Positions 1 through 64,000 of a DNA stretch of 64,000 bases are shown piece by piece (position 1 is the first letter of the stretch; the number at the start of each line of letters is the position of its first letter). A model generated the notes under the pieces. That model was not told the origin of the DNA and did no database searches. It was given only the letters and a program-made list of their open reading frames with translations. Source of the DNA: Pseudomonadota bacterium. Its GTDB lineage: Bacteria; Desulfobacterota; Binatia; Binatales; Binataceae. The DNA lies in NCBI GenBank assembly GCA_021324855.1, contig JAJPIG010000004.1:1-64000 (forward strand), in the 5' to 3' direction. A program made the translations under genes and the position numbers.

Positions 1-1113
1 CGCCATCACCTGGCCGGTCTGACTGGTGTCATAGGCGCATAGCGCCGCGAGTTCGGTGCGCAGACGATCCGAATTGAGCGCATCGATCATCATCCGGACC
101 GGCGGCGAGTCCAGTATCGGTTCCGGCATCGCGAGGTCATAGCGCTCCTCGCGAAGCGCGATGAATCCCAATCCGTAGGCTTCGGCGGCGACGCGAATCG
201 TGACGCCGCAGTCGGCTTCGCGCGCGGCGATCGCGCCGGCGACCTCCAAGTGTCCACGAACCTCGCGCGTGTAGCCTGAGATCGCGGCGGCATCGATACC
301 GTGCTCCGCCAGCGCCTCATCGAGCGCGATACGCGCGCCGGCGCCGGGCTCGCGATTCACGATGCGCAGGCCGGGGCGCGCCAGATCCTGCCATCTGCTC
401 AGGCCCATGGGATTTCCCGGCGCGGTCGCGATCCCCAGCTCCCAACGCGCGAAATTGATCAGCACGAGCTTGCTGCCGCCGCTCACGCGGAGCGCGGTTG
501 AATCGTTATACGCACCGCTTTTCGGATCGCGCAGATGAACGCCGGCGATGTGCACGCGTCCTTTGAGCATCGCGGCCAGTGCGGCGCGGCTTGAGCGCGT
601 GAGCGCGACGATCGTGACGGGCGTGCGATGCCGCCGGAGCCAGTCGGCGAGAATCGTCACCGCCGGATCACAGCCCGCGATCAGCAGCGTCGAATCGATC
701 TCCTCGGGCGTGCGCAGCGCGCTCACCGTTACGCGGCGGCCATGGGCTGACTCAAGCACGCCGGCGGCGGGCGCGATCCGAAGATCGACCGGCGGCTGAT
801 TGAGAGCGATCAGCCGGCCACCGACGCGCGCCAGCGCGACATGCGTTCCGGCGCGCGCCGCATCGTCGTCGGCCCAGGCGGCGGCGAGCGTGGGCTCGTC
901 GCGCGATCCGAACAGGCGCTCGACCGATTCGCCGAGCTCGCGCGCCAGCTTAATCGCGACCTGAACGCCCGGCTGGTAGACGCCGGTTTCGATCGCGTTC
1001 AGCGCCTGACGCGAGATACCGGCGCGCCGCGCGAGCTCGGTCTGGCTAAGCCCGCGGTCAAGCCTGACACGCTTCAGGTCCAGGGGAGGGGCCACAGCAC
1101 GATTTTCTGCCAT
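1..1113 (-). CDS. XRE-type HTH transcriptional regulator with C-terminal PBP-like (molybdate-binding-type) domain; 3' end runs off the window
   Basis: Reverse strand from ATG at 1113 translates MAENRAVAPPLDLKRVRLDRGLTQTELARRAGISRQALNAIETGVYQPGVQVAIKLARELGESVERLF..., an HTH followed by a periplasmic-binding-like region; divergent from Mo/W-type ABC genes. Not in the ORF track because it is open at the window edge. Confidence 0.85.
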   Translation of the reverse strand, partial: MAENRAVAPPLDLKRVRLDRGLSQTELARRAGISRQALNAIETGVYQPGVQVAIKLARELGESVERLFGSRDEPTLAAAWADDDAARAGTHVALARVGGRLIALNQPPVDLRIAPAAGVLESAHGRRVTVSALRTPEEIDSTLLIAGCDPAVTILADWLRRHRTPVTIVALTRSSRAALAAMLKGRVHIAGVHLRDPKSGAYNDSTALRVSGGSKLVLINFARWELGIATAPGNPMGLSRWQDLARPGLRIVNREPGAGARIALDEALAEHGIDAAAISGYTREVRGHLEVAGAIAAREADCGVTIRVAAEAYGLGFIALREERYDLAMPEPILDSPPVRMMIDALNSDRLRTELAALCAYDTSQTGQVMA

Positions 1114-1156
1114 AAAACTTGACATCTGTAAAACATAATGGCATTAACGTCCGACC

Positions 1157-2044
1157 ATGAAAACCGGAACAAGCATCAGCAACCAAAATCTCGCCCGCAT
1201 CGCGATCGTCACCGCGGTGCTCCCGCTCATCCTCCTGATGCCGCCGCGCTGCCAGGCCGCGGACCTGTTTGGACCAGTCGAAGACTACTTCGCCAACTGG
1301 TTCAACCGCGTCGATCAGATCCAGTCAGAGCAACCGCACTGGATGACGCCGCTGGTCACCGTCACGCCCCGCCTCGAGGAAGAGTACCGCTACGATCAGC
1401 TCTGGCAAACGCAGCCGCATGGCACGGCGCTCAACAATTTCGGCGCAAACAAAGGACTGGAGCTCATCCCGTTCAGTCCGGTCGAACTGATCCTCAGCAC
1501 CCCGGGTTACATCTCGCGCGGCGGCCATGTAAAGGCGTCGAATGGATGGGCGGACGAAACCTTCCTGATCAAATATCGGCTGCTGGCCGCGAACGAGGAG
1601 ACCGGCAATTACATCCTGACGCTATTTCTCGGCATCAGCGCCCCAACCGGCGACGATCCGGTAAGTCTGCGCCACACCGTCTACACGCCGACCATCGCGT
1701 TCGGCAAAGGATGGGGCAATTTCGATTTTCAGAGCACGGTCGCGGATGCATTGCCTGATGGCGGTCTGAAGCGGCTCGGATCGCCGGTCGCCTTCAACAC
1801 CACATTCCAGTATCACATACCGGAATTCTTCATGTGGCCGGAACTCGAAACCAACTACACATGGTGGCCCAACGGCGAGCGCGAAGGCAAGAGCCAGTTG
1901 TTCCTCACGCCAGGTTTGATTCTCGGCCGCTTTCATCTCTGGAATCGGGTGAGATTCGTGATCGGCGCCGGTTACCAGGTGGCCGTAACCAAAGACCCGC
2001 AATATAACAACGGCGTCATCCTCTCGGTTCGTACGCCGTTCTGA
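1157..2044 (+). CDS. Putative outer-membrane beta-barrel/transporter-like protein with signal peptide
   Basis: 295 aa, N-terminal hydrophobic signal ending ...RCQAAD, alternating aromatic/polar pattern, C-terminal ...GVILSVRTPF ending in F as in OM proteins; first gene of ABC operon. Confidence 0.6.
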   Translation: MKTGTSISNQNLARIAIVTAVLPLILLMPPRCQAADLFGPVEDYFANWFNRVDQIQSEQPHWMTPLVTVTPRLEEEYRYDQLWQTQPHGTALNNFGANKGLELIPFSPVELILSTPGYISRGGHVKASNGWADETFLIKYRLLAANEETGNYILTLFLGISAPTGDDPVSLRHTVYTPTIAFGKGWGNFDFQSTVADALPDGGLKRLGSPVAFNTTFQYHIPEFFMWPELETNYTWWPNGEREGKSQLFLTPGLILGRFHLWNRVRFVIGAGYQVAVTKDPQYNNGVILSVRTPF

Positions 2045-2053
2045 GCCTGGGCG

Positions 2054-2956
2054 ATGAAATTTATTTGTGGATTGTTAATTCTGGCGCTCATCGCTCTCAC
2101 CGCGCCGGGAGACGGCGTCGCGCAAGCGGAACCGATCGAGGTCGCCTACGCCGGCTCGATGGGTGCGCTGATGGACCGCGGGATCGGTCCGGAAATCGCC
2201 CGAAGCCTCGGCGCGGAACTGCGCGGACGCGCGCAGGGCTCGACCGGACTTGCCAACCTGATCATCGCCGGCAGCATACGGCCCGATGTCTTCATCGCGG
2301 TGACCTCCGGCCCGATGCGTACCGTTCTGAAGGCCGGCAAGGCCGGGCGCGCCGTTCCAATCGCGAGGACGGAGATGGTCATCGCGTACAGTCCGCAGAG
2401 CCGCTATGCCGCCGAATTCGCGCGCCGCGACGGGCCGCCATGGTGGCAGATTCTCGAGCATCCGAACCTCCGCTTCGGACGCACCGACCCCAACGTCGAT
2501 CCGCAGGGTCTCAACGTGATTTTCATGCTTCAGTTGGCGGAGGCTTACTACCATCAGCCGGGGCTGGCGGATAAAATCCTCGGACCACAGTTTAACCCGC
2601 GGCAGATTTTCCAGGAGCCGGAGGTAATGGCGCGTTTGCAAGCCGGACAGCTCGATGCGAGCGCGGCATATAAAAGTCAGCCCGAGGCGATGGGCCTGCC
2701 GTTCGTCGCGCTGCCACGTGAGATCAACCTCGGCGACGCCGCGCTCGCGATGGAATATCGCAAGGCGACGGTTACACTGAACGGCAAGACGCTGCATCCG
2801 TCGCCGCTCGTCTTCTATGCCGCTGTGCTTCGCGATGCGCCGCATCGTAAGCTCGCCGAGCGCTTCCTCGCCTGGCTCGAAGGCGCCGACGCACGCGCAA
2901 TAATGACCCGCTATCATTACGATCCGCCCGGCGACGCCGAGGTGCTCACGCCCTAG
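2054..2956 (+). CDS. Extracellular solute-binding protein, molybdate/tungstate-type (ModA/WtpA-like)
   Basis: Signal peptide, EVAYAGSMGALMDRGIGPEIARSLG...GRAQGSTGLANLIIAGSIRPDVFIAV; followed by permease and ATPase. Confidence 0.85.
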   Translation: MKFICGLLILALIALTAPGDGVAQAEPIEVAYAGSMGALMDRGIGPEIARSLGAELRGRAQGSTGLANLIIAGSIRPDVFIAVTSGPMRTVLKAGKAGRAVPIARTEMVIAYSPQSRYAAEFARRDGPPWWQILEHPNLRFGRTDPNVDPQGLNVIFMLQLAEAYYHQPGLADKILGPQFNPRQIFQEPEVMARLQAGQLDASAAYKSQPEAMGLPFVALPREINLGDAALAMEYRKATVTLNGKTLHPSPLVFYAAVLRDAPHRKLAERFLAWLEGADARAIMTRYHYDPPGDAEVLTP

Positions 2957-2958
2957 CC

Positions 2959-3729
2959 GTGCGTTCGATCTGGCTGACCCGCGCGGCGCTGGTGGTCTTC
3001 ACGATAGCGCTGCTCTATCCGTTCGCCGGGTTGCTGACGCCGGTCGGCACATGGCAGTGGGACGGTGTGATTCCGGGCTCGACCGGCGCGGCGGTCAAGG
3101 TATCGCTCGCGCTGACCGCGCTTGCGATGATCATCGATATCGCGATCGGCACGCCGGTCGCGCTCTATCTGGCGCGTGAGCCGGGGCGCGATCGAATGGT
3201 GTGGGAGGCGGCGATCCTGATTTCAATCCTGATGCCGCCGCTCGCGCTGGGCATCCTGCTGTCGCTTGCCTTCGGGGCACAGAACGCGTTCGGCGCATGG
3301 CTGCTGAAACTCGGAATTATGACCAGCAACAGCGCGCTCGCGTTCACCGCGACGCAGGTCTACGTGAGTATCGGATATTACATCGTGGCGGCGCGCGCGG
3401 CGTTGGCTGCCGTGCCGCTCGATCTGCAGCGCATCGCGGCCCTGCTTGGTCATCCGCCCTGGCAGGTCTTTCGCCGCGTAACATTTCCGCTTGCCCGCCT
3501 CGGTCTTGCGGCGGCATTCAGTCTCGCATGGGTGCGCGCGCTTGGCGAGTTTGGCGCGGTGCTGGTGACTGCCTACTATCCGAGCGGGATGCCGGTGCAG
3601 ATTTGGATTAATCTGCAGGATGCGGGGATGCCCGCGGTGATGCCGCTGCTGGTGATTTTCATTCTCACCGCGCTGCCGATTCCGTGGGCGATTCATCTGA
3701 TGGCGCAATCGCGTTCGGCTCATGCTTGA
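2959..3729 (+). CDS. ABC transporter permease, molybdate/tungstate-type
   Basis: GTG start at 2959; multi-TM with EAA-like loop (DLQRIAALLGHPPWQVFRRVTFPLARLGLAAAFSLAWVRALGEFGAVL). Confidence 0.9.
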   Translation: MRSIWLTRAALVVFTIALLYPFAGLLTPVGTWQWDGVIPGSTGAAVKVSLALTALAMIIDIAIGTPVALYLAREPGRDRMVWEAAILISILMPPLALGILLSLAFGAQNAFGAWLLKLGIMTSNSALAFTATQVYVSIGYYIVAARAALAAVPLDLQRIAALLGHPPWQVFRRVTFPLARLGLAAAFSLAWVRALGEFGAVLVTAYYPSGMPVQIWINLQDAGMPAVMPLLVIFILTALPIPWAIHLMAQSRSAHA

Positions 3730-4432
3730 GGCGCACATCGTAAAGCGGCGGCGTCCGTTCGTGGTCGACGTTCGAATCCGGCTCGAACGCGGGGGGCGGC
3801 TCGGTCTGTTCGGCGCGTCGGGCGCGGGCAAGAGCACGGTGCTCTCGTGTATCGCCGGATTGGAGGCGCCGGATTCCGGCGCAGTACAGTTCGACGGCGA
3901 ATGCTATTTTCCGCCGAATCTGCCGCTTCATCGCCGGGTTGTAGCGTATCTCACCCAAAACGATCTGCTGTTCCCGCATTTGAGGGTAGGTGAGAACGTC
4001 TGCTTCGGACTTGCAAACGGCCATCGCGAGTCGGCGGCGGAGTGGATCGGCGAACTCAGGGATCGTCTCGAGCTGGGGCCGCTTTGGAACGATCCGGCCG
4101 GCGAGATTTCCGGCGGGCAGGCGCGACGCGTCGCGCTTGCGCGGATGCTCGCGCGGCGGCCGCCGTTGGTGCTGCTCGATGAGCCGTTCGCCGCGCTCGA
4201 CCGGCCCACAATCGATGACCTGGTCGATGCGATCGTGCAATGGCAGCGGAAGCTCGGCTTCACAATGATCGCCGTCGACCATCGCGCCGACATTCTCAGC
4301 CGGCTTTGCGATCGAATTGCGGTAATCGAAGCGGGACGCATTGTGCAGGAAGGTTCGTGGGCGGATCTCAACACGGCGCCGGCTACGGCGCTGACGGCGC
4401 GTCTGCTGGGCGCCGGTTCGATTCAGAATTAA
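3722..4432 (+). CDS. ABC transporter ATP-binding protein
   Basis: Walker A GASGAGKST, signature SGGQARRVALARML, Walker B LVLLDEPF; overlaps permease stop by 8 nt. Confidence 0.92.
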   Translation: MLEAHIVKRRRPFVVDVRIRLERGGRLGLFGASGAGKSTVLSCIAGLEAPDSGAVQFDGECYFPPNLPLHRRVVAYLTQNDLLFPHLRVGENVCFGLANGHRESAAEWIGELRDRLELGPLWNDPAGEISGGQARRVALARMLARRPPLVLLDEPFAALDRPTIDDLVDAIVQWQRKLGFTMIAVDHRADILSRLCDRIAVIEAGRIVQEGSWADLNTAPATALTARLLGAGSIQN

Positions 4433-4937
4433 GCGGTCATCGTCAATCAGGCGGCCTACGTCGCCGAATGGTTAAGGAAGCCTGATCCACGCAGCCGCCC
4501 AGGCACAGCATGCGGCCGATTACATTCTTAATCGCTAGTCTCCTTGGCTGACTATTATGTCCGGGTCCAGCAGAAGAATCTCCCTCGCGACGTAGCTTCG
4601 GCAGTTCCTAAACTTTATTCTAGGTCCGACCCTGCCGCTGTTGTCCGAGCACTTGCCACTGTTGGTGTGCGCCCAGAATGGAGCGACCGTGGGGTATCTC
4701 GCTCTATTCGCATTTTCCCACACCCATGTATGAAACAGCCGTTGCGGCACTCATCTCTGTCCGGACACTGGAAGCGCGAATAGATCTCTGGCTGGATATG
4801 GTTTCTTCGGTAGTAATCCTTGATTGCACCCGTGATGGACATCGGCACCAACCCCAGAAGGCACGCTTCAATAGACAGCGCTTTTGACCGGAATTTCCGT
4901 TTTGACCTCTCCCGTTCGGCAGACCTATAGAGGACAA

Positions 4938-5159
4938 ATGAGCGCCGCCGCGCAAGTTTTGGGAGCGCCTGCCGTCGCGCGGCTCAGCTCTGCTGGCAAA
5001 ATAATCGATTCTATCGTCGTTTTCGCAAAAGTAGGCAATGTTAATCGCATCTGCGCTCGGACGGTGTTGCACGCATGCGCGCTGGGGTTGGTGGTTTACT
5101 ACGTCGGTTTGACGAGGCGCGGGGCGGTTCTGATACTGTGCCGCATCGATGCGCGTTGA
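4938..5159 (+). CDS. Possible small hypothetical protein
   Basis: In-frame part of ORF 4884..5159; TATAGA at 4926-4931 sits just upstream. No family recognised. Confidence 0.2.
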   Translation: MSAAAQVLGAPAVARLSSAGKIIDSIVVFAKVGNVNRICARTVLHACALGLVVYYVGLTRRGAVLILCRIDAR

Positions 5160-5189
5160 AGTGTCGGCTGGCCGAGGAGAGTTTTTGCG

Positions 5190-6260
5190 ATGGCGAATGA
5201 ACTTTTGCTAATCGGCAGCATTCCGTTTGAAACTCCTGAAGAGGTCTTCAGGAACTGGGGCCGCGCGCTCGGACGTTATCTGCCCTCGATGCCCGACGGC
5301 GAGGTCGGCGATCGTTCATGGTGGATCGACGGCGTCGCGAATCGCGTTTTCAATGGACATCCGCAGATCGACACGATCAGCCGGCCGGCCGATGATCCCG
5401 GCGGGGTCGAACAATGGCGGCCGCGTAATCTCGATGACCAATGGGGCTTTCGCGTAAAGCCGGGCGTCGAGCAGGTGAAGTTCGGCGACCCCGGATGGCG
5501 TCTGGGATTCGCCAAGGACGCCGTCAACTCCTACTTCATCTTCAAGTCACTCAAACAGGAAGGCGTGCTCCCGGCCAGTCTGCGCTTTCAGGTCTCGGTG
5601 CCCTCGGTGAACAGCAACATCGAAGTGCATTTCCGGCATCCCGCGGACTATCCGCGGATCAAACCCGGGTACGAGGCAGCGCTCTGCGCTGAGGTAAAAA
5701 AGATCTGCGAGAAGATTCCACCGCGCGACCTCGCGATCCAATACGACTTCGCCGCCGAGATAATCGATCTCGAAAAAGGTCTGCCATGGGCCGAGAAGGC
5801 GGGCGTGCTCGAGCGGCACGTGCCGCAGATTCGCAACCTTTCAGCTGCGGTACATCCCGAGGCGATGCTAGGGATTCATCTCTGCTACGGCACGCTCGGC
5901 GGGTGGCCAATGGTGATGGGGAATGACATGAGCCGCGGCGTCCGCTTCGCCAACGCGCTGGTGAGCGAGGCGCAGCGCAAGGTCGATTTCGTGCATATCC
6001 CGACGCTCGATCGGATCGAGGACGAGTTCTATGCGCCGCTGCGCGAGCTGCAAGTCGGCGGGGCGCGCGTCTATCTCGGGATGATCCACAACATGGGCGA
6101 TCTCGGACGCTTCAAGAAGCGGGTGCAGGCGGCGAGGAAATATCTGCCCGATTTCGGCCTTGCCGCACCATGTGGCTACGGCCGCGAGAATCCCGCCGGC
6201 CTACCGACGCATCTGAAGGAGCATCAGGACGCCGTCGAAATCCTGCGCGAAATTTCGTAG
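5190..6260 (+). CDS. Conserved hypothetical protein, possibly UROD/MetE-like barrel superfamily
   Basis: 356 aa; MANELLLIGSIPFETPEEVFRNWGRALGRYLPSMPDGEVGDRSWWIDGVANRVF; rich in catalytic-looking His/Asp/Cys. Confidence 0.7.
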   Translation: MANELLLIGSIPFETPEEVFRNWGRALGRYLPSMPDGEVGDRSWWIDGVANRVFNGHPQIDTISRPADDPGGVEQWRPRNLDDQWGFRVKPGVEQVKFGDPGWRLGFAKDAVNSYFIFKSLKQEGVLPASLRFQVSVPSVNSNIEVHFRHPADYPRIKPGYEAALCAEVKKICEKIPPRDLAIQYDFAAEIIDLEKGLPWAEKAGVLERHVPQIRNLSAAVHPEAMLGIHLCYGTLGGWPMVMGNDMSRGVRFANALVSEAQRKVDFVHIPTLDRIEDEFYAPLRELQVGGARVYLGMIHNMGDLGRFKKRVQAARKYLPDFGLAAPCGYGRENPAGLPTHLKEHQDAVEILREIS

Positions 6261-6331
6261 TCGAGCGCGGCCTGCGCGAAGTCGATCATCAGGCCGCGCT
6301 CGGAATCACAGCGGAGTACTACGCGCGTGTC

Positions 6332-7532
6332 TTAATGGAGCGTCGCAGGCTGCGCTGCGGGCGCGGGACGATCCTTGAATTCCGGCATCACCTTGGTCGC
6401 GAACAACTCGATCTGGCGTCGCATGTCATCGAGCGACAGATAGCCCTGATCGCTCAACCACAGGAAATATTCGGGGTTCTGCGTCTCCTGGATTTCCGCA
6501 AGTCTCCGCCGAACGTCGTCCGCCGTGCCGATCACCGTCATCTTGTGGTCGATCAGAGGCTCAGGAGTTGGCGGGATGTTGGGGTCGACCTTGGAATGGA
6601 AATTTCGGAAGACGAAAAACGCTCCATCGCGCCATAGCCGGCGCGCGTCATCCTGCGAATTCGATATATAGATGAACTGGCCGGTGCCGATGCTCTGACC
6701 GAGCTTCAGATTGCGGCCGAATTTATTCGCCTCCTGCTGATAGTTCTGAAATGATTTGGTCGTGAGATCGAAGGGTTGAAACACGATGGGGATTACGCTT
6801 TCGCGCGCGGCCCATCGGATGGTCTTTTCGCTGGCCGTGAATGCCTGAAACACGGGCGGACGCGGCTTCTGGTACGGCTTTGGCACAGCCGAGAGCTTGC
6901 GCAGCTGATCACCCACCACTTCGCCCGGCGCGCCGTAGCGGCGTGTCGCTTCGAACGGCGCCCAGAAATGACCCTCGGCGGGGAAGGGCACCTGATAATA
7001 CTTGCCCTTGAACGAGAACGGCTCGTCTTTCCAGGCGAGCTTGACGACTTCGAACAGCTCTTCGAAGACCTCGCGATTGTGCTCCTCGGCCTCGGGACCC
7101 ATGAAGCCCGGCTTCACGCCGTAATGCTGCCCGAGCACATTGACCCATCGAGGAAACACGCCGCGCGCGAGGCCGCATATCGCGCGGCCTTTGCTGATCT
7201 GGTCGGCCCACGCGACATCCAACGCGAGCCGGATCGGATCCCAGGTCGGCAATACGAAACCGAGCGGTCCAATCTTGATCCGCTTGGTATTCATCAGCAG
7301 GCGGATCAGATGCGGCGTCGGCGTCGCCCCGGCCTCGCATCCTTCGGTATAGAAATGATGCTCCGAGAAGGTGACGATATCAAAGCCGACGTCCTCGCAT
7401 AGCTGCGTCAGCTCCAGCATCTCATCGAGCAACTGCTGGGTCTTGTCGGTGCGATGAGCGATCGGGCGCAGGCGCTCGCGTTCTTCGGCCGTGGCGGGAT
7501 AGGCGGGAATCAGATGGAGAATAAATTTCATG
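6332..7532 (-). CDS. LLM-class (luciferase-like) flavin-dependent oxidoreductase
   Basis: Start chosen at MKFILHLIPAYPATAEERERL (ATG at 7532, preceded by GGAGG); EDVGFDIVTFSEHHF, RIKIGPLGFVLPTWDPIRLA typical of the bacterial luciferase fold. Confidence 0.9.
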
Positions 7533-7768
7533 GGAGTTGACCTCCGGCGTTGGGCTCTCGTCGCTCCAGTAGCAACATTGCTCACAACACTCAAGTGAAC
7601 TTTGCGCGCCAGGGTCGAACTGTTCAGCTCCACAGCCGCATAACCTCGATCGAGCGCCACGCCCGCTTTCCGTCTCGCCGCCTGGTAGAACACCTCCGGC
7701 GCGGGCGGAGCGAGAATGGGAAGCTGGCCGAAACTACACAGCGCGATGATTCGACCTCGTTCCGCGCG

Positions 7769-8899
7769 CTACGCAGCCGGACTCTGCGTAATGACTTTCT
7801 CCCCGTCTCTCAAGTCGGGGTCGAATGGATCGATCACGATGTCGTTGGTTGAGAGACCCGACGTGATTTCGACATAGTTGGGTTCCGTCAGCCCGACCGA
7901 CACCGACCGTCTGACAACCGAACCGTCGCTCACCACCAGCACCGCCGCCTTTTGTCGGTTTTGATCCACCGCGGAAATTGGAAGGCGGAGAGCCTGCGGA
8001 TTTGAGATCAAATCAAGCTTTACGTGCGCATACATTCGCGGGTAGAGCATCCCGGTGGTGTTGTTGATGTCAATCTCGGTCAGCATCGTGCGCGTGGTCA
8101 GGTCGAGCGCGCCTGCGTAGCGCGTGACTGAACTTTTGATTACGAGCCCCGGCACTTCGTCGAAAGTCAAGGTTGCCGGCGTGCCACGCCGAATATAACG
8201 GCACCACTTCCCCGGCACGTAAACATAGACGCGCAACCGGTCGGTCTTCGCAATTGTCAGGAGCGGGCCGCCGCCGGTACGATGTCCACCGGCGCCCTCC
8301 GTGGCGCCGGGCGAGATCAGGGCTGAGGTTTCATTTACCCCGATGTCGCCACCACCGGCGCGGACCAAGGCGCCGGGGTCTACGAAACGTCCGGTTATGA
8401 TTCCATCGAACGGCGCGATAATTTCCGTGTAGCCCACCATCGTTTCCAAGGTATGAACGGCGGCCCGGGCCTGCATATATTTCGCATAAGCCATATCCAC
8501 AGTTTCTTGAGAAACCAGCCGACGATCGGATTTCTGGACGTACCTGAGGCGCTCATAGGTAAGCTTCTGAATTACTAAGTCGGCCTGGGCGTGCTGGAGG
8601 TTCGAATGAAGCTCGGGAACCTCGATTAACGCCAATACCTGTCCCTTCTTGACCTGATCGCCTTTGTCAACATCGATGGATTTCAAGTACCCAGTAACTT
8701 TGGCGTGCAATGCCGCTTCGTAAAAGCCGACCAGGTCGCCAGGCAAGGAGACGCTCAGCGCCATTTCAGCCCGTTGCGGATGAATCACACTGACGCGCGG
8801 CGCCGTCGGAGAGACTGCGTCGGTGTCACCCGTGCAGCCGAAGCTCGCGAATGCGAGCATCAGCGCCAGACTGGCGGCGACGACGCTTCTGATGCTCAT
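7769..8899 (-). CDS. RND efflux periplasmic adaptor (membrane fusion) lipoprotein
   Basis: Start MSIRSVVAASLALMLAFASFGCTGD (lipobox ASFGC); KVTGYLKSIDVDKGDQVKKGQVLALIEVPE lipoyl-like domain; follows RND permease. Confidence 0.88.
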   Translation of the reverse strand: MSIRSVVAASLALMLAFASFGCTGDTDAVSPTAPRVSVIHPQRAEMALSVSLPGDLVGFYEAALHAKVTGYLKSIDVDKGDQVKKGQVLALIEVPELHSNLQHAQADLVIQKLTYERLRYVQKSDRRLVSQETVDMAYAKYMQARAAVHTLETMVGYTEIIAPFDGIITGRFVDPGALVRAGGGDIGVNETSALISPGATEGAGGHRTGGGPLLTIAKTDRLRVYVYVPGKWCRYIRRGTPATLTFDEVPGLVIKSSVTRYAGALDLTTRTMLTEIDINNTTGMLYPRMYAHVKLDLISNPQALRLPISAVDQNRQKAAVLVVSDGSVVRRSVSVGLTEPNYVEITSGLSTNDIVIDPFDPDLRDGEKVITQSPAA

Positions 8900-8955
8900 G
8901 ACCGCGATTCCCGAACCACCAGTCAGGACCAGGCGAAGCGAGTGCACGCCTTGCG

Positions 8956-11900
8956 CTATCGGTCGGCTCCTTGTGTTTGATTTGACGCGCCCCCCGATTT
9001 GAGTGAATAGAACAGCTCCCAGAGGCTCGGCACCAGAAACAGGGTCATTACCAACGACACGGTCAGGCCGCCGATCACCGAGCGCGCCAGCGGGGCGGAA
9101 GCTCCGCTGCCTGCTTCGAGCTTCAGCGCCAGAGGCGCCAGGCCAGCCACGGTGGCGAGGGAAGTCATTAGAATCGGGCGCATCCGAATCCGCGCCGCCT
9201 CCACCGCGGCATGCCGCAGAGGTTGACCTTCGAGGCGGCGCTGATTGGCGAAGTCGATCAACAAAATCGCGTTGGACACGACAATTCCGATCATCACGAT
9301 CACGCCCATCATGGACTCGATGTTGATCGTGGTGCGAGTGACCCACAGCATCCACACCACCCCAATCATTCCCATCGGTACGGAGAATAAAAATATAAAA
9401 GGATCGAGCCACGAACGCCCCTGGGCGACGCCCACCAGGTAGACCACGAGCACCGCCAGCAAAAACCCGCTTTCCATGCTTTCAAAGGTTTTTTGCATGT
9501 TTACGACCGCGCCTCTGAAATACGTCTTCACGCCCGGCGGCGCCTTCAACCCCTTGAGCGCGCGCCGCACCGCGTCCAGCGTGCCGCCCATGTCGCGGGT
9601 GCGCGGGGAGACCAGCACATCGACCACGCGTTGTATATTGTAATGATCGGCCTCTGACGGATAGCGCGTCCGTTGGAGGGTGGCTACTTCGCCGAGAAGT
9701 ATCGATTCCTCATGACCCGAGGCGGTATCCGATCGTGAACGGGCCGAATGATAGTTGTAGTCGTGATAATTCTGGCCCATGCGAGTGCCTACGGGGATAT
9801 TGAGTAGGGTCTGAAATGAGTCGATGTTTTCTTCTAAATACTGCGAGCTGAGATAGTAATCATCGCCGTTGCGCGGGTCGATCCAGATCGAGGGCATAAT
9901 CATGTTGTTGCTGTTGATGGCGGTAATCAGATTGGTAATCACAGAACGTTCAGTCACGCCGAGACGCGCCGCCTTTATGCGATCGACGTTAATCTCGACC
10001 GTCGGATAATCGGCGATCTGCTTGATCATTATCTGGCCGACCTCAGGCAGGTCTTTCAAGCGGCGGCTAATCCGCCGAGCATAGTCGAACATCGGACCGA
10101 AATCTTCGGTCATTGGAGCACTGAGCTGCACATCGATGGGCGCCAGCGCTCCGAAGTTTAGCACCGCATCGATGATGCTGCCGGAGCTGAAGAAGGTCTT
10201 CACCTCCGGCATCTGACGGTCCAGCGCGGCGCGCAGCGCCTGCTCATAGTAGCCGGTGGAGCGCGTATGGCCGCGCCGCAGCGCCACCATTATTTGGCCG
10301 GTGTCTTCGCCGGAGTTGGGCGTATAGAGCGCGGATATATTGGGAACGACCCCCAGATTGGCGATGACGTTTTTCAAATCGTGGGGTGGAATCACCTGAT
10401 GGATGATGTCGTTTATGCGCTTTGCTGCGGCTTCCGTAAGTTCCAGCCGGGTTCCCACCGGAGTGGTGATATTGATCACAAACTTGCCTGGATCGGTTTC
10501 CGGAAACAGTCGGGTTCCGAGCCGCGGGAACATCAGCATCGAAAGCGCAAACACGCCGAATGCGCCGCCGATCACGGCCAGCTTGTGATTCATCGAGCGA
10601 TCGAGCAGCACCGCAAAGCGCCTGGCGAATCGTTCATAGCCGCGGTCGAAGGCGGCCAGCAGCCCGCGTCGCGTATCAATGCCGGTGGCTTCGCGCTCGG
10701 CAGCCTGCCGGGCTTCCTCCGGGCTTAGCAGGCGAGCGCAGTAAATCGGAATTATCGACATCGACACCAGATAAGAAGCCCCCATCGAAAAAAATACCGC
10801 CAGGGCGAGGGCGCTGAAGAGGTACTTGCTCACGCCAAACAGGAAGACCACGGGCAGAAACACCACAATTGTGCTGATGGTGGAAGCCAGCACCGCATAG
10901 GTCACTTCGTCCGCGCCGTCAGCCGCGGCATTCTGTGGCGGTTTGCCCATCGCGAGATGGCGGTTGATGTTTTCCAGCACCACCGTCGAATCATCGATGA
11001 GCCGGCCGATGGCGAGCGTGAAGCCGCCCAGAGTCATCAGGTTGATGGTCTGACCGGACAGAGCGAGGCCCACGATTCCGGCAAGAATCGACAGCGGAAT
11101 TGACAGGAAGATGGCAAACGTGGATCGCAGACTGCCGAGAAAAATCAAAATCATCAACGACGCCAGCAAAGCGCCGGAAACCGCCTCGTGTTCCAGAGCA
11201 TGCACCGCCTCGAGGATCGTCCCTTCCTGGCTGAAAAGGGTTCCCACCTTCATGTTGGCTGGCAGACCGGTGACCTCGCGCACTGCGCGCTTGACGCCGC
11301 GAATCACGTCGAGGGTGTTGGCGCCGGTCTGCTTGAAGATCGGAATGTAGACCGACGGCTTGCCGTCGATGAGAACCTGGTTGTACTGGATTTGCGCCGC
11401 CTTCTGTGCGTCGCCTACATCGCCAATATAAGTTGGCGCCTGGCCGGGTCCGATCATAATCGGGACTTGATTGAGATCGTCCGGAGTGGGGATTTGCGCG
11501 TTACTATAAATATACCAATCGTAAGGGCCAATTTTGGCGTCACCTGCCGGCAGAATCTGGTTGGTCGAGTTAACCGCATTCGTAACGTCGTCGAGCGTGA
11601 GTCCTTTCGCCTGCAGTTTTTGACGGTTCAGGTAAACCATTATCTGGCGAATTTTGCCGCCGAACGGGTAGGGCACCGAAGCGCCCTCAACCGTGGCCAT
11701 GAAATTGCGCACGTTGTAGCGTCCCTGGTTTTGCAGCTCCGTCTCGTCGTAAGGCCCTGAAACGGTAACCAGAATCACCGGGATGGAGGAGGATGCGTTG
11801 TACTCCAGCACGAGCGGAGGCAACGTGCCGGGCGGCATCAGCCCCAAATCTCCCATTGCGAGCGTCGCCAGGTTGGCCGCTCCGACGCCAATATCGACGC

Positions 11901-12186
11901 CGCTGTGAAAGTAAACGGTAATTGCGCTTACTCCGGGAATCGAGCGCGACTCGATGTGCTCAATCCCGTTGCCCAGCGTGAAGAACCGTTCGTAGCGGCT
12001 CGTAATGTCCTGTTCCATGGCCAAGGGCGCGAATCCCGGGTAAAAGGTCGCCACCACGGCCGCCTTGATATAAAGGCGCGGGAATACGTCCACCGGCATG
12101 CGTGCAAACGTCATCATGCCCAAGATGACGACCAGCAGCGCCGCCACAATGATCAGGTGGGGATTGCGCAGCGAAAATTTTGGCAT
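8956..12186 (-). CDS. RND efflux permease (AcrB/CzcA-type superfamily)
   Basis: 1076 aa; MPKFSLRNPHLIIVAALLVVILGMMTFARMPVDVFPRL, GGFTLAIGRLIDDSTVVLENINRH, repeated second half typical of HAE/RND. Confidence 0.93.
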   Translation of the reverse strand: MPKFSLRNPHLIIVAALLVVILGMMTFARMPVDVFPRLYIKAAVVATFYPGFAPLAMEQDITSRYERFFTLGNGIEHIESRSIPGVSAITVYFHSGVDIGVGAANLATLAMGDLGLMPPGTLPPLVLEYNASSSIPVILVTVSGPYDETELQNQGRYNVRNFMATVEGASVPYPFGGKIRQIMVYLNRQKLQAKGLTLDDVTNAVNSTNQILPAGDAKIGPYDWYIYSNAQIPTPDDLNQVPIMIGPGQAPTYIGDVGDAQKAAQIQYNQVLIDGKPSVYIPIFKQTGANTLDVIRGVKRAVREVTGLPANMKVGTLFSQEGTILEAVHALEHEAVSGALLASLMILIFLGSLRSTFAIFLSIPLSILAGIVGLALSGQTINLMTLGGFTLAIGRLIDDSTVVLENINRHLAMGKPPQNAAADGADEVTYAVLASTISTIVVFLPVVFLFGVSKYLFSALALAVFFSMGASYLVSMSIIPIYCARLLSPEEARQAAEREATGIDTRRGLLAAFDRGYERFARRFAVLLDRSMNHKLAVIGGAFGVFALSMLMFPRLGTRLFPETDPGKFVINITTPVGTRLELTEAAAKRINDIIHQVIPPHDLKNVIANLGVVPNISALYTPNSGEDTGQIMVALRRGHTRSTGYYEQALRAALDRQMPEVKTFFSSGSIIDAVLNFGALAPIDVQLSAPMTEDFGPMFDYARRISRRLKDLPEVGQIMIKQIADYPTVEINVDRIKAARLGVTERSVITNLITAINSNNMIMPSIWIDPRNGDDYYLSSQYLEENIDSFQTLLNIPVGTRMGQNYHDYNYHSARSRSDTASGHEESILLGEVATLQRTRYPSEADHYNIQRVVDVLVSPRTRDMGGTLDAVRRALKGLKAPPGVKTYFRGAVVNMQKTFESMESGFLLAVLVVYLVGVAQGRSWLDPFIFLFSVPMGMIGVVWMLWVTRTTINIESMMGVIVMIGIVVSNAILLIDFANQRRLEGQPLRHAAVEAARIRMRPILMTSLATVAGLAPLALKLEAGSGASAPLARSVIGGLTVSLVMTLFLVPSLWELFYSLKSGGASNQTQGADR

Positions 12187-12341
12187 GGCTCTTTCGGCGA
12201 GACTACTTCAGAATCGAGCGCGCCCAGACCGCGTCACGGTAAGTGAATCATCTCAAAATTTCCGTTTTTGGCCTCTGGGTCAAGGCGGTATAGAACAAAT
12301 CCCGGCCATAGAGCAAGGAATAAACGGACGCGAGGTTCACG

Positions 12342-14231
12342 ATGAGACTGGTTATCGAGCAGGTAGAGCGGGCATTTGAGGGAGTTTCATTCGGCAGCGT
12401 CGGTCCGTACGAGAAGGTGACCGGACGCGTGTTCGCCGACGTAGACCCCGCGCATCCGCTGAACGCCGGGGTCGTGAATCTCGATCGCGCGCCGCGCAAC
12501 GCCGCGGGCCGCGTCGAGTACTGGTTCGATTTCTGCCTGCTGCGCCCCGCCGATTTGCGCAAGGGGAATCGCCGGCTGCTCTACGATGTGATCAACCGCG
12601 GCGGCAAAATCGCACTGATCGATTTCAATGACGCGCCGCGCAACAACAATCCGACGATGGCCACCGACGCCGGCAACGGCTACCTGATGCGCCAGGGATA
12701 CGCGATTCTATGGAGCGCGTGGCAGGGCGATGTGGTCGCGGGTGAAGGGCGGATGCTCGCCGGGTTTCCGATCGCGACTGATCACGGTGCGCCGATTGTC
12801 GCCGTCAACCGCGATGAATTCATCTTCGACTCCGCCGCCGAGCCGCTGCGCGCTTCACTCAGCTATCCGGCCAATTTGCTCGATCCCCGCGAGGCGAAGC
12901 TCACGGTGCGCGAACGTGAATCCGACGCGCGGACGCCGGTCGCGAGCGATCGATGGCGCTATATATCGGCAACTCAGATCGAGATTCGGCCGCCAGCCGG
13001 CTTCGATGCGGGTGCGATTTATGAGTTCATCTATCCGGCGCGCGATCCGATCGTGATGGGCCTCGGCCTGGTTGGTATCCGGGATTTCATCTCGTTCATG
13101 CGCCATCAAGCGGCCGACGAGCGCGGCACGCCCAATCCGATTAACGTCGACGGGCGGCCGGCCGCCGATTTCGTGCTGACCTATGGCCGTTCGCAATCGG
13201 GCCGAGTGCTCCGCGATTTTCTTTGGCAGGGCTTCAACCAGGATCTTGAGGGACGCAAGGTCTTCGACGGGATGTACATCGCAGCCGCCGGATCGCGCAA
13301 AAGTTTCGTGAACGCGGCGTTCGCACAGCCGCCGCGTTTCCAGCGCCAGCATGAGGATCATTCGTTCCCCGGCGATCAGTTTCCTTTCAGCTACGCCACT
13401 ATCACCGATCCCGTGAGCGGCAGAACCGACGGCATCATTGCGCGCGCGCTCGCATCAGGCACCTGCCCGAAGATTTTCCATACTGATTCGAGCAGCGAGT
13501 TGTGGCAAGGCCGGGCGTCGCTCGTGGCGACCGATGGGCGGGGCAATGACGTGGAGATCCCGGCTGAAGTACGCCTGTTCCATTTTTCCGGTACGCAGCA
13601 CGCCGGACCCGATCCGGCTGCCGCCGCCGTGCTTTGCAAATACCCGATGAATCCGGTCAGCTACAGCCCGGCGCATCGCGCGCTGCTCGTTGCGCTCGAC
13701 GAATGGGTAAGCCACGGAATCGAGCCGCCCGCCAGCCGCTTCCCGCGCGTCGGCGACGGCACGCTGGTTCCGCCAGGCGAGGGGTTTCCCAAAATCCCCG
13801 GCTTCAGCCATCCCGGTCTCATCAATCAGTTGTCTGAAATGGATTATAGCGAGCAGCCGCCGCGCCCGATCGCGGGACAGCAATATAGAGTGATGGTTCC
13901 GAAGGTCGATGCCGATGGCAACGAGCTGGGCGGAATTCGATTACCCGAGATTGCGGCGCCGCGCGCTACTCACACCGGGTGGAACCTGCGGCGTGCCGGA
14001 TATGCCGAAGACGAGCTGGCGAACATCTTCGGCGCCTGCATTCCGTTCGCCGCGACGAAGCGTGAGCGCGAAGCCTCAGGCGATTCGCGCCTCTCGATCG
14101 AAGAGCGTTACCCGGTCGCACACGCCTATCTCGACGCGGTCGCAAACGCAGCCGCCCAACTGCAACGCGAGCGGCTGCTGCTTGCCGAAGATGTCGAGCG
14201 TTACATCGAACGCGCAAAGCAAACGGGCTGA
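12342..14231 (+). CDS. Alpha/beta hydrolase domain-containing protein (Abhydrolase_10-like)
   Basis: 629 aa; VGPYEKVTGRVFADVDPAHPLNAGVVNLDRAPRNAAGRVEY, LTYGRSQSGRVLRDFLWQGFN nucleophile-elbow-like motif. Confidence 0.8.
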   Translation: MRLVIEQVERAFEGVSFGSVGPYEKVTGRVFADVDPAHPLNAGVVNLDRAPRNAAGRVEYWFDFCLLRPADLRKGNRRLLYDVINRGGKIALIDFNDAPRNNNPTMATDAGNGYLMRQGYAILWSAWQGDVVAGEGRMLAGFPIATDHGAPIVAVNRDEFIFDSAAEPLRASLSYPANLLDPREAKLTVRERESDARTPVASDRWRYISATQIEIRPPAGFDAGAIYEFIYPARDPIVMGLGLVGIRDFISFMRHQAADERGTPNPINVDGRPAADFVLTYGRSQSGRVLRDFLWQGFNQDLEGRKVFDGMYIAAAGSRKSFVNAAFAQPPRFQRQHEDHSFPGDQFPFSYATITDPVSGRTDGIIARALASGTCPKIFHTDSSSELWQGRASLVATDGRGNDVEIPAEVRLFHFSGTQHAGPDPAAAAVLCKYPMNPVSYSPAHRALLVALDEWVSHGIEPPASRFPRVGDGTLVPPGEGFPKIPGFSHPGLINQLSEMDYSEQPPRPIAGQQYRVMVPKVDADGNELGGIRLPEIAAPRATHTGWNLRRAGYAEDELANIFGACIPFAATKREREASGDSRLSIEERYPVAHAYLDAVANAAAQLQRERLLLAEDVERYIERAKQTG

Positions 14232-14422
14232 GCGCAGCCTTCGTCACTTGTTGGGTTATGCAAATATTACCGCCCATCACAGCGCGGTTCATAATTACTT
14301 AATTTGATTCTCCTTCTCTTCAGGGCGCAAACCTGCTATTACGTGCAGCGACGCATGCCTAATTACTTCTACATCTGAAGCTTCGTTCGATGGTCGTTTA
14401 TAATTGCCAGGGGAGAGAATAA

Positions 14423-17400
14423 ATGTCATCGGCGCCCCAGGATCAACGCTCTCGCACCTTCATTCGCGTTCTCCTGATCGGAATTATGCCGGCGGCGGTC
14501 GTTGCGATCGCAATGCTGGGCAATGCCCCTCATGCCATCAAGCAAGTGAATTCGCCTACGGGCGCGCGACTTGCCGCGATGGCGGGTATCCGCAGCATGC
14601 CGCTCTATTTCGAACCCAACCTCGGACAGTCCGATCCGCGGGTTCGCTACGCGTCGCATACGCCACGCTCATCGTTGTTTCTGACCGATGACGCGACGGT
14701 AATCACGATGGTCGGCGGAACGATACATAAAGGACCGGCGGTTGCGCTCGCCAGCCAGCCATTGCCCCCAGACCAGCTCATCGAAGCGGCGGTCAGGATT
14801 CGCTTCGTCGGCGCGAACCCGCATCCTCGATTCACCGGTCTCGACCCGCTTCGCGCGCGCGTGAACTACCTGATCGGCGACGATCCATCGAAGGTCCATC
14901 GCGATATTCCGACCTTTGGCCGCGTGAAAATGAGCGATGTCTACCCGGGCATCGATGTCATCTATTACGGGCAGCCGGGTGCGCTCGAATACGACATCGT
15001 GGCCGCGCCGGGCGCGGATACTTCGAAGATCAAGTTTTCGATCGAAGGCCCGACGGAAACAACGACCGATGCCAACGGCGACGTCATGATCAAGACCCCG
15101 GCCGGGGTTATCGCGATGCTTAAGCCGCGCATCTATCAGGCTGCCGCCGACGGGTCCCGAACGCTGGTCAGCGGAACGTTCGCACTGTCGAAGCATGGCA
15201 GCATCGTCGACGGGGTGATGCACAGGCAGGTGGGATTGGTCCTCGCGGGTTACGATCACCGCCGCGCGATCGTGATCGATCCGGTGCTGCCGATCATGCC
15301 GTATTCGACATTCATCGGCGGCAGTGGTCAGAGCAGCGCCCCTCTCAATCTCGAGCAGTTTTCGAATTTGACCGCCAATACCAAGCTTACCATGTCTGAC
15401 GTCGGCTTGGACGTGGCGCTGGATGGCAGCAACCACGCATATGTGACCGGAGTCGCATTTTCGACGGACTTTCCAACTCGGAGCGCGTTCCAATGGACGC
15501 TCACGGGTTTCAACGCGCCACCCAACCAGAATCCAAACGCATTCATTTCAAAATTCGATTACACCAAGTCCGGCGATGCGTCGCTGATCTATTCGACATA
15601 CTACGGCGGCAGCGGCGATCACGCAGCCGGCGACGCAGGGCATGGTAACGGCGATCTCGCGTTCGGCATCGCGGTCGACGCAAGCGGCCAGGCGTACATC
15701 GTCGGCCAGACCTATTCGACCGATCTAAATGGAAGGACTTCATGCGGCGCATTCGGCCAGACTAATAATCAGGCACATACCTCGACCAACGTCGGGTTCA
15801 TCGCGAAACTCGGCGCTGCGGGCGACAATCTCGTCTATGCCTGCTACATCGACGGTTCCAACAATGCGACCGAGGCTCGGGTAGCTCTTTATCCGGCAGG
15901 ATGCGGCACAAACACCTGCAAGGCCTATATGGTCGGCTCCACGCAAAGCACGAAAGCGGATGGGTTTCCCGTCACAGCCAATGCCTTCCAGGGCGATCTG
16001 AAGGCGACCAACGGCAAGAGCAATGCGACTTTCATCGTCGTGCATGAGGATGGACAGTCGTTAGATTACGCCAGCTACTACGGCGGAAGCGGTAACGGCA
16101 CCAACGCGGACAGCGGCCTGGGCGTCGCCGTCGACGGCAACGGCCTCGGCTACATAACGGGCGGCACCTATTCGAGCGATCTCGCGGTGCCCAACGGCGC
16201 TTTTACCAGCTACAAGGGCGGCGCCAACAAGACCAGTGATGTCTTCGTCGCCATCTTCGACCCGTCAAAGAGCGGCAACAGCTCGCTCACTTACGGAACC
16301 TATCTCGGCGGGAGCGGCCAGGTCGGCACGATCAGCGGCCTGTTATTTAATTTTTCGCTGGCGTTGGGCGACGTCGGTGATGCAATCACGATCGACAGCA
16401 ACGGCAAGGTCTGGGTCGCGGGTCTGGCGGCCTCGACCGATTTTCAGAACATCCCGGGTACGGTCTCGCCGGTCTTTCAATCATCGAACCTGGCCAACAC
16501 TGACGCGGGCCCGCCTGCAACCGCCGGCTTCGTTACCCAAATCGACACCACCAAGGCCGGCTCAGCCCAGATCCTCTATTCGACCTACTTTGGCGGCGGC
16601 GGCTTCGAGATCGATGGCGCTTCTTTCGGTGAGACAGGGAGCGTCGGTTTCGGCGACGCGATTTTGGATCTTCAGGTCGTCGGCGGCAAAATCTATATCG
16701 TCGGCGCCACCACCAGCGCTTCATCGACCGATCCCGCGACAACGTCGTTTCCGCTCAGCGCTAATGTCCTGGCCTGCACTAACTCGTCGTTTCTGACTTC
16801 CAATTTGACGTCCGGCATCTCGATCAATGGCGTTGTGTTCGTGCCGCTGACCGCCTGGGCGGCCGAGCTGGATCCTTCGCAAGCGACCGCGGACGCACAA
16901 CTGATCTTTTCGACCCTGCTCAGCAGCTCCGGGATGATCGATGTCGCGAGCGGGATGCGCGTCGACAGCAACGGCAATATAGTCATCTCGGGTCTGACCT
17001 ACGGGACCGATTATCCGGTCACGCCCAACGCGTACGAACTGAACAACAATGCAGCCCTGAGCAATAGAGTTACCAACGGCTTCCTGACCGTGCTGAATCC
17101 GGCCGGCGGCGCCTGCCCAACTCCATTCACGAAGCCGAGTCCGACGATTACGGCGACGCGCACTCCCACGCCGGCGCCAACCGCAAGCGCCACCCCGACG
17201 GCGACGGCCACCAGGACAGCGACGCCGACCGTTACAGCGACGGCAACTAACACTCCAACCACAACCCCCACGGCGACGGCGTCAATCGCGCCCACTCCCG
17301 TACCAGCCAACCTGAAGCTGTCATCGAACAAGCTGGTCGGCAAGACGCTCAAATTCCCGAGCGAATTGTACGGCGGGCAGGGCTTGACGAGCCCGCCGGT

Positions 17401-17983
17401 GATAGTGACGGTCAAGAATCCAGGCGGGAAGAAGGGAGTGGAGGTGCAACTGGAATCGATCGATCCGGAGCCGCCGGCCAATTTCAAGCTGGTTCCGGGG
17501 GATAGCGATTGTCCTAACCCCGGCACGCTGGCGGCGGGTACGCCATGTAAGATTGCGCTAACCTTTACACCGACGGGTTTTGGCGCGAACGAGGGCACGC
17601 TCACTCTTACCGACAACGCGCACAACAATCCGCAGAAGCTAAAGCTGGTCGGCGCTGGAGTTCACGGCATAATCAAGGTGGCGCCGAAGACGCTCGCCTT
17701 CGGCGGCCAGACAGTCGGCGCGCCGAGCGCGGCGAAACCCGTGGTGCTGACCAACAACACGGGCGTGCCTTTCTCAATCATGGACATCACGTCGACCGAT
17801 CCAACTGAGTTCACGCCGGATGGCAGTTGCGCCAACACGACTTTGCCGGCCAATGGCGGCGCCTGTACGATCAACGTGACGTTTACGCCAGCGAAGAAAG
17901 GGGCGCGCACCGCTAAGCTCAAGATCAGCGACGACGCGGCCGGTAGTCCGCAGAAGGTCACGATGACCGGCAAAGGCACCTGA
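14423..17983 (+). CDS. Secreted SBBP-repeat (beta-propeller) protein with Thr/Pro-rich linker and C-terminal choice-of-anchor-D-like Ig domains
   Basis: Repeated LIYSTYYGGSGD...GIAVDASGQAYIVGQTYSTDL units; PTPAPTASATPTATATRTATPT linker; two KLSSNKLVGKTLKFP.../IIKVAPKTLAFGGQTVGAPS Ig-like units. Confidence 0.85.
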   Translation: MSSAPQDQRSRTFIRVLLIGIMPAAVVAIAMLGNAPHAIKQVNSPTGARLAAMAGIRSMPLYFEPNLGQSDPRVRYASHTPRSSLFLTDDATVITMVGGTIHKGPAVALASQPLPPDQLIEAAVRIRFVGANPHPRFTGLDPLRARVNYLIGDDPSKVHRDIPTFGRVKMSDVYPGIDVIYYGQPGALEYDIVAAPGADTSKIKFSIEGPTETTTDANGDVMIKTPAGVIAMLKPRIYQAAADGSRTLVSGTFALSKHGSIVDGVMHRQVGLVLAGYDHRRAIVIDPVLPIMPYSTFIGGSGQSSAPLNLEQFSNLTANTKLTMSDVGLDVALDGSNHAYVTGVAFSTDFPTRSAFQWTLTGFNAPPNQNPNAFISKFDYTKSGDASLIYSTYYGGSGDHAAGDAGHGNGDLAFGIAVDASGQAYIVGQTYSTDLNGRTSCGAFGQTNNQAHTSTNVGFIAKLGAAGDNLVYACYIDGSNNATEARVALYPAGCGTNTCKAYMVGSTQSTKADGFPVTANAFQGDLKATNGKSNATFIVVHEDGQSLDYASYYGGSGNGTNADSGLGVAVDGNGLGYITGGTYSSDLAVPNGAFTSYKGGANKTSDVFVAIFDPSKSGNSSLTYGTYLGGSGQVGTISGLLFNFSLALGDVGDAITIDSNGKVWVAGLAASTDFQNIPGTVSPVFQSSNLANTDAGPPATAGFVTQIDTTKAGSAQILYSTYFGGGGFEIDGASFGETGSVGFGDAILDLQVVGGKIYIVGATTSASSTDPATTSFPLSANVLACTNSSFLTSNLTSGISINGVVFVPLTAWAAELDPSQATADAQLIFSTLLSSSGMIDVASGMRVDSNGNIVISGLTYGTDYPVTPNAYELNNNAALSNRVTNGFLTVLNPAGGACPTPFTKPSPTITATRTPTPAPTASATPTATATRTATPTVTATATNTPTTTPTATASIAPTPVPANLKLSSNKLVGKTLKFPSELYGGQGLTSPPVIVTVKNPGGKKGVEVQLESIDPEPPANFKLVPGDSDCPNPGTLAAGTPCKIALTFTPTGFGANEGTLTLTDNAHNNPQKLKLVGAGVHGIIKVAPKTLAFGGQTVGAPSAAKPVVLTNNTGVPFSIMDITSTDPTEFTPDGSCANTTLPANGGACTINVTFTPAKKGARTAKLKISDDAAGSPQKVTMTGKGT

Positions 17984-18005
17984 GACCGCCTCAACTGAAC
18001 CTCAC

Positions 18006-18033
18006 GGGCGGCGAGCGTTAACGCTCGCCGCCC
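18006..18033 (+). terminator. Perfect 28-bp palindrome, probable intrinsic terminator of the SBBP gene
   Basis: GGGCGGCGAGCG-TTAA-CGCTCGCCGCCC, 12-bp stem, followed by gactttcgtttt; 23 nt after stop at 17983. Confidence 0.65.
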
Positions 18034-18140
18034 GACTTTCGTTTTGACCTCGATGTTCCCGGTTTCGACCGGCGTCGCTTCTCGATCGTCTGTCATGACG
18101 TCCTCGACATGAATAAGATGAGCGGCCGAGCTGCCGCGCG

Positions 18141-19892
18141 ATGCTGTTCGTTTCGCATAACCTGCTCGAAGATCTTGGCCTGGTGCTGTGCGTCGCCGCA
18201 GTGACCAGCGTGGTGTTTCAGGTCATCCGACAACCCGTGGTGGTCGGCTATCTGGTCGCTGGGATGGTCGTCGGGCCGCATGTGCCGATTCCGCTGCTGG
18301 CCGACAGCGCGCGCATTCAGATGCTCTCCGAGCTTGGCGTCATCCTGCTGATGTTCGCGCTGGGACTCGAGTTTAGTCTGCGCAAATTGCTGCGGCTCGG
18401 TCCGACCGCGAGTTTCGTCACCGCGCTTCAGGTTGGATTGATGATCTGGCTCGGCTTCATCGTAGGGCGCGCAATGGGATGGACGCCGATCGAGAGCATC
18501 TTCGTGGGTGCGGTGATATCGATTTCGAGCACCACGATAATTGCGCGCGCGCTCGCCGAGCGGCCGGTCGGCCCTGAAGTGAGGGAACTGGTATTCGGAG
18601 TGGCGCTGGCCGAGGACCTCGCAGCCGTGATGCTGCTGGCGATCTTGACCGCGGTCGCATCGGGGGTCGGCCTTTCGGCGCGTATGATGGCCGCGACGGC
18701 CGGGCGGCTCGCGCTGTTTCTGATCGCATTGATCGGCGGCGGGATGGTGATAGTGCCGCGGCTGATGCGCCGGATTGTAGCGCTGGATCAGGCGGAGACG
18801 ACGCTGGTCGCGAGTGTCGGTATCTGCTTTGCCTTTGCGGTCGTCGCTGAGCGCACCGGTTACTCGGTTGCCCTCGGCGCATTCCTGGCCGGCTCGCTGG
18901 TCGCGGAATCGGGCGCGGTGGAGATAATAGGCAGACTCGTCGATCCGGTGCGTGACCTGTTCGCGGCGATTTTTTTTGTCTCAGTCGGGATGATGATCGA
19001 CCCCGCGCAAATCGCTGCGCACTGGTTCTCGCTAGCCGTTCTGACAATCGTCGTGATCGCGGGCAAGGTAGCAGGTGTCTCGATCGCAGCGATGCTTTCG
19101 GGCATTTCGGTCTCCACCGCGGTGCAGGCCGGACTGTGTCTCGCGCAGATCGGCGAATTTTCGTTCATCATCGCCGGCGTCGGCACGGGCTCTCATGCGA
19201 CGCGCGACTTTCTGTACACGCTGGCGGTCGCCGTCTCGGCCATCACCACCTTTCTCACGCCGTTTCTGATCCGCGCCTCGGAGCCGCTCGCAGAGTTTCT
19301 CGCCCGCCACGAGCCGCGATCGCTGCTGCCGTTGCGCACGATGTATGACGGCGTGATGACGCGCGCGCGGAGCGTACGTCTGGCGCGCAGCGAAATCGGG
19401 CTGGCGAGCACGATGCTGGGGGCGGCTGGATGCGCGATCGCGGCGATATTGATCCTGAATGAGGCCGATCCGCTGGACCTGACCGGTTCGGTAGTGCGTT
19501 TCACCGGGCTTTCTTACTTTCGCGCCGGTCTACTTGTCGATGTCGGCGCGCTGGTGGCCTGTCTTCCGTTCGCCATCGCGATGTATACCGCGGCCGGCAA
19601 GCTGGCTGATTCAATCGCGCGCCGCGCGATGACTCCCGGCGCGGTCAAAACGGAAACTTTGAGGGCGATAGTCGCCGTCATCCGCGCGACCTTGCTGCTG
19701 GTTGTGGTGATGCCTATCCTGGCGCTGGTGCAGCCGTTCGTTGAGCCGCTCGAAGGCATTGGTGCGATGATTATCGGCATGGTTTGGATGAGTATCGTGA
19801 TTTGGCGGGCCGCGCGGGCGGTTCGGGGGCAACTTGGCGAAATCGGTACGCTCCTCAGCGGCGGCGGAGTTTCCGCTGCACCGGAGCAATAG
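18141..19892 (+). CDS. Monovalent cation:proton antiporter, Kef/CPA2 type
   Basis: 583 aa; LEDLGLVLCVAAVTSVVFQVIRQPVVVGYLVAGMVVGPHVP, ELGVILLMFALGLEFSLRKL; C-terminal extra TM helices. Confidence 0.9.
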   Translation: MLFVSHNLLEDLGLVLCVAAVTSVVFQVIRQPVVVGYLVAGMVVGPHVPIPLLADSARIQMLSELGVILLMFALGLEFSLRKLLRLGPTASFVTALQVGLMIWLGFIVGRAMGWTPIESIFVGAVISISSTTIIARALAERPVGPEVRELVFGVALAEDLAAVMLLAILTAVASGVGLSARMMAATAGRLALFLIALIGGGMVIVPRLMRRIVALDQAETTLVASVGICFAFAVVAERTGYSVALGAFLAGSLVAESGAVEIIGRLVDPVRDLFAAIFFVSVGMMIDPAQIAAHWFSLAVLTIVVIAGKVAGVSIAAMLSGISVSTAVQAGLCLAQIGEFSFIIAGVGTGSHATRDFLYTLAVAVSAITTFLTPFLIRASEPLAEFLARHEPRSLLPLRTMYDGVMTRARSVRLARSEIGLASTMLGAAGCAIAAILILNEADPLDLTGSVVRFTGLSYFRAGLLVDVGALVACLPFAIAMYTAAGKLADSIARRAMTPGAVKTETLRAIVAVIRATLLLVVVMPILALVQPFVEPLEGIGAMIIGMVWMSIVIWRAARAVRGQLGEIGTLLSGGGVSAAPEQ

Positions 19893-20023
19893 TCGAATAT
19901 CCTCGCTCATTCGCGCAGCGGCGCTTTGTGCGGTTGTCCTGCACACACGAAAATGTCAGGTTTTAGTTTGCTTGTGTCACTGACTATTTCGCTGCGAACA
20001 ACGTAAACCCTGAGGCTCTATCA

Positions 20024-21217
20024 ATGCCGCATCATCCAGCTTCCAAGGCTTTAAGCCGCTTTACCGTGCTCGATCTGAGCCGGGTGCGTGCGGGTCCGAC
20101 CGCGGTCCGCCAGTTGGCGGATTGGGGCGCGAATGTAATCAAAATCGAATTGCCGGCGGAGTTGGATGAGCGCGAAGGAATGGGCGGTCCGCGGCATGGC
20201 TCCGATTTTCAGAATTTGCATCGCAACAAGCGCAGCATGACGCTCAATCTCAAGGAGCCGCGGGGCCGCGAATTGCTGCTCAAGATGGCTGCGAAGGCCG
20301 ATGTGGTAGTCGAGAATTTCCGGCCGGATGTGAAGCGGCGACTGGGTATCGACTATCCAGCTTTGCGCGCCGTGAATCGCGGGATCATTCTTGCGAGTAT
20401 ATCAGGTTTCGGACAGGACGGACCGTACCGCGATCGTCCGGGTTTCGATCAGGTGGCGCAGGGGATGGGCGGCCTGATGTCGGTCACCGGAATCCCGGGG
20501 CAGGGACCCGTGCGCGCCGGCATCCCGATCGCGGATCTCACGGCGGGAATATTCTGTGCTTACGGAATACTTGTCGCATTGCTCGAACGTGAGCAATCGG
20601 GCGAGGGTCAGTGGCTACATACGTCACTCCTGCAGGCGCAAATTTTCATGCTCGATTTTCAAGCTGCTCGCTGGCTAGTCGAACATGAGATTGCGGGCCA
20701 GGCCGGAAATAATCATCCGACCAGCATTCCGACCGGGGTCTATCCCACGGCGGACGGCAATATCAACATCGCCGCGAGCGGACAGAAGATGTGGGAAAAA
20801 CTTGTCGCGGTGCTCGAAGCGCCCGAGCTGCTGGAAAATCCCGACTATGCAACCGCCGCGAAGCGTTCGGCAAATCGCGATAGACTCAATCGCGAGCTTT
20901 CCGAAAAGACGCGCACCAGGACCAGCGCTGAATGGGTCGAAGTTCTGAATAAAGCGGGAGTGCCGTGTGGTCCGATCTATACAATTGATCAGACTTTCGC
21001 CGATCCGCAGGTCCGCCATCTTGGAATTGCACAGTCGGTCGAGTCGCGAGCGCTGGGCAGAATCGAGCTGGTCGGCCAGCCGATAATGATGTCGCGAACG
21101 CCGAGCGCGCTGGTCGAGCCGCCGCCTGAGCGCGGTGAGCATACTGATGAAATACTTTCCGAATTGGGTTTTGATCAAGCTGCGATCGCGAAGCTTCATC
21201 GCGACAAAATAGTCTGA
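20024..21217 (+). CDS. CaiB/BaiF family III CoA-transferase
   Basis: VLDLSRVRAGPTAVRQLADWGANVIKIELP...NLHRNKRSMTLNLKEPRGRELLLKM...VVVENFRPDVKRRLGIDY. Confidence 0.93.
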   Translation: MPHHPASKALSRFTVLDLSRVRAGPTAVRQLADWGANVIKIELPAELDEREGMGGPRHGSDFQNLHRNKRSMTLNLKEPRGRELLLKMAAKADVVVENFRPDVKRRLGIDYPALRAVNRGIILASISGFGQDGPYRDRPGFDQVAQGMGGLMSVTGIPGQGPVRAGIPIADLTAGIFCAYGILVALLEREQSGEGQWLHTSLLQAQIFMLDFQAARWLVEHEIAGQAGNNHPTSIPTGVYPTADGNINIAASGQKMWEKLVAVLEAPELLENPDYATAAKRSANRDRLNRELSEKTRTRTSAEWVEVLNKAGVPCGPIYTIDQTFADPQVRHLGIAQSVESRALGRIELVGQPIMMSRTPSALVEPPPERGEHTDEILSELGFDQAAIAKLHRDKIV

Positions 21218-21416
21218 GCAACGCGATATCAGTAAACAAACTATCTTAACGGCGGCGTCGTCGGAATTTAGCTTTCGACCCCGGCTGCCGGTGCAGCATT
21301 ATCTACATAGTCCAAGTCGGGCGAGACGGGTTGCCCCTCCATATTTATTTCGATATAGGTGGTTTTCGTTGAATGGGAAGGCGAAACTGACCTTTCGAAA
21401 GGAAAAAATAGTTGAA

Positions 21417-21812
21417 ATGCCCCGTAGTGCACAGAACAATTTTGCTTCGGCTTTCGGTCGGCTTCAGAAGCAAGCGCGCGGATTACTTGTCGCCCTGCGC
21501 GGTCAGATTCGCGCTACCGAAAGTGAGATTGCGCGACTGAAGAAAGAGGAAGCCAAGCTGATGAGCCTGGCGGGGGAAGCGGCGCGCAACGGCGCGACCG
21601 TGGCCGGACGCGGCCGCCCTCGCAAAGGCGGACGCATCAACTGGGGCACCGTTCTGCAGCGGATGCCTAGGCAGTTTAAAGCCTCTCACGTTCGTAGCGT
21701 CCGCGGCCTGAAGGACAAGCGCTCATCAGAGATTTTTGCAGCGATCACGCGCTGGATCGATGCCGGCGCGGTGAAGCGGCGCGAGCGCGGAGTATACGAG
21801 CGGGTTAAATAG
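21417..21812 (+). CDS. Small basic coiled-coil protein with AT-hook-like motif
   Basis: Start at ATG 21417 (MPRSAQNNF...); QIRATESEIARLKKEEAKLMSLAGEAARN then AGRGRPRKGGR; C-terminal winged-helix-like RSVRGLKDKRSSEIFAAITRWIDAGAVKRRERGVYERVK. Confidence 0.6.
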   Translation: MPRSAQNNFASAFGRLQKQARGLLVALRGQIRATESEIARLKKEEAKLMSLAGEAARNGATVAGRGRPRKGGRINWGTVLQRMPRQFKASHVRSVRGLKDKRSSEIFAAITRWIDAGAVKRRERGVYERVK

Positions 21813-21882
21813 GCTGAATTCTCGATCCCGATCATCATTTCTTCGCGAACGAACCTCGTACAAGTAGTGGATAGATAGCTGA

Positions 21883-22665
21883 ATGCCGTTCGCAAAAGTC
21901 AACGGAATCGAACTTTACTACGAAGAGTACGGCGAAGGTCATGCTCTGGTGTTCGCCCACGGCGCGGGCGGAAATCATCTAAGCTGGTGGCAGCAGGTGC
22001 CGGTATTCGCCATGAATTTCCGGTGCATTACCTTCGATCATCGCGGCTTCGGCTTTTCGCGCGAACTGCCCGACGGTCCGGGACCAAAGGCATTCGCGGA
22101 AGATCTGGTGGGACTGCTCGATCATCTGAAGATCGAGCGCGCTGCGCTGGTAGCACAATCGATGGGCGGATGGACCTCGCTGGGCTTTGCGAACATCAGG
22201 CCAGAACGGGTGACGGCGCTCGCGCTGTGCGACACGATGGCGGGCGTTGACGATCCCGAAGTAGTTGAAGAGATGAAACTGCACGGGGCGCCGCGCGGCG
22301 GTCTCGCCGAGGTGTTGACGCGAGTGTACGCCGAGGATTATCCGAATCGCGAACCGCTCAAAGCGTTTCTCTATCGGCAGATCTCAGCTCTCAATCATCA
22401 TGTTCCGCCCGGTCTCGTGCCCGCGATGATGAACCTCAGGTTCAGCGTCGCTCCGGTCGTGACGCGCCGAATCCCCACGATGGTGCTGGTCGGCGAGCAG
22501 GATGCACTTACCACGCCGCACCTGATGGAACTAATCGCACGCCGAATCCCGCATTCGAGATTCGTCAAGGTTCCGGGTGCGGGACATTCGGTATATTTTG
22601 AACGGCCGGACGAGTTCAATCGCGCGCTGACGGATTTCCTGCGTGCGGCTGGTGTTAATCGATAG
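21883..22665 (+). CDS. Alpha/beta fold hydrolase
   Basis: LVFAHGAGGNHLSWW, ITFDHRGFGFSREL, AALVAQSMGGWTSLGFA, PGAGHSVYFERPDEF. Confidence 0.93.
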   Translation: MPFAKVNGIELYYEEYGEGHALVFAHGAGGNHLSWWQQVPVFAMNFRCITFDHRGFGFSRELPDGPGPKAFAEDLVGLLDHLKIERAALVAQSMGGWTSLGFANIRPERVTALALCDTMAGVDDPEVVEEMKLHGAPRGGLAEVLTRVYAEDYPNREPLKAFLYRQISALNHHVPPGLVPAMMNLRFSVAPVVTRRIPTMVLVGEQDALTTPHLMELIARRIPHSRFVKVPGAGHSVYFERPDEFNRALTDFLRAAGVNR

Positions 22666-22725
22666 GTTCGTGAAACGCACTCTCCCAAAACTGGGGCGGT
22701 CGTAAAGTTTATTCAAAGTATTTCA

Positions 22726-22764
22726 TTTTGCATCGTCACGATGCGGCAATTTGCATCGATGGCC
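22726..22764 (+). promoter_or_regulatory. Candidate upstream activator site for kdp: perfect dyad plus repeated half-site
   Basis: GCATCG-TCA-CGATGC (22730-22744), and TTTGCATCG at 22727 and again at 22750 (23-bp spacing), the second inside palindromic CATCGATG. Confidence 0.4.
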
Positions 22765-22807
22765 GTACCGTCCCGCTAAAAACCTAGCATCTCGCCGATC
22801 TTCCGCC

Positions 22808-22823
22808 GGGCACATTCGGTGCT
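22808..22823 (+). promoter_or_regulatory. Candidate sigma-54 (-24/-12) promoter upstream of kdpF
   Basis: GGGCACATTCGGTGCT against TGGCACGNNNNTTGCW: invariant GG-N10-GC present, three mismatches elsewhere; cognate-type NtrC regulator encoded in the same locus. Confidence 0.4.
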
Positions 22824-22835
22824 TTCTTCCCACCT

Positions 22836-22919
22836 GTGTTCGATGCCGTTTTTATCGTGTCAACGTTAATCTTTTTCGGCATTGCCCTGGCCTACGTCTG
22901 GGGGTGCACGCGGCTATGA
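22836..22919 (+). CDS. Unlisted 27-aa single-TM microprotein upstream of and overlapping kdpF
   Basis: GTG start; V(M)FDAVFIVSTLIFFGIALAYVWGCTRL*; its TGA overlaps the kdpF ATG as ATGA. Confidence 0.45.
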   Translation: MFDAVFIVSTLIFFGIALAYVWGCTRL

Positions 22920-23008
22920 CGACCTGGCAATTGATTATGGGCTCGGTAATGGCCGTCGGGCTGACGGCCTACTTGGTCTATGCGATGTTGCGGCCCGAGA
23001 AATTCTAG
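22916..23008 (+). CDS. kdpF: K+-transporting ATPase subunit F
   Basis: MTTWQLIMGSVMAVGLTAYLVYAMLRPEKF, classic KdpF ending in LLRPEKF-type motif; internal start of ORF 22751..23008. Confidence 0.92.
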   Translation: MTTWQLIMGSVMAVGLTAYLVYAMLRPEKF

Positions 23009-23012
23009 GGGC

Positions 23013-24743
23013 GTGCACTTGAGCAACGGGCTTATTCAAGTTGGCTTGTTTTCCGTTTTAGTCACCGCGGTGAGCGTACCGCTTGGGCTTTACATGGCGC
23101 GCGTATTCACGGATCGGAGGACATTTCTCGATCCAATACTGCGGCCATTGGAGCGCGCGATCTATCGAGTCTGTGGCGTCAATCCCGGTAGCGAACAAAG
23201 CTGGGTTCAATACGCAGTATCGATGCTGTTGTTCAGTGCGGTCGGGATGCTGCTGCTCTATGGAATGGAGCGGCTGCAATGGTTTCTGCCGCTCAACCCG
23301 CAGAAATTCGGCGGGGTCGCCCCGGATTTGGCATTCAACACCGCCGCCAGCTTCACCACGAATACCAACTGGCAGGCATACGCCGGCGAGTCTACGATGA
23401 GCTATTTCACACAAATGGCCGGGCTCGCGTTTCACAATTTCGTCTCGGCTGCCTCCGGGATCGCAGTCGCGATAGCGGTTATTCGCGGCCTTGTTAGACG
23501 CGCTGCTCAGACGATCGGAAACTTCTGGGTCGATCTCACCCGCGCGACGCTCTGGGTGTTGCTTCCGATCAGCGTCATCGGCGCATTGGTGCTCGTATGG
23601 CAGGGCGTGCCCGACAATTTCAGCGCTTATACGCAGGTAAAGACGGTCGAAGGGACGACACAAACCATCGCCCAAGGACCGGTTGCATCGCAGGAGATCA
23701 TCAAGGAACTGGGCACCAACGGCGGCGGATTTTTCAATGCCAACTCGTCGCATCCATATGAAAATCCTACGCCGCTTACGAACCTGATCGAATTAGTCGC
23801 AATCTTCGCGATCGGCGCCGGCCTGACGCATACGTTCGGCGAAATGGCCGGCGATCGACGCCAGGGATGGGCGCTGTTCGCAACGATGGCGATCCTGTTC
23901 CTCGTCGGGGCCGGGTCGGCGATATGGGCCGAGCAGCGCGGCAATCCGCAGTTCGCCGCGATGGGCATCGATCAGCGTGAAAGTGCTGGGCAAAGCGGCG
24001 GTAACATGGAAGGCAAGGAGGTCCGTTTCGGGATCGTCGACTCGGCGCTTTTCGCCACCGTCACGACTGATACCTCGTGCGGCGCCGTGAACTCGATGCA
24101 TGACAGCTACACGCCGCTCGGCGGCCTGGTGCCGCTGGTCAACATGCAAATCGGCGAGATCACCTTTGGCGGCGCCGGTTCGGGACTCTACGGGATGCTG
24201 GTGATGGCGATACTGGCGGTGTTCATCGCGGGCCTGATGGTCGGACGCACGCCTGAGTACCTCGGCAAGAAGATCGAGGGGCGCGAGATGAAGCTCGCGA
24301 TGCTTTTTATCCTGATCTTTCCCGCCGTGATTCTGGTTCCGGCCGGAATTGCAGTGGTGACCAAAGCCGGCCTCGCCGGGATCACGAACCCCGGTCCGCA
24401 TGGATTGTCGCAGATTCTCTATGCCTACACGGAAGCATCGGCGAACAACGGTTCGGCATTCGCCGGCCTCAACGCCAACACGCTCTTTTACAACTCGACG
24501 CTCGCGGTCGTGATGCTCTTCGGCCGGTTCTTGATGAAGGTGCCGGTGCTGGCGCTCGCCGGCTCGCTGGCGGTCAAGAAGTCTGTGCCGCCGAGCGCCG
24601 GGACCTTTCCGACCGACGGCGCAATCTTCGTCATCTTGCTAGTCGGCGTGATCTTGATCGTCGCAGCGCTGACGTTCTTTCCGGCTGACGCATTGGGACC
24701 GATCGTCGAACATCTCGTGATGATTCACGGCAAGCTCTACTAG
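23013..24743 (+). CDS. kdpA: K+-transporting ATPase subunit A
   Basis: GTG (23013) or TTG (23019) start; [95 protein letters not shown]. Confidence 0.97.
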
Positions 24744-24747
24744 GAGA

Positions 24748-26802
24748 ATGGGGTGGATTTCGATGGCTGAGCGGAAGGCGACCGCGCTGTGGGAACCGAC
24801 TATCGTGCGCGGCGCGCTAAGCGACGCGTTGTACAAGTTTGATCCTCGCGTTCAGGTCAGAAACCCGGTGATGTTCGTCGTTGAGGTGGCCGCCCTCGCA
24901 GTGACGATCATCCTGGTTCACGATTTCTTCGAGGGGCATTCCACGCTGGCCGGTTTTGAGTTGCAGATCGCCCTGTGGCTGTGGTTCACCGTCGGCTTCG
25001 CGAATTTCGCGGAGGCGATGGCGGAAGGGCGGGGCAAAGCGCAAGCCGACAATTTGCGCCGGACCCGCACCGAGACCCAGGCGAGGCAGCTAAAGGAAAA
25101 TCAGGAGATCATGGTGCCGGCTACATCGCTGCGCCGCGATGATGTCGTGCTCGTTAAAGCCGGTGAAGTGATTCCGGGCGACGGTGAGGTAATCGAAGGG
25201 GTCGCCGCGGTCAACGAAGCTGCGATTACCGGCGAATCCGCGCCGGTCATCCGGGAGAGTGGCGGCGACAGGAGCGCGGTCACCGGCGGCACCACGGTCA
25301 TCTCGGACTGGATCAAGGTGCGCATTACGGCGAACCCCGGCGAGACGTTCCTCGATCGGATGATCAGCCTGGTCGAAGGAGCGCATCGTCAGCGCACGCC
25401 GAATGAGATCGCGCTCAGCATCCTGCTCGCGGGCCTCACGATCATTTTCATGCTGGTCTGCGTGAGTCTTTATCCTTTCGCGCTTTACGGCGGCACAGCG
25501 CTCTCGCTGCCGGTGCTCGTAGCGCTTCTGGTCTGCCTCATTCCGACCACGATCGGCGGTCTGCTGTCAGCAATCGGCATAGCCGGGATGGATCGCCTGG
25601 TGCAGCACAACGTGCTCGCGATGTCAGGGCGGGCGGTCGAAGCTGCGGGCGACGTCGACACGCTGCTGCTCGACAAGACCGGAACCATCACGCTTGGAAA
25701 TCGGATGGCGACCGAATTCATCCCGGTGCTCGATGTACGCGCTGAGGACCTGGCGGACGCAGCGCAACTTGCGTCGCTCGCCGACGAGACTCCCGAAGGC
25801 CGCTCGATCGTGGTGCTTGCGAAAAACCAATATAACCTGCGCGGCCGCGAACTGGCGGAGCGCGATGCGCGGTTTATCCCGTTTTCAGCCCAGACGCGGA
25901 TGAGCGGCGTCGATATCGGAACGCGCCGGATTCGCAAGGGCGCGGCCGATCAGATCGTCAAGTTCGCGCGCGACAACGGAGCCACGATTCCGGAGGAGCT
26001 CGAGGGGATCGTCGAGCGGATCGCGCGGAACGGCGGGACTCCGCTGGTAGTTGCCGATGAGGCGCGAATCTACGGCGTCATTCATCTTAAGGACATTATC
26101 AAGGAGGGCATCAGAGAGCGTTTCGCGCGATTGCGCGCGATGGGGATGCGCACGGTGATGATCACGGGCGACAATCCGCTCACCGCCGCCGCGATCGCTC
26201 ACGAATCAGGCGTCGATGACTTCCGCGCCGAAGCGACGCCGGAGACCAAGCTTCGTCTGATTCGCGAGGAGCAGGCGCAAGGCAAGCTGGTCGCGATGAT
26301 CGGCGACGGCACCAACGACGCGCCGGCGCTGGCGCAGGCTGATGTCGGAATCGCGATGAACGCCGGGACGCAGGCGGCGCGCGAGGCCGGCAACATGGTC
26401 GATCTCGATTCGAATCCGACCAAGATCATGGAGGTGGTTGAGATCGGAAAACAGCTTTTGATCACGCGCGGGGCGTTGACCACATTCTCGATCGCGAACG
26501 ATGTCGCGAAGTACTTCGCCATTATTCCGGCGATGTTTGTAGTTGAATATCCTGAGCTGCAGTCGCTCAATGTAATGCATCTGGCGACGCCGCAGAGCGC
26601 GATCCTGTCGGCAGTCATCTTCAACGCCCTGATTATCATCGCGCTCATCCCGCTTGCGCTGCGCGGCGTGCAGTATCGGCCGCTCGGCGCGGCCGCGATC
26701 CTGAGCCGCAATCTGCTGCTCTACGGGCTCGGCGGCGTGATCGTGCCGTTTATCGGCATCAAGGCGATCGATCTCATCGTGGCAGCGCTACACATGGCGT
26801 GA
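24748..26802 (+). CDS. kdpB: K+-transporting P-type ATPase subunit B
   Basis: [102 protein letters not shown]. Confidence 0.98.
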
Positions 26803-26813
26803 GGGAAAAATCG

Positions 26814-27416
26814 ATGACGTTGTGGACGGCGATCAGGATGACCATAGTGTTGATGGTGCTGACCGGCATTGTCTATCCCCTCGCGATGGCCGGTCTTGCC
26901 AATCTGATTTTTCCGTATCAGGCGCAGGGCAGCCTGATTGTACGCGATGGCCGCGTGGTAGGGTCGGCGCTCATCGGACAGAATTTTTCGTCCGTGCGTT
27001 ATTTTCACGGGCGGCCGTCAGCCGCGGGCGACAAAGGCTACGATGCGTCTGCATCGAGCGGATCGAACCTGGGTCCGACCAACAAGACCCTGATCCAATC
27101 CGTGCGACAGCGGCTAAAGGACTTTCTCGAGAAGAACCCGGGCGTCTCGGCTTCGCAGGTGCCGGTCGATTTGGTCACGGCATCAGGCAGCGGGCTCGAT
27201 CCCGAAATCAGTCCGGCGGCTGCGAAGCTGCAGGTTGCGGGCGTCGCCAAGGCGCGCGGGCTGAGCGAGGATCAAGTCCGCGATTTGGTGCGCGCACACA
27301 CGCGGCGTCGATGGGCCGGCGTTTTCGGTGAACCGGGCGTCAATGTTCTCGAACTCAACCTAGCGCTCGATGATCTCAGCGCGACGCTCCGTGTGGGTAT
27401 GAAAACCTCTCCCTGA
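26814..27416 (+). CDS. kdpC: K+-transporting ATPase subunit C
   Basis: MTLWTAIRMTIVLMVLTGIVYPLAMAGLANLIFPYQAQGSLI, YFHGRPSAAGDKGYDASASSGSNLGPTNKTL; ORF can start at 26799. Confidence 0.97.
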   Translation: MTLWTAIRMTIVLMVLTGIVYPLAMAGLANLIFPYQAQGSLIVRDGRVVGSALIGQNFSSVRYFHGRPSAAGDKGYDASASSGSNLGPTNKTLIQSVRQRLKDFLEKNPGVSASQVPVDLVTASGSGLDPEISPAAAKLQVAGVAKARGLSEDQVRDLVRAHTRRRWAGVFGEPGVNVLELNLALDDLSATLRVGMKTSP

Positions 27417-27425
27417 GGCAACGAG

Positions 27426-27731
27426 ATGCTTCAATCGATTATCATCATGGTGGGCGCGGCGCTGCTCGAAACCGGCGGCGATGCGATGATTCGTCATGGG
27501 CTCACGCGCCAGTGGATTTATTTGATCATGGGAGCCGCCAGCCTCGTCGTCTATGGCGTCCTGGTGAACCAGGGCGCACTCGATTTCAGCCGGCTGATGG
27601 GTTGCTACATCGCGATCTTCTTCATCGTCTCGCAGATCGTCGCATACGCGTTCTTCGCTCAGATTCCGGGGGTTCGAACCGTAATTGGTGGTCTGCTGAT
27701 AATCGTTGGTGGGCTGACGGTCCTGACCTGA
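27426..27731 (+). CDS. Small four-TM membrane protein (SMR/YnfA-like architecture) inside the kdp operon
   Basis: 101 aa, four hydrophobic segments: MLQSIIIMVGAALLETGGDAMIRHGLTRQWIYLIMGAASLVVYGVL...GGLLIIVGGLTVLT; 9 nt after kdpC. Confidence 0.75.
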   Translation: MLQSIIIMVGAALLETGGDAMIRHGLTRQWIYLIMGAASLVVYGVLVNQGALDFSRLMGCYIAIFFIVSQIVAYAFFAQIPGVRTVIGGLLIIVGGLTVLT

Positions 27732-27796
27732 ACCCGCTATCGCGCGCGGGTGGCTTGTGACACAAGATCAAGCCAGGAGGCCCTGCCAGGCAACGC

Positions 27797-28951
27797 ATGA
27801 CTGAGGAGGAGCGGAAGGATCCGGAAGCATTTCTCGGCCTTACACAACAGGCGCAGAAAGGGCGTCTGAAGGTCTACCTCGGCAGCGCTGCGGGCGTGGG
27901 TAAGACCTACCGGATGCTGGAAGAAGCGCACCAGCTACGCGAGCATGGGCACGATGTGGTGCTCGGCCTTGTCGAAACTCACAATCGCGCAGAGACGGCT
28001 GCCCGGATCGGCGACCTGGAAATTGTCCCGTTGCGCAAGATTCCTTATCGGGGCGTGGTGCTCGAAGAGATGGACGTCGAGGCGATCCTCGCGCGCAAAC
28101 CCGAATACGCGGTGGTCGACGAGCTCGCGCATACTAACGTTCCCGGTTCGAAGCACAACAAGCGGTACCAGGATGTCGAAGATCTGATCGCCAACGGCAT
28201 CAATGTAATTACCGCGCTCAACATTCAGCACCTCGAAAGTCTCAACCAGATGGTGCGGCGCATCACCGGGGTTGAGATTCGCGAGACCGTTCCCGATACG
28301 TTTCTCAGCCGGGCCGATCATGTCGTCACGGTTGACATCTCGGTCGACGAGCTGCGACAGCGGCTCCGGGAGGGCAGGATCTATCCGCCCGATCAAATCG
28401 AGCAGGCGCTCAAGAATTTTTTTCGCTCCAGCAATCTCGCATCGCTCCGCGAGCTGGCGCTGCGCGAAGTGGCGCGCGATCAGAGCCGGCAGCGCGAGGA
28501 GCTGGAATCCCTCAAGCGCGAGCGGGGCCGGCGTACCGCGGTCACCGAGCGCGTGATGGTCTGCCTGTCATCCAATCCTCACGGCACGAAAGCGCTGCTG
28601 CGCAAAGCGGCACGCGCGGCGGTCCACCGCAACGCCGACTGGTACGCGGTGCACGTCGAGACTCCATCCGAATCGATGCAGAAAATCAGTACGGCTGATT
28701 TCCGCGCCCTGCTCGATAACATAAATCTCGCTGCCGACATGGGCGCCGAGGTGGTCTGGCTCAAGGGGGAGGATGTGGTCAAAGCGCTGCTCGACTTCGC
28801 GCAGGACCGCAGGGTCACCCTGATGGTGATCGGGCGCACTCGGCCCGGCGCGTGGCGATGGCTGCTGCGCCGCTCCGTGACTTCGAAGTTGCTTGCGCAG
28901 GCGCGCGATTTTGATATCGAGGTCGCCGCGCAGGAGACTGACGAGGCCTAG
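27797..28951 (+). CDS. Truncated KdpD: N-terminal sensor domain + universal stress protein domain, no kinase
   Basis: GRLKVYLGSAAGVGKTYRMLEEAHQL (Walker A), VDELAHTNVPGSKHNKRYQDVEDLIANGINVITALNIQHLESLN; ends after USP region, 384 aa. Confidence 0.93.
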   Translation: MTEEERKDPEAFLGLTQQAQKGRLKVYLGSAAGVGKTYRMLEEAHQLREHGHDVVLGLVETHNRAETAARIGDLEIVPLRKIPYRGVVLEEMDVEAILARKPEYAVVDELAHTNVPGSKHNKRYQDVEDLIANGINVITALNIQHLESLNQMVRRITGVEIRETVPDTFLSRADHVVTVDISVDELRQRLREGRIYPPDQIEQALKNFFRSSNLASLRELALREVARDQSRQREELESLKRERGRRTAVTERVMVCLSSNPHGTKALLRKAARAAVHRNADWYAVHVETPSESMQKISTADFRALLDNINLAADMGAEVVWLKGEDVVKALLDFAQDRRVTLMVIGRTRPGAWRWLLRRSVTSKLLAQARDFDIEVAAQETDEA

Positions 28952-28953
28952 CG

Positions 28954-30765
28954 ATGCATCCTCCATCATTGCGTAATCGAATCCGCAACGGCGCGCTGGC
29001 GATGCTTATAATCGCGCTGGTCTTCGGCGCGCTCGCGTTGCCGGAAGTGCATCAGTTGGGCAGTTCGATTCGCGAGACGCTCTACCGCAATTACGTGAGC
29101 ATCGAAGCCGCGCGCCATATGCATGCCGCCCTTTGGGACCTTCAGCTCGCGTTGCGCGATGGCAAGGCGTTGCAGGTACTGCCGCACAGCCGCGACGAGT
29201 TCATGCGTTGGATCGAAGTTGAGCAGGGCGACATTACGGAGGTCGGCGAGGGGCCGCTCGCTCACGATATTCGCCAGCGTTCCGAGCGGCTTTTCGACGG
29301 CATCGCACGCGACGGCGGCCGAGCTCCCGGCGCTCACGACGCAGAGTTCTCGGCGCTTCACGCGGAACTCGATCGATTGATCGAGATGAATCGCGACGCG
29401 ATGTTTCGGGCCGACAGCCGCGCCGTCCGCATCGGCGATCGCCTCACGTACGAGTTGGGCGCGGGCTTGATGGTATTGCTGCTTTTCGGTTTCGCGCTGG
29501 CCTGGACGCTTGCCTGGAACATCTCACGGCCGCTCGCGGAGCTTACCGATCGCCTGCGCAGCTTCAGCCTGCGTGGACCATCGGTGCGGCTCAGCAAGCA
29601 GCCGGTCGCAGAACTCGACGCGGTTGCCGCCGAGTTCAACAAGATGGCGGAACGGCTCGAGCAGTTCGAGAAACTGAACGTCGATCGGCTGGTCTACGAA
29701 AAGAACAAGACCGAGGCGATTATCGAGAACATCGAGGACGGGATCGTGCTGATTGATTCCGAGGGCGTCATCACGCATCTCAACGAGGTCGCGGCAATAA
29801 TCCTCGGCGTCGAACGCGAAGAGGCGTTGGGCAGCGCTTTCGATGATCTCAACACCAGCCATCCGCATTATCTGCGCGTGCGCGACGCGCTTCACGCCGC
29901 GGCCCATCAGCCACTCGATTCGCAGCGCGTCGAGGTCGACCTTCACGTTCGAGGCCGCGACCACACCTACGTTCTAAAGCCGGTGCCGCTGCGGCAGGGC
30001 GATGGCAAGTCCCTGGGAACTATTCTAATTCTTCAGGACATCACATATCTGCGCGACAAGGACCGCGCGCGGACCAACCTCGTCGCAACGCTCTCTCATG
30101 AGCTCAAGACCCCGTTGACGTCGCTCGCGCTTTCGGCCGAGTTGCTTGAGCGGGACAAGGAGAAATTCGATCCCAAGCAGCGCGAGCTGCTGGCGACGAT
30201 TCTCGAGGACGTGGCGCGGATTCGTAATCTCGCCAACGATCTCCTCGATCTGGCGCGCGGCGAGGCCGGCGCGATCTCGATGCGCACGGTTCCCGTCGAT
30301 CTCGATCGGCTGCTCGCGGCCGTCGTCAAGACCTTTCAGCTCCAGGCGGAACAAAAGCAGGTAACGCTTCGCGAACTCGTGGCGCAGCCGCTGCCGCAAA
30401 TCATGGCCGATCCGGTAAAGCTCTCATGGGTGGTATCCAACCTGATCGCAAATGCGCTGCGGTATACACCCGCGGGCGGCGCCATCGAGCTTGCGGCTGA
30501 AGCGGCGGGCGATATCGTCCGGCTCAAGGTGAGCGATACCGGGCGCGGCGTCGCGCCCGAGGTGCGCGATCATTTGTTCGAACGGTTCGCGCAATGGAAC
30601 ATCAACGGTTCCGAGCCCGGTTCGGCCGGGTTGGGCCTCGCGATCGCCAAGGAAATCGTCGAAGCGCACGGCGGTCGGATTTTTGTTGACAGCGTGCTTG
30701 GCCAGGGCACCTGTTTCACGGTAGAGCTGCCGAAGGCGGCGGAGAAGCGATGGGCAGGATCCTGA
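28954..30765 (+). CDS. Sensor histidine kinase (TM-HAMP-PAS-HisKA-HATPase)
   Basis: HisKA LVATLSHELKTPLTSLALSAELLER; N box VVSNLIANALRYTPAGG; G boxes DTGRGV / GLGLAIAKEIVEAHGG; HAMP-type NISRPLAELTDRLRSF. Confidence 0.95.
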   Translation: MHPPSLRNRIRNGALAMLIIALVFGALALPEVHQLGSSIRETLYRNYVSIEAARHMHAALWDLQLALRDGKALQVLPHSRDEFMRWIEVEQGDITEVGEGPLAHDIRQRSERLFDGIARDGGRAPGAHDAEFSALHAELDRLIEMNRDAMFRADSRAVRIGDRLTYELGAGLMVLLLFGFALAWTLAWNISRPLAELTDRLRSFSLRGPSVRLSKQPVAELDAVAAEFNKMAERLEQFEKLNVDRLVYEKNKTEAIIENIEDGIVLIDSEGVITHLNEVAAIILGVEREEALGSAFDDLNTSHPHYLRVRDALHAAAHQPLDSQRVEVDLHVRGRDHTYVLKPVPLRQGDGKSLGTILILQDITYLRDKDRARTNLVATLSHELKTPLTSLALSAELLERDKEKFDPKQRELLATILEDVARIRNLANDLLDLARGEAGAISMRTVPVDLDRLLAAVVKTFQLQAEQKQVTLRELVAQPLPQIMADPVKLSWVVSNLIANALRYTPAGGAIELAAEAAGDIVRLKVSDTGRGVAPEVRDHLFERFAQWNINGSEPGSAGLGLAIAKEIVEAHGGRIFVDSVLGQGTCFTVELPKAAEKRWAGS

Positions 30766-32081
30766 TCGTCGACGACGAGAAGAACATCCGCACTCACCTG
30801 GCCACCTTCTTCGAAGGTTCGGGCCATCGCGTTGCGGCCGCTGAGACTGGCGCGCAGGCTATCAAGCTGATCGACGCGGAAAGCTTCGACCTCGTGTTGA
30901 CCGACTTCCGGATGGCCGAGATGAACGGTCTCGAACTGCTGCGACGAATCAAACAGCAGTCGCCGGACACGGTGGTAATCCTGATGACCGCGTTCGCCAC
31001 CATCGATAACGCCGTCGCGGCGATGAAAGCCGGGGCGTATGACTACCTGACGAAGCCTTTTTCGCTCAATGAGATCGAGCAGGTCGTCGAACGCGCGTTG
31101 GAGTTTCAGCGTTTGCGGCTCGAGAACCGCGCGCTGCGCGACACGGTCGAGGAGCGCCCGTTCCTCGAGACGAAAAGTCCCGCGATGCGCCATCTGCTCG
31201 AAACGGCGCGCCAGGCTGCGGCCAGCGATGTCACGGTACTCCTGACCGGTGAGAGCGGGACGGGCAAGAATGTGATTGCGCGCCAGATTCATCAATGGAG
31301 CCGGCGCGCCGAGCGGCCATTCGTCGTTGTCAACTGCACCACGCTCTCCGAGCATCTGCTGGAGAGCGAGCTTTTCGGCCACGTGCGGGGCGCGTTTACC
31401 GGCGCGGTCAAGGACAAGCCGGGACGCCTCGAAGCTGCGGATGGCGGCACGGTGTTCCTCGACGAAATCGCTGACCTGAGCCCGCCTCTACAAACCAAAT
31501 TTCTACGCTTTGTGCAGGAGCAATGCTTCGAGCGCGTGGGCGGCGATCGCACGATTCGGGTCGACATCCGGATCGTCGCGGCATCCAATCGCGACCTCGC
31601 GGCCGAAGTCGCAGCCCGCCGCTTCCGCGACGATCTCTATTATCGCCTCAACGTCATCACGCTGCGGGTGCCGGCGCTGCGCGAACGCCCTGAAGACATC
31701 CTGCCACTTGCGGAAAGGCTGTTGTCGTCAGCGGCAATCCGCAATCGACGGCCCGGGCTGAGCTTTTCGTCCGATGCTGCCGCCGCGATCAAACGCTACC
31801 GATGGTCGGGGAACGTCCGCGAGCTGCGCAATGCCGTCGAGCGGGCGGCGGTCCTCGCTCGTGGCCAGATAATCGTGCCCGACGATCTGCCCGACGAGCT
31901 CTTCCGCGAGAGTGCGGCTGCTTTTGCCGAGCCATCCACGACTGCCAGCCTCGAAGATTTGGAGCGCGAGCACATCGTACGTGTGCTGGCCGAATCGCCG
32001 ACGCTCGAGGACGCGGCCGAGACGCTCGGCATCAACGTGTCGACGCTCTGGCGCAAGCGTAAGCGTTACAAAATCGACTAG
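30750..32081 (+). CDS. NtrC-family sigma-54-dependent response regulator
   Basis: Receiver with LVLTDFRMAEMNG; AAA+ GESGTGKNVIARQIH, sigma-54 contact loop ELFGHVRGAFTGAVKDK; C-terminal HTH LEDAAETLGINVSTLWRKRKRYKID; overlaps kinase by 16 nt. Confidence 0.96.
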   Translation: MGRILIVDDEKNIRTHLATFFEGSGHRVAAAETGAQAIKLIDAESFDLVLTDFRMAEMNGLELLRRIKQQSPDTVVILMTAFATIDNAVAAMKAGAYDYLTKPFSLNEIEQVVERALEFQRLRLENRALRDTVEERPFLETKSPAMRHLLETARQAAASDVTVLLTGESGTGKNVIARQIHQWSRRAERPFVVVNCTTLSEHLLESELFGHVRGAFTGAVKDKPGRLEAADGGTVFLDEIADLSPPLQTKFLRFVQEQCFERVGGDRTIRVDIRIVAASNRDLAAEVAARRFRDDLYYRLNVITLRVPALRERPEDILPLAERLLSSAAIRNRRPGLSFSSDAAAAIKRYRWSGNVRELRNAVERAAVLARGQIIVPDDLPDELFRESAAAFAEPSTTASLEDLEREHIVRVLAESPTLEDAAETLGINVSTLWRKRKRYKID

Positions 32082-32100
32082 CTCGGCATGTCCCGCGCCA

Positions 32101-34410
32101 TCAGGTGAGCGCGAAATCGCGTTCGCGGCTTCGATCGGTCGGCACGACCTGAGTGAGAAAAGCGGTGAAGCAGGATGGGCAATAATACTGGCGAAAGACG
32201 ACCGTCACATCGACGAACCGTTCCGGATGCGGAAAGATTTGCGGGCCCGCTTCCTTCGGAGCGCCTTCAAACATCGGCAGATAGTCGAGGTAGTTGTCGG
32301 CGAGCGCGCAGATCGTCGCGCCGCAATGGCGGCATCGGAGCTGCGCCGCGCCACCCTCGCCGACGTGCTCCAGGTTGTCGTCCCAGCGCTTGACCGGTCC
32401 CGATCGCGCGGACTGTATTTTCGCCGTCTTGACCGGGCGCGCCCGTTTCCGGCGCTCGGCGCGGATCTGATCGCGGCGTCGCGCCGTTGCTGATTCATCG
32501 ACTGCGAGCGCCGGATTCAGAACCACGCCATAGATCGATCGGGCCGCATCGCGCGACACGCGCTGCTCGACGACATCACGCGACACCAGTTTCGGCTCGC
32601 GCAGAATCGGATCGAGATATCCGCCACCCGCCTGCCAGAATTGATAATAGACGTCATTCAGATCGAGGATCGATTCCTTGTGCGACGGCAGGTACTCGAC
32701 CTCACCACGGATCTCCGACAGATCGCCGGGCATGATTCCGGCGCCGAACAGGTCGCGAAAGTTCGAGCCGCGAATCGCGACATCGAGCTGGCTGTTCCCC
32801 GGGTATCCGCCGGCAAGCCCTGGATTCATGTTGACCGCCTTACCGGAGCCTGAGATGACCATCGCCATCCGCTCGTCAGTTCCATGCGGCACAACGCAAA
32901 TCGATGCGCCGACACCGCCGCGGAAGCAACCGGGGCCGCCCGAGTCAGTCTCCTCGCGGCGCCAGAGATAGAGCAACGGATTCATCAGCTCAGTCATCTC
33001 GACATCCGGTATGCTGGCCATCGTGATCGCGACCTGGCCGCCCGAATCGACGCCGTCCTGATCGACGCGCGCGCCGAGTCCGCCGGCGTTGGTGTCCATC
33101 AACATCACGACGAACGGTGACTTGTACTGGTTGACGCCGGCAAAGACAGTGATTGCAACCGTGCCCTCGCATCCGGCGATGACGGTCTCGCGGCGCTCCG
33201 GATTGGTGTCGAGCATCCGCGACAGACACTCGATGGTCGCGTTCATCGTCGACCATCCCGAGGCGACCGACGCCTGCGAGATGCCGGCGGGGAAGTTCGC
33301 ATTGTTGAGCGTGCCGGGCTCGCTGATGATGTCGAAGCAGCGCATTACGCCGGCCGGCGACCACGGGATGTCGCCGCACAGCACCGGCATGATGCCCCAG
33401 ATGACGCCGCCCTGCAGGCCGTTGTAGGTGCAGTTGATCAATCCCTCGACCTGCCGATCGGTGCCGCGAAAATCGAACGTCATATGATCGCGCCGTTTGG
33501 TCAGCGTGAGCGCAACCTTGTAGACGCCGCGATCGCCTTCGCGGGCTTCCTCCTGGTATGCAACCGAACGCCAGGTGCCGTCGGGAAGCTCGCAGAGCTT
33601 GGCGCGGAGCCGCCGCTCCGTATCGGCCATCTGCCGCTTCATCACGGCTTTGACCGCGTCGGGGCCGTATTTCCGGATAAGCGCTCGAATCTGTTCCTGA
33701 GCAAAGCTGTTCGCCCCAATCTGGGCGCGCAGGTCGAGCGCGACCAGCCGCGGAATGCGCGAGCGCCTGAGATAGACATCTTCGACATCGCGTTGGAGCC
33801 GACCCCCGCGCACGATCTTCACTGGCGGCGTCGGCAGCGATTCCCAGAAGACGCTCCGCGAATGCGGCGTCCAGCTTCCGGGCGCGACGCCGCCGAGATC
33901 GAGCTGATGCGCGGTGGCGGCCGTCCACGCGAACAACTCGCCTTCCCAGAACATTGGGGCGAACACCGCAACGTCATTCTGATGAATTCCGCCGCCGACC
34001 CATGGATCGTTGCACAGGAACATGTCGCCGTCGGTGATGCCGGGGTTCTCCGCGCGGTGCATCAGACTCCATTTCACTGCGCTGTCGAACAGCACGCCGA
34101 GCGCGATGTTATAGGGACCGAGCTGAATCGTGTTGCCGAGCTCGTCCATAATGCCGAAGTTGAAGTCGTTCGCGCCGGTTACCACCACCGATCCCGACAT
34201 CCGGCGGAACGCGTCACCCATCTCCTGGGTCGTCGCCCACAGCCGATGGCGGATGACTTCGTACGTGATCGGATCGATCGCGTCGATCATGGACGCATCG
34301 ACGCCGTGCAGCCGGACGTGCGGCGTGGCGGCCTGTCGCAGGCTCTCCTCGTCAGTCCGCTGGAAAGCAAAAACCTCGGATCCTGGGATCACAGCCGCCA
34401 TGCCAATCAC
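32101..34410 (-). CDS. Hydantoinase B/oxoprolinase (acetone carboxylase alpha-like) fused to C-terminal acetone carboxylase gamma-like Zn-ribbon domain
   Basis: IDPITYEVIRHRLWATTQEMGDAFRRMSGS...DMFLCNDPWVGGGIHQNDV...; C-terminal RCRHCGATICALADNYLDYLPMFEG...VDVTVVFRQYYCPSCFTAFLTQVV. Confidence 0.85.
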   Translation of the reverse strand: MIGMAAVIPGSEVFAFQRTDEESLRQAATPHVRLHGVDASMIDAIDPITYEVIRHRLWATTQEMGDAFRRMSGSVVVTGANDFNFGIMDELGNTIQLGPYNIALGVLFDSAVKWSLMHRAENPGITDGDMFLCNDPWVGGGIHQNDVAVFAPMFWEGELFAWTAATAHQLDLGGVAPGSWTPHSRSVFWESLPTPPVKIVRGGRLQRDVEDVYLRRSRIPRLVALDLRAQIGANSFAQEQIRALIRKYGPDAVKAVMKRQMADTERRLRAKLCELPDGTWRSVAYQEEAREGDRGVYKVALTLTKRRDHMTFDFRGTDRQVEGLINCTYNGLQGGVIWGIMPVLCGDIPWSPAGVMRCFDIISEPGTLNNANFPAGISQASVASGWSTMNATIECLSRMLDTNPERRETVIAGCEGTVAITVFAGVNQYKSPFVVMLMDTNAGGLGARVDQDGVDSGGQVAITMASIPDVEMTELMNPLLYLWRREETDSGGPGCFRGGVGASICVVPHGTDERMAMVISGSGKAVNMNPGLAGGYPGNSQLDVAIRGSNFRDLFGAGIMPGDLSEIRGEVEYLPSHKESILDLNDVYYQFWQAGGGYLDPILREPKLVSRDVVEQRVSRDAARSIYGVVLNPALAVDESATARRRDQIRAERRKRARPVKTAKIQSARSGPVKRWDDNLEHVGEGGAAQLRCRHCGATICALADNYLDYLPMFEGAPKEAGPQIFPHPERFVDVTVVFRQYYCPSCFTAFLTQVVPTDRSRERDFALT

Positions 34411-34580
34411 TTTCCTCCGATGCTAACCGGGTCAGCCGGCGAGAATACGATGCCGTGGTATTTTATGGTAGATGTGCATCGCGCTCGCCGGATCGCAATG
34501 GTTTGTGGACGGCGGACCATGCTAAATCGCGGAGCGCCGCATCGCCGGCGGTGCAGAGCGCAGCATAAGGAGCCTGGACG

Positions 34581-36275
34581 ATGAAGTTCTACACCTTCGA
34601 CGAATTGACCTATCCCAAGCTTCCCGAGTACGGACCCGAGATCAAGTTCACCAATCGCTTCTGCGATCCGGCGGTGGTGAACCAGACCTACGCCGACCAT
34701 CTCGATGAATGGGCGATGTGCGAGGATCTCGGCTTCGACGGCGCGTTCGTCAACGAGCATCACTTCACCGCGCTTAATATCCAGCCCGCGTGCAACATCA
34801 TGGCCGCCGCGATCATCATGCGCACCAAGCGGATGAAGGTCGGCGTGATCGGGAACGTCGTGCCGCTACGGAATCCGATCCGCACCGCCGAAGAATTTGC
34901 GATGCTCGATTGCCTGTCGGGGGGCCGGTTCATCGCGGGAATCGTCCGCGGCGTGCCCCAGGAATACGTCTCTTACAACGTCGATCCGTTTACCAGCCAT
35001 GCCCGCCAGCGTGAGGCCTATGAGATCATCCAGAAGTGCCTGACCGAGGAACTGTTCGATTACGAGGGCAAGTTCTGGAAGGTTACGAACGCATCGATCT
35101 GGCCCAAGCCGATTCAGCGTCCGCTGCCGTTCTGGATGCCGGCCGGGTCGCTCGAAAGCATCGAGTTCGCCGCCGAGCATCATATCTGCAGCGCGCAGGT
35201 CTTCGGTCCGACGCTTCAGTTTCAGGAAAATTTCGATCTTTATCGCAAGGTCGCAAAGGAGAAATTCGGTTGGGATGCGGACTACAGCACGTTCGTCGGC
35301 GCGCGATTGATCCACGTCGCCGAGACCAATGAACAGGCGATCGCCGAGGTCAAGGATGCGCTTTACTACTTCTTCCGCACGCTGAATCGTCCGGTTATCA
35401 ATCCCGCGCCTCTGCCCGGCCACGCCAGCGACAAGTCGTATCTGCATCGCAAGCGTCGCGATCAGGACGTGCCCGGGCCGAACACGCCATTCGAACAGAT
35501 GCGCCGCGACGGCTTCATCGTGTGCGGCGATCCGGATTGGGTCGCGCGATGGCTGGAGCAGGATATGCGCGGCGCGCGCTACGGCCATTTTCTTGGCATG
35601 TTTCACGTCGGCAATCTGGAGCACGCACGCGTCGTAAAATCGAAGCAGTTGTTCGCGAAGCACGTGATGCCGGTGCTGAAGGACATCAACAATGATGAAC
35701 TGCCGACGGCGAAACCGGCGGCGCAGCGCGCATACGAGGTCAGAGGAGCAGCAGCGCCGGCGGATGGCAAGCTTCCGCTCTACAAGGATTTCAATTACAT
35801 CCTGACGCGCGACTCGCCGGAGGTCGTGCGCTCGTTCAGCGAAGTCCAAAATGGACGTCCGGTCGGAGGCTGGGAAATGAAGGTTCCGGATTGGGGCCTC
35901 GACGGATTTCCGTACGAGATCATCCTGGTCGGACCCTCGAGCGAGATGCGCGGCAGCGCGGTGCGTCTGAGAATCACCGACTCGGACGATCGCGAAGCGC
36001 CTGCCGATGCCGAGGTGCTAGTCGAAGTCGCCGATCAGTCCGGCGGCAATCGCCAGGTTGCGATGCGCGAGAAGTATGGTACGTTCGCGCGTATCGAGGA
36101 TCAGCACGCACCCGAGGCGGCGCATAACATCGGCAGCCGCGTCGTCGCCCCCAGTAAGTACATCGTGCGTTTCACGGTCACCGCGCCGTCCGGCGGTTTC
36201 AAACCCGATCCCGACGCGCCGGGCTCGTTCTTCGAAATCGAATGCTTCAAAAATTGGTTGAACATTACCGCGTGA
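34581..36275 (+). CDS. LLM-class flavin-dependent oxidoreductase with about 170-aa C-terminal extension
   Basis: MKFYTFDELTYPKLPEYGPEIKFTNRFCDPAVVNQTYADHLDEWAMCEDLGFDGAFVNEHHFTALNIQPA, RMKVGVIGNVVPLRNPIRTAEEFAMLDCLSGGRF; beta-rich extension after about residue 390. Confidence 0.9.
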   Translation: MKFYTFDELTYPKLPEYGPEIKFTNRFCDPAVVNQTYADHLDEWAMCEDLGFDGAFVNEHHFTALNIQPACNIMAAAIIMRTKRMKVGVIGNVVPLRNPIRTAEEFAMLDCLSGGRFIAGIVRGVPQEYVSYNVDPFTSHARQREAYEIIQKCLTEELFDYEGKFWKVTNASIWPKPIQRPLPFWMPAGSLESIEFAAEHHICSAQVFGPTLQFQENFDLYRKVAKEKFGWDADYSTFVGARLIHVAETNEQAIAEVKDALYYFFRTLNRPVINPAPLPGHASDKSYLHRKRRDQDVPGPNTPFEQMRRDGFIVCGDPDWVARWLEQDMRGARYGHFLGMFHVGNLEHARVVKSKQLFAKHVMPVLKDINNDELPTAKPAAQRAYEVRGAAAPADGKLPLYKDFNYILTRDSPEVVRSFSEVQNGRPVGGWEMKVPDWGLDGFPYEIILVGPSSEMRGSAVRLRITDSDDREAPADAEVLVEVADQSGGNRQVAMREKYGTFARIEDQHAPEAAHNIGSRVVAPSKYIVRFTVTAPSGGFKPDPDAPGSFFEIECFKNWLNITA

Positions 36276-36321
36276 TCGGAAACTCATTTAAACCGCGGCC
36301 TGATGAGGATAAAAAACGCAG

Positions 36322-37182
36322 ATGAGCGACGGATACGCAGGTTACGCATCGGTCTTCAACCGCAAGGCGGCGCAGGTCGGGTCGCTGACGATTCGCTATC
36401 TCGAAGGGGGCCACGGCGATCCGCTGGTCTATCTGCACGGCCTTGAAGGTTGGGGCTTGTGGGACAGCTTTCATATCGCGTTCGGCGTGACGAATCGGGT
36501 CTACGCGCCGTTGCTGCCGGGATGGCAGGATGGCCGCATCCCCGAATCGATCCGGACGCCCTCCGATTACGCGCCGATCATTCGCGATTTCGTCGGCGCG
36601 ATCGGCGCGAAGCAGGTGACGCTGGTCGGGCATTCGATCGGAGGATGGGTCGCGTTGCGCGTCGCCGCTGAGTTTCCGACGGTTGTTGATCGGCTCGTAG
36701 TGGTTGATCCGCTGGGCTTGCGCACCGCGAGCGATGCGGCCGTTACGATGCGCGCGATGGACCAGGAAGCGTTCAGCCATGCGGTCTTCGCGCGCCACGA
36801 GAAGGTGCTGGTTCCGCACGCCTTCAACCCCGACTTCGGCGGCGAGTTTCAGGAACTCAAGGACTCGCCGGACTTCAAGCGTTACTGGAGAAATCGCGAC
36901 ATCCTGGTGCGATGGCTCGGCGACCGGCTCGACGATCCCGAACTGCTCGACGCCGCGCGGCGCATCCGCGCCAGGACGCTGATCGTCTGGGGACGAAAGG
37001 ATGGCGTGGTTGCGTGCGAGGATGGACGCCTGCTTGCCGAAGCGATCCCCGCTTCGAGCCTGGTGATTATCGACGACGCGGGACATGCGCCGATGAAGGA
37101 TCGACGCGAGACCTTCCAGCGCGCCGTGCACGAGTTCCTATCGGACGCTCCGGAAGCCGGCAACAACGCGCTCCGGCGATAG
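36322..37182 (+). CDS. Alpha/beta fold hydrolase
   Basis: PLVYLHGLEGWGLWDSF, VTLVGHSIGGWVALRVAAEFP, TLIVWGRKDGVVACEDG, IIDDAGHAPMKDRRE. Confidence 0.92.
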   Translation: MSDGYAGYASVFNRKAAQVGSLTIRYLEGGHGDPLVYLHGLEGWGLWDSFHIAFGVTNRVYAPLLPGWQDGRIPESIRTPSDYAPIIRDFVGAIGAKQVTLVGHSIGGWVALRVAAEFPTVVDRLVVVDPLGLRTASDAAVTMRAMDQEAFSHAVFARHEKVLVPHAFNPDFGGEFQELKDSPDFKRYWRNRDILVRWLGDRLDDPELLDAARRIRARTLIVWGRKDGVVACEDGRLLAEAIPASSLVIIDDAGHAPMKDRRETFQRAVHEFLSDAPEAGNNALRR

Positions 37183-37196
37183 TCACGGCGGGCATC

Positions 37197-38273
37197 ATGC
37201 GCTTTTCAATCTTCATGATCACGATGGGCGCCGGCCGCAGCTCGGATCGGCAGGTCTACGAAGATGCGCTCGCCGACGCGCGGCGCGCGGATCGGCTCGG
37301 CTTCGAGGCGTTCTGGTTCGCGGAGCATCATTTCAACGGCGATTTCTGCATGTCGCCGTCGCCGAATCTGCTGCTGGCTGCGGCGGCGCGCGAAACCGAG
37401 CGCATCCGGCTCGGCGTCGCGGTGAACGTGCTGCCGATGCACCATCCGGTGCGCCTCGCCGAAGAAGGCGCGATGCTCGATCAGCTCACCGCCGGCCGCT
37501 TCATGTGGGGCATCGGCCGCGGCATCGTCGGCGGCGAGTTCATCCCGTACGGCATCGATTCGACTACCACGCGCGAGCGCTTCAATGAAATCCACGACGC
37601 GGTCATCAGCGCGTGGACGACCGGGCGTCTCGAATACCACGGCCGCTTTTATGACTTCGCGGGCGCCGAGCTCTATCCGAGCCTCATCCAGCGGCCGCAT
37701 CCGCCGGTATGGGTCGCCGCGCAGAGCCCGGAGTCGGTCGGATGGTGCGCGCGGCACGATTATGTCGCGATGCAGGTCGGCGAGCCGATGGAGCAGACGC
37801 GGCGCCAGGCCGAGCACTATCGTCGGGCGGCTTCAGAAGCCGGTGTGGCGATTCGCGAGGGCGGCGTGGCGCCGCTTCGCTACTGCTTCGTCGGCGAGAC
37901 TGACGCCATCGCGCGCGAGAAATGCGCTCCGTATCTGCGCGATTTCTGGCATCACTTCACTAAAATCGCAGCGCCTGGCGGAGTGATTCCGGATCGGCGC
38001 GGCTACGAATACTGGTATGAAGAGGGCGACCTCTCGCGCTATGCCACCGATGATTACGATCTGCTCAATCGACAGGGGATTATCATCTGTGGATCGCCGC
38101 GTACGGTGATCGAGCAAATCACGCGGCAGGCGGAACTGATTGGGACCGATCGCTTCCTGCTCGATTTCTGGCGCGGCTCGCTCAAGCGCGAGGATCGCAT
38201 CAGATCGCTGGAGCTGTTCGGCGCCGAAGTTCTCCCCGCGTTGCGAGACACGGCGGTCACCGCCGCCGCCTGA
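37197..38273 (+). CDS. LLM-class flavin-dependent oxidoreductase
   Basis: Start MRFSIFMITMGAGRSSDRQVYEDALADARRADRLGFEAFWFAEHHFNGDFCMSPSPNLLLAA within ORF 36912..38273; 14 nt after upstream hydrolase. Confidence 0.92.
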   Translation: MRFSIFMITMGAGRSSDRQVYEDALADARRADRLGFEAFWFAEHHFNGDFCMSPSPNLLLAAAARETERIRLGVAVNVLPMHHPVRLAEEGAMLDQLTAGRFMWGIGRGIVGGEFIPYGIDSTTTRERFNEIHDAVISAWTTGRLEYHGRFYDFAGAELYPSLIQRPHPPVWVAAQSPESVGWCARHDYVAMQVGEPMEQTRRQAEHYRRAASEAGVAIREGGVAPLRYCFVGETDAIAREKCAPYLRDFWHHFTKIAAPGGVIPDRRGYEYWYEEGDLSRYATDDYDLLNRQGIIICGSPRTVIEQITRQAELIGTDRFLLDFWRGSLKREDRIRSLELFGAEVLPALRDTAVTAAA

Positions 38274-38284
38274 GGAGGCCAGTC

Positions 38285-39196
38285 ATGACGCTGCCCGAAA
38301 CCCGCAATCCGCAACTCGAGAAGGTGATGGAGCAGTATCGCGAGCTCGCGAACTCGGCCCGCGACGCGAAGAGCCCCGCCGAAGTCCGCGCCGCGCTCGA
38401 TCGCCATTTCGGCGCGTTCCCGAGCGCTTCCAGCGTCAAATGCGAGCCGGTTAGCGCCGGCGGCGTGAAATCGGAATGGATCGCCGCGCCCAATGCCGAT
38501 CGCGAACGCGTGATTCTTTATCTCCACGGCGGCGGCTACGCCGCCGGCTCGATCGCATCGCATCGCGAGATTGCGGCGCGCCTGTCGAAAGCGGCATCCG
38601 CGCGATGCCTCGTCGCCGATTATCGCCTTGCGCCGGAAAACCCGTTTCCGGCGGCGGTCGATGATGCTGTCGCGGCTTACAAATGGCTGGTCGACAACCA
38701 GCGCTGCCAGCCCGCCAAGATGGCGATTGCGGGCGATTCGGCGGGCGGCGGACTCACGGTTGCGACGCTGGTCGCGTTGCGCGATTCAGGCGCGCCGCTC
38801 CCGGCCGCGGCGGCCTGCATCTCACCGTGGGTCGATCTCGAAGCGACGGGCGCGTCGATCGACATTAACGCGAAGGTCGACCCGCTCGTGTCGCGCGAAG
38901 TGTTGCTGATGTTCACGCAGATGTACGTTGGCGATCGCAACCCGCGCATGCCGCTGGCGTCACCGCTTCACGCCGATTTGCACGGCCTCCCGCCGCTCCT
39001 GATCCAGGTCGGTTCCGGAGAGGTGCTGCTCGACGATGCGCGCCGGCTCGCCGAGCGCGCCCGTGCCGCCGGCGTCAAGGCGGAACTCGAAATCTGGCCC
39101 GACATGCCGCACGTATGGCATTGGTGCGCGCCGGTTCTTGACGAGGGCCAGCGCGCGATCGAGCGCATCGGCGAATTCGTCCGCCAGGCGACCTAG
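38285..39196 (+). CDS. Alpha/beta hydrolase, hormone-sensitive-lipase type
   Basis: VILYLHGGGYAAGSIASHREIAARLSKAASARCLVADYRLAPENPFPAAVDDAVAAYKWL, AIAGDSAGGGLTVA. Confidence 0.95.
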   Translation: MTLPETRNPQLEKVMEQYRELANSARDAKSPAEVRAALDRHFGAFPSASSVKCEPVSAGGVKSEWIAAPNADRERVILYLHGGGYAAGSIASHREIAARLSKAASARCLVADYRLAPENPFPAAVDDAVAAYKWLVDNQRCQPAKMAIAGDSAGGGLTVATLVALRDSGAPLPAAAACISPWVDLEATGASIDINAKVDPLVSREVLLMFTQMYVGDRNPRMPLASPLHADLHGLPPLLIQVGSGEVLLDDARRLAERARAAGVKAELEIWPDMPHVWHWCAPVLDEGQRAIERIGEFVRQAT

Positions 39197-39442
39197 CTGG
39201 TGTAGTGTCTTGTTAATTAATTGCGTCCGCATTTGGGTCGTTCGGAGCGAGGCTCGTTGACCGGTGCGGCCATCCTGAGCCGCAGGCGAACCTTCAGGGC
39301 GGGCGAAGTCGAAGAGCGAAGCGATACTGCCGAATCAGATGGGAATCGTAAGCATCCTTTTAACGAGCATTGTATCCCGCTCCTCTATGATAGGACCTTC
39401 AATGCTTGACCGCCCCAAGGGCCAATCCTTCAAATCACCACT

Positions 39443-39730
39443 TCACGGACAGTTGCGGGCCGGGCGGTAGCCGGCAGCTTCGGCGGCCTGCGGACTCGGG
39501 AACGGGACGCGGTTGCTCGGCGAGATGGCACTGTAGTACGGGCAAGCCGGCCATTCGAAAACGTGGCTTCGACTGTCTTCCACGACCGGGCCGGTGGTCG
39601 GCTCGCTCGTGGTGCGGCACCGGTTGCAGAGATTAACGCGGCAGAGAGCGCTGCCCACGATAAGAACTTCAATCCTTGAGCCGTACGCGCGTTCCTCGGT
39701 CGGCGACCTCGCGCCACGCTCCCCGGCCAA
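39443..39730 (-). CDS. Small Ada-type metal-binding-domain protein
   Basis: C-terminal ...SRSHVFEWPACPYYSAISPSNRVPFPSPQAAEAAGYRPARNCP* resembles the Ada Zn-binding fold (HxxxCPYY...NRVxFxSxxEAxxAGYRxxxNC); start uncertain. Confidence 0.6.
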   Translation of the reverse strand: MAGERGARSPTEERAYGSRIEVLIVGSALCRVNLCNRCRTTSEPTTGPVVEDSRSHVFEWPACPYYSAISPSNRVPFPSPQAAEAAGYRPARNCP

Positions 39731-39736
39731 TCTCGG

Positions 39737-40243
39737 TCATCGAAGATCGTCGGGTTTGTAGATTGTCAGCCACGGTACCGCGTCGAAATCTTCGTCGAGC
39801 GTGGCGAGCGCTTCGATCCCGTATAGATCCGCGGCAGCAAGAATCAGCGAATCGTTTGTGAGCAGGCCATAGCGGCTTCTCAGGACGCTTGACCGTTTAA
39901 ATCTGGCTTCATCCAGTTCCAGCGGCAGCACACTGATCGTCAGGATTTCATCGATAAACGCCTGGTAGCGGCGGAGCCTGGCCAGAGCGTCTCGCTTGCG
40001 GCGCAAGGCTGACGCCGACTCGCGAGTAATCAGTCCATCTTCGAACGCCTCGGCTACCATTCGGCGGTGGCAGACCTCGCTCAAAACTTCGAACGTCGTG
40101 ACGCCAATTACCTCCTCTTTCGCGCAGCGTTCCAGTAAGGTTTCGCACTCGGCGGATTGAGCGCTCGCGGTGTAGATGAAGATGTTGGCGTCGATCAGAA
40201 TTGGAGTGCCGGACGGGATCGCCGGCAGCGGTCTGACTGGCAC
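39737..40243 (-). CDS. PIN-domain ribonuclease (VapC-like toxin)
   Basis: PILIDANIFIYTAS, TTFEVLSEVCHR, LLTNDSLILAAADLYGIEALATLDEDFD spaced acidic residues. Confidence 0.88.
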   Translation of the reverse strand: MPVRPLPAIPSGTPILIDANIFIYTASAQSAECETLLERCAKEEVIGVTTFEVLSEVCHRRMVAEAFEDGLITRESASALRRKRDALARLRRYQAFIDEILTISVLPLELDEARFKRSSVLRSRYGLLTNDSLILAAADLYGIEALATLDEDFDAVPWLTIYKPDDLR

Positions 40244-40246
40244 GGT

Positions 40247-40621
40247 CTAATAATCCTCAACGTCCGCATCCTGCGCTATCCATTTGAGCGTTTCGCGGTC
40301 GAGCTTGAGGCTCTTTCGCAACTTGTCGAGCGCCTGCAGTCCTGCCCTGATGCGCTCCTGGCGTCCCTCAGCTCCGAAGCGCCGCTCGATCATTCGGACA
40401 AGTTCCGGTGCACGACTTCCCGGAGCCAGCTCCGCGGCATACGCCGCGCACGCGCGAAGATCCTCCTCTTCGAGACCGGGAGTCCGCCTAAGAATCTCGT
40501 CCTCCGAGAGACCGGCGGAGATGCCTTCGAGAATCTTTAGAACCTCTACGCCACTATCACGCAGCGACGGTCTTCCGGGCTCCTTCTCGCTTATTCTGGC
40601 AAGAAGCTCAGGACGCGTCAT
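40247..40621 (-). CDS. DUF433-like HTH protein, putative antitoxin partner of PIN protein
   Basis: MTRPELLARISEKEPGRPSLRDSGVEVLKILEGISAGLSEDEILRRTPGLEEEDLRACAAYAAELA; 3 nt upstream of PIN ORF. Confidence 0.7.
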   Translation of the reverse strand: MTRPELLARISEKEPGRPSLRDSGVEVLKILEGISAGLSEDEILRRTPGLEEEDLRACAAYAAELAPGSRAPELVRMIERRFGAEGRQERIRAGLQALDKLRKSLKLDRETLKWIAQDADVEDY

Positions 40622-40928
40622 GGCTCCTCCGCTGCAAAGCCTTGTAGCCGGCGACAATCCTGTTGGTCTCGTCAACGACGTGGCGCAACGCTCCCATCTG
40701 GCGAGCCGCCGCATCCTGCGACACGCCGGGTAGGATCAAGCGATCACCTCTTACGAACGCGCCTTGGGCGAAGTCGGCCGGGATTGCCCGTTCTACCACA
40801 GCCAGAATCCATGCCTGACCAAAGAAACGCACCCATTCTTCCGGCGGAACTGAGGACAGCTTCACAGACACAGCGCCTGCGGGTGACGCCTGATCCAAAT
40901 CGAAGCCAACAATTTCGATTAGCGCCAT
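40608..40928 (-). CDS. Hypothetical protein, first gene of PIN cassette
   Basis: 106 aa; overlaps DUF433-like gene by 14 nt; no family recognised. Confidence 0.55.
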   Translation of the reverse strand: MALIEIVGFDLDQASPAGAVSVKLSSVPPEEWVRFFGQAWILAVVERAIPADFAQGAFVRGDRLILPGVSQDAAARQMGALRHVVDETNRIVAGYKALQRRSHDAS

Positions 40929-41818
40929 TGTCAGGAAAGCATACCCTTTTGTCGTCGAGCCGGCGAGTTACACGGGGCGCCAGCTTATCCCTTATCCGGC
41001 CCCTTTTGTCTGCCACCTGCGCGCGTGGCGCGATCCGCTGAACGTGCCGAAGTCGAACCGAGATAGCGACGAGGTCGCTCAACGCTGGCGGCAACAAAAT
41101 GCTCTTCGTCGAGCGCGAGAGTGATATCGAGCCTTCGCTGACGAAGGATCTGCAGCGCATCTATGATTCGCACTGTAACGCTGTGCGCTCGCAAATCGAC
41201 CTTCGGATTATCGGCGTGATCTGTCATGTATCCACGCCGGTCCTCGTGCAAACTAAGAGACGCCTCATCGCGGCTTCCCAATTCGATGTCTTCCTTGGGG
41301 ATCATCTCCGAAAGGTTCTTCCCGTCACGGCGGACGAGCTCAAGGCGCTCTTGGATCGCCTTAAGGGTTCTCAGTTCCCAGCGGGAACGACATAACGCCG
41401 GATGCCGCGACCTCAAACATCGCTTTAACTCACGGATTCGTTCCGCCCGTTCCGAGGCGCTCTATTCCAACGCCGCGGGGTGCCATTCCCATTGCGGTCA
41501 AGGAACTTGTTACGGCCTGCGGCGGCAGACTTCGAGCAGCGAGGCGGCGCAGGCCCTGTTGGCTCGTGTATAAGCGATCGTTCCGAACACGAACTGCCGG
41601 TCCGCTTCTGCCCGCGATGTGCCGAAGGAATCGCAATTACCCGCGGCGGTTCCTTGTGCCTGAACTCGCGTGGCAAATGACGCCAAGACGGCTTGCGCGA
41701 CCCGCTCATCACGATCGCGCGTTCGATGACGTGGTCGGGCCGACGATCATCCTGAAGTCCGCTGGCAGCCTCCCGAAGCTGCCCCTTTCTTCCTTTCAGG
41801 CAGACAGGCGCCGACGGT

Positions 41819-42898
41819 CTAAGCCGAGGCGCGGGTCGATTCGGCGGCTGCCGAATCGAGCCCATACAGACGCATCGCGTTGTCGCGCAGGATTCTGTCC
41901 CGGTTCTGAGCGGTGAGATCGGTGCGCTTGCGAATCGAATGCAGGTTCTCAGGATACTCCGCGTCCCAATGCGGGAAGTCCGAGGCAAAGACCAGGATTT
42001 CATCGCCGTAACGCCGTATCACTTCGGCCAGCGAGCCCTCGCCGGCTTCGATCGAGAAAAACAGGTTGCCGCGACGGATGTACTCGGCGGGATCGTGACG
42101 GCATCCGGGCGCTTCGACCTTCGCGCGCTTCTCCCATTCCTCGTGCATCCGATCGATCCAGTACGGCATCCAGGTGCAGCCCGCCTCCATGAAGCCGATG
42201 CGCAGCCGCGGAAACCGTTCCGGCACGCCGCTGAAGATGATGCTGGTGAGCTGCATCATCTGTGCGAACGCATGCGAAATCGTGTGAACCTCGATGAACG
42301 AGTCGAAGCCGTCGGCGCCGAAATAATGCGGCCCGCGGACCGTCGCATGCACGGCCAGCATGCAGCCGAGCCGCTCCGCCTCTTCGTAGATGGGCCAGTA
42401 ATCGCGATGGCCGAGCGGCTTGCGCAGGCCGACCGCGGGGAGCATCGCGCCGGTCGCGCCGAGCTCGCGCGTCGCGCGCCGCAGCTCCTTCACCGCCTCG
42501 CCGACATCCTGAAACGGCAGCAGCGCGACGCCGGTCATCCGCGCGTCAACCTGATGATAGCGATGGAAGAAGTAATCGTTGTAGCCGCGGCATAGCGCAA
42601 CTGCAAAATCCGGGTCGCGCACCCAGCCGATGCCGAGCCCCTGTGTCGGATAGAGAATCGCGTGGCTGAGCCCGCCTTCGTCCATCAATTCGAGCACCGC
42701 GCGCGCGTCGAACTGCCATCGGCCGAGCGTGCCGCGCAGCGAGCGATCCCATCCGTCGCTCGAAAAGTACGATCGCGCGCCGCGCGCCGGCCCGTAGTCG
42801 CGGTAGGCGGGATCGATGAATTCGGCTAACTGATCGACCGTTTCGATAATGTGGCCATCGGCATCAATTGGGTTCACGTTCATCGGATCCTTCTCCAT
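41819..42898 (-). CDS. Amidohydrolase family protein (ACMSD-like)
   Basis: IDADGHIIETVDQLAEFIDPAYRDY, GVPERFPRLRIGFMEAGCTWMPYWIDRMHEEWEKR, ILVFASDFPHWDAEYPE. Confidence 0.93.
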   Translation of the reverse strand: MEKDPMNVNPIDADGHIIETVDQLAEFIDPAYRDYGPARGARSYFSSDGWDRSLRGTLGRWQFDARAVLELMDEGGLSHAILYPTQGLGIGWVRDPDFAVALCRGYNDYFFHRYHQVDARMTGVALLPFQDVGEAVKELRRATRELGATGAMLPAVGLRKPLGHRDYWPIYEEAERLGCMLAVHATVRGPHYFGADGFDSFIEVHTISHAFAQMMQLTSIIFSGVPERFPRLRIGFMEAGCTWMPYWIDRMHEEWEKRAKVEAPGCRHDPAEYIRRGNLFFSIEAGEGSLAEVIRRYGDEILVFASDFPHWDAEYPENLHSIRKRTDLTAQNRDRILRDNAMRLYGLDSAAAESTRASA

Positions 42899-43003
42899 CC
42901 GCCGCGCGGTTCGTCTCGTTCGACAAGTCCGGACCTTGAGAACTCTGTCAAAAGCGGCCCACAGCGTCCAGTGATGACGCTGGCCGATCGCAAAGCCTCG
43001 CGT

Positions 43004-43888
43004 CTATTTCGAGGCGAGCACTTCGAGCGTGCGCAGATCGGGGCGCAGTCCGCCGGCCGGATCGAGCGCGAGGATACAAACCTGGTCAGCGCCGGCGTTG
43101 CGATGCTCGTTGAGACGGGCGCGGAGCGCGTCCTTGCCGCCCCACGCAACGATCGCATCGACGAGAAAGTCGCTGCCGCCCTCGACGAGATCGCGTTGAT
43201 CGAAACCGAGGCTCATTAGAAATTTCGAGTAGCCGGGAATGCTGAGATAGAAGGCCATATAGTCGCGCACGCAGGTCCGTGCCTTGTTCGCATCCGATTC
43301 GAGGAGCACCGCCTGCTCGACGATCAGCCGCTTGCCCGGCCCGAGCAGCCGGCGCGCATGCGCGGTATACGCGGGCGTGACGAAGTAGGTGAGCGCGCCA
43401 TCGGCAAGCCGGCCCGCGAGCTCGAGCATTTTGGGGTTCTGCGCGCCGATCACGATCGGCGGAACGGGGGCCGTGCCGGCAGCGGTGTATTTGAATGCTT
43501 TCAGCGCGCCGACGTATTCGGCCATGAATGCGAGCGGCTTGCCGTAAGTCCCGCCACGCATCGCGACGCTGACCGGATTGTTGACGCCGATTCCGAGCGC
43601 GAAGCGATCGCCAGAAAGTTCGGCGTTGGTCCGCGCCCCAGCCGCGATCGTTGGCGCCGGGCGGGCCCAGACGCTGGCGACGCCGGTTCCGATGATCATG
43701 CGCTTGGTGCGTGTCAGGAGAGAGGCGGCATGGACGAGGGCGTCCCGGCCCAGCGGGCCTTCTGTAAACCACAGCGCTTGGTAGCCGAGTTCCTCGACGC
43801 GCTGCGCGAACGCGCCGGCTTCTGCGATGCTCATCGTATCGAGAAAGGCAAAAACGCCGAGGCCGGTGAATTCCATGGGACGCATCAT
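43004..43888 (-). CDS. LLM-class flavin-dependent oxidoreductase
   Basis: LGVFAFLDTMSIAEAGAFAQRVEELGYQALWFTEGPLGRDALVHAASLLTRTKRMIIGTGVASVWARPAPTIAAGARTNAELSGDRFALGIGV. Confidence 0.93.
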   Translation of the reverse strand: MMRPMEFTGLGVFAFLDTMSIAEAGAFAQRVEELGYQALWFTEGPLGRDALVHAASLLTRTKRMIIGTGVASVWARPAPTIAAGARTNAELSGDRFALGIGVNNPVSVAMRGGTYGKPLAFMAEYVGALKAFKYTAAGTAPVPPIVIGAQNPKMLELAGRLADGALTYFVTPAYTAHARRLLGPGKRLIVEQAVLLESDANKARTCVRDYMAFYLSIPGYSKFLMSLGFDQRDLVEGGSDFLVDAIVAWGGKDALRARLNEHRNAGADQVCILALDPAGGLRPDLRTLEVLASK

Positions 43889-44110
43889 CGCGCGCTGCGG
43901 GCGCAGCGATCAAATGCGAATCCCGTTAAAGCTACTTCGCGAACGTGCCCGTGAGATAAAGGATGTTGTTAATCCCGCCGGGTGTAAGGTTGTGTCGAGC
44001 ACGCAACGATCGTGCATCAGTAGCCGAACCGTTTAAGAGCGCCGCGATCGCCGCGCAGGCGGGCCGCAGAACGCGATCCGCACTCGCGCATGGTGTAGCA
44101 TGGGCGGGCG

Positions 44111-44890
44111 ATGGAACGTTTGCCAATTATCTTTGTGAGCCACGGATCGCCAAGCCTCGCGCTCGAGGATTGTCCGGCGCGCGACTTCATGATGCGGCTC
44201 GGGCGCAACCTTGGCGCGCCGCGCGCGATCGTCGCCATCTCGGCGCATTGGGCGACCCGCGAACCTGCGGTCACCGGTGCTGTCAATCCTGAAACAATTC
44301 ATGACTTCTACGGCTTTCCCGATGCGCTTTACCGCATTCGATACGCGGCGCCCGGCGCGCCTGAGATCGCCGAAAATGTAGCGGAGCTGCTTGGCGCGGC
44401 CGGATTCAAATGCGCAATCGATCAGCGGCGCGGCCTCGACCATGGCGCGTGGAGTCCGCTGCTGCTGATGTACCCGGAGCCGCGAATCCCGGTAATCCAG
44501 GTGGCGCTCCAGCCGCATCGCGGCGCAGCGCATCATCTTGCGTTGGGCGCAGCCATCGCGCCGATTCGCGACGCCGGGGTTCTGATCTTCGCCAGCGGCG
44601 GCGCAACCCACAATCTCGGTCAGATTCGCGGACCATCCAACACGCCTGCGCCGCGATGGGTCAGCGAGTTCTCGGATTGGCTGACGGCAACGATCACGGA
44701 AGGCCGCACGCGCGATCTGGTTGATTATCGCCAGGTCGCGCCATATGCCGCGGAGAATCATCCGAGCGAGGAGCATTTCTTGCCGCTCATCGTGGCGGCG
44801 GGAGCGGCGGGCGAGGGCGCGCGCGGCCGGTCCATCCATGCGAGCTACACCTACGGTGTGTTGAGCATGGCATCGTACGCTTTCGATTGA
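44111..44890 (+). CDS. LigB-type class III extradiol ring-cleavage dioxygenase (DODA-like)
   Basis: LPIIFVSHGSPSLALEDCPARDFMMRLGRNLGAPRAIVAISAHW, DHGAWSPLLLMYPEPRIPVIQVALQP, IFASGGATHNLGQ. Confidence 0.93.
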   Translation: MERLPIIFVSHGSPSLALEDCPARDFMMRLGRNLGAPRAIVAISAHWATREPAVTGAVNPETIHDFYGFPDALYRIRYAAPGAPEIAENVAELLGAAGFKCAIDQRRGLDHGAWSPLLLMYPEPRIPVIQVALQPHRGAAHHLALGAAIAPIRDAGVLIFASGGATHNLGQIRGPSNTPAPRWVSEFSDWLTATITEGRTRDLVDYRQVAPYAAENHPSEEHFLPLIVAAGAAGEGARGRSIHASYTYGVLSMASYAFD

Positions 44891-45256
44891 TTAAGCCGGA
44901 AAAAGGGCGGCCGGGCTATTTTTGCGACGAGGGTTGGGGGAGCCCCGACGTCAATAGCCCGGCCTGCTTGGGGACAGGTGCTACTGCTTCTTGGGACGGG
45001 AAAGCAGCGCAGGCATGCGTAAGAGCAACGTTTGTGCCTAATAAAGATCGTCGGGGAATCAAGTGTTTTTTGGATCAACGCTTTTCGTGAAATGCGAGAA
45101 AAGCCCGCGAATGACGTCGGTTTGGGCAGTTAAATGCATGAAATTGCAGGCGATTCGCATCATGCGAAGGTTTCCGGATACGACGAAATGGCCGAGTTCG
45201 GTACGTGGAAGCCGCAGTTGAGACTCGATAAGAGCTGTGTTAATCGGTAAAAGTTC

Positions 45257-45329
45257 GGGGCGTGGCGCAGCCTGGTAGCGCACCTGCCTTGGGAGCAGGG
45301 GGTCGGCCGTTCAAATCGGCTCGCCCCGA
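45257..45329 (+). tRNA. tRNA-Pro (TGG)
   Basis: Cloverleaf CGGGGCG...CGCCCCG; anticodon loop CTTGGGA; T-arm GTTCAAATC; CCA not encoded. Confidence 0.95.
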
Positions 45330-45333
45330 TTTC

Positions 45334-45407
45334 GCGCCAGTAGCTCAGGTGGAAAGAGCAGCGGCCTTCTAAGCCGCGGGTCAGGGGTTCGAATCCCTTC
45401 TGGCGCG
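45334..45407 (+). tRNA. tRNA-Arg (TCT)
   Basis: Cloverleaf GCGCCAG...CTGGCGC; anticodon stem-loop GCGGC-CTTCTAA-GCCGC; CCA not encoded. Confidence 0.95.
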
Positions 45408-45477
45408 CGCCACGAAATCTGCTCGGTTGAAATTGATCAAACGAGTTTGAGTTGGCAAGTTTGAATCGATCGGGGAT

Positions 45478-45554
45478 GGTGAGTGTAGCTCAGTTGGTAG
45501 AGCATCGGGTTGTGGCCCCGGTGGTCGAGGGTTCGAGTCCCTTCACTCACCCCA
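45478..45554 (+). tRNA. tRNA-His (GTG)
   Basis: G-1 plus GTGAGTG...CACTCAC; anticodon loop TTGTGGC; CCA encoded. Confidence 0.95.
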
Positions 45555-45586
45555 CAATATCCGCTATCTAAGACGCTTTCCGGGGT

Positions 45587-45662
<76 letters not shown>

Positions 45663-46238
45663 AAAATCTTCCGTAGATTAACTGCGTTGCCGCCCGGCTT
45701 GGTTCTGTTGTGAGCGGGCGGGGTGGGCGCAGTTGCCAGTTCCCGTTCGACAGCATCGGCATCGCAACCGTCCCGAAGGACGCGAAATGAGTCATTGATA
45801 AGACCCGCGAGAGCCTGCAGCGGCAGGGGCACAATGCAGACACGAGGGCGTCTGGATTGAACGCAAATGGCTGCCTATTTGTTAATTTTCGGCGCGACCG
45901 CGTCCGAAAGGAAAATGTAAAGTTTATATTATTACCAGTGTAATTTTAGCTGTTACCGCGCGATTTTCTTCTGCATGCTCTCGCATGGACCAGTCGCCAC
46001 GGACCTCCTATACCATTTTTATACGAGTTCTATTTTTTAATTACTCGGCTGGCATCGGAGTTGCGAGCCACCGATCTGTTTGTTTTCGCGGCGTTAAGGT
46101 TCGGTTAAGCCGAGATCGGTCATTTCCGAAGCTCATCGAGAGTTACTTCTCAGATAAGAAAGTGGCGTGACTTCACAAGGTTTCAGGCGGGCGACCGTGA
46201 TTTCACACCGCCCATGGTCTTCAAGAGGATTCTATCGG

Positions 46239-47279
46239 ATGTCCATACTCGACACTTTTCGAAACGCTGAGTTCCGTGACACATCCATCCTTGGGACTCA
46301 CGGGCTGCTAAATCCGCAAAATTCATGGATCGCTTCACGCAAGTGCATCGTCTGCGGTTCGACAGCGCCGGTCCGCGAGATCCTTCCAAACTGGGGTGTC
46401 TGGTGTCGATGCGAAGGCTGCGGGCTTGAGTTTGCGGATCCTTCGAGTCTTCCAGAACCGCCGACCGAGGTTTTTAACCGAGCGTATAGCGGCAAGGAGT
46501 CGGACTGCGGGATGGAGGAGTTTGCGTACCGCGCCTCCATTCGTCACGCCCTGGTCAATCACCCCGATCTCTGGTTTTTCAATCCGGCGGCAATCAGGGA
46601 AGTGCTCGATTTTCTCCATCGGCGGGTTCCGCCAGGCGGTACAGTTTTCGAAATCGGATCGGGGCTCGGCTTCTTTCTCCATCTGCTCAGAAGAGAGGGC
46701 TTTAATCCCGTCGGTCTCGATGTTGCGCAGGTGGTGGTCGATCTGGCTCGCGCGGACGGTTTCAAGATATGGCATGGCACGCTGGATTCAGTTCCACCGG
46801 ACTTCGTGAAGCCCGACGCAATCGTTTCGCTATTCGTCCTGCATCATCTCGACGCGCCGATCGATTTTTTTCGACTGCTCCGCAAGCGATGGCCGTCGGC
46901 GCCGATTGCGATTGCCGAATATGGTCAGGTCGGACCGAACAGCGTTGCTGCATATCCGCCGCGTACGCTTCATCGATGGAACTCGAAAGCGCTCGCGCTC
47001 GCGATGCGTCAGACCGGATACAAGGTGCAGACAATTGACGTAAGTTCGAGCGGCAACGAGCATCCGGTGCTGCGCCCAATACGATTTGTCATGCGACACA
47101 CAGTGATCGTTCCGGCCGTGTTCCGCGCGGCAAAAGTTATTCAGCGGCGATTCATGCCCAGGATTCTCAAACCTCTGAAACAACCAGGCTATACGATCGT
47201 TGGATTGGGCGAGCCGCCGGAAACCTCTTCGGGGACTGGCGATGGGAGCGACGGCAATGCAGCGAAGCTTTCGCAGTGA
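46239..47279 (+). CDS. Class I SAM-dependent methyltransferase with N-terminal zinc-ribbon
   Basis: Start MSILDTFRNAEF with upstream AGAGGA; CIVCGSTAPVREILPNWGVWCRCEGCGLEFADP; GTVFEIGSGLGFFLHLLRREGFNPVGLD. Confidence 0.88.
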   Translation: MSILDTFRNAEFRDTSILGTHGLLNPQNSWIASRKCIVCGSTAPVREILPNWGVWCRCEGCGLEFADPSSLPEPPTEVFNRAYSGKESDCGMEEFAYRASIRHALVNHPDLWFFNPAAIREVLDFLHRRVPPGGTVFEIGSGLGFFLHLLRREGFNPVGLDVAQVVVDLARADGFKIWHGTLDSVPPDFVKPDAIVSLFVLHHLDAPIDFFRLLRKRWPSAPIAIAEYGQVGPNSVAAYPPRTLHRWNSKALALAMRQTGYKVQTIDVSSSGNEHPVLRPIRFVMRHTVIVPAVFRAAKVIQRRFMPRILKPLKQPGYTIVGLGEPPETSSGTGDGSDGNAAKLSQ

Positions 47280-47316
47280 AGTGAGTCACCAAACAGCCGA
47301 GTCATCGGCAAGCTAG

Positions 47317-50043
47317 GTGTCCGAGAAGCCGTTCGTTCCGGGATCACGTCGGCGAAGGAAGAGCGGTTCAACGCCGGTCGCTTTGAATATCTGCGACGTG
47401 AAAGGCAGTATCCTTTGCTCGATCCCTTCAAATGTCCGTCACTTTCTGATTTTCCGCGCAATCCTTTTCAGTATCGCTGTTGTTTGGCTGCGCCCGATGG
47501 CCGTTCAAGCGCAAACCGCCGCGGTCGTAATCAATTCGCCGACAAATGGACAGATCGTCTCAGGCACAGTCAGCATCGTGACGCAGTATCAGTCGCCGGT
47601 GACGTGGGAGAATGTTTACATCGACGGCAAGTATCTGGCCTCTTCTCCGCCGAGCACCTTCAGTTGGGATTCAACGAGTGTTGTAAACGGTTCCCATACC
47701 ATCAGCGTGGCCGGCAAGAATTCGACGGGCGTAGTAGCTACCGCAGCGGTAACGGTGACGGTTGCCAACGGCACGCCGACGCCGACACCTACGGCCACAT
47801 CGACAACGCCTACTGCAACGCCGACTGGTGCAACCCAGACCCCCACCGCCTCCGCGACGCCGTCGGCGGACGTGGTCATCGTATCGCCCGTTAATGGCGC
47901 TACGGTTTCGGGCATAGTCAGCATCGTGACGCAGTATCAGTCGCCGGTGACGTGGGAGAATGTTTACATCGACGGCAAGTATCTGGCCTCTTCTCCGCCA
48001 AGCACCTTCAGTTGGAATTCGACGAGCGTTGCAAATGGCGCCCACACCATCACCGTGGCCGGCAAGAATTCGAGCGGAGTCATAGCTACCACGACGATTA
48101 CGGTCACGGTTCAAAACACCGGCACGCCGACGCCGACACCTACGGTCACATCGGTTCCGACCTCGACCGCCACCCCAAGCAGTACGCCAACGCCGACAGC
48201 AACATTAACATCGACTGCGACACCGACCTTGACGGCGACCCCAACCAGTACTCCGACGCCGGTGACCGTGGCGATCATGTCGCCCTCCAATGCCGCGATC
48301 GTAAGCGGTACGGTGAGCATAGCCACACAGGTACAGTCGCCGCCCGTAGTATGGGAGAACATTTATATCGACGGCAAGTACTTCGCGTCTTCGCCGCCGT
48401 ACACTTTCAGTTGGAATTCGAGCAGCGTCGGCAACGGCAGTCATACGATTCGCGCCGATGGCCGCAATTCGAGCGGGTTAGTGGGCAGCGCTTCGGTTCA
48501 AGTCACGGTTCAAAACACCGCCACGCCGATCAAGCATTTGATCCTGATCATCGGGGAAAATCATTCATTCGACAACATGTTCGCCACTTATCAACCCGTC
48601 ACGGGACAGACGGTGGAAAACCTGCTGTCCGAAGGGATCGTCACTACGACCGGAGGGTTGGGCCCAAACGCGTCGTTGGCGGCGCAACAAACCGCGACCG
48701 ACACGACTACCTACTCCATCAATCCATCGCAAACGGGTCCGTATTCAACGCTACCCCAACCTAATACGGCTGGTGCGAGCGGGCAGCCTTCTTACGTTCC
48801 GGATACGCGCTTTCCGGCGAATCTTCCCAACGGGCCGTTCCAGATCACGCAATACGTGCCTTATACCAATGCCTACGTCGGCGATCCCGTCCATCGGTTC
48901 TTCCAGATGTGGCAGCAAATGGACGAGGGTGCGATGGACCTGTTTGTCTGGTCGGCAACTACAGTGGGATGGGGACCTAACTCGAGTCCCACGCCCACGC
49001 CGGGAAATACATTTCAAGGCGCGCTTTCGATGGGTTATTACAATATGGCGGCTGGCGACGAGCCACATTTCAAGTTTATGGCTGACAACTACGCAATCAG
49101 CGACAACTTTCATCAAGGAATCGTCGGCGGCAGCGACGCAAATATGTACTGGTATCTCCGTTCCGACGCGCTATTCGCAAATTCCAACTGCACTCCCACA
49201 GTTCCGTCAGCCTCATTGATCGAAAATCCGAATCCCCAAGCCGGGACCAATAACTTTTACATTCAGGAAGGTCCGCTCGGAGGAGCCTATGTCAATTGTG
49301 CGGACGTTACGCAGCCGGGGGTTGCGGCAATAATGAATTACCTGAATTCCTTGCCTTACCCGCCGTTTCGCGGAGGAAACTGCGCGGCGAATACCTACTA
49401 TCTCGTCAACAACACACCGACGGGCGGCACGACGCCGAGCGGATGTTCGCAGACCATCACCGGCGCCTTGAACGCGATCGGCGTGAGCACGAAGTATTAC
49501 GGACAGGAGTTTGGCGGCGGCGTTAGTTCGGATCAGGTGCTCACTGACATCGCGAACAATGCCATTCCGGTGGTATCGATTGTCGGTCCCGACTCGGCTG
49601 AATCCGGCCATCCGGGATACTCGACGTTGTCCGGCTTTGAGAATTTCGACATGCAGGTGGCAAATGCCGTGTACAATAACTCATCGCTGTGGCCAAACAC
49701 CGTGGTCATGATCACGACTGACGAAAGCGGCGGATATTATGATTCAGGCTATGTTCAGCCAATCGACTTTTTCGGCGACGGGCCGCGCATCCCGCTGATC
49801 GTTATTTCACCGTATGCGAAGCAGGGATTTATCGATCATACCTATTACGACGCCAGCTCGGTTTCGAAGTTTATAGAGAAGAACTGGGGTTTGGGACCGT
49901 TGTCGGCGCGGACCCGTGATAATCTTCCGAACCCGACTTTGTCGAGCGATCCGTATCAACCCGGAAATCCCCCGGCGATCGGCGATCTGATGAATTTGTT
50001 CGATTTCAGCAATTTTAGAAGCAACGCTCCGGCAATACAGTAG
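47317..50043 (+). CDS. Secreted phosphoesterase (phospholipase C/acid phosphatase family) with three N-terminal Ig-like repeats and Thr/Pro-rich linkers
   Basis: IKHLILIIGENHSFDNMFATYQP, MADNYAISDNFHQGIVGGSDANMYWY, TDESGGYYDSGY, RIPLIVISPYAKQGFIDHTYYDASSVSKFIEKNW; three VSIVTQYQSPVTWENVYIDGKYLASSPPSTFSW-type repeats; start codon uncertain. Confidence 0.88.
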   Translation: MSEKPFVPGSRRRRKSGSTPVALNICDVKGSILCSIPSNVRHFLIFRAILFSIAVVWLRPMAVQAQTAAVVINSPTNGQIVSGTVSIVTQYQSPVTWENVYIDGKYLASSPPSTFSWDSTSVVNGSHTISVAGKNSTGVVATAAVTVTVANGTPTPTPTATSTTPTATPTGATQTPTASATPSADVVIVSPVNGATVSGIVSIVTQYQSPVTWENVYIDGKYLASSPPSTFSWNSTSVANGAHTITVAGKNSSGVIATTTITVTVQNTGTPTPTPTVTSVPTSTATPSSTPTPTATLTSTATPTLTATPTSTPTPVTVAIMSPSNAAIVSGTVSIATQVQSPPVVWENIYIDGKYFASSPPYTFSWNSSSVGNGSHTIRADGRNSSGLVGSASVQVTVQNTATPIKHLILIIGENHSFDNMFATYQPVTGQTVENLLSEGIVTTTGGLGPNASLAAQQTATDTTTYSINPSQTGPYSTLPQPNTAGASGQPSYVPDTRFPANLPNGPFQITQYVPYTNAYVGDPVHRFFQMWQQMDEGAMDLFVWSATTVGWGPNSSPTPTPGNTFQGALSMGYYNMAAGDEPHFKFMADNYAISDNFHQGIVGGSDANMYWYLRSDALFANSNCTPTVPSASLIENPNPQAGTNNFYIQEGPLGGAYVNCADVTQPGVAAIMNYLNSLPYPPFRGGNCAANTYYLVNNTPTGGTTPSGCSQTITGALNAIGVSTKYYGQEFGGGVSSDQVLTDIANNAIPVVSIVGPDSAESGHPGYSTLSGFENFDMQVANAVYNNSSLWPNTVVMITTDESGGYYDSGYVQPIDFFGDGPRIPLIVISPYAKQGFIDHTYYDASSVSKFIEKNWGLGPLSARTRDNLPNPTLSSDPYQPGNPPAIGDLMNLFDFSNFRSNAPAIQ
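47568..47999 (+). repeat. Tandem intragenic duplication (offset 348 nt) within Ig-like repeats 1 and 2
   Basis: 47568-47651 and 47916-47999 are identical by eye over 84 nt, continuing with single mismatches. Confidence 0.85.
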
Positions 50044-50094
50044 ACGAGAAAATTCGAAGCGAAACGGCAGAACAGCTCGATTGGCGGAATTCAA

Positions 50095-50691
50095 ATGGAC
50101 TATTGGCGATATGTCGCTGGAGATGCGGTGCTGGAATGCGCTGCGTGGCTGCGCAAACATAAAGCGCTGCAGTTATGGGGGACCGCAATCATTGCGGGGT
50201 TGTTGTGGATGCTCGTGTTTGGCCGGGTTGTGAGTTTCGCGAAAATCGTTGCAGCGATCGTGGCGGCGTACGCCGTTTTTTGTCTGGGGGCGTATGTTTT
50301 TCGGCTGCTCGCGATGCCGGCCGAGATTTATCGTCGCCAGATCAAGGTAATCAGAGCGCTGGAGCGTCAGTTGGTTTCGCCGGCGCCGGCGCCGATGACG
50401 GACCAGTTGCAGCATATACGTCGGATCCTTCTGGAATGCCCCGATATCGCGGAGACATGGGTTTCGGAACTACTCGATCGATGCCGGCGGGCGCCCAACC
50501 GGCCGCCGCGCGGACTGGTAGAGTATCCGGCGGCCATCGAGGCGGCCGCTGAAAAAGGTTGGCTGAGCGTGCTGGAACGGCGATCCTTCGAATATACCGA
50601 TTACTACGGCGATTGGTTTGCCCAGGACCTGCGCATCCGGATAGATCGCTCGAAAATCCGCGACGCAGCTACATTCCCGGGGATAGCGTGA
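50095..50691 (+). CDS. Hypothetical protein with two predicted TM segments
   Basis: 198 aa; LWGTAIIAGLLWMLVFGRVVSFAKIVAAIVAAYAVFCLGAYVFRLLAMP. Confidence 0.65.
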   Translation: MDYWRYVAGDAVLECAAWLRKHKALQLWGTAIIAGLLWMLVFGRVVSFAKIVAAIVAAYAVFCLGAYVFRLLAMPAEIYRRQIKVIRALERQLVSPAPAPMTDQLQHIRRILLECPDIAETWVSELLDRCRRAPNRPPRGLVEYPAAIEAAAEKGWLSVLERRSFEYTDYYGDWFAQDLRIRIDRSKIRDAATFPGIA

Positions 50692-50910
50692 TTTCGGACT
50701 CGAAGATCCGCATTGTGACCTGAGCACGCGCTTTCTGTCGCTTCGCCGACTCCGAACCACACGGGCATGACCGCAGGTCGCGCCGATTGAAATAATTATG
50801 GCGCACGAAAGGACTGAGGTCGCGCTTGCGCTTGGAATCTTCGTTGGCGCAAAATTCGATCATCAAACCAGCTCGGCTGCTGGGGCTGGCGCCGACAGGG
50901 AGGCAAGAGG

Positions 50911-51876
50911 ATGGACATCACCGGAATCGACGCGATCCGCTACGGCACTACCGATCTCGATGATTCGCGCCGCTACCTGAGCGATGTTGGATTGAAGGAA
51001 GTCGAGCACGGCGCGGCCGGATGCCGCTTCGTTACGATGGACGGCGGCGAGGTCGAAGTGCGTTCAGTTACCGACGCCGGCCTGCCGCCAACGACCATTT
51101 CCGGCGCCACCATACGCGAAGTGGTATGGGGCGTTGTTTCCCCGGCGACTCTCGATCGTATCGGCGCGGAACTCGAAAAAGACCGCAAGGTGACGCGCGA
51201 TCCCGACGGCACTCTGCACAGCCACGACGCGACCGGCTTCGGAATCGGCTTTCGCGTGACGCGTGTGAAACCGCTCAGCCGCGATGCCGAGCCGCCGGTG
51301 AACCTGCCGGGCGCCGAGCCGCTGCGCATCGATCGTCGAATTGAGTTTCCCGACTACGTGTGCGTGCGTCATATCGGCCACGCGGTATTTTACGTGCCCG
51401 ATTACCGGGCCGCGCGGGATTTCTATCTCAACCGGCTCGGCTTTCGGCTCTCCGATGCATTCATCGGCGCGGGCGCCTTCATGCGATGCCAGCGTAACCC
51501 GCAACATCATTCAATTTTCATGCTGCAGGGCGATCCGCAACGCGCCCCGCGCATGGCGGCTCATCATGTCGCGTTCGAAGTCGGCGACTTTCACGAGGTG
51601 ATCGTGGGCGGCAACGCGCTGATGAAGAAGGGATGGAAGAGCGAGTTCGGTCCGGGCCGCCATATCATCGGTTCGAACTATTTCTGGTACTTCAGGACGC
51701 CGTGTGGATCGGCCAGCGAATACTACGCCGACATCGACTATCTGACCGAGGCGTGGAAGCCGCGCGAATGGGACTTCACGCCCGAGGTGGTCTACGGTTG
51801 GATGCTTTCGGCTGCTGAACCGAAAGAGGCGGCACGCGGTTCGTCGGCCGCATTCACGGCCGCGAAGCTGTCCTAG
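50911..51876 (+). CDS. VOC-family (glyoxalase/extradiol dioxygenase fold) protein, two VOC modules
   Basis: IDAIRYGTTDLDDSRRYLSDVGLKEVEHGAAGCRFVTMDG; second module RHIGHAVFYVPDYRAARDFYLNRLGFRLSDAF...HHVAFEVGDFHEVI. Confidence 0.92.
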   Translation: MDITGIDAIRYGTTDLDDSRRYLSDVGLKEVEHGAAGCRFVTMDGGEVEVRSVTDAGLPPTTISGATIREVVWGVVSPATLDRIGAELEKDRKVTRDPDGTLHSHDATGFGIGFRVTRVKPLSRDAEPPVNLPGAEPLRIDRRIEFPDYVCVRHIGHAVFYVPDYRAARDFYLNRLGFRLSDAFIGAGAFMRCQRNPQHHSIFMLQGDPQRAPRMAAHHVAFEVGDFHEVIVGGNALMKKGWKSEFGPGRHIIGSNYFWYFRTPCGSASEYYADIDYLTEAWKPREWDFTPEVVYGWMLSAAEPKEAARGSSAAFTAAKLS

Positions 51877-51940
51877 CGGTACATCTGAGATCCGGTTCGT
51901 TTTGGAAATTGCCGGGCCGCGATTCCGCGGGCGCAATCAG

Positions 51941-52585
51941 CTACCGGACCTTGCTCACATAGGAGTCGATCGGGCGTACGATTCGCCCCTCGGCTATCGG
52001 TACGCATTCGGGCGGAAACTCCTGCACGATCTCGACCGTCGCTTTGGCTTCAATGATGAACTTATCGAGATGCCGCATCGCTCGGGTCGGGAGATCGTGC
52101 AACACCATCAGCGTCCATGGCCGCCGTTCGATTTCAGCGAGCGCCGTCGCGGGCCAGCGATCGGGCTCGACCCAGTCACGCGGCACGCAATTCCATAGCA
52201 CGCAAGTGTATCGATGGCGTACGATGTAATCGAGCGCGGCTGGGCTCAGCAGACGATTGTCGAGACTGCCTCCACCGATCGGACGGAAGAAGCGGTTTGG
52301 ATGCGCGAGCCGGCCGAGCAGTTTCTGCGTGCGGCCGATCTCTTCTTCGGGCGCATCCGGTTCGTGCCGCATCCCGAGCGGTATCGAATGGCTGTATGTA
52401 TGATTTCCGATCCAGTGACCCTCGGAAAACGCTCGTTCCGTCAGTGAACGTCGCGCGGGATCGGCGAGTTTGTGGCCGAGGACGAAGAATGAAGCGCGGA
52501 CGCTGTGTTCCCGTAGAACATCCAGAACCATCGGCGTTACATCCGGTTCCGGACCGTTGTCGAAGGTGAGTGTCAGCTTACGCAA
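51941..52585 (-). CDS. Polysaccharide deacetylase (NodB-like) family protein
   Basis: LTLTFDNGPEPDVTPMVLDVLREHSVRASFFVLGHKLADPARRSL...GHWIGNHTYSHSIPL. Confidence 0.93.
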   Translation of the reverse strand: MRKLTLTFDNGPEPDVTPMVLDVLREHSVRASFFVLGHKLADPARRSLTERAFSEGHWIGNHTYSHSIPLGMRHEPDAPEEEIGRTQKLLGRLAHPNRFFRPIGGGSLDNRLLSPAALDYIVRHRYTCVLWNCVPRDWVEPDRWPATALAEIERRPWTLMVLHDLPTRAMRHLDKFIIEAKATVEIVQEFPPECVPIAEGRIVRPIDSYVSKVR

Positions 52586-52794
52586 TTATGCACCGTTGGT
52601 CCGCAATGGGCCTTGGAAGCGTATGGCATTCAATAGAGGGTCCGCAGCATCTCTCAGCAAGAGCCAGTCGCACAAGATATCCTGCGGCGCGTGTTATCGC
52701 TTGACTATGCCGATGGACTTCAATTTGCTGTTTTTTTTCTTGGGTAACTGTTAAATACTGGTTTCGTCACCGTAAATTTGCTTAGCTGGTTGTC

Positions 52795-53040
52795 ATGGAA
52801 GAAACGCGGAAAAGCGAGAAAAAGGCACCCCGCGTGCTCACTGTGAGAGAGCTGGCCGACTACCTGCGGGTTCACCCCAGTACGGTTTACCGTCTGCTCC
52901 GGACAAATCAACTGCCCGGCTTCAGGATCGGCAGTGACTGGCGCTTCAATGTCGAAGTGATCGACCAATGGTGCACCAGGGAAGGAGCCAGCGCATCACG
53001 CGGAGCCCGGGGCCGGCGCAAGCGGGCGAGCAACGAGTAA
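52795..53040 (+). CDS. Small excisionase/MerR-type HTH DNA-binding protein
   Basis: RVLTVRELADYLRVHPSTVYRLLRTNQLPGFRIGSDWRFNVEVIDQWC. Confidence 0.9.
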   Translation: MEETRKSEKKAPRVLTVRELADYLRVHPSTVYRLLRTNQLPGFRIGSDWRFNVEVIDQWCTREGASASRGARGRRKRASNE

Positions 53041-53131
53041 CCGTCCGCCCCGCGACCTGGCGGCGGAGTGGGGGGCTCGTCCTATCAGCGCAGCGGCCCA
53101 TCAGCGACCGCCCAACCATCTATTCACGGTA

Positions 53132-53148
53132 GGCAGGCGAAGCCTGCC
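53132..53148. repeat. Short perfect hairpin between HTH gene and sigma-54 activator
   Basis: GGCAGGC-GAA-GCCTGCC, 7-bp stem with 3-nt loop; no T-run. Confidence 0.5.
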
Positions 53149-53250
53149 CGCTCCCCTGCGGCCTAGCGCGCCCAGCGGCGGCGTGATTGTCGAAATTGTG
53201 TCGAGGGGTGATTGCAGTCCACGCCCCGACCGAGCACAATCCTTCAATCA

Positions 53251-54852
<1,602 letters not shown>

Positions 54853-55008
54853 CTTTTCTTGGCACCGATGCCAAGCGGCGCCGTCTGATTTTTGTCGCTC
54901 GCGATCGCTCGGCCCCTCGATTTATAAGTAAAATCAAGCGCTTAGCCTTATCGAATAATTCGGCATGACCGTTGCTCCTCGCTTCAAACGAGGAGTCGTA
55001 AAGGGGTC

Positions 55009-55308
55009 ATGCAAACGTATCCACAGGAACGACGGAACCTACGCCGCGCTGACCGCAGTCGTCGGCTCGGAAATTGCCGTCAAGGCAACATCGAGAGCGC
55101 ATTGCTTAAGATCGCCTCCGTTCGCTTTCAGGCGTTTCGTGATCGGTTCGGCCGCGACCCGTACCCGGACGAGCCGCTGTTCTTTGATCCTGGCATGGAT
55201 CATCCTGTGGCGCCCGGGTCGGCCGTGATGCGCACGCAATTGCTCGCGGCGGCATCGGCCACGCGCTCGGATCAGGCGACGCTGCTCAAATACTTCGGAC
55301 TCGAGTAA
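55009..55308 (+). CDS. Hypothetical small protein
   Basis: 99 aa; C-terminal FQAFRDRFGRDPYPDEPLFFDPGMDHPVAPGSAVMRTQLLAAASATRSDQATLLKYFGLE looks protein-like. Confidence 0.45.
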   Translation: MQTYPQERRNLRRADRSRRLGNCRQGNIESALLKIASVRFQAFRDRFGRDPYPDEPLFFDPGMDHPVAPGSAVMRTQLLAAASATRSDQATLLKYFGLE

Positions 55309-55317
55309 CGACTATAA

Positions 55318-55371
55318 CAGGCGGGCGATTCGCTCAGGCCTCCCCACGCTTTCTGAGCGAACGCCTGCCTG
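55318..55371. terminator. Probable bidirectional terminator between convergent genes
   Basis: Imperfect hairpin CAGGCGGGCGATTCGCTCAG...CTGAGCGAACGCCTGCCTG between stops at 55308 (+) and 55374 (-). Confidence 0.55.
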
Positions 55372-55373
55372 CA

Positions 55374-55868
55374 TCAATAAGGTTGCAGCCCTAACTTCTG
55401 CTGGATGTTATGCACAATCGCGGCTGTGGACTGAGCAACATCGACCACAATCGCGTCAGTCGGCTCTTCGAGCGTATCGAATTGACTCGTGAGCAGATCC
55501 CGGCTCATGAAATGACGCCGTCGGCGGGTGAGGCGGCGCGAGATTAGCTGCGGCTCACCCTTCAGATATACCAACTTGACCGCGGCCGGATTTACAATCA
55601 GCCGCTCGCGATAAGATCGCTTCAGAGCGGAGCAGGCGACCACTGCATTGATTTTGTTTTTGATCGCATCCTCGAGCAGCGTGCGGACCGCTTCGAGCCA
55701 CGGCCGGCGATCCGCGTCGCTCAGCGCGATACCGCGGCGCATCTTCTCGATATTTGCCGTGGGATGCAAATCATCGCCGTCAAAAAATTGCCACCCTAGC
55801 TGATGAGCGAGCTGCTTGCCGGTGGTGGTCTTGCCGGCGCCTGACACGCCCATCAGGAGGATCACCAT
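55374..55868 (-). CDS. gntK: Gluconokinase, GntK/IdnK type
   Basis: MVILLMGVSGAGKTTTGKQLAHQLGWQFFDGDDLHPTANIEKMRRGIALSDADRRPWLEAV. Confidence 0.95.
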   Translation of the reverse strand: MVILLMGVSGAGKTTTGKQLAHQLGWQFFDGDDLHPTANIEKMRRGIALSDADRRPWLEAVRTLLEDAIKNKINAVVACSALKRSYRERLIVNPAAVKLVYLKGEPQLISRRLTRRRRHFMSRDLLTSQFDTLEEPTDAIVVDVAQSTAAIVHNIQQKLGLQPY

Positions 55869-55898
55869 GAAAGCGATTTCCGCTGAAACGCGACGCCG

Positions 55899-56303
55899 CT
55901 ACTCGTTTACCACCGCCATCAGATCGATCTCGACCAGAAAGGCTGGGTTCGAGAGCCGCGTAACGCCAATCAGCGTGCTGGGCGGCGGCCAATCCTTGTC
56001 GAAGAATGACGGCACGGTGGGATCGGCGAGCACCTTCATGAACTCGTCGACATCGAGCACGAACATCCGGCGATAGACCACGTCCTTCCAGGTACCGCCG
56101 ACGGCCTTGAGTTGGATGTCGAGATTCTCCATCACCTTCAGGTACTGCGCGCGATAGTTTCCGGGCGCGACTGGTTTGTAATTTTCATCCGACGGCGTCT
56201 GCCCGGCGATAAAAAGAAACTTACACGGTCCTTTAACAGTAACGACGCGTGTGAAGGCGGGATGCTTGTAGAGGCCGGGCGGATTGATGAATTCTCGTTC
56301 CAT
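55899..56303 (-). CDS. RidA family protein
   Basis: FINPPGLYKHPAFTRVVTVKGPCKFLFIAGQTPSDENYKPV...YLKVMENLDIQLKAVGGTWKDVVYRRMFVLDVDEF. Confidence 0.92.
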   Translation of the reverse strand: MEREFINPPGLYKHPAFTRVVTVKGPCKFLFIAGQTPSDENYKPVAPGNYRAQYLKVMENLDIQLKAVGGTWKDVVYRRMFVLDVDEFMKVLADPTVPSFFDKDWPPPSTLIGVTRLSNPAFLVEIDLMAVVNE

Positions 56304-56482
56304 GGCTTGATCACCTCCAAGCGATTTTTCGATTTGGCGACGCCGGGTTCGATCGTCGGCTCGTGACTGTAACGGCGCGTGAAGCTTTTCGTCAAACCGA
56401 TTTTCCCAGACCGCGCCGCTATGTTATTAGGCGGAACAGCTTGAATGATCGCCGCCGCCGGCGACCCGTCAGGAGCTTCCTA

Positions 56483-57799
56483 ATGTCGATGAAGGGCGTT
56501 TCCATTGGCAGCCTCGTGCAGCCCGACCGGGTGCATCGAAGTCTCTACGTCGATCCGGAACTCTTCGAGCGTGAGCTCGATCAAATTTTCGGTCGCGCCT
56601 GGCTTTACGTCGGCCATGAAAGCCAGGTGCCGAACCCCGGCGATTACATCACCACGCAGCTCGCCCGTCAGCCGGTGATCATGGTCCGGCACACCGATGG
56701 AGCCATCCGGGTGTTGCACAATCGATGCTCTCATCATGGGTCGATGATCGCCGGCGACCGATGCGGCCACGTGGCCAGCGTCTTCACCTGCATGTATCAC
56801 GGCTGGACGTTTCGCACCGACGGCTCCCTGGTTGGCGTACCGGTTCCCGAAGATTACGAAGGCACGGGGTTCGATGTGCGCAACCCGCGCAATGGTCTCG
56901 GGAGCGTCGCGCGGGTTCACAATTACCGGGGTTTCGTTTTCGCGAGCCTGGCGGCCGAGGGTCCTGAATTCACGCAGTTCGCGGGCGGCGCGTTGCTGGG
57001 CTTCGACAACATGATCGATCGCGCGCCAGACGGCGTTGAAGTGGCGGGCGACTGTTTCCGGGTCATCCAGCACTCGAACTGGAAAATCTTTCTCGAAAAC
57101 ATGTTCGACAACGTCCATCCGCGGATCGTGCATCAGTCATCGGCGCGCGGCGCGAAAACGGCGCAGCAGCGCTTCCCCGCGGGCGCCGCGAATCACATCA
57201 GCCTCGAGACCTTTCGGCTGCTGGCGCTCGATCAAAGCTTTATGCAACGGCTCGAAATCGAGAATTACCCGTGGGGCCATTCGAATATGTCGGGCTTCGT
57301 GAGCCCGCGCGGCCAAGATGCCGAATGGCTCGCTTATGAGGCGGTGCTGCGCGAGCGACACGGCGAGGAACGGGCCGAACAAATTCTTTCGCGCAACTTC
57401 CATCACACGATGATCTATCCGAGCGCGGTGCTGCAGCCATCCTTTCAGCAGCTTCGGATCGTGAAGCCGATCGCCGTTGATCGCACGCAGATCGACATCT
57501 GGCTGTTTCGATTGAAAGGCGCGCCAAAGATCGTCTTTCGCAAGGCGCTGTCATACGCGAACGGCGCCAACTCACCGTCGAACATGGTGAGCGCCGACGA
57601 CTTCGAATCGTACTACCGGGTGCATCAGGGGCTCGCCGGGCCGGGGTCTGACTGGGTCATTCTGAGCCGTCAGATGGGCCGCGATGTGGTCGAGAACGGC
57701 ACGGTCCGCACGCGGGTTGGATCGAGCGAAGCGTCGCAGCGCAATCAATTCCAAGCGTGGCGCCGCTACATGATTGATGAAGACGGAGACGCGCGATGA
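56483..57799 (+). CDS. Rieske aromatic-ring-hydroxylating dioxygenase, alpha subunit
   Basis: Start MSMKGVSIGSLVQPDRVHRSLY with AGGAG upstream; Rieske CSHHGSMIAGDRCGHVASVFTCMYHGWTFRTDG (C-x-H ... C-x2-H). Confidence 0.95.
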   Translation: MSMKGVSIGSLVQPDRVHRSLYVDPELFERELDQIFGRAWLYVGHESQVPNPGDYITTQLARQPVIMVRHTDGAIRVLHNRCSHHGSMIAGDRCGHVASVFTCMYHGWTFRTDGSLVGVPVPEDYEGTGFDVRNPRNGLGSVARVHNYRGFVFASLAAEGPEFTQFAGGALLGFDNMIDRAPDGVEVAGDCFRVIQHSNWKIFLENMFDNVHPRIVHQSSARGAKTAQQRFPAGAANHISLETFRLLALDQSFMQRLEIENYPWGHSNMSGFVSPRGQDAEWLAYEAVLRERHGEERAEQILSRNFHHTMIYPSAVLQPSFQQLRIVKPIAVDRTQIDIWLFRLKGAPKIVFRKALSYANGANSPSNMVSADDFESYYRVHQGLAGPGSDWVILSRQMGRDVVENGTVRTRVGSSEASQRNQFQAWRRYMIDEDGDAR

Positions 57800-58287
57800 G
57801 CCCGGCGAAACTCCCCTCGATCCGTGTTTTCGAGGAATTTCTGTTCCGCCAGGCGGACCTGCTCGATAGCCGAAACTGGGACGACTGGATCGCTCTGTTT
57901 GCCGACGACGGGGTCTATTGGATGCCGCTTAAACCGGAGCAGCAGGATGCCGAGAACTACCCGTCGATCTTTTTGGAGGACAAGGCCCTGATGGCGGCAA
58001 GGGTCGCACGGCTTCGCGATGCCAACGCATGGGGGCAACAGCCGCCGACGCGGACCGTCCATTTGATCGCCAACGTCCGGCTCGACAGCGGAAACGGCAA
58101 CGGCGACATCGTCGTGCGATCGAACTTCACAGTTGCCGAATTCCGCCGCGACGTGCTGCGCCATCATGCGGGAACATACACGCATCACCTGCGCCGGGCG
58201 GGCAAGAGCTTTCGCATTGCGATGCAGCGTGTGGATTTGATCAACTGCGACGGCGTCCACGAGTACAACCTGCAGGTGTTCATCTAA
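57796..58287 (+). CDS. Aromatic-ring-hydroxylating dioxygenase, beta subunit
   Basis: FEEFLFRQADLLDSRNWDDWIALFADDGVYWMPLKPEQ; start overlaps alpha subunit stop (ATGA). Confidence 0.93.
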   Translation: MSPAKLPSIRVFEEFLFRQADLLDSRNWDDWIALFADDGVYWMPLKPEQQDAENYPSIFLEDKALMAARVARLRDANAWGQQPPTRTVHLIANVRLDSGNGNGDIVVRSNFTVAEFRRDVLRHHAGTYTHHLRRAGKSFRIAMQRVDLINCDGVHEYNLQVFI

Positions 58288-58546
58288 AATGACATTTGGG
58301 ATATCGGCGCGATCGCGACGTTTTTGCCATGTCGAATCGCTTGGCCAACGTGAGCGATATTCGGCCGAACGATGAGTTTTACTCACTGAAGCGCGGATTG
58401 TAGCTGGAGCGGAGAACGCCAGGAGCACGTCGTCCGGCAGGTAGCGTGATCCTGAAACGGCATGCTCGCGTTGCGGCGCCGCTTCTGGCGGCCGCAGCGT
58501 CTTCCTGTCATCTGAGGCGCCGCGGGACGACGCTCGCGCGAAGCGT

Positions 58547-59182
58547 TCAGCTTCGGGGTTTGGCCGCTACAAATACGTAATGATATTTGAGCGGTGTTTT
58601 TTCACTCGCGCGGAGTCCTACCGCTTCTAGCCGTCGACGCCCTTCAGTGGGGCTGTAGACATGGTCGCGGGGAGGTCCCACAGGCCGGGCGACTTCGGAG
58701 TTCCAGTCGACGACCAACGCCGAACCGCCCGGCTTGAGCATCGCGGCCAAATCCTTTAGAGCCTCGTCGCCCAGCTCGTGGAGCACGTTGATTGCCAGGA
58801 TGCGCTCCGCGCTCGCCTCAAGCGCCATCTCTCCTGTAAGCGTCGGCTTGAGGTTGTGAAGTTCACGGATAGCCGGTTTGGCCTTGAGCATCTCAAGCAT
58901 CTGCGGTTGCTCGTCCAAAGCGATGACCTCGAGATCCGGTCGGCGGCGCGCGAGCTCGATTGCAAACGTGCCAGTGCCGGTCCCGAAATCGATTACCCGC
59001 GCGCTTGCCGGCGCCTCAAGCAACTCGATCAGCCGGTCGGGCGGGATGTAATCCAGACGAGCCGGATCGTCGAGCAATGCCGCCCGCGCCGGATCGAAGC
59101 GTTCAGGCTGACGCGCGCCGTGCCGATCTCCGTGGTGATGGCTATGCCGATGCTCGCTGTGGTCTTTCTGGGGATGACTCAT
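58547..59182 (-). CDS. Class I SAM-dependent methyltransferase with His-rich N-terminus
   Basis: MSHPQKDHSEHRHSHHHGDRHGARQPERFDPARAALLDDP; RVIDFGTGTGTFAIELARRRPDLEVIALDEQPQML. Confidence 0.92.
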   Translation of the reverse strand: MSHPQKDHSEHRHSHHHGDRHGARQPERFDPARAALLDDPARLDYIPPDRLIELLEAPASARVIDFGTGTGTFAIELARRRPDLEVIALDEQPQMLEMLKAKPAIRELHNLKPTLTGEMALEASAERILAINVLHELGDEALKDLAAMLKPGGSALVVDWNSEVARPVGPPRDHVYSPTEGRRRLEAVGLRASEKTPLKYHYVFVAAKPRS

Positions 59183-59199
59183 AACTAGTGTTATGCGGG

Positions 59200-60093
59200 T
59201 TAATCCTTTTCGATCGGCAGCGATTCATCTTTCGCCCACTCGCCCATCGAACCATCGTAAAGTGTGAGCCGATCGTGGCCGAGTTGATATAACAAAAACA
59301 AATCAATCGTCGCTGAAATTCCACCGCCGCAGTAACATATTACAGCTTTCGATTTTTCGATTCCGGCTGCGTCAAACCTTGCCCGTGCTTGAGTCGGAGG
59401 CACAAATGCTTTCGTTTTGGGATCGAGCAGAGTTCCTGCGGGTACGTTCACATTGCCCGGAACCCGGCCGGGACGACCGTAGCGACTGGGGGTCTTGCCA
59501 CTATGCAAATCCGGAGGCAATGCATTTACAATAACGGTGGCAGGATTTTTCAGCTCTGCCAGCACCTGATCCTTGGCCACGACCATACCTGGACGCGCGC
59601 GAGAGATAAATTTGGCCGGTGGATACTTGCACGGCTCGGTCGCAACTGGGCGTCCTTCGGCCTTCCACTTATCCCAACCTCCGTCCAAAACCGCCGCATC
59701 GTCGAAGCCAAACGCACGCAGCATCCACCACACTCGCGTCGCCCACATTATGCTTCCCGCACTGTAGAGAACGACTCGAGACGTTTCGCCCACACCATGA
59801 CGCGACATAGCGGCGGCGAAATGGTCTGCCGACGGCATCATGAACCGGAGCCTCGTACTGTTGTCCGAAAGCTCCCCCTGTATATCGAGGAACCCGGCGC
59901 CCGGAATATGTCCGGCATCATAGTCGGCTTTTCCGCTAACGATGAGATAGGGCAGATCGCTGCCCTGTTCGGCAGGCTTCAAGTGTGTCGTACAATCGAA
60001 TATACGCAGGTTAGGATCGCCGAGATGCGCCTGAAGCCAGTCGGTTTGCACGATGCTTTTGGGATCGCGATATTCGATATGTTCGTTTGCCAT
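59200..60093 (-). CDS. Two-domain rhodanese / thiosulfate (mercaptopyruvate-like) sulfurtransferase
   Basis: ADYDAGHIPGAGFLDIQGELSDNSTRLRFMMPSADHFAAAMSRHGV; catalytic loop ICYCGGGISATIDLFLLYQLG. Confidence 0.94.
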   Translation of the reverse strand: MANEHIEYRDPKSIVQTDWLQAHLGDPNLRIFDCTTHLKPAEQGSDLPYLIVSGKADYDAGHIPGAGFLDIQGELSDNSTRLRFMMPSADHFAAAMSRHGVGETSRVVLYSAGSIMWATRVWWMLRAFGFDDAAVLDGGWDKWKAEGRPVATEPCKYPPAKFISRARPGMVVAKDQVLAELKNPATVIVNALPPDLHSGKTPSRYGRPGRVPGNVNVPAGTLLDPKTKAFVPPTQARARFDAAGIEKSKAVICYCGGGISATIDLFLLYQLGHDRLTLYDGSMGEWAKDESLPIEKD

Positions 60094-60480
60094 GACCTGC
60101 TCCTAAACGATCGTCGACCGCCAGCCGAGGAGCGGGGTTGCACCTACAACGATTCTCCAAAAATCCAGTCTGAAGCGCTTTGCTGATGCGCGGTGGCCGC
60201 TCTCACATTGAGGCTTGAAATTGCTTTTCAAGTCAGACTACCAATGCCGCCACTCGGCCGACAAGCTGCTCGATTGTCGAAGAGAACGCTGTGCCGCAAG
60301 TCTCCGCGGGTCCCCGTGATCATCAAGAGAAAGACCGTGACAAACACATCAGAGCGAGTCACCGGACAGTTCCCGCATTCCGTGCCGCTCCAGATAAGGC
60401 AAACTCGGATTCACGTGAGCAGGAACAGCGGAACTAAATAGAGCGGGACGAGCAGGCAGCGCGGCGGCGGTAGCGAAGAT

Positions 60481-61347
60481 TTATTCCGCGTCGAGCGCCC
60501 TTACAGCGTCGGCGTCGAGTTCGAGTTCGAGCGCGCCCATGTTTTCCTCGAGGTGCGTGATCGATGACGTGCCCGGGATCGGCAGCATCACCGGGGAATG
60601 CTGCAGTAGCCAGGCGAGCGCAACCTGCGAAGGAGTCGCGTTGTGTTGCGACGCGATCTTCGTCAGGATCCCACGGCGTTTCGCGATCGAACCGGCCCCG
60701 AGAGGACACCAGGGAATGAAGCCGAGCCCGTCGCGCTCGCAGGCCGCAAGCACTCCTTCCGAGGAACGATCGGAGAGATTGTAGAGGTTCTGCACCGAAA
60801 CGATCGGCACGATCACACGAGCTCGTTTGAGTTGCGCGAGGCTCACGTTCGAGAGGCCGACATGGCGGATCTTGCCGGCGGCGCGAAGCTCGGCAAGCGC
60901 TCCGACTGAATCATCGAACGGCACCCGATCATCCGGGGTGTGCAATTGGTAAAGATCGATCCGATCGAGACGCAACCGGCGCATACTGCCCTCGCAGGCC
61001 TGCTTCAGATGAGATGGATGGCCGTCGGGTACCCATCGCCCGGGCGCCGGCCGTGTGTAGCCGCCCTTGGTTGCAATCACGAGATCGGACGGGTAGGGAT
61101 GCAGCGCCTCGGCGATCAACTGCTCCGAGATATCCGGTCCGTAAGAGTCGGCGGTATCAATGAGATTGACGCCGAGCGAGACCGCGCGGCGCAATAGCAG
61201 CTTGGCCTCAACCGCATCGCGCGGCGGACCCCAGACGCCGGGGCCCGTCACCCGCATCGCGCCGAACCCCAGCCGGTTAACGATCAAATCGCCGCCGATA
61301 CAGAAGGTCGGCGAGTAGGAAGGCAGGTTGCGCTTGTTAGAGGCCAC
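60481..61347 (-). CDS. Aldo/keto reductase
   Basis: VNRLGFGAMRVTGPGVWGPP, LIDTADSYGPDISEQLIAEAL, VIATKGGYTRP, LRLDRIDLYQLHTPD. Confidence 0.95.
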   Translation of the reverse strand: MASNKRNLPSYSPTFCIGGDLIVNRLGFGAMRVTGPGVWGPPRDAVEAKLLLRRAVSLGVNLIDTADSYGPDISEQLIAEALHPYPSDLVIATKGGYTRPAPGRWVPDGHPSHLKQACEGSMRRLRLDRIDLYQLHTPDDRVPFDDSVGALAELRAAGKIRHVGLSNVSLAQLKRARVIVPIVSVQNLYNLSDRSSEGVLAACERDGLGFIPWCPLGAGSIAKRRGILTKIASQHNATPSQVALAWLLQHSPVMLPIPGTSSITHLEENMGALELELDADAVRALDAE

Positions 61348-61628
61348 CGTGCGATTCCCGCGGGGCTCGACCAGTCATCCGGCAGCTCACCCTCGCGGTC
61401 AAATTAAAGGTGCATCTTCCAGAGTAAGAGCCCGTCTGAAATGTGACAAGCGGGGAAGGTGCTCGACCAGGAATTAGCGCTCACGTGCGTTGCTGCGGAA
61501 ACGTGTGCTGGATTGTCTATTTCAAGCCCACGACGGAAGGGGCGGCGCATAAAGCGCGTCCCGGATCGCCAGCCAAGAGACCGGCGCCCATCAGATCTTC
61601 TCGGTTCTTCCGACGCTCGGAGATCCAA

Positions 61629-62336
61629 CTAAAGCATCGCATCCCAGGCGCTGCGCTGCAGTTGCGCCCAGCATCGAGCTTCCAGCACGAAATCTTCGCG
61701 GTCGCGATCGGTTGGAGCCAATTCCAGAAGCAGTTCGTGGCCTTCTTCGGAATGTGCGCGGTCTTCTTCGACGTGGACGGAAAAGAATCGCAGCGCGTCG
61801 GGTTTCATCCCATAGTGTCGGGTCAGGCCATCGTAGAGTCTTTGGCACACGTTGGAAAAGATGCCTTCGCCGAGATATCCCGGAATTCCGCAGAAGCGGA
61901 TCTTTCTCGTCATCACAATCCAATATTCGGCGTTGAAGGCGCGCACTGCGGCCGGCGCCATCGAACGTTCGAGCTCCGAGCGCTGATGATTAAGTCCGCG
62001 CTCCCAGAATTCGAACAGCAGCTCGGCATGGCCCGCAGTATGGCTGTGGAGTCCAAGCGCCTCTTCAGCGAAAGCGTGCGCGAGCTTGACTGAAGCGGCA
62101 GGTTGAAGGGCGGCGAGATTAACGAAGCCGGTGGCGGTAAAGACATCGGCATCGCGCACCGTCATGTGGTAGTTGCAGATTGCGATCCGATCAAGCTGGG
62201 CTTTGTTCGCTTTGCCTTTTTCAACCAGTTCGACAATCGGCGATTGATGATAACCAAATTCGCTGCGAATTTTGTCCAACTCCCGCCAGAAGGATTGCAC
62301 ATCCATGATTGGCTCTCCGATACCCAGCAGATTCAT
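61629..62336 (-). CDS. TenA/PqqC-like iron-containing redox enzyme family protein
   Basis: Conserved His/Glu pattern (ICNYHMTVRDADVF, AHAFAEEALGLHSHTAGHAELLFEFWE, FFSVHVEEDRAHSEEGHELL); probable start at MDVQSFW. Confidence 0.82.
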   Translation of the reverse strand: MNLLGIGEPIMDVQSFWRELDKIRSEFGYHQSPIVELVEKGKANKAQLDRIAICNYHMTVRDADVFTATGFVNLAALQPAASVKLAHAFAEEALGLHSHTAGHAELLFEFWERGLNHQRSELERSMAPAAVRAFNAEYWIVMTRKIRFCGIPGYLGEGIFSNVCQRLYDGLTRHYGMKPDALRFFSVHVEEDRAHSEEGHELLLELAPTDRDREDFVLEARCWAQLQRSAWDAML

Positions 62337-62536
62337 CTTGGCGGAATTTTTATAGCTCAGAATTCATGCTCCTCGGTAACGCGGCGATATGCCTGGAACC
62401 AGTACGAAGCGCGAGATTCAGAAATCAGCGCCCCGCAGCATGGCGGAGCAGCTTTTCGATGCGGCGGGTCCGGATTTGCCGGCGGCAGGCTTTCCGGAAA
62501 GAGAATGAGCCGCCGCTGATGTTTCCCGGAACTTGA

Positions 62537-62568
62537 CGGGAGCGTCCATCGGGCGATGGACGCTCCCG
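62537..62568 (-). terminator. Perfect inverted repeat, probable terminator of the DUF1329 gene
   Basis: CGGGAGCGTCCATCG-GG-CGATGGACGCTCCCG, just downstream of minus-strand stop at 62576; no strong T-run. Confidence 0.55.
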
Positions 62569-62575
62569 CGCCGAA

Positions 62576-63949
62576 CTATTGCATGATCTGAGAGAGGCCG
62601 CGGACGCTCGAATAACGGCCGATGTCGGTGAAATCGTGGTCGTCGGCGTTCGCACAATCCTGGTTGACGAAGAAACCATGATGGCCGAAGTCGACGTGAG
62701 TGAGATGCGAGTTCTGCACGTCGATCATCACACCCCATCCGTTGTTCGACCAGACGGGACCCTCGCCTGGAACCACGACCACGCCACCTGGATCGTAATC
62801 GACTTTCCAGAGCCTTTGGTTCTCGTCATAGATATCGCCCCAGATCGAATCGTACATCTGCTTGTCGATATAGAGGCGTTTCTTGCCGTAGCAGTAGCCC
62901 TTGCTCTCCGACGGGATGCGGGTGACGTCGAGTACGAAGGAGTTCCGCACCTCCCATTTGCCGACTTCGGGCTTGGGATAAAAGATGGGCATGTAGAACG
63001 CGGAATCCTGCGACGAAAGATAGGGATCCGGTTTGATCATCTCCAGCACGCCGCGGTCGCCAACGTACCGGCCGTCAAAACGAGTGGGATTGCCATTGAA
63101 GGTCGAATGACGCGTGTCGTCGATCGCGAAATCCGAACCGAGCGCCGGACTGCATCGCGCGGCGCTCGACAGCCTGAGCGTGCGCCGAAGCGCCGGGATG
63201 AAGAGGAAGGTGTCTTCGGTGCGGGTCAGGTCATCGTAGTAGACGCTCAGCAGCGAGGTATAGCGCGCCTGTTCGGGTTTCTGGATCTGGAAGAACTGCG
63301 TGTTGTACATCCCCTCGCCCTTGGGATCGGTCGGCGTAACGCCGGCATCGCTGCGATGCGAGAAGATGCGGTTGACGAGCCACCATTGGTCGCCGGAGAT
63401 ATTGCCCAGGCGATCTTCGAATACGAAGCGCCCGTCGGCCGTGCATAACATCCACGGCACGTACGCGTACCAGGTGTCGATCAGCAGTTTCCATCCTTGC
63501 AGCGGCGGCTTCGGATCGGGAAACGGCAGGCCGGCGACGTAGCCGCTGATGGTGCGGCGGCCGTCGGGCAGGTTCACAATCTGAACCTGGCGGCTGTACT
63601 TCTCGGTCGCATCGATGAAGCTTTGCGGCGGATGATAATCGTGCGTTCGGTCTACGACCATTTGGAAATTCGATGGGAAGCGGAAATTGTAGGTGCCGGC
63701 GAACAGCGCCTGCATCCCGTCGGTCATGTAGTTCTTGTACTGCTGCCAGTTCTGCGGCGTGATGACGGTTCCTTCGGGAATCGGCTGCTCCATCGCCTCC
63801 GATTCCGCCGCGCGCGCGAGGCACGGAAGGAAAACCACTGCCACGACAAGCCCGAAAATCGGGACAAGTCGCCGTAGAGCGCTGCCTTGGAAATCCACTC
63901 GAATATTCTCCTCAAAGTAGAATTTTTCGCCCGCGGTTGGCAGGCCCAT
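62576..63949 (-). CDS. DUF1329 domain-containing outer-membrane-associated protein
   Basis: IPEGTVITPQNWQQYKNYMTDGMQALFAG...; FLFIPALRRTLRLSSAARCSPALGSDFAIDDTRHSTFNGNPTRFDGRYVGDRGVLEM. Confidence 0.88.
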   Translation of the reverse strand: MGLPTAGEKFYFEENIRVDFQGSALRRLVPIFGLVVAVVFLPCLARAAESEAMEQPIPEGTVITPQNWQQYKNYMTDGMQALFAGTYNFRFPSNFQMVVDRTHDYHPPQSFIDATEKYSRQVQIVNLPDGRRTISGYVAGLPFPDPKPPLQGWKLLIDTWYAYVPWMLCTADGRFVFEDRLGNISGDQWWLVNRIFSHRSDAGVTPTDPKGEGMYNTQFFQIQKPEQARYTSLLSVYYDDLTRTEDTFLFIPALRRTLRLSSAARCSPALGSDFAIDDTRHSTFNGNPTRFDGRYVGDRGVLEMIKPDPYLSSQDSAFYMPIFYPKPEVGKWEVRNSFVLDVTRIPSESKGYCYGKKRLYIDKQMYDSIWGDIYDENQRLWKVDYDPGGVVVVPGEGPVWSNNGWGVMIDVQNSHLTHVDFGHHGFFVNQDCANADDHDFTDIGRYSSVRGLSQIMQ

Positions 63950-64000
63950 GAGTTCGATGAGAATAACAGAGCAGGCACAGCGAACTAAGAGGTCATTTAA

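Follow-up and report, generated by a model that had tools for sequence, protein, structure and literature searches.

A conserved single-helix microprotein encoded directly ahead of kdpF is a candidate second peptide subunit of non-enteric Kdp pumps

The mechanism of the textbook pump KdpFABC has been worked out in E. coli, and the solved structures of the complex that we know of come from E. coli. Single-transmembrane (TM) peptides encoded in the operon of a membrane complex are an already known kind of protein, and single-TM peptides that act on kinases are known as well. In E. coli, KdpABC is stabilized by KdpF (Gassel et al. 1999, as cited in PMC11364881), and for mycobacteria a discussion of regulatory membrane peptides includes KdpF (PMC3618439). 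The operon of Clostridium acetobutylicum is given as kdpZYABCXDE in PMC5401905, citing Treuner-Lange 1997. For Caulobacter kdp, PMC8552747 reports a structured 5′ region of ~100 nt as a UTR; as described there, this region is long enough to hold an ORF the size of the one analyzed below.

We analyzed a microgene directly ahead of kdpF in a member of the Binataceae, within a window of 64,000 nucleotides, which is the whole stretch of DNA studied. Its frame occupies 22836–22919 on the forward strand and comprises 27 codons (MFDAVFIVSTLIFFGIALAYVWGCTRL) from a GTG at 22836, the sole ATG, GTG or TTG start in the stop-to-stop frame, to a TGA at 22917–22919; both the letters and the positions agree in full with an earlier sequence-only reading of this DNA. 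The peptide has one predicted TM helix at approximately residues 4–22, an N-terminal Asp and a C-terminal GCTRL tail, in line with that reading's account of a helix of nearly whole length followed by a Cys-bearing tail. Its best 19-residue hydropathy is 2.28, close to the median of 2.2 for the microprotein family, most members of which are 26–29 aa long, a size below 50 aa with one TM helix. Across the family, the Asp is conserved in 94% of members, the FF pair in 81% and 88%, the Cys in 74% and the Leu in 77%. The N-terminus is net-negative and the tail basic or neutral, and the predicted topology is a single membrane crossing with the N-terminus outside and the C-terminus inside.

The microgene stands at the head of a kdp operon on the same strand, and its stop codon overlaps the kdpF ATG at 22916 within an ATGA (22916–22919), again as previously read. 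The 30-aa KdpF (22916–23008) matches PF09604 at 38.2 bits and TIGR02115 at 38.5 bits. It is followed by kdpA (23019–24743; PF03814, E = 1e-252), whose probable start is a TTG at 23019 (the mechanical ORF runs from 22980), by kdpB (24748–26802; E1-E2 ATPase and HAD domains) and by kdpC (26799–27416; PF02669). Further downstream lie genes for a separate protein with KdpD N-terminal and Usp domains (27797–28951; PF02702, PF00582), a sensor kinase with HAMP-PAS-HisKA-HATPase domain matches (28954–30765) and, in KdpE's place, an NtrC-type sigma-54-dependent response regulator (30750–32081; PF00158, PF00072, PF02954). The majority of the Binataceae loci read have the same split sensor set (27797–32081). 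Between kdpC and the KdpD-N gene, a membrane ORF resembling UPF0060/YnfA (27426–27731) scores just below the Pfam cut-off, and locus L304 has a homologue at the same place.

As checks on its proposal, the sequence-only reading had named in-frame conservation upstream of kdpF in close relatives and purifying selection on aligned copies, and both are found. The microgene, with its 4-nt kdpF overlap, is present in each of the 34 primary kdp operons sampled from Binataceae, and the consensus of these copies, MxDLxFxxATxxFFAIALAYVxGCxRL, is nearly fixed in length. Selection is strong: Binataceae microgenes have a pairwise dN/dS of 0.18 in frame, compared with 1.14 and 2.1 when the frame is shifted, and a Pseudomonadota sample gives 0.26 compared with 0.94 and 2.1; although these pairs are not mutually independent, the frames differ widely. 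A profile trained on 82 non-Binataceae sequences matches the window microgene at 37 bits (E about 1e-8; 8.5e-9 at 100,000 sequences), its only significant match among 1,895 window frames, where E is 9.6e-9. Across 57 whole genomes, whose kdp loci were located independently with KdpA, a profile search returned 35 strong matches (E ≤ 1e-6), all at kdp loci, with the next best at E = 0.005; these E-values are partly circular because the alignment behind them includes the window copy, a circularity that the non-Binataceae profile avoids. Judged by these patterns of sequence change, the window microgene is a real gene under purifying selection. A weak second match (G012:C353:4495-4560; E = 0.005), ~290 nt upstream of the real copy, is possibly a decayed duplicate. 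Second, divergent kdp operons in Binataceae (L184, L188, L191–L193) bear a variant microgene, MDLWTWIP...CFAFLxACERI.

The earlier impression that ORFs with a YVxGCxRL tail precede kdpF in other bacteria proved correct in both a plasmid search and a genome scan. When the 27 aa were compared with 72,556 plasmids by tblastn, four matches were obtained, and the three inspected, from Azospirillum and Rhizobium, lie directly upstream of kdpF. The degenerate pattern FF[AG]xxxxYVx[GA]CxxL-stop, which is free of kdp information, occurs at no fewer than 116 loci (≥116) in 257 Gb of genomes. Among the matches listed, kdpA lies downstream on the same strand in 111 of the 111 assessable loci, that is, those with enough downstream DNA (the Verrucomicrobia copy is left out and one of two Phycisphaerales loci included), at a distance of 130–267 nt in 110 and 778 nt in one. 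Going by their record titles, the matches listed include Alphaproteobacteria, Binataceae, Myxococcota, Armatimonadota, Thermomicrobiales, Melainabacteria-type Cyanobacteria, Phycisphaerales, Acidobacteria and Verrucomicrobia. By this sequence evidence, the linkage of the microprotein to kdp appears specific and near-absolute. The gap between microgene and kdpF varies from −4 to about +19 nt, with the genes ~3–19 nt apart in many lineages outside Binataceae; the ATGA overlap is constant in Binataceae but not general elsewhere.

Prevalence was scored at unselected KdpA loci with a profile threshold of 10 bits, a score reached by 0 of about 23,000 control frames. The microgene was present at 47/69 loci in Pseudomonadota, 10/13 in Myxococcota, 16/28 in Chloroflexota, 5/28 in Cyanobacteriota and 7/24 in other families of the window's phylum, all of which are lower bounds because clear but divergent copies score below threshold. 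Many Pseudomonadota and most Cyanobacteriota sampled are without it, and it was not seen at the sampled E. coli, Bacillota or haloarchaeal kdp loci. Since the sampled E. coli locus lacks the microgene, the microprotein is not essential to all Kdp pumps. On the KdpA tree, whose FastTree support is modest in places, presence follows lineage: 183 labelled rows, from which 11 borderline ones had been excluded, show 14 state changes, and shuffled labels give far more. A plasmid panel, which is illustrative and no independent count because eight of its sequences are in the profile training set, shows the microgene in Streptomyces (two records), Deinococcus, Acidithiobacillus, Burkholderiaceae, Acetobacter, Sphingomonas, Sinorhizobium and Paracoccus; in the same panel it was not seen in E. 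coli, Proteus, Moraxella, Ideonella, L. plantarum, S. epidermidis, Halobacterium or Synechococcus.

Annotation has mostly passed the gene by. No family in Pfam, NCBIfam or PDB matches the 27-aa microprotein above cut-off; sub-threshold matches to PetM, LH1 beta, PVV-CTERM, LapA and photosystem II T are attributed to the general resemblance of hydrophobic helices. The microgene is unannotated in most records, and rhizobial plasmid copies are almost all unannotated, a few being called 'hypothetical protein'. Two database proteins belong to the same family and occupy the same locus position: WP_191287747.1 (Mycetohabitans, 34 aa), labelled 'potassium ABC transporter ATPase', and WP_275451547.1 (Azospirillum), labelled 'hypothetical protein'. 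The former label is a misnomer because 34 aa cannot be an ATPase, and neither label carries a function. No description of the family was found in the open-access literature: the main texts of the S. meliloti Ribo-seq and sORFdb papers do not mention kdp, and the D. radiodurans peptidome paper mentions KdpF alone, in passing. The family thus appears undescribed in the sources searched.

Upstream of the window microgene, a sigma-54-like −24/−12 element (GGGCACATTCGGTGCT; 22808–22823, forward strand) gives a predicted TSS at 22834, 2 nt before the GTG, and hence a 2-nt leader. Sigma-54 is encoded in the genome (rpoN), and an NtrC-type regulator in the operon. Defined as GG-N10-GC with at least 8 of 11 consensus letters, the element starts 28–30 nt before the microgene start codon in 24 of the 34 Binataceae loci, with 0.2 expected for the 8-nt window tested, and at −33 in one further locus; setting +1 at 12 nt after the C of GC yields leaders of 2–4 nt in those 24. 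None of 43 Pseudomonadota loci having the microgene showed a sigma-54-like element at that spacing. By a loose match criterion, SD-like sequence precedes the microgene in 28/34 Pseudomonadota loci versus 8/31 in Binataceae, and none precedes the window copy, as the sequence-only reading had remarked. That reading took a leaderless start as a point of tension; leaderless translation instead looks like conserved design, because the promoter-to-start spacing is fixed in 24/34 Binataceae loci, and initiation on the Binataceae microgene is probably leaderless.

The regulator genes broadly accompany this promoter. An NtrC-type regulator co-occurs with the site in nearly all site-bearing relatives whose downstream DNA was read, L016 being without one within about 10 kb; L179 and L181 have neither site nor NtrC-type regulator, and L180 is without the site and without all regulators within about 10 kb. 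The association is imperfect because L178 keeps the NtrC gene with no sigma-54-like site at the usual position, as does a single genus (L021, L022, L026) in which the regulator is present and the site at the usual spacing is not. Farther upstream in the window (22730–22760, forward strand), the TGCA-containing repeats GCATCG-TCA-CGATGC and TTGCATCGA are candidate binding sites for the NtrC-type regulator. TTTGCA/TTGCAA 6-mers occur 30–150 nt upstream of the microgene in 12/34 Binataceae loci versus 0.7–0.8 in shuffles, and these boxes are candidate enhancer sites.

Within the microgene, GGGGG in codons 22–23 (22900–22904, forward strand), 11 nt before the kdpF ATG, resembles an SD site for kdpF. 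Of 32 Binataceae copies, 28 use GGG or GGA for Gly23, whereas these make up 33% of the Gly codons in KdpA (binomial p = 2e-10, relatedness ignored); among other lineages with a Gly-Cys tail the figure is 1/10. This codon bias fits an SD-like site serving kdpF from within the microgene, and the layout suggests that translation of the two genes may be coupled.

On this evidence, the microprotein is probably a lineage-dependent accessory peptide of KdpFABC that works like KdpF, with leaderless sigma-54 expression in Binataceae. It shows the size, the single TM helix and the conserved linkage to one membrane complex that mark KdpF- or CydX-like accessory peptides. The microgene would be translated into an inner-membrane protein of 26–29 residues whose single helix packs on KdpA, KdpB or KdpF, and this packing would stabilize or tune the complex, with a possible effect on transport. 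In Binataceae, the NtrC-type regulator would drive the sigma-54 promoter to give a transcript beginning 2–4 nt before the microgene; the ribosome would enter leaderless on the microgene and then initiate on kdpF through the ATGA overlap and the SD-like G-run in the last codons. A wider formulation, in which many non-enteric Kdp pumps across at least eight phyla have an overlooked second peptide subunit and reading of the whole Binataceae operon starts on a leaderless microgene under sigma-54 control, is put forward tentatively.

Operon position alone cannot separate a pump subunit from a regulator. The microprotein might sense membrane or K+ state and feed back on the sensor kinase, as MgrB does, or control Kdp turnover; kinase-acting single-TM peptides set a precedent, the gene's position implies co-expression with the operon, and PMC3618439 discusses mycobacterial KdpF in similar terms. 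However, loci that lack the usual regulators or have others in their place (L179, L180, L181) retain the microgene, and its presence tracks the KdpA lineage. It is found alongside a split KdpD plus NtrC, alongside NtrC alone, and where no regulator lies within about 10 kb, and this persistence whatever the regulators points to the pump rather than to one sensor. We therefore regard a regulatory role as unlikely, albeit worth keeping in view.

It is unlikely, too, that the microgene acts only in cis as a leader ORF whose translation sets kdpF–kdpA expression, the peptide being incidental. The microgene is the first ORF of the predicted transcript and, in Binataceae, combines a predicted leaderless start, the ATGA overlap and internal SD-like codons, all of which would suit such a role. 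Yet the amino-acid sequence is conserved across phyla while synonymous change is free (dN/dS 0.18–0.26), the conserved features include the TM helix, near-fixed length, Asp and C-terminal tail, and with a kdpF gap of −4 to about +19 the overlap does not hold across lineages. The pattern expected of a leader peptide or attenuator, in which RNA or position is constrained instead of protein, was not observed. Equal size, a single TM helix and adjacency might suggest a divergent KdpF duplicate with the same role, but homology to KdpF was rejected: hhalign gives a profile–profile probability of 2.4%, the microprotein matches neither of the KdpF families PF09604 and TIGR02115, the signature motifs differ and both genes occur together, making this reading very improbable. 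That a short frame with a GTG start and no SD is a spurious hydrophobic ORF in the 5′ region is scarcely credible, being refuted by in-frame conservation across phyla, with the selection tests also against it.

As a small membrane protein that spans phyla yet escaped annotation, the microprotein offers a clear, testable case. If it is indeed a subunit, current descriptions of Kdp complexes from many other bacteria are incomplete, and constructs starting at kdpF would leave out a conserved component; practical interest is high because the reference pump, that of E. coli, lacks it. The Binataceae kdp operon is in addition a candidate sigma-54-dependent leaderless operon.

Among known systems, KdpF is the nearest likeness, a single-TM peptide of ~30 aa from an adjacent gene of the same operon. 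The microprotein differs from it in its motif (MxD..FF...YVxGC[DE]RL versus ...YLVYALxxPEKF), in having no sequence or profile relation to it, and in being absent from the sampled E. coli locus. CydX and AcrZ are likewise small single-TM proteins tied to one membrane complex and often unannotated; no sequence relation to them was found, and, unlike theirs, the putative partner of the microprotein is a P-type ATPase/channel hybrid. The kdpZ and kdpY genes of C. acetobutylicum, in the operon order given in the paper cited above, likewise stand ahead of kdpA in their operon, a likeness of position.
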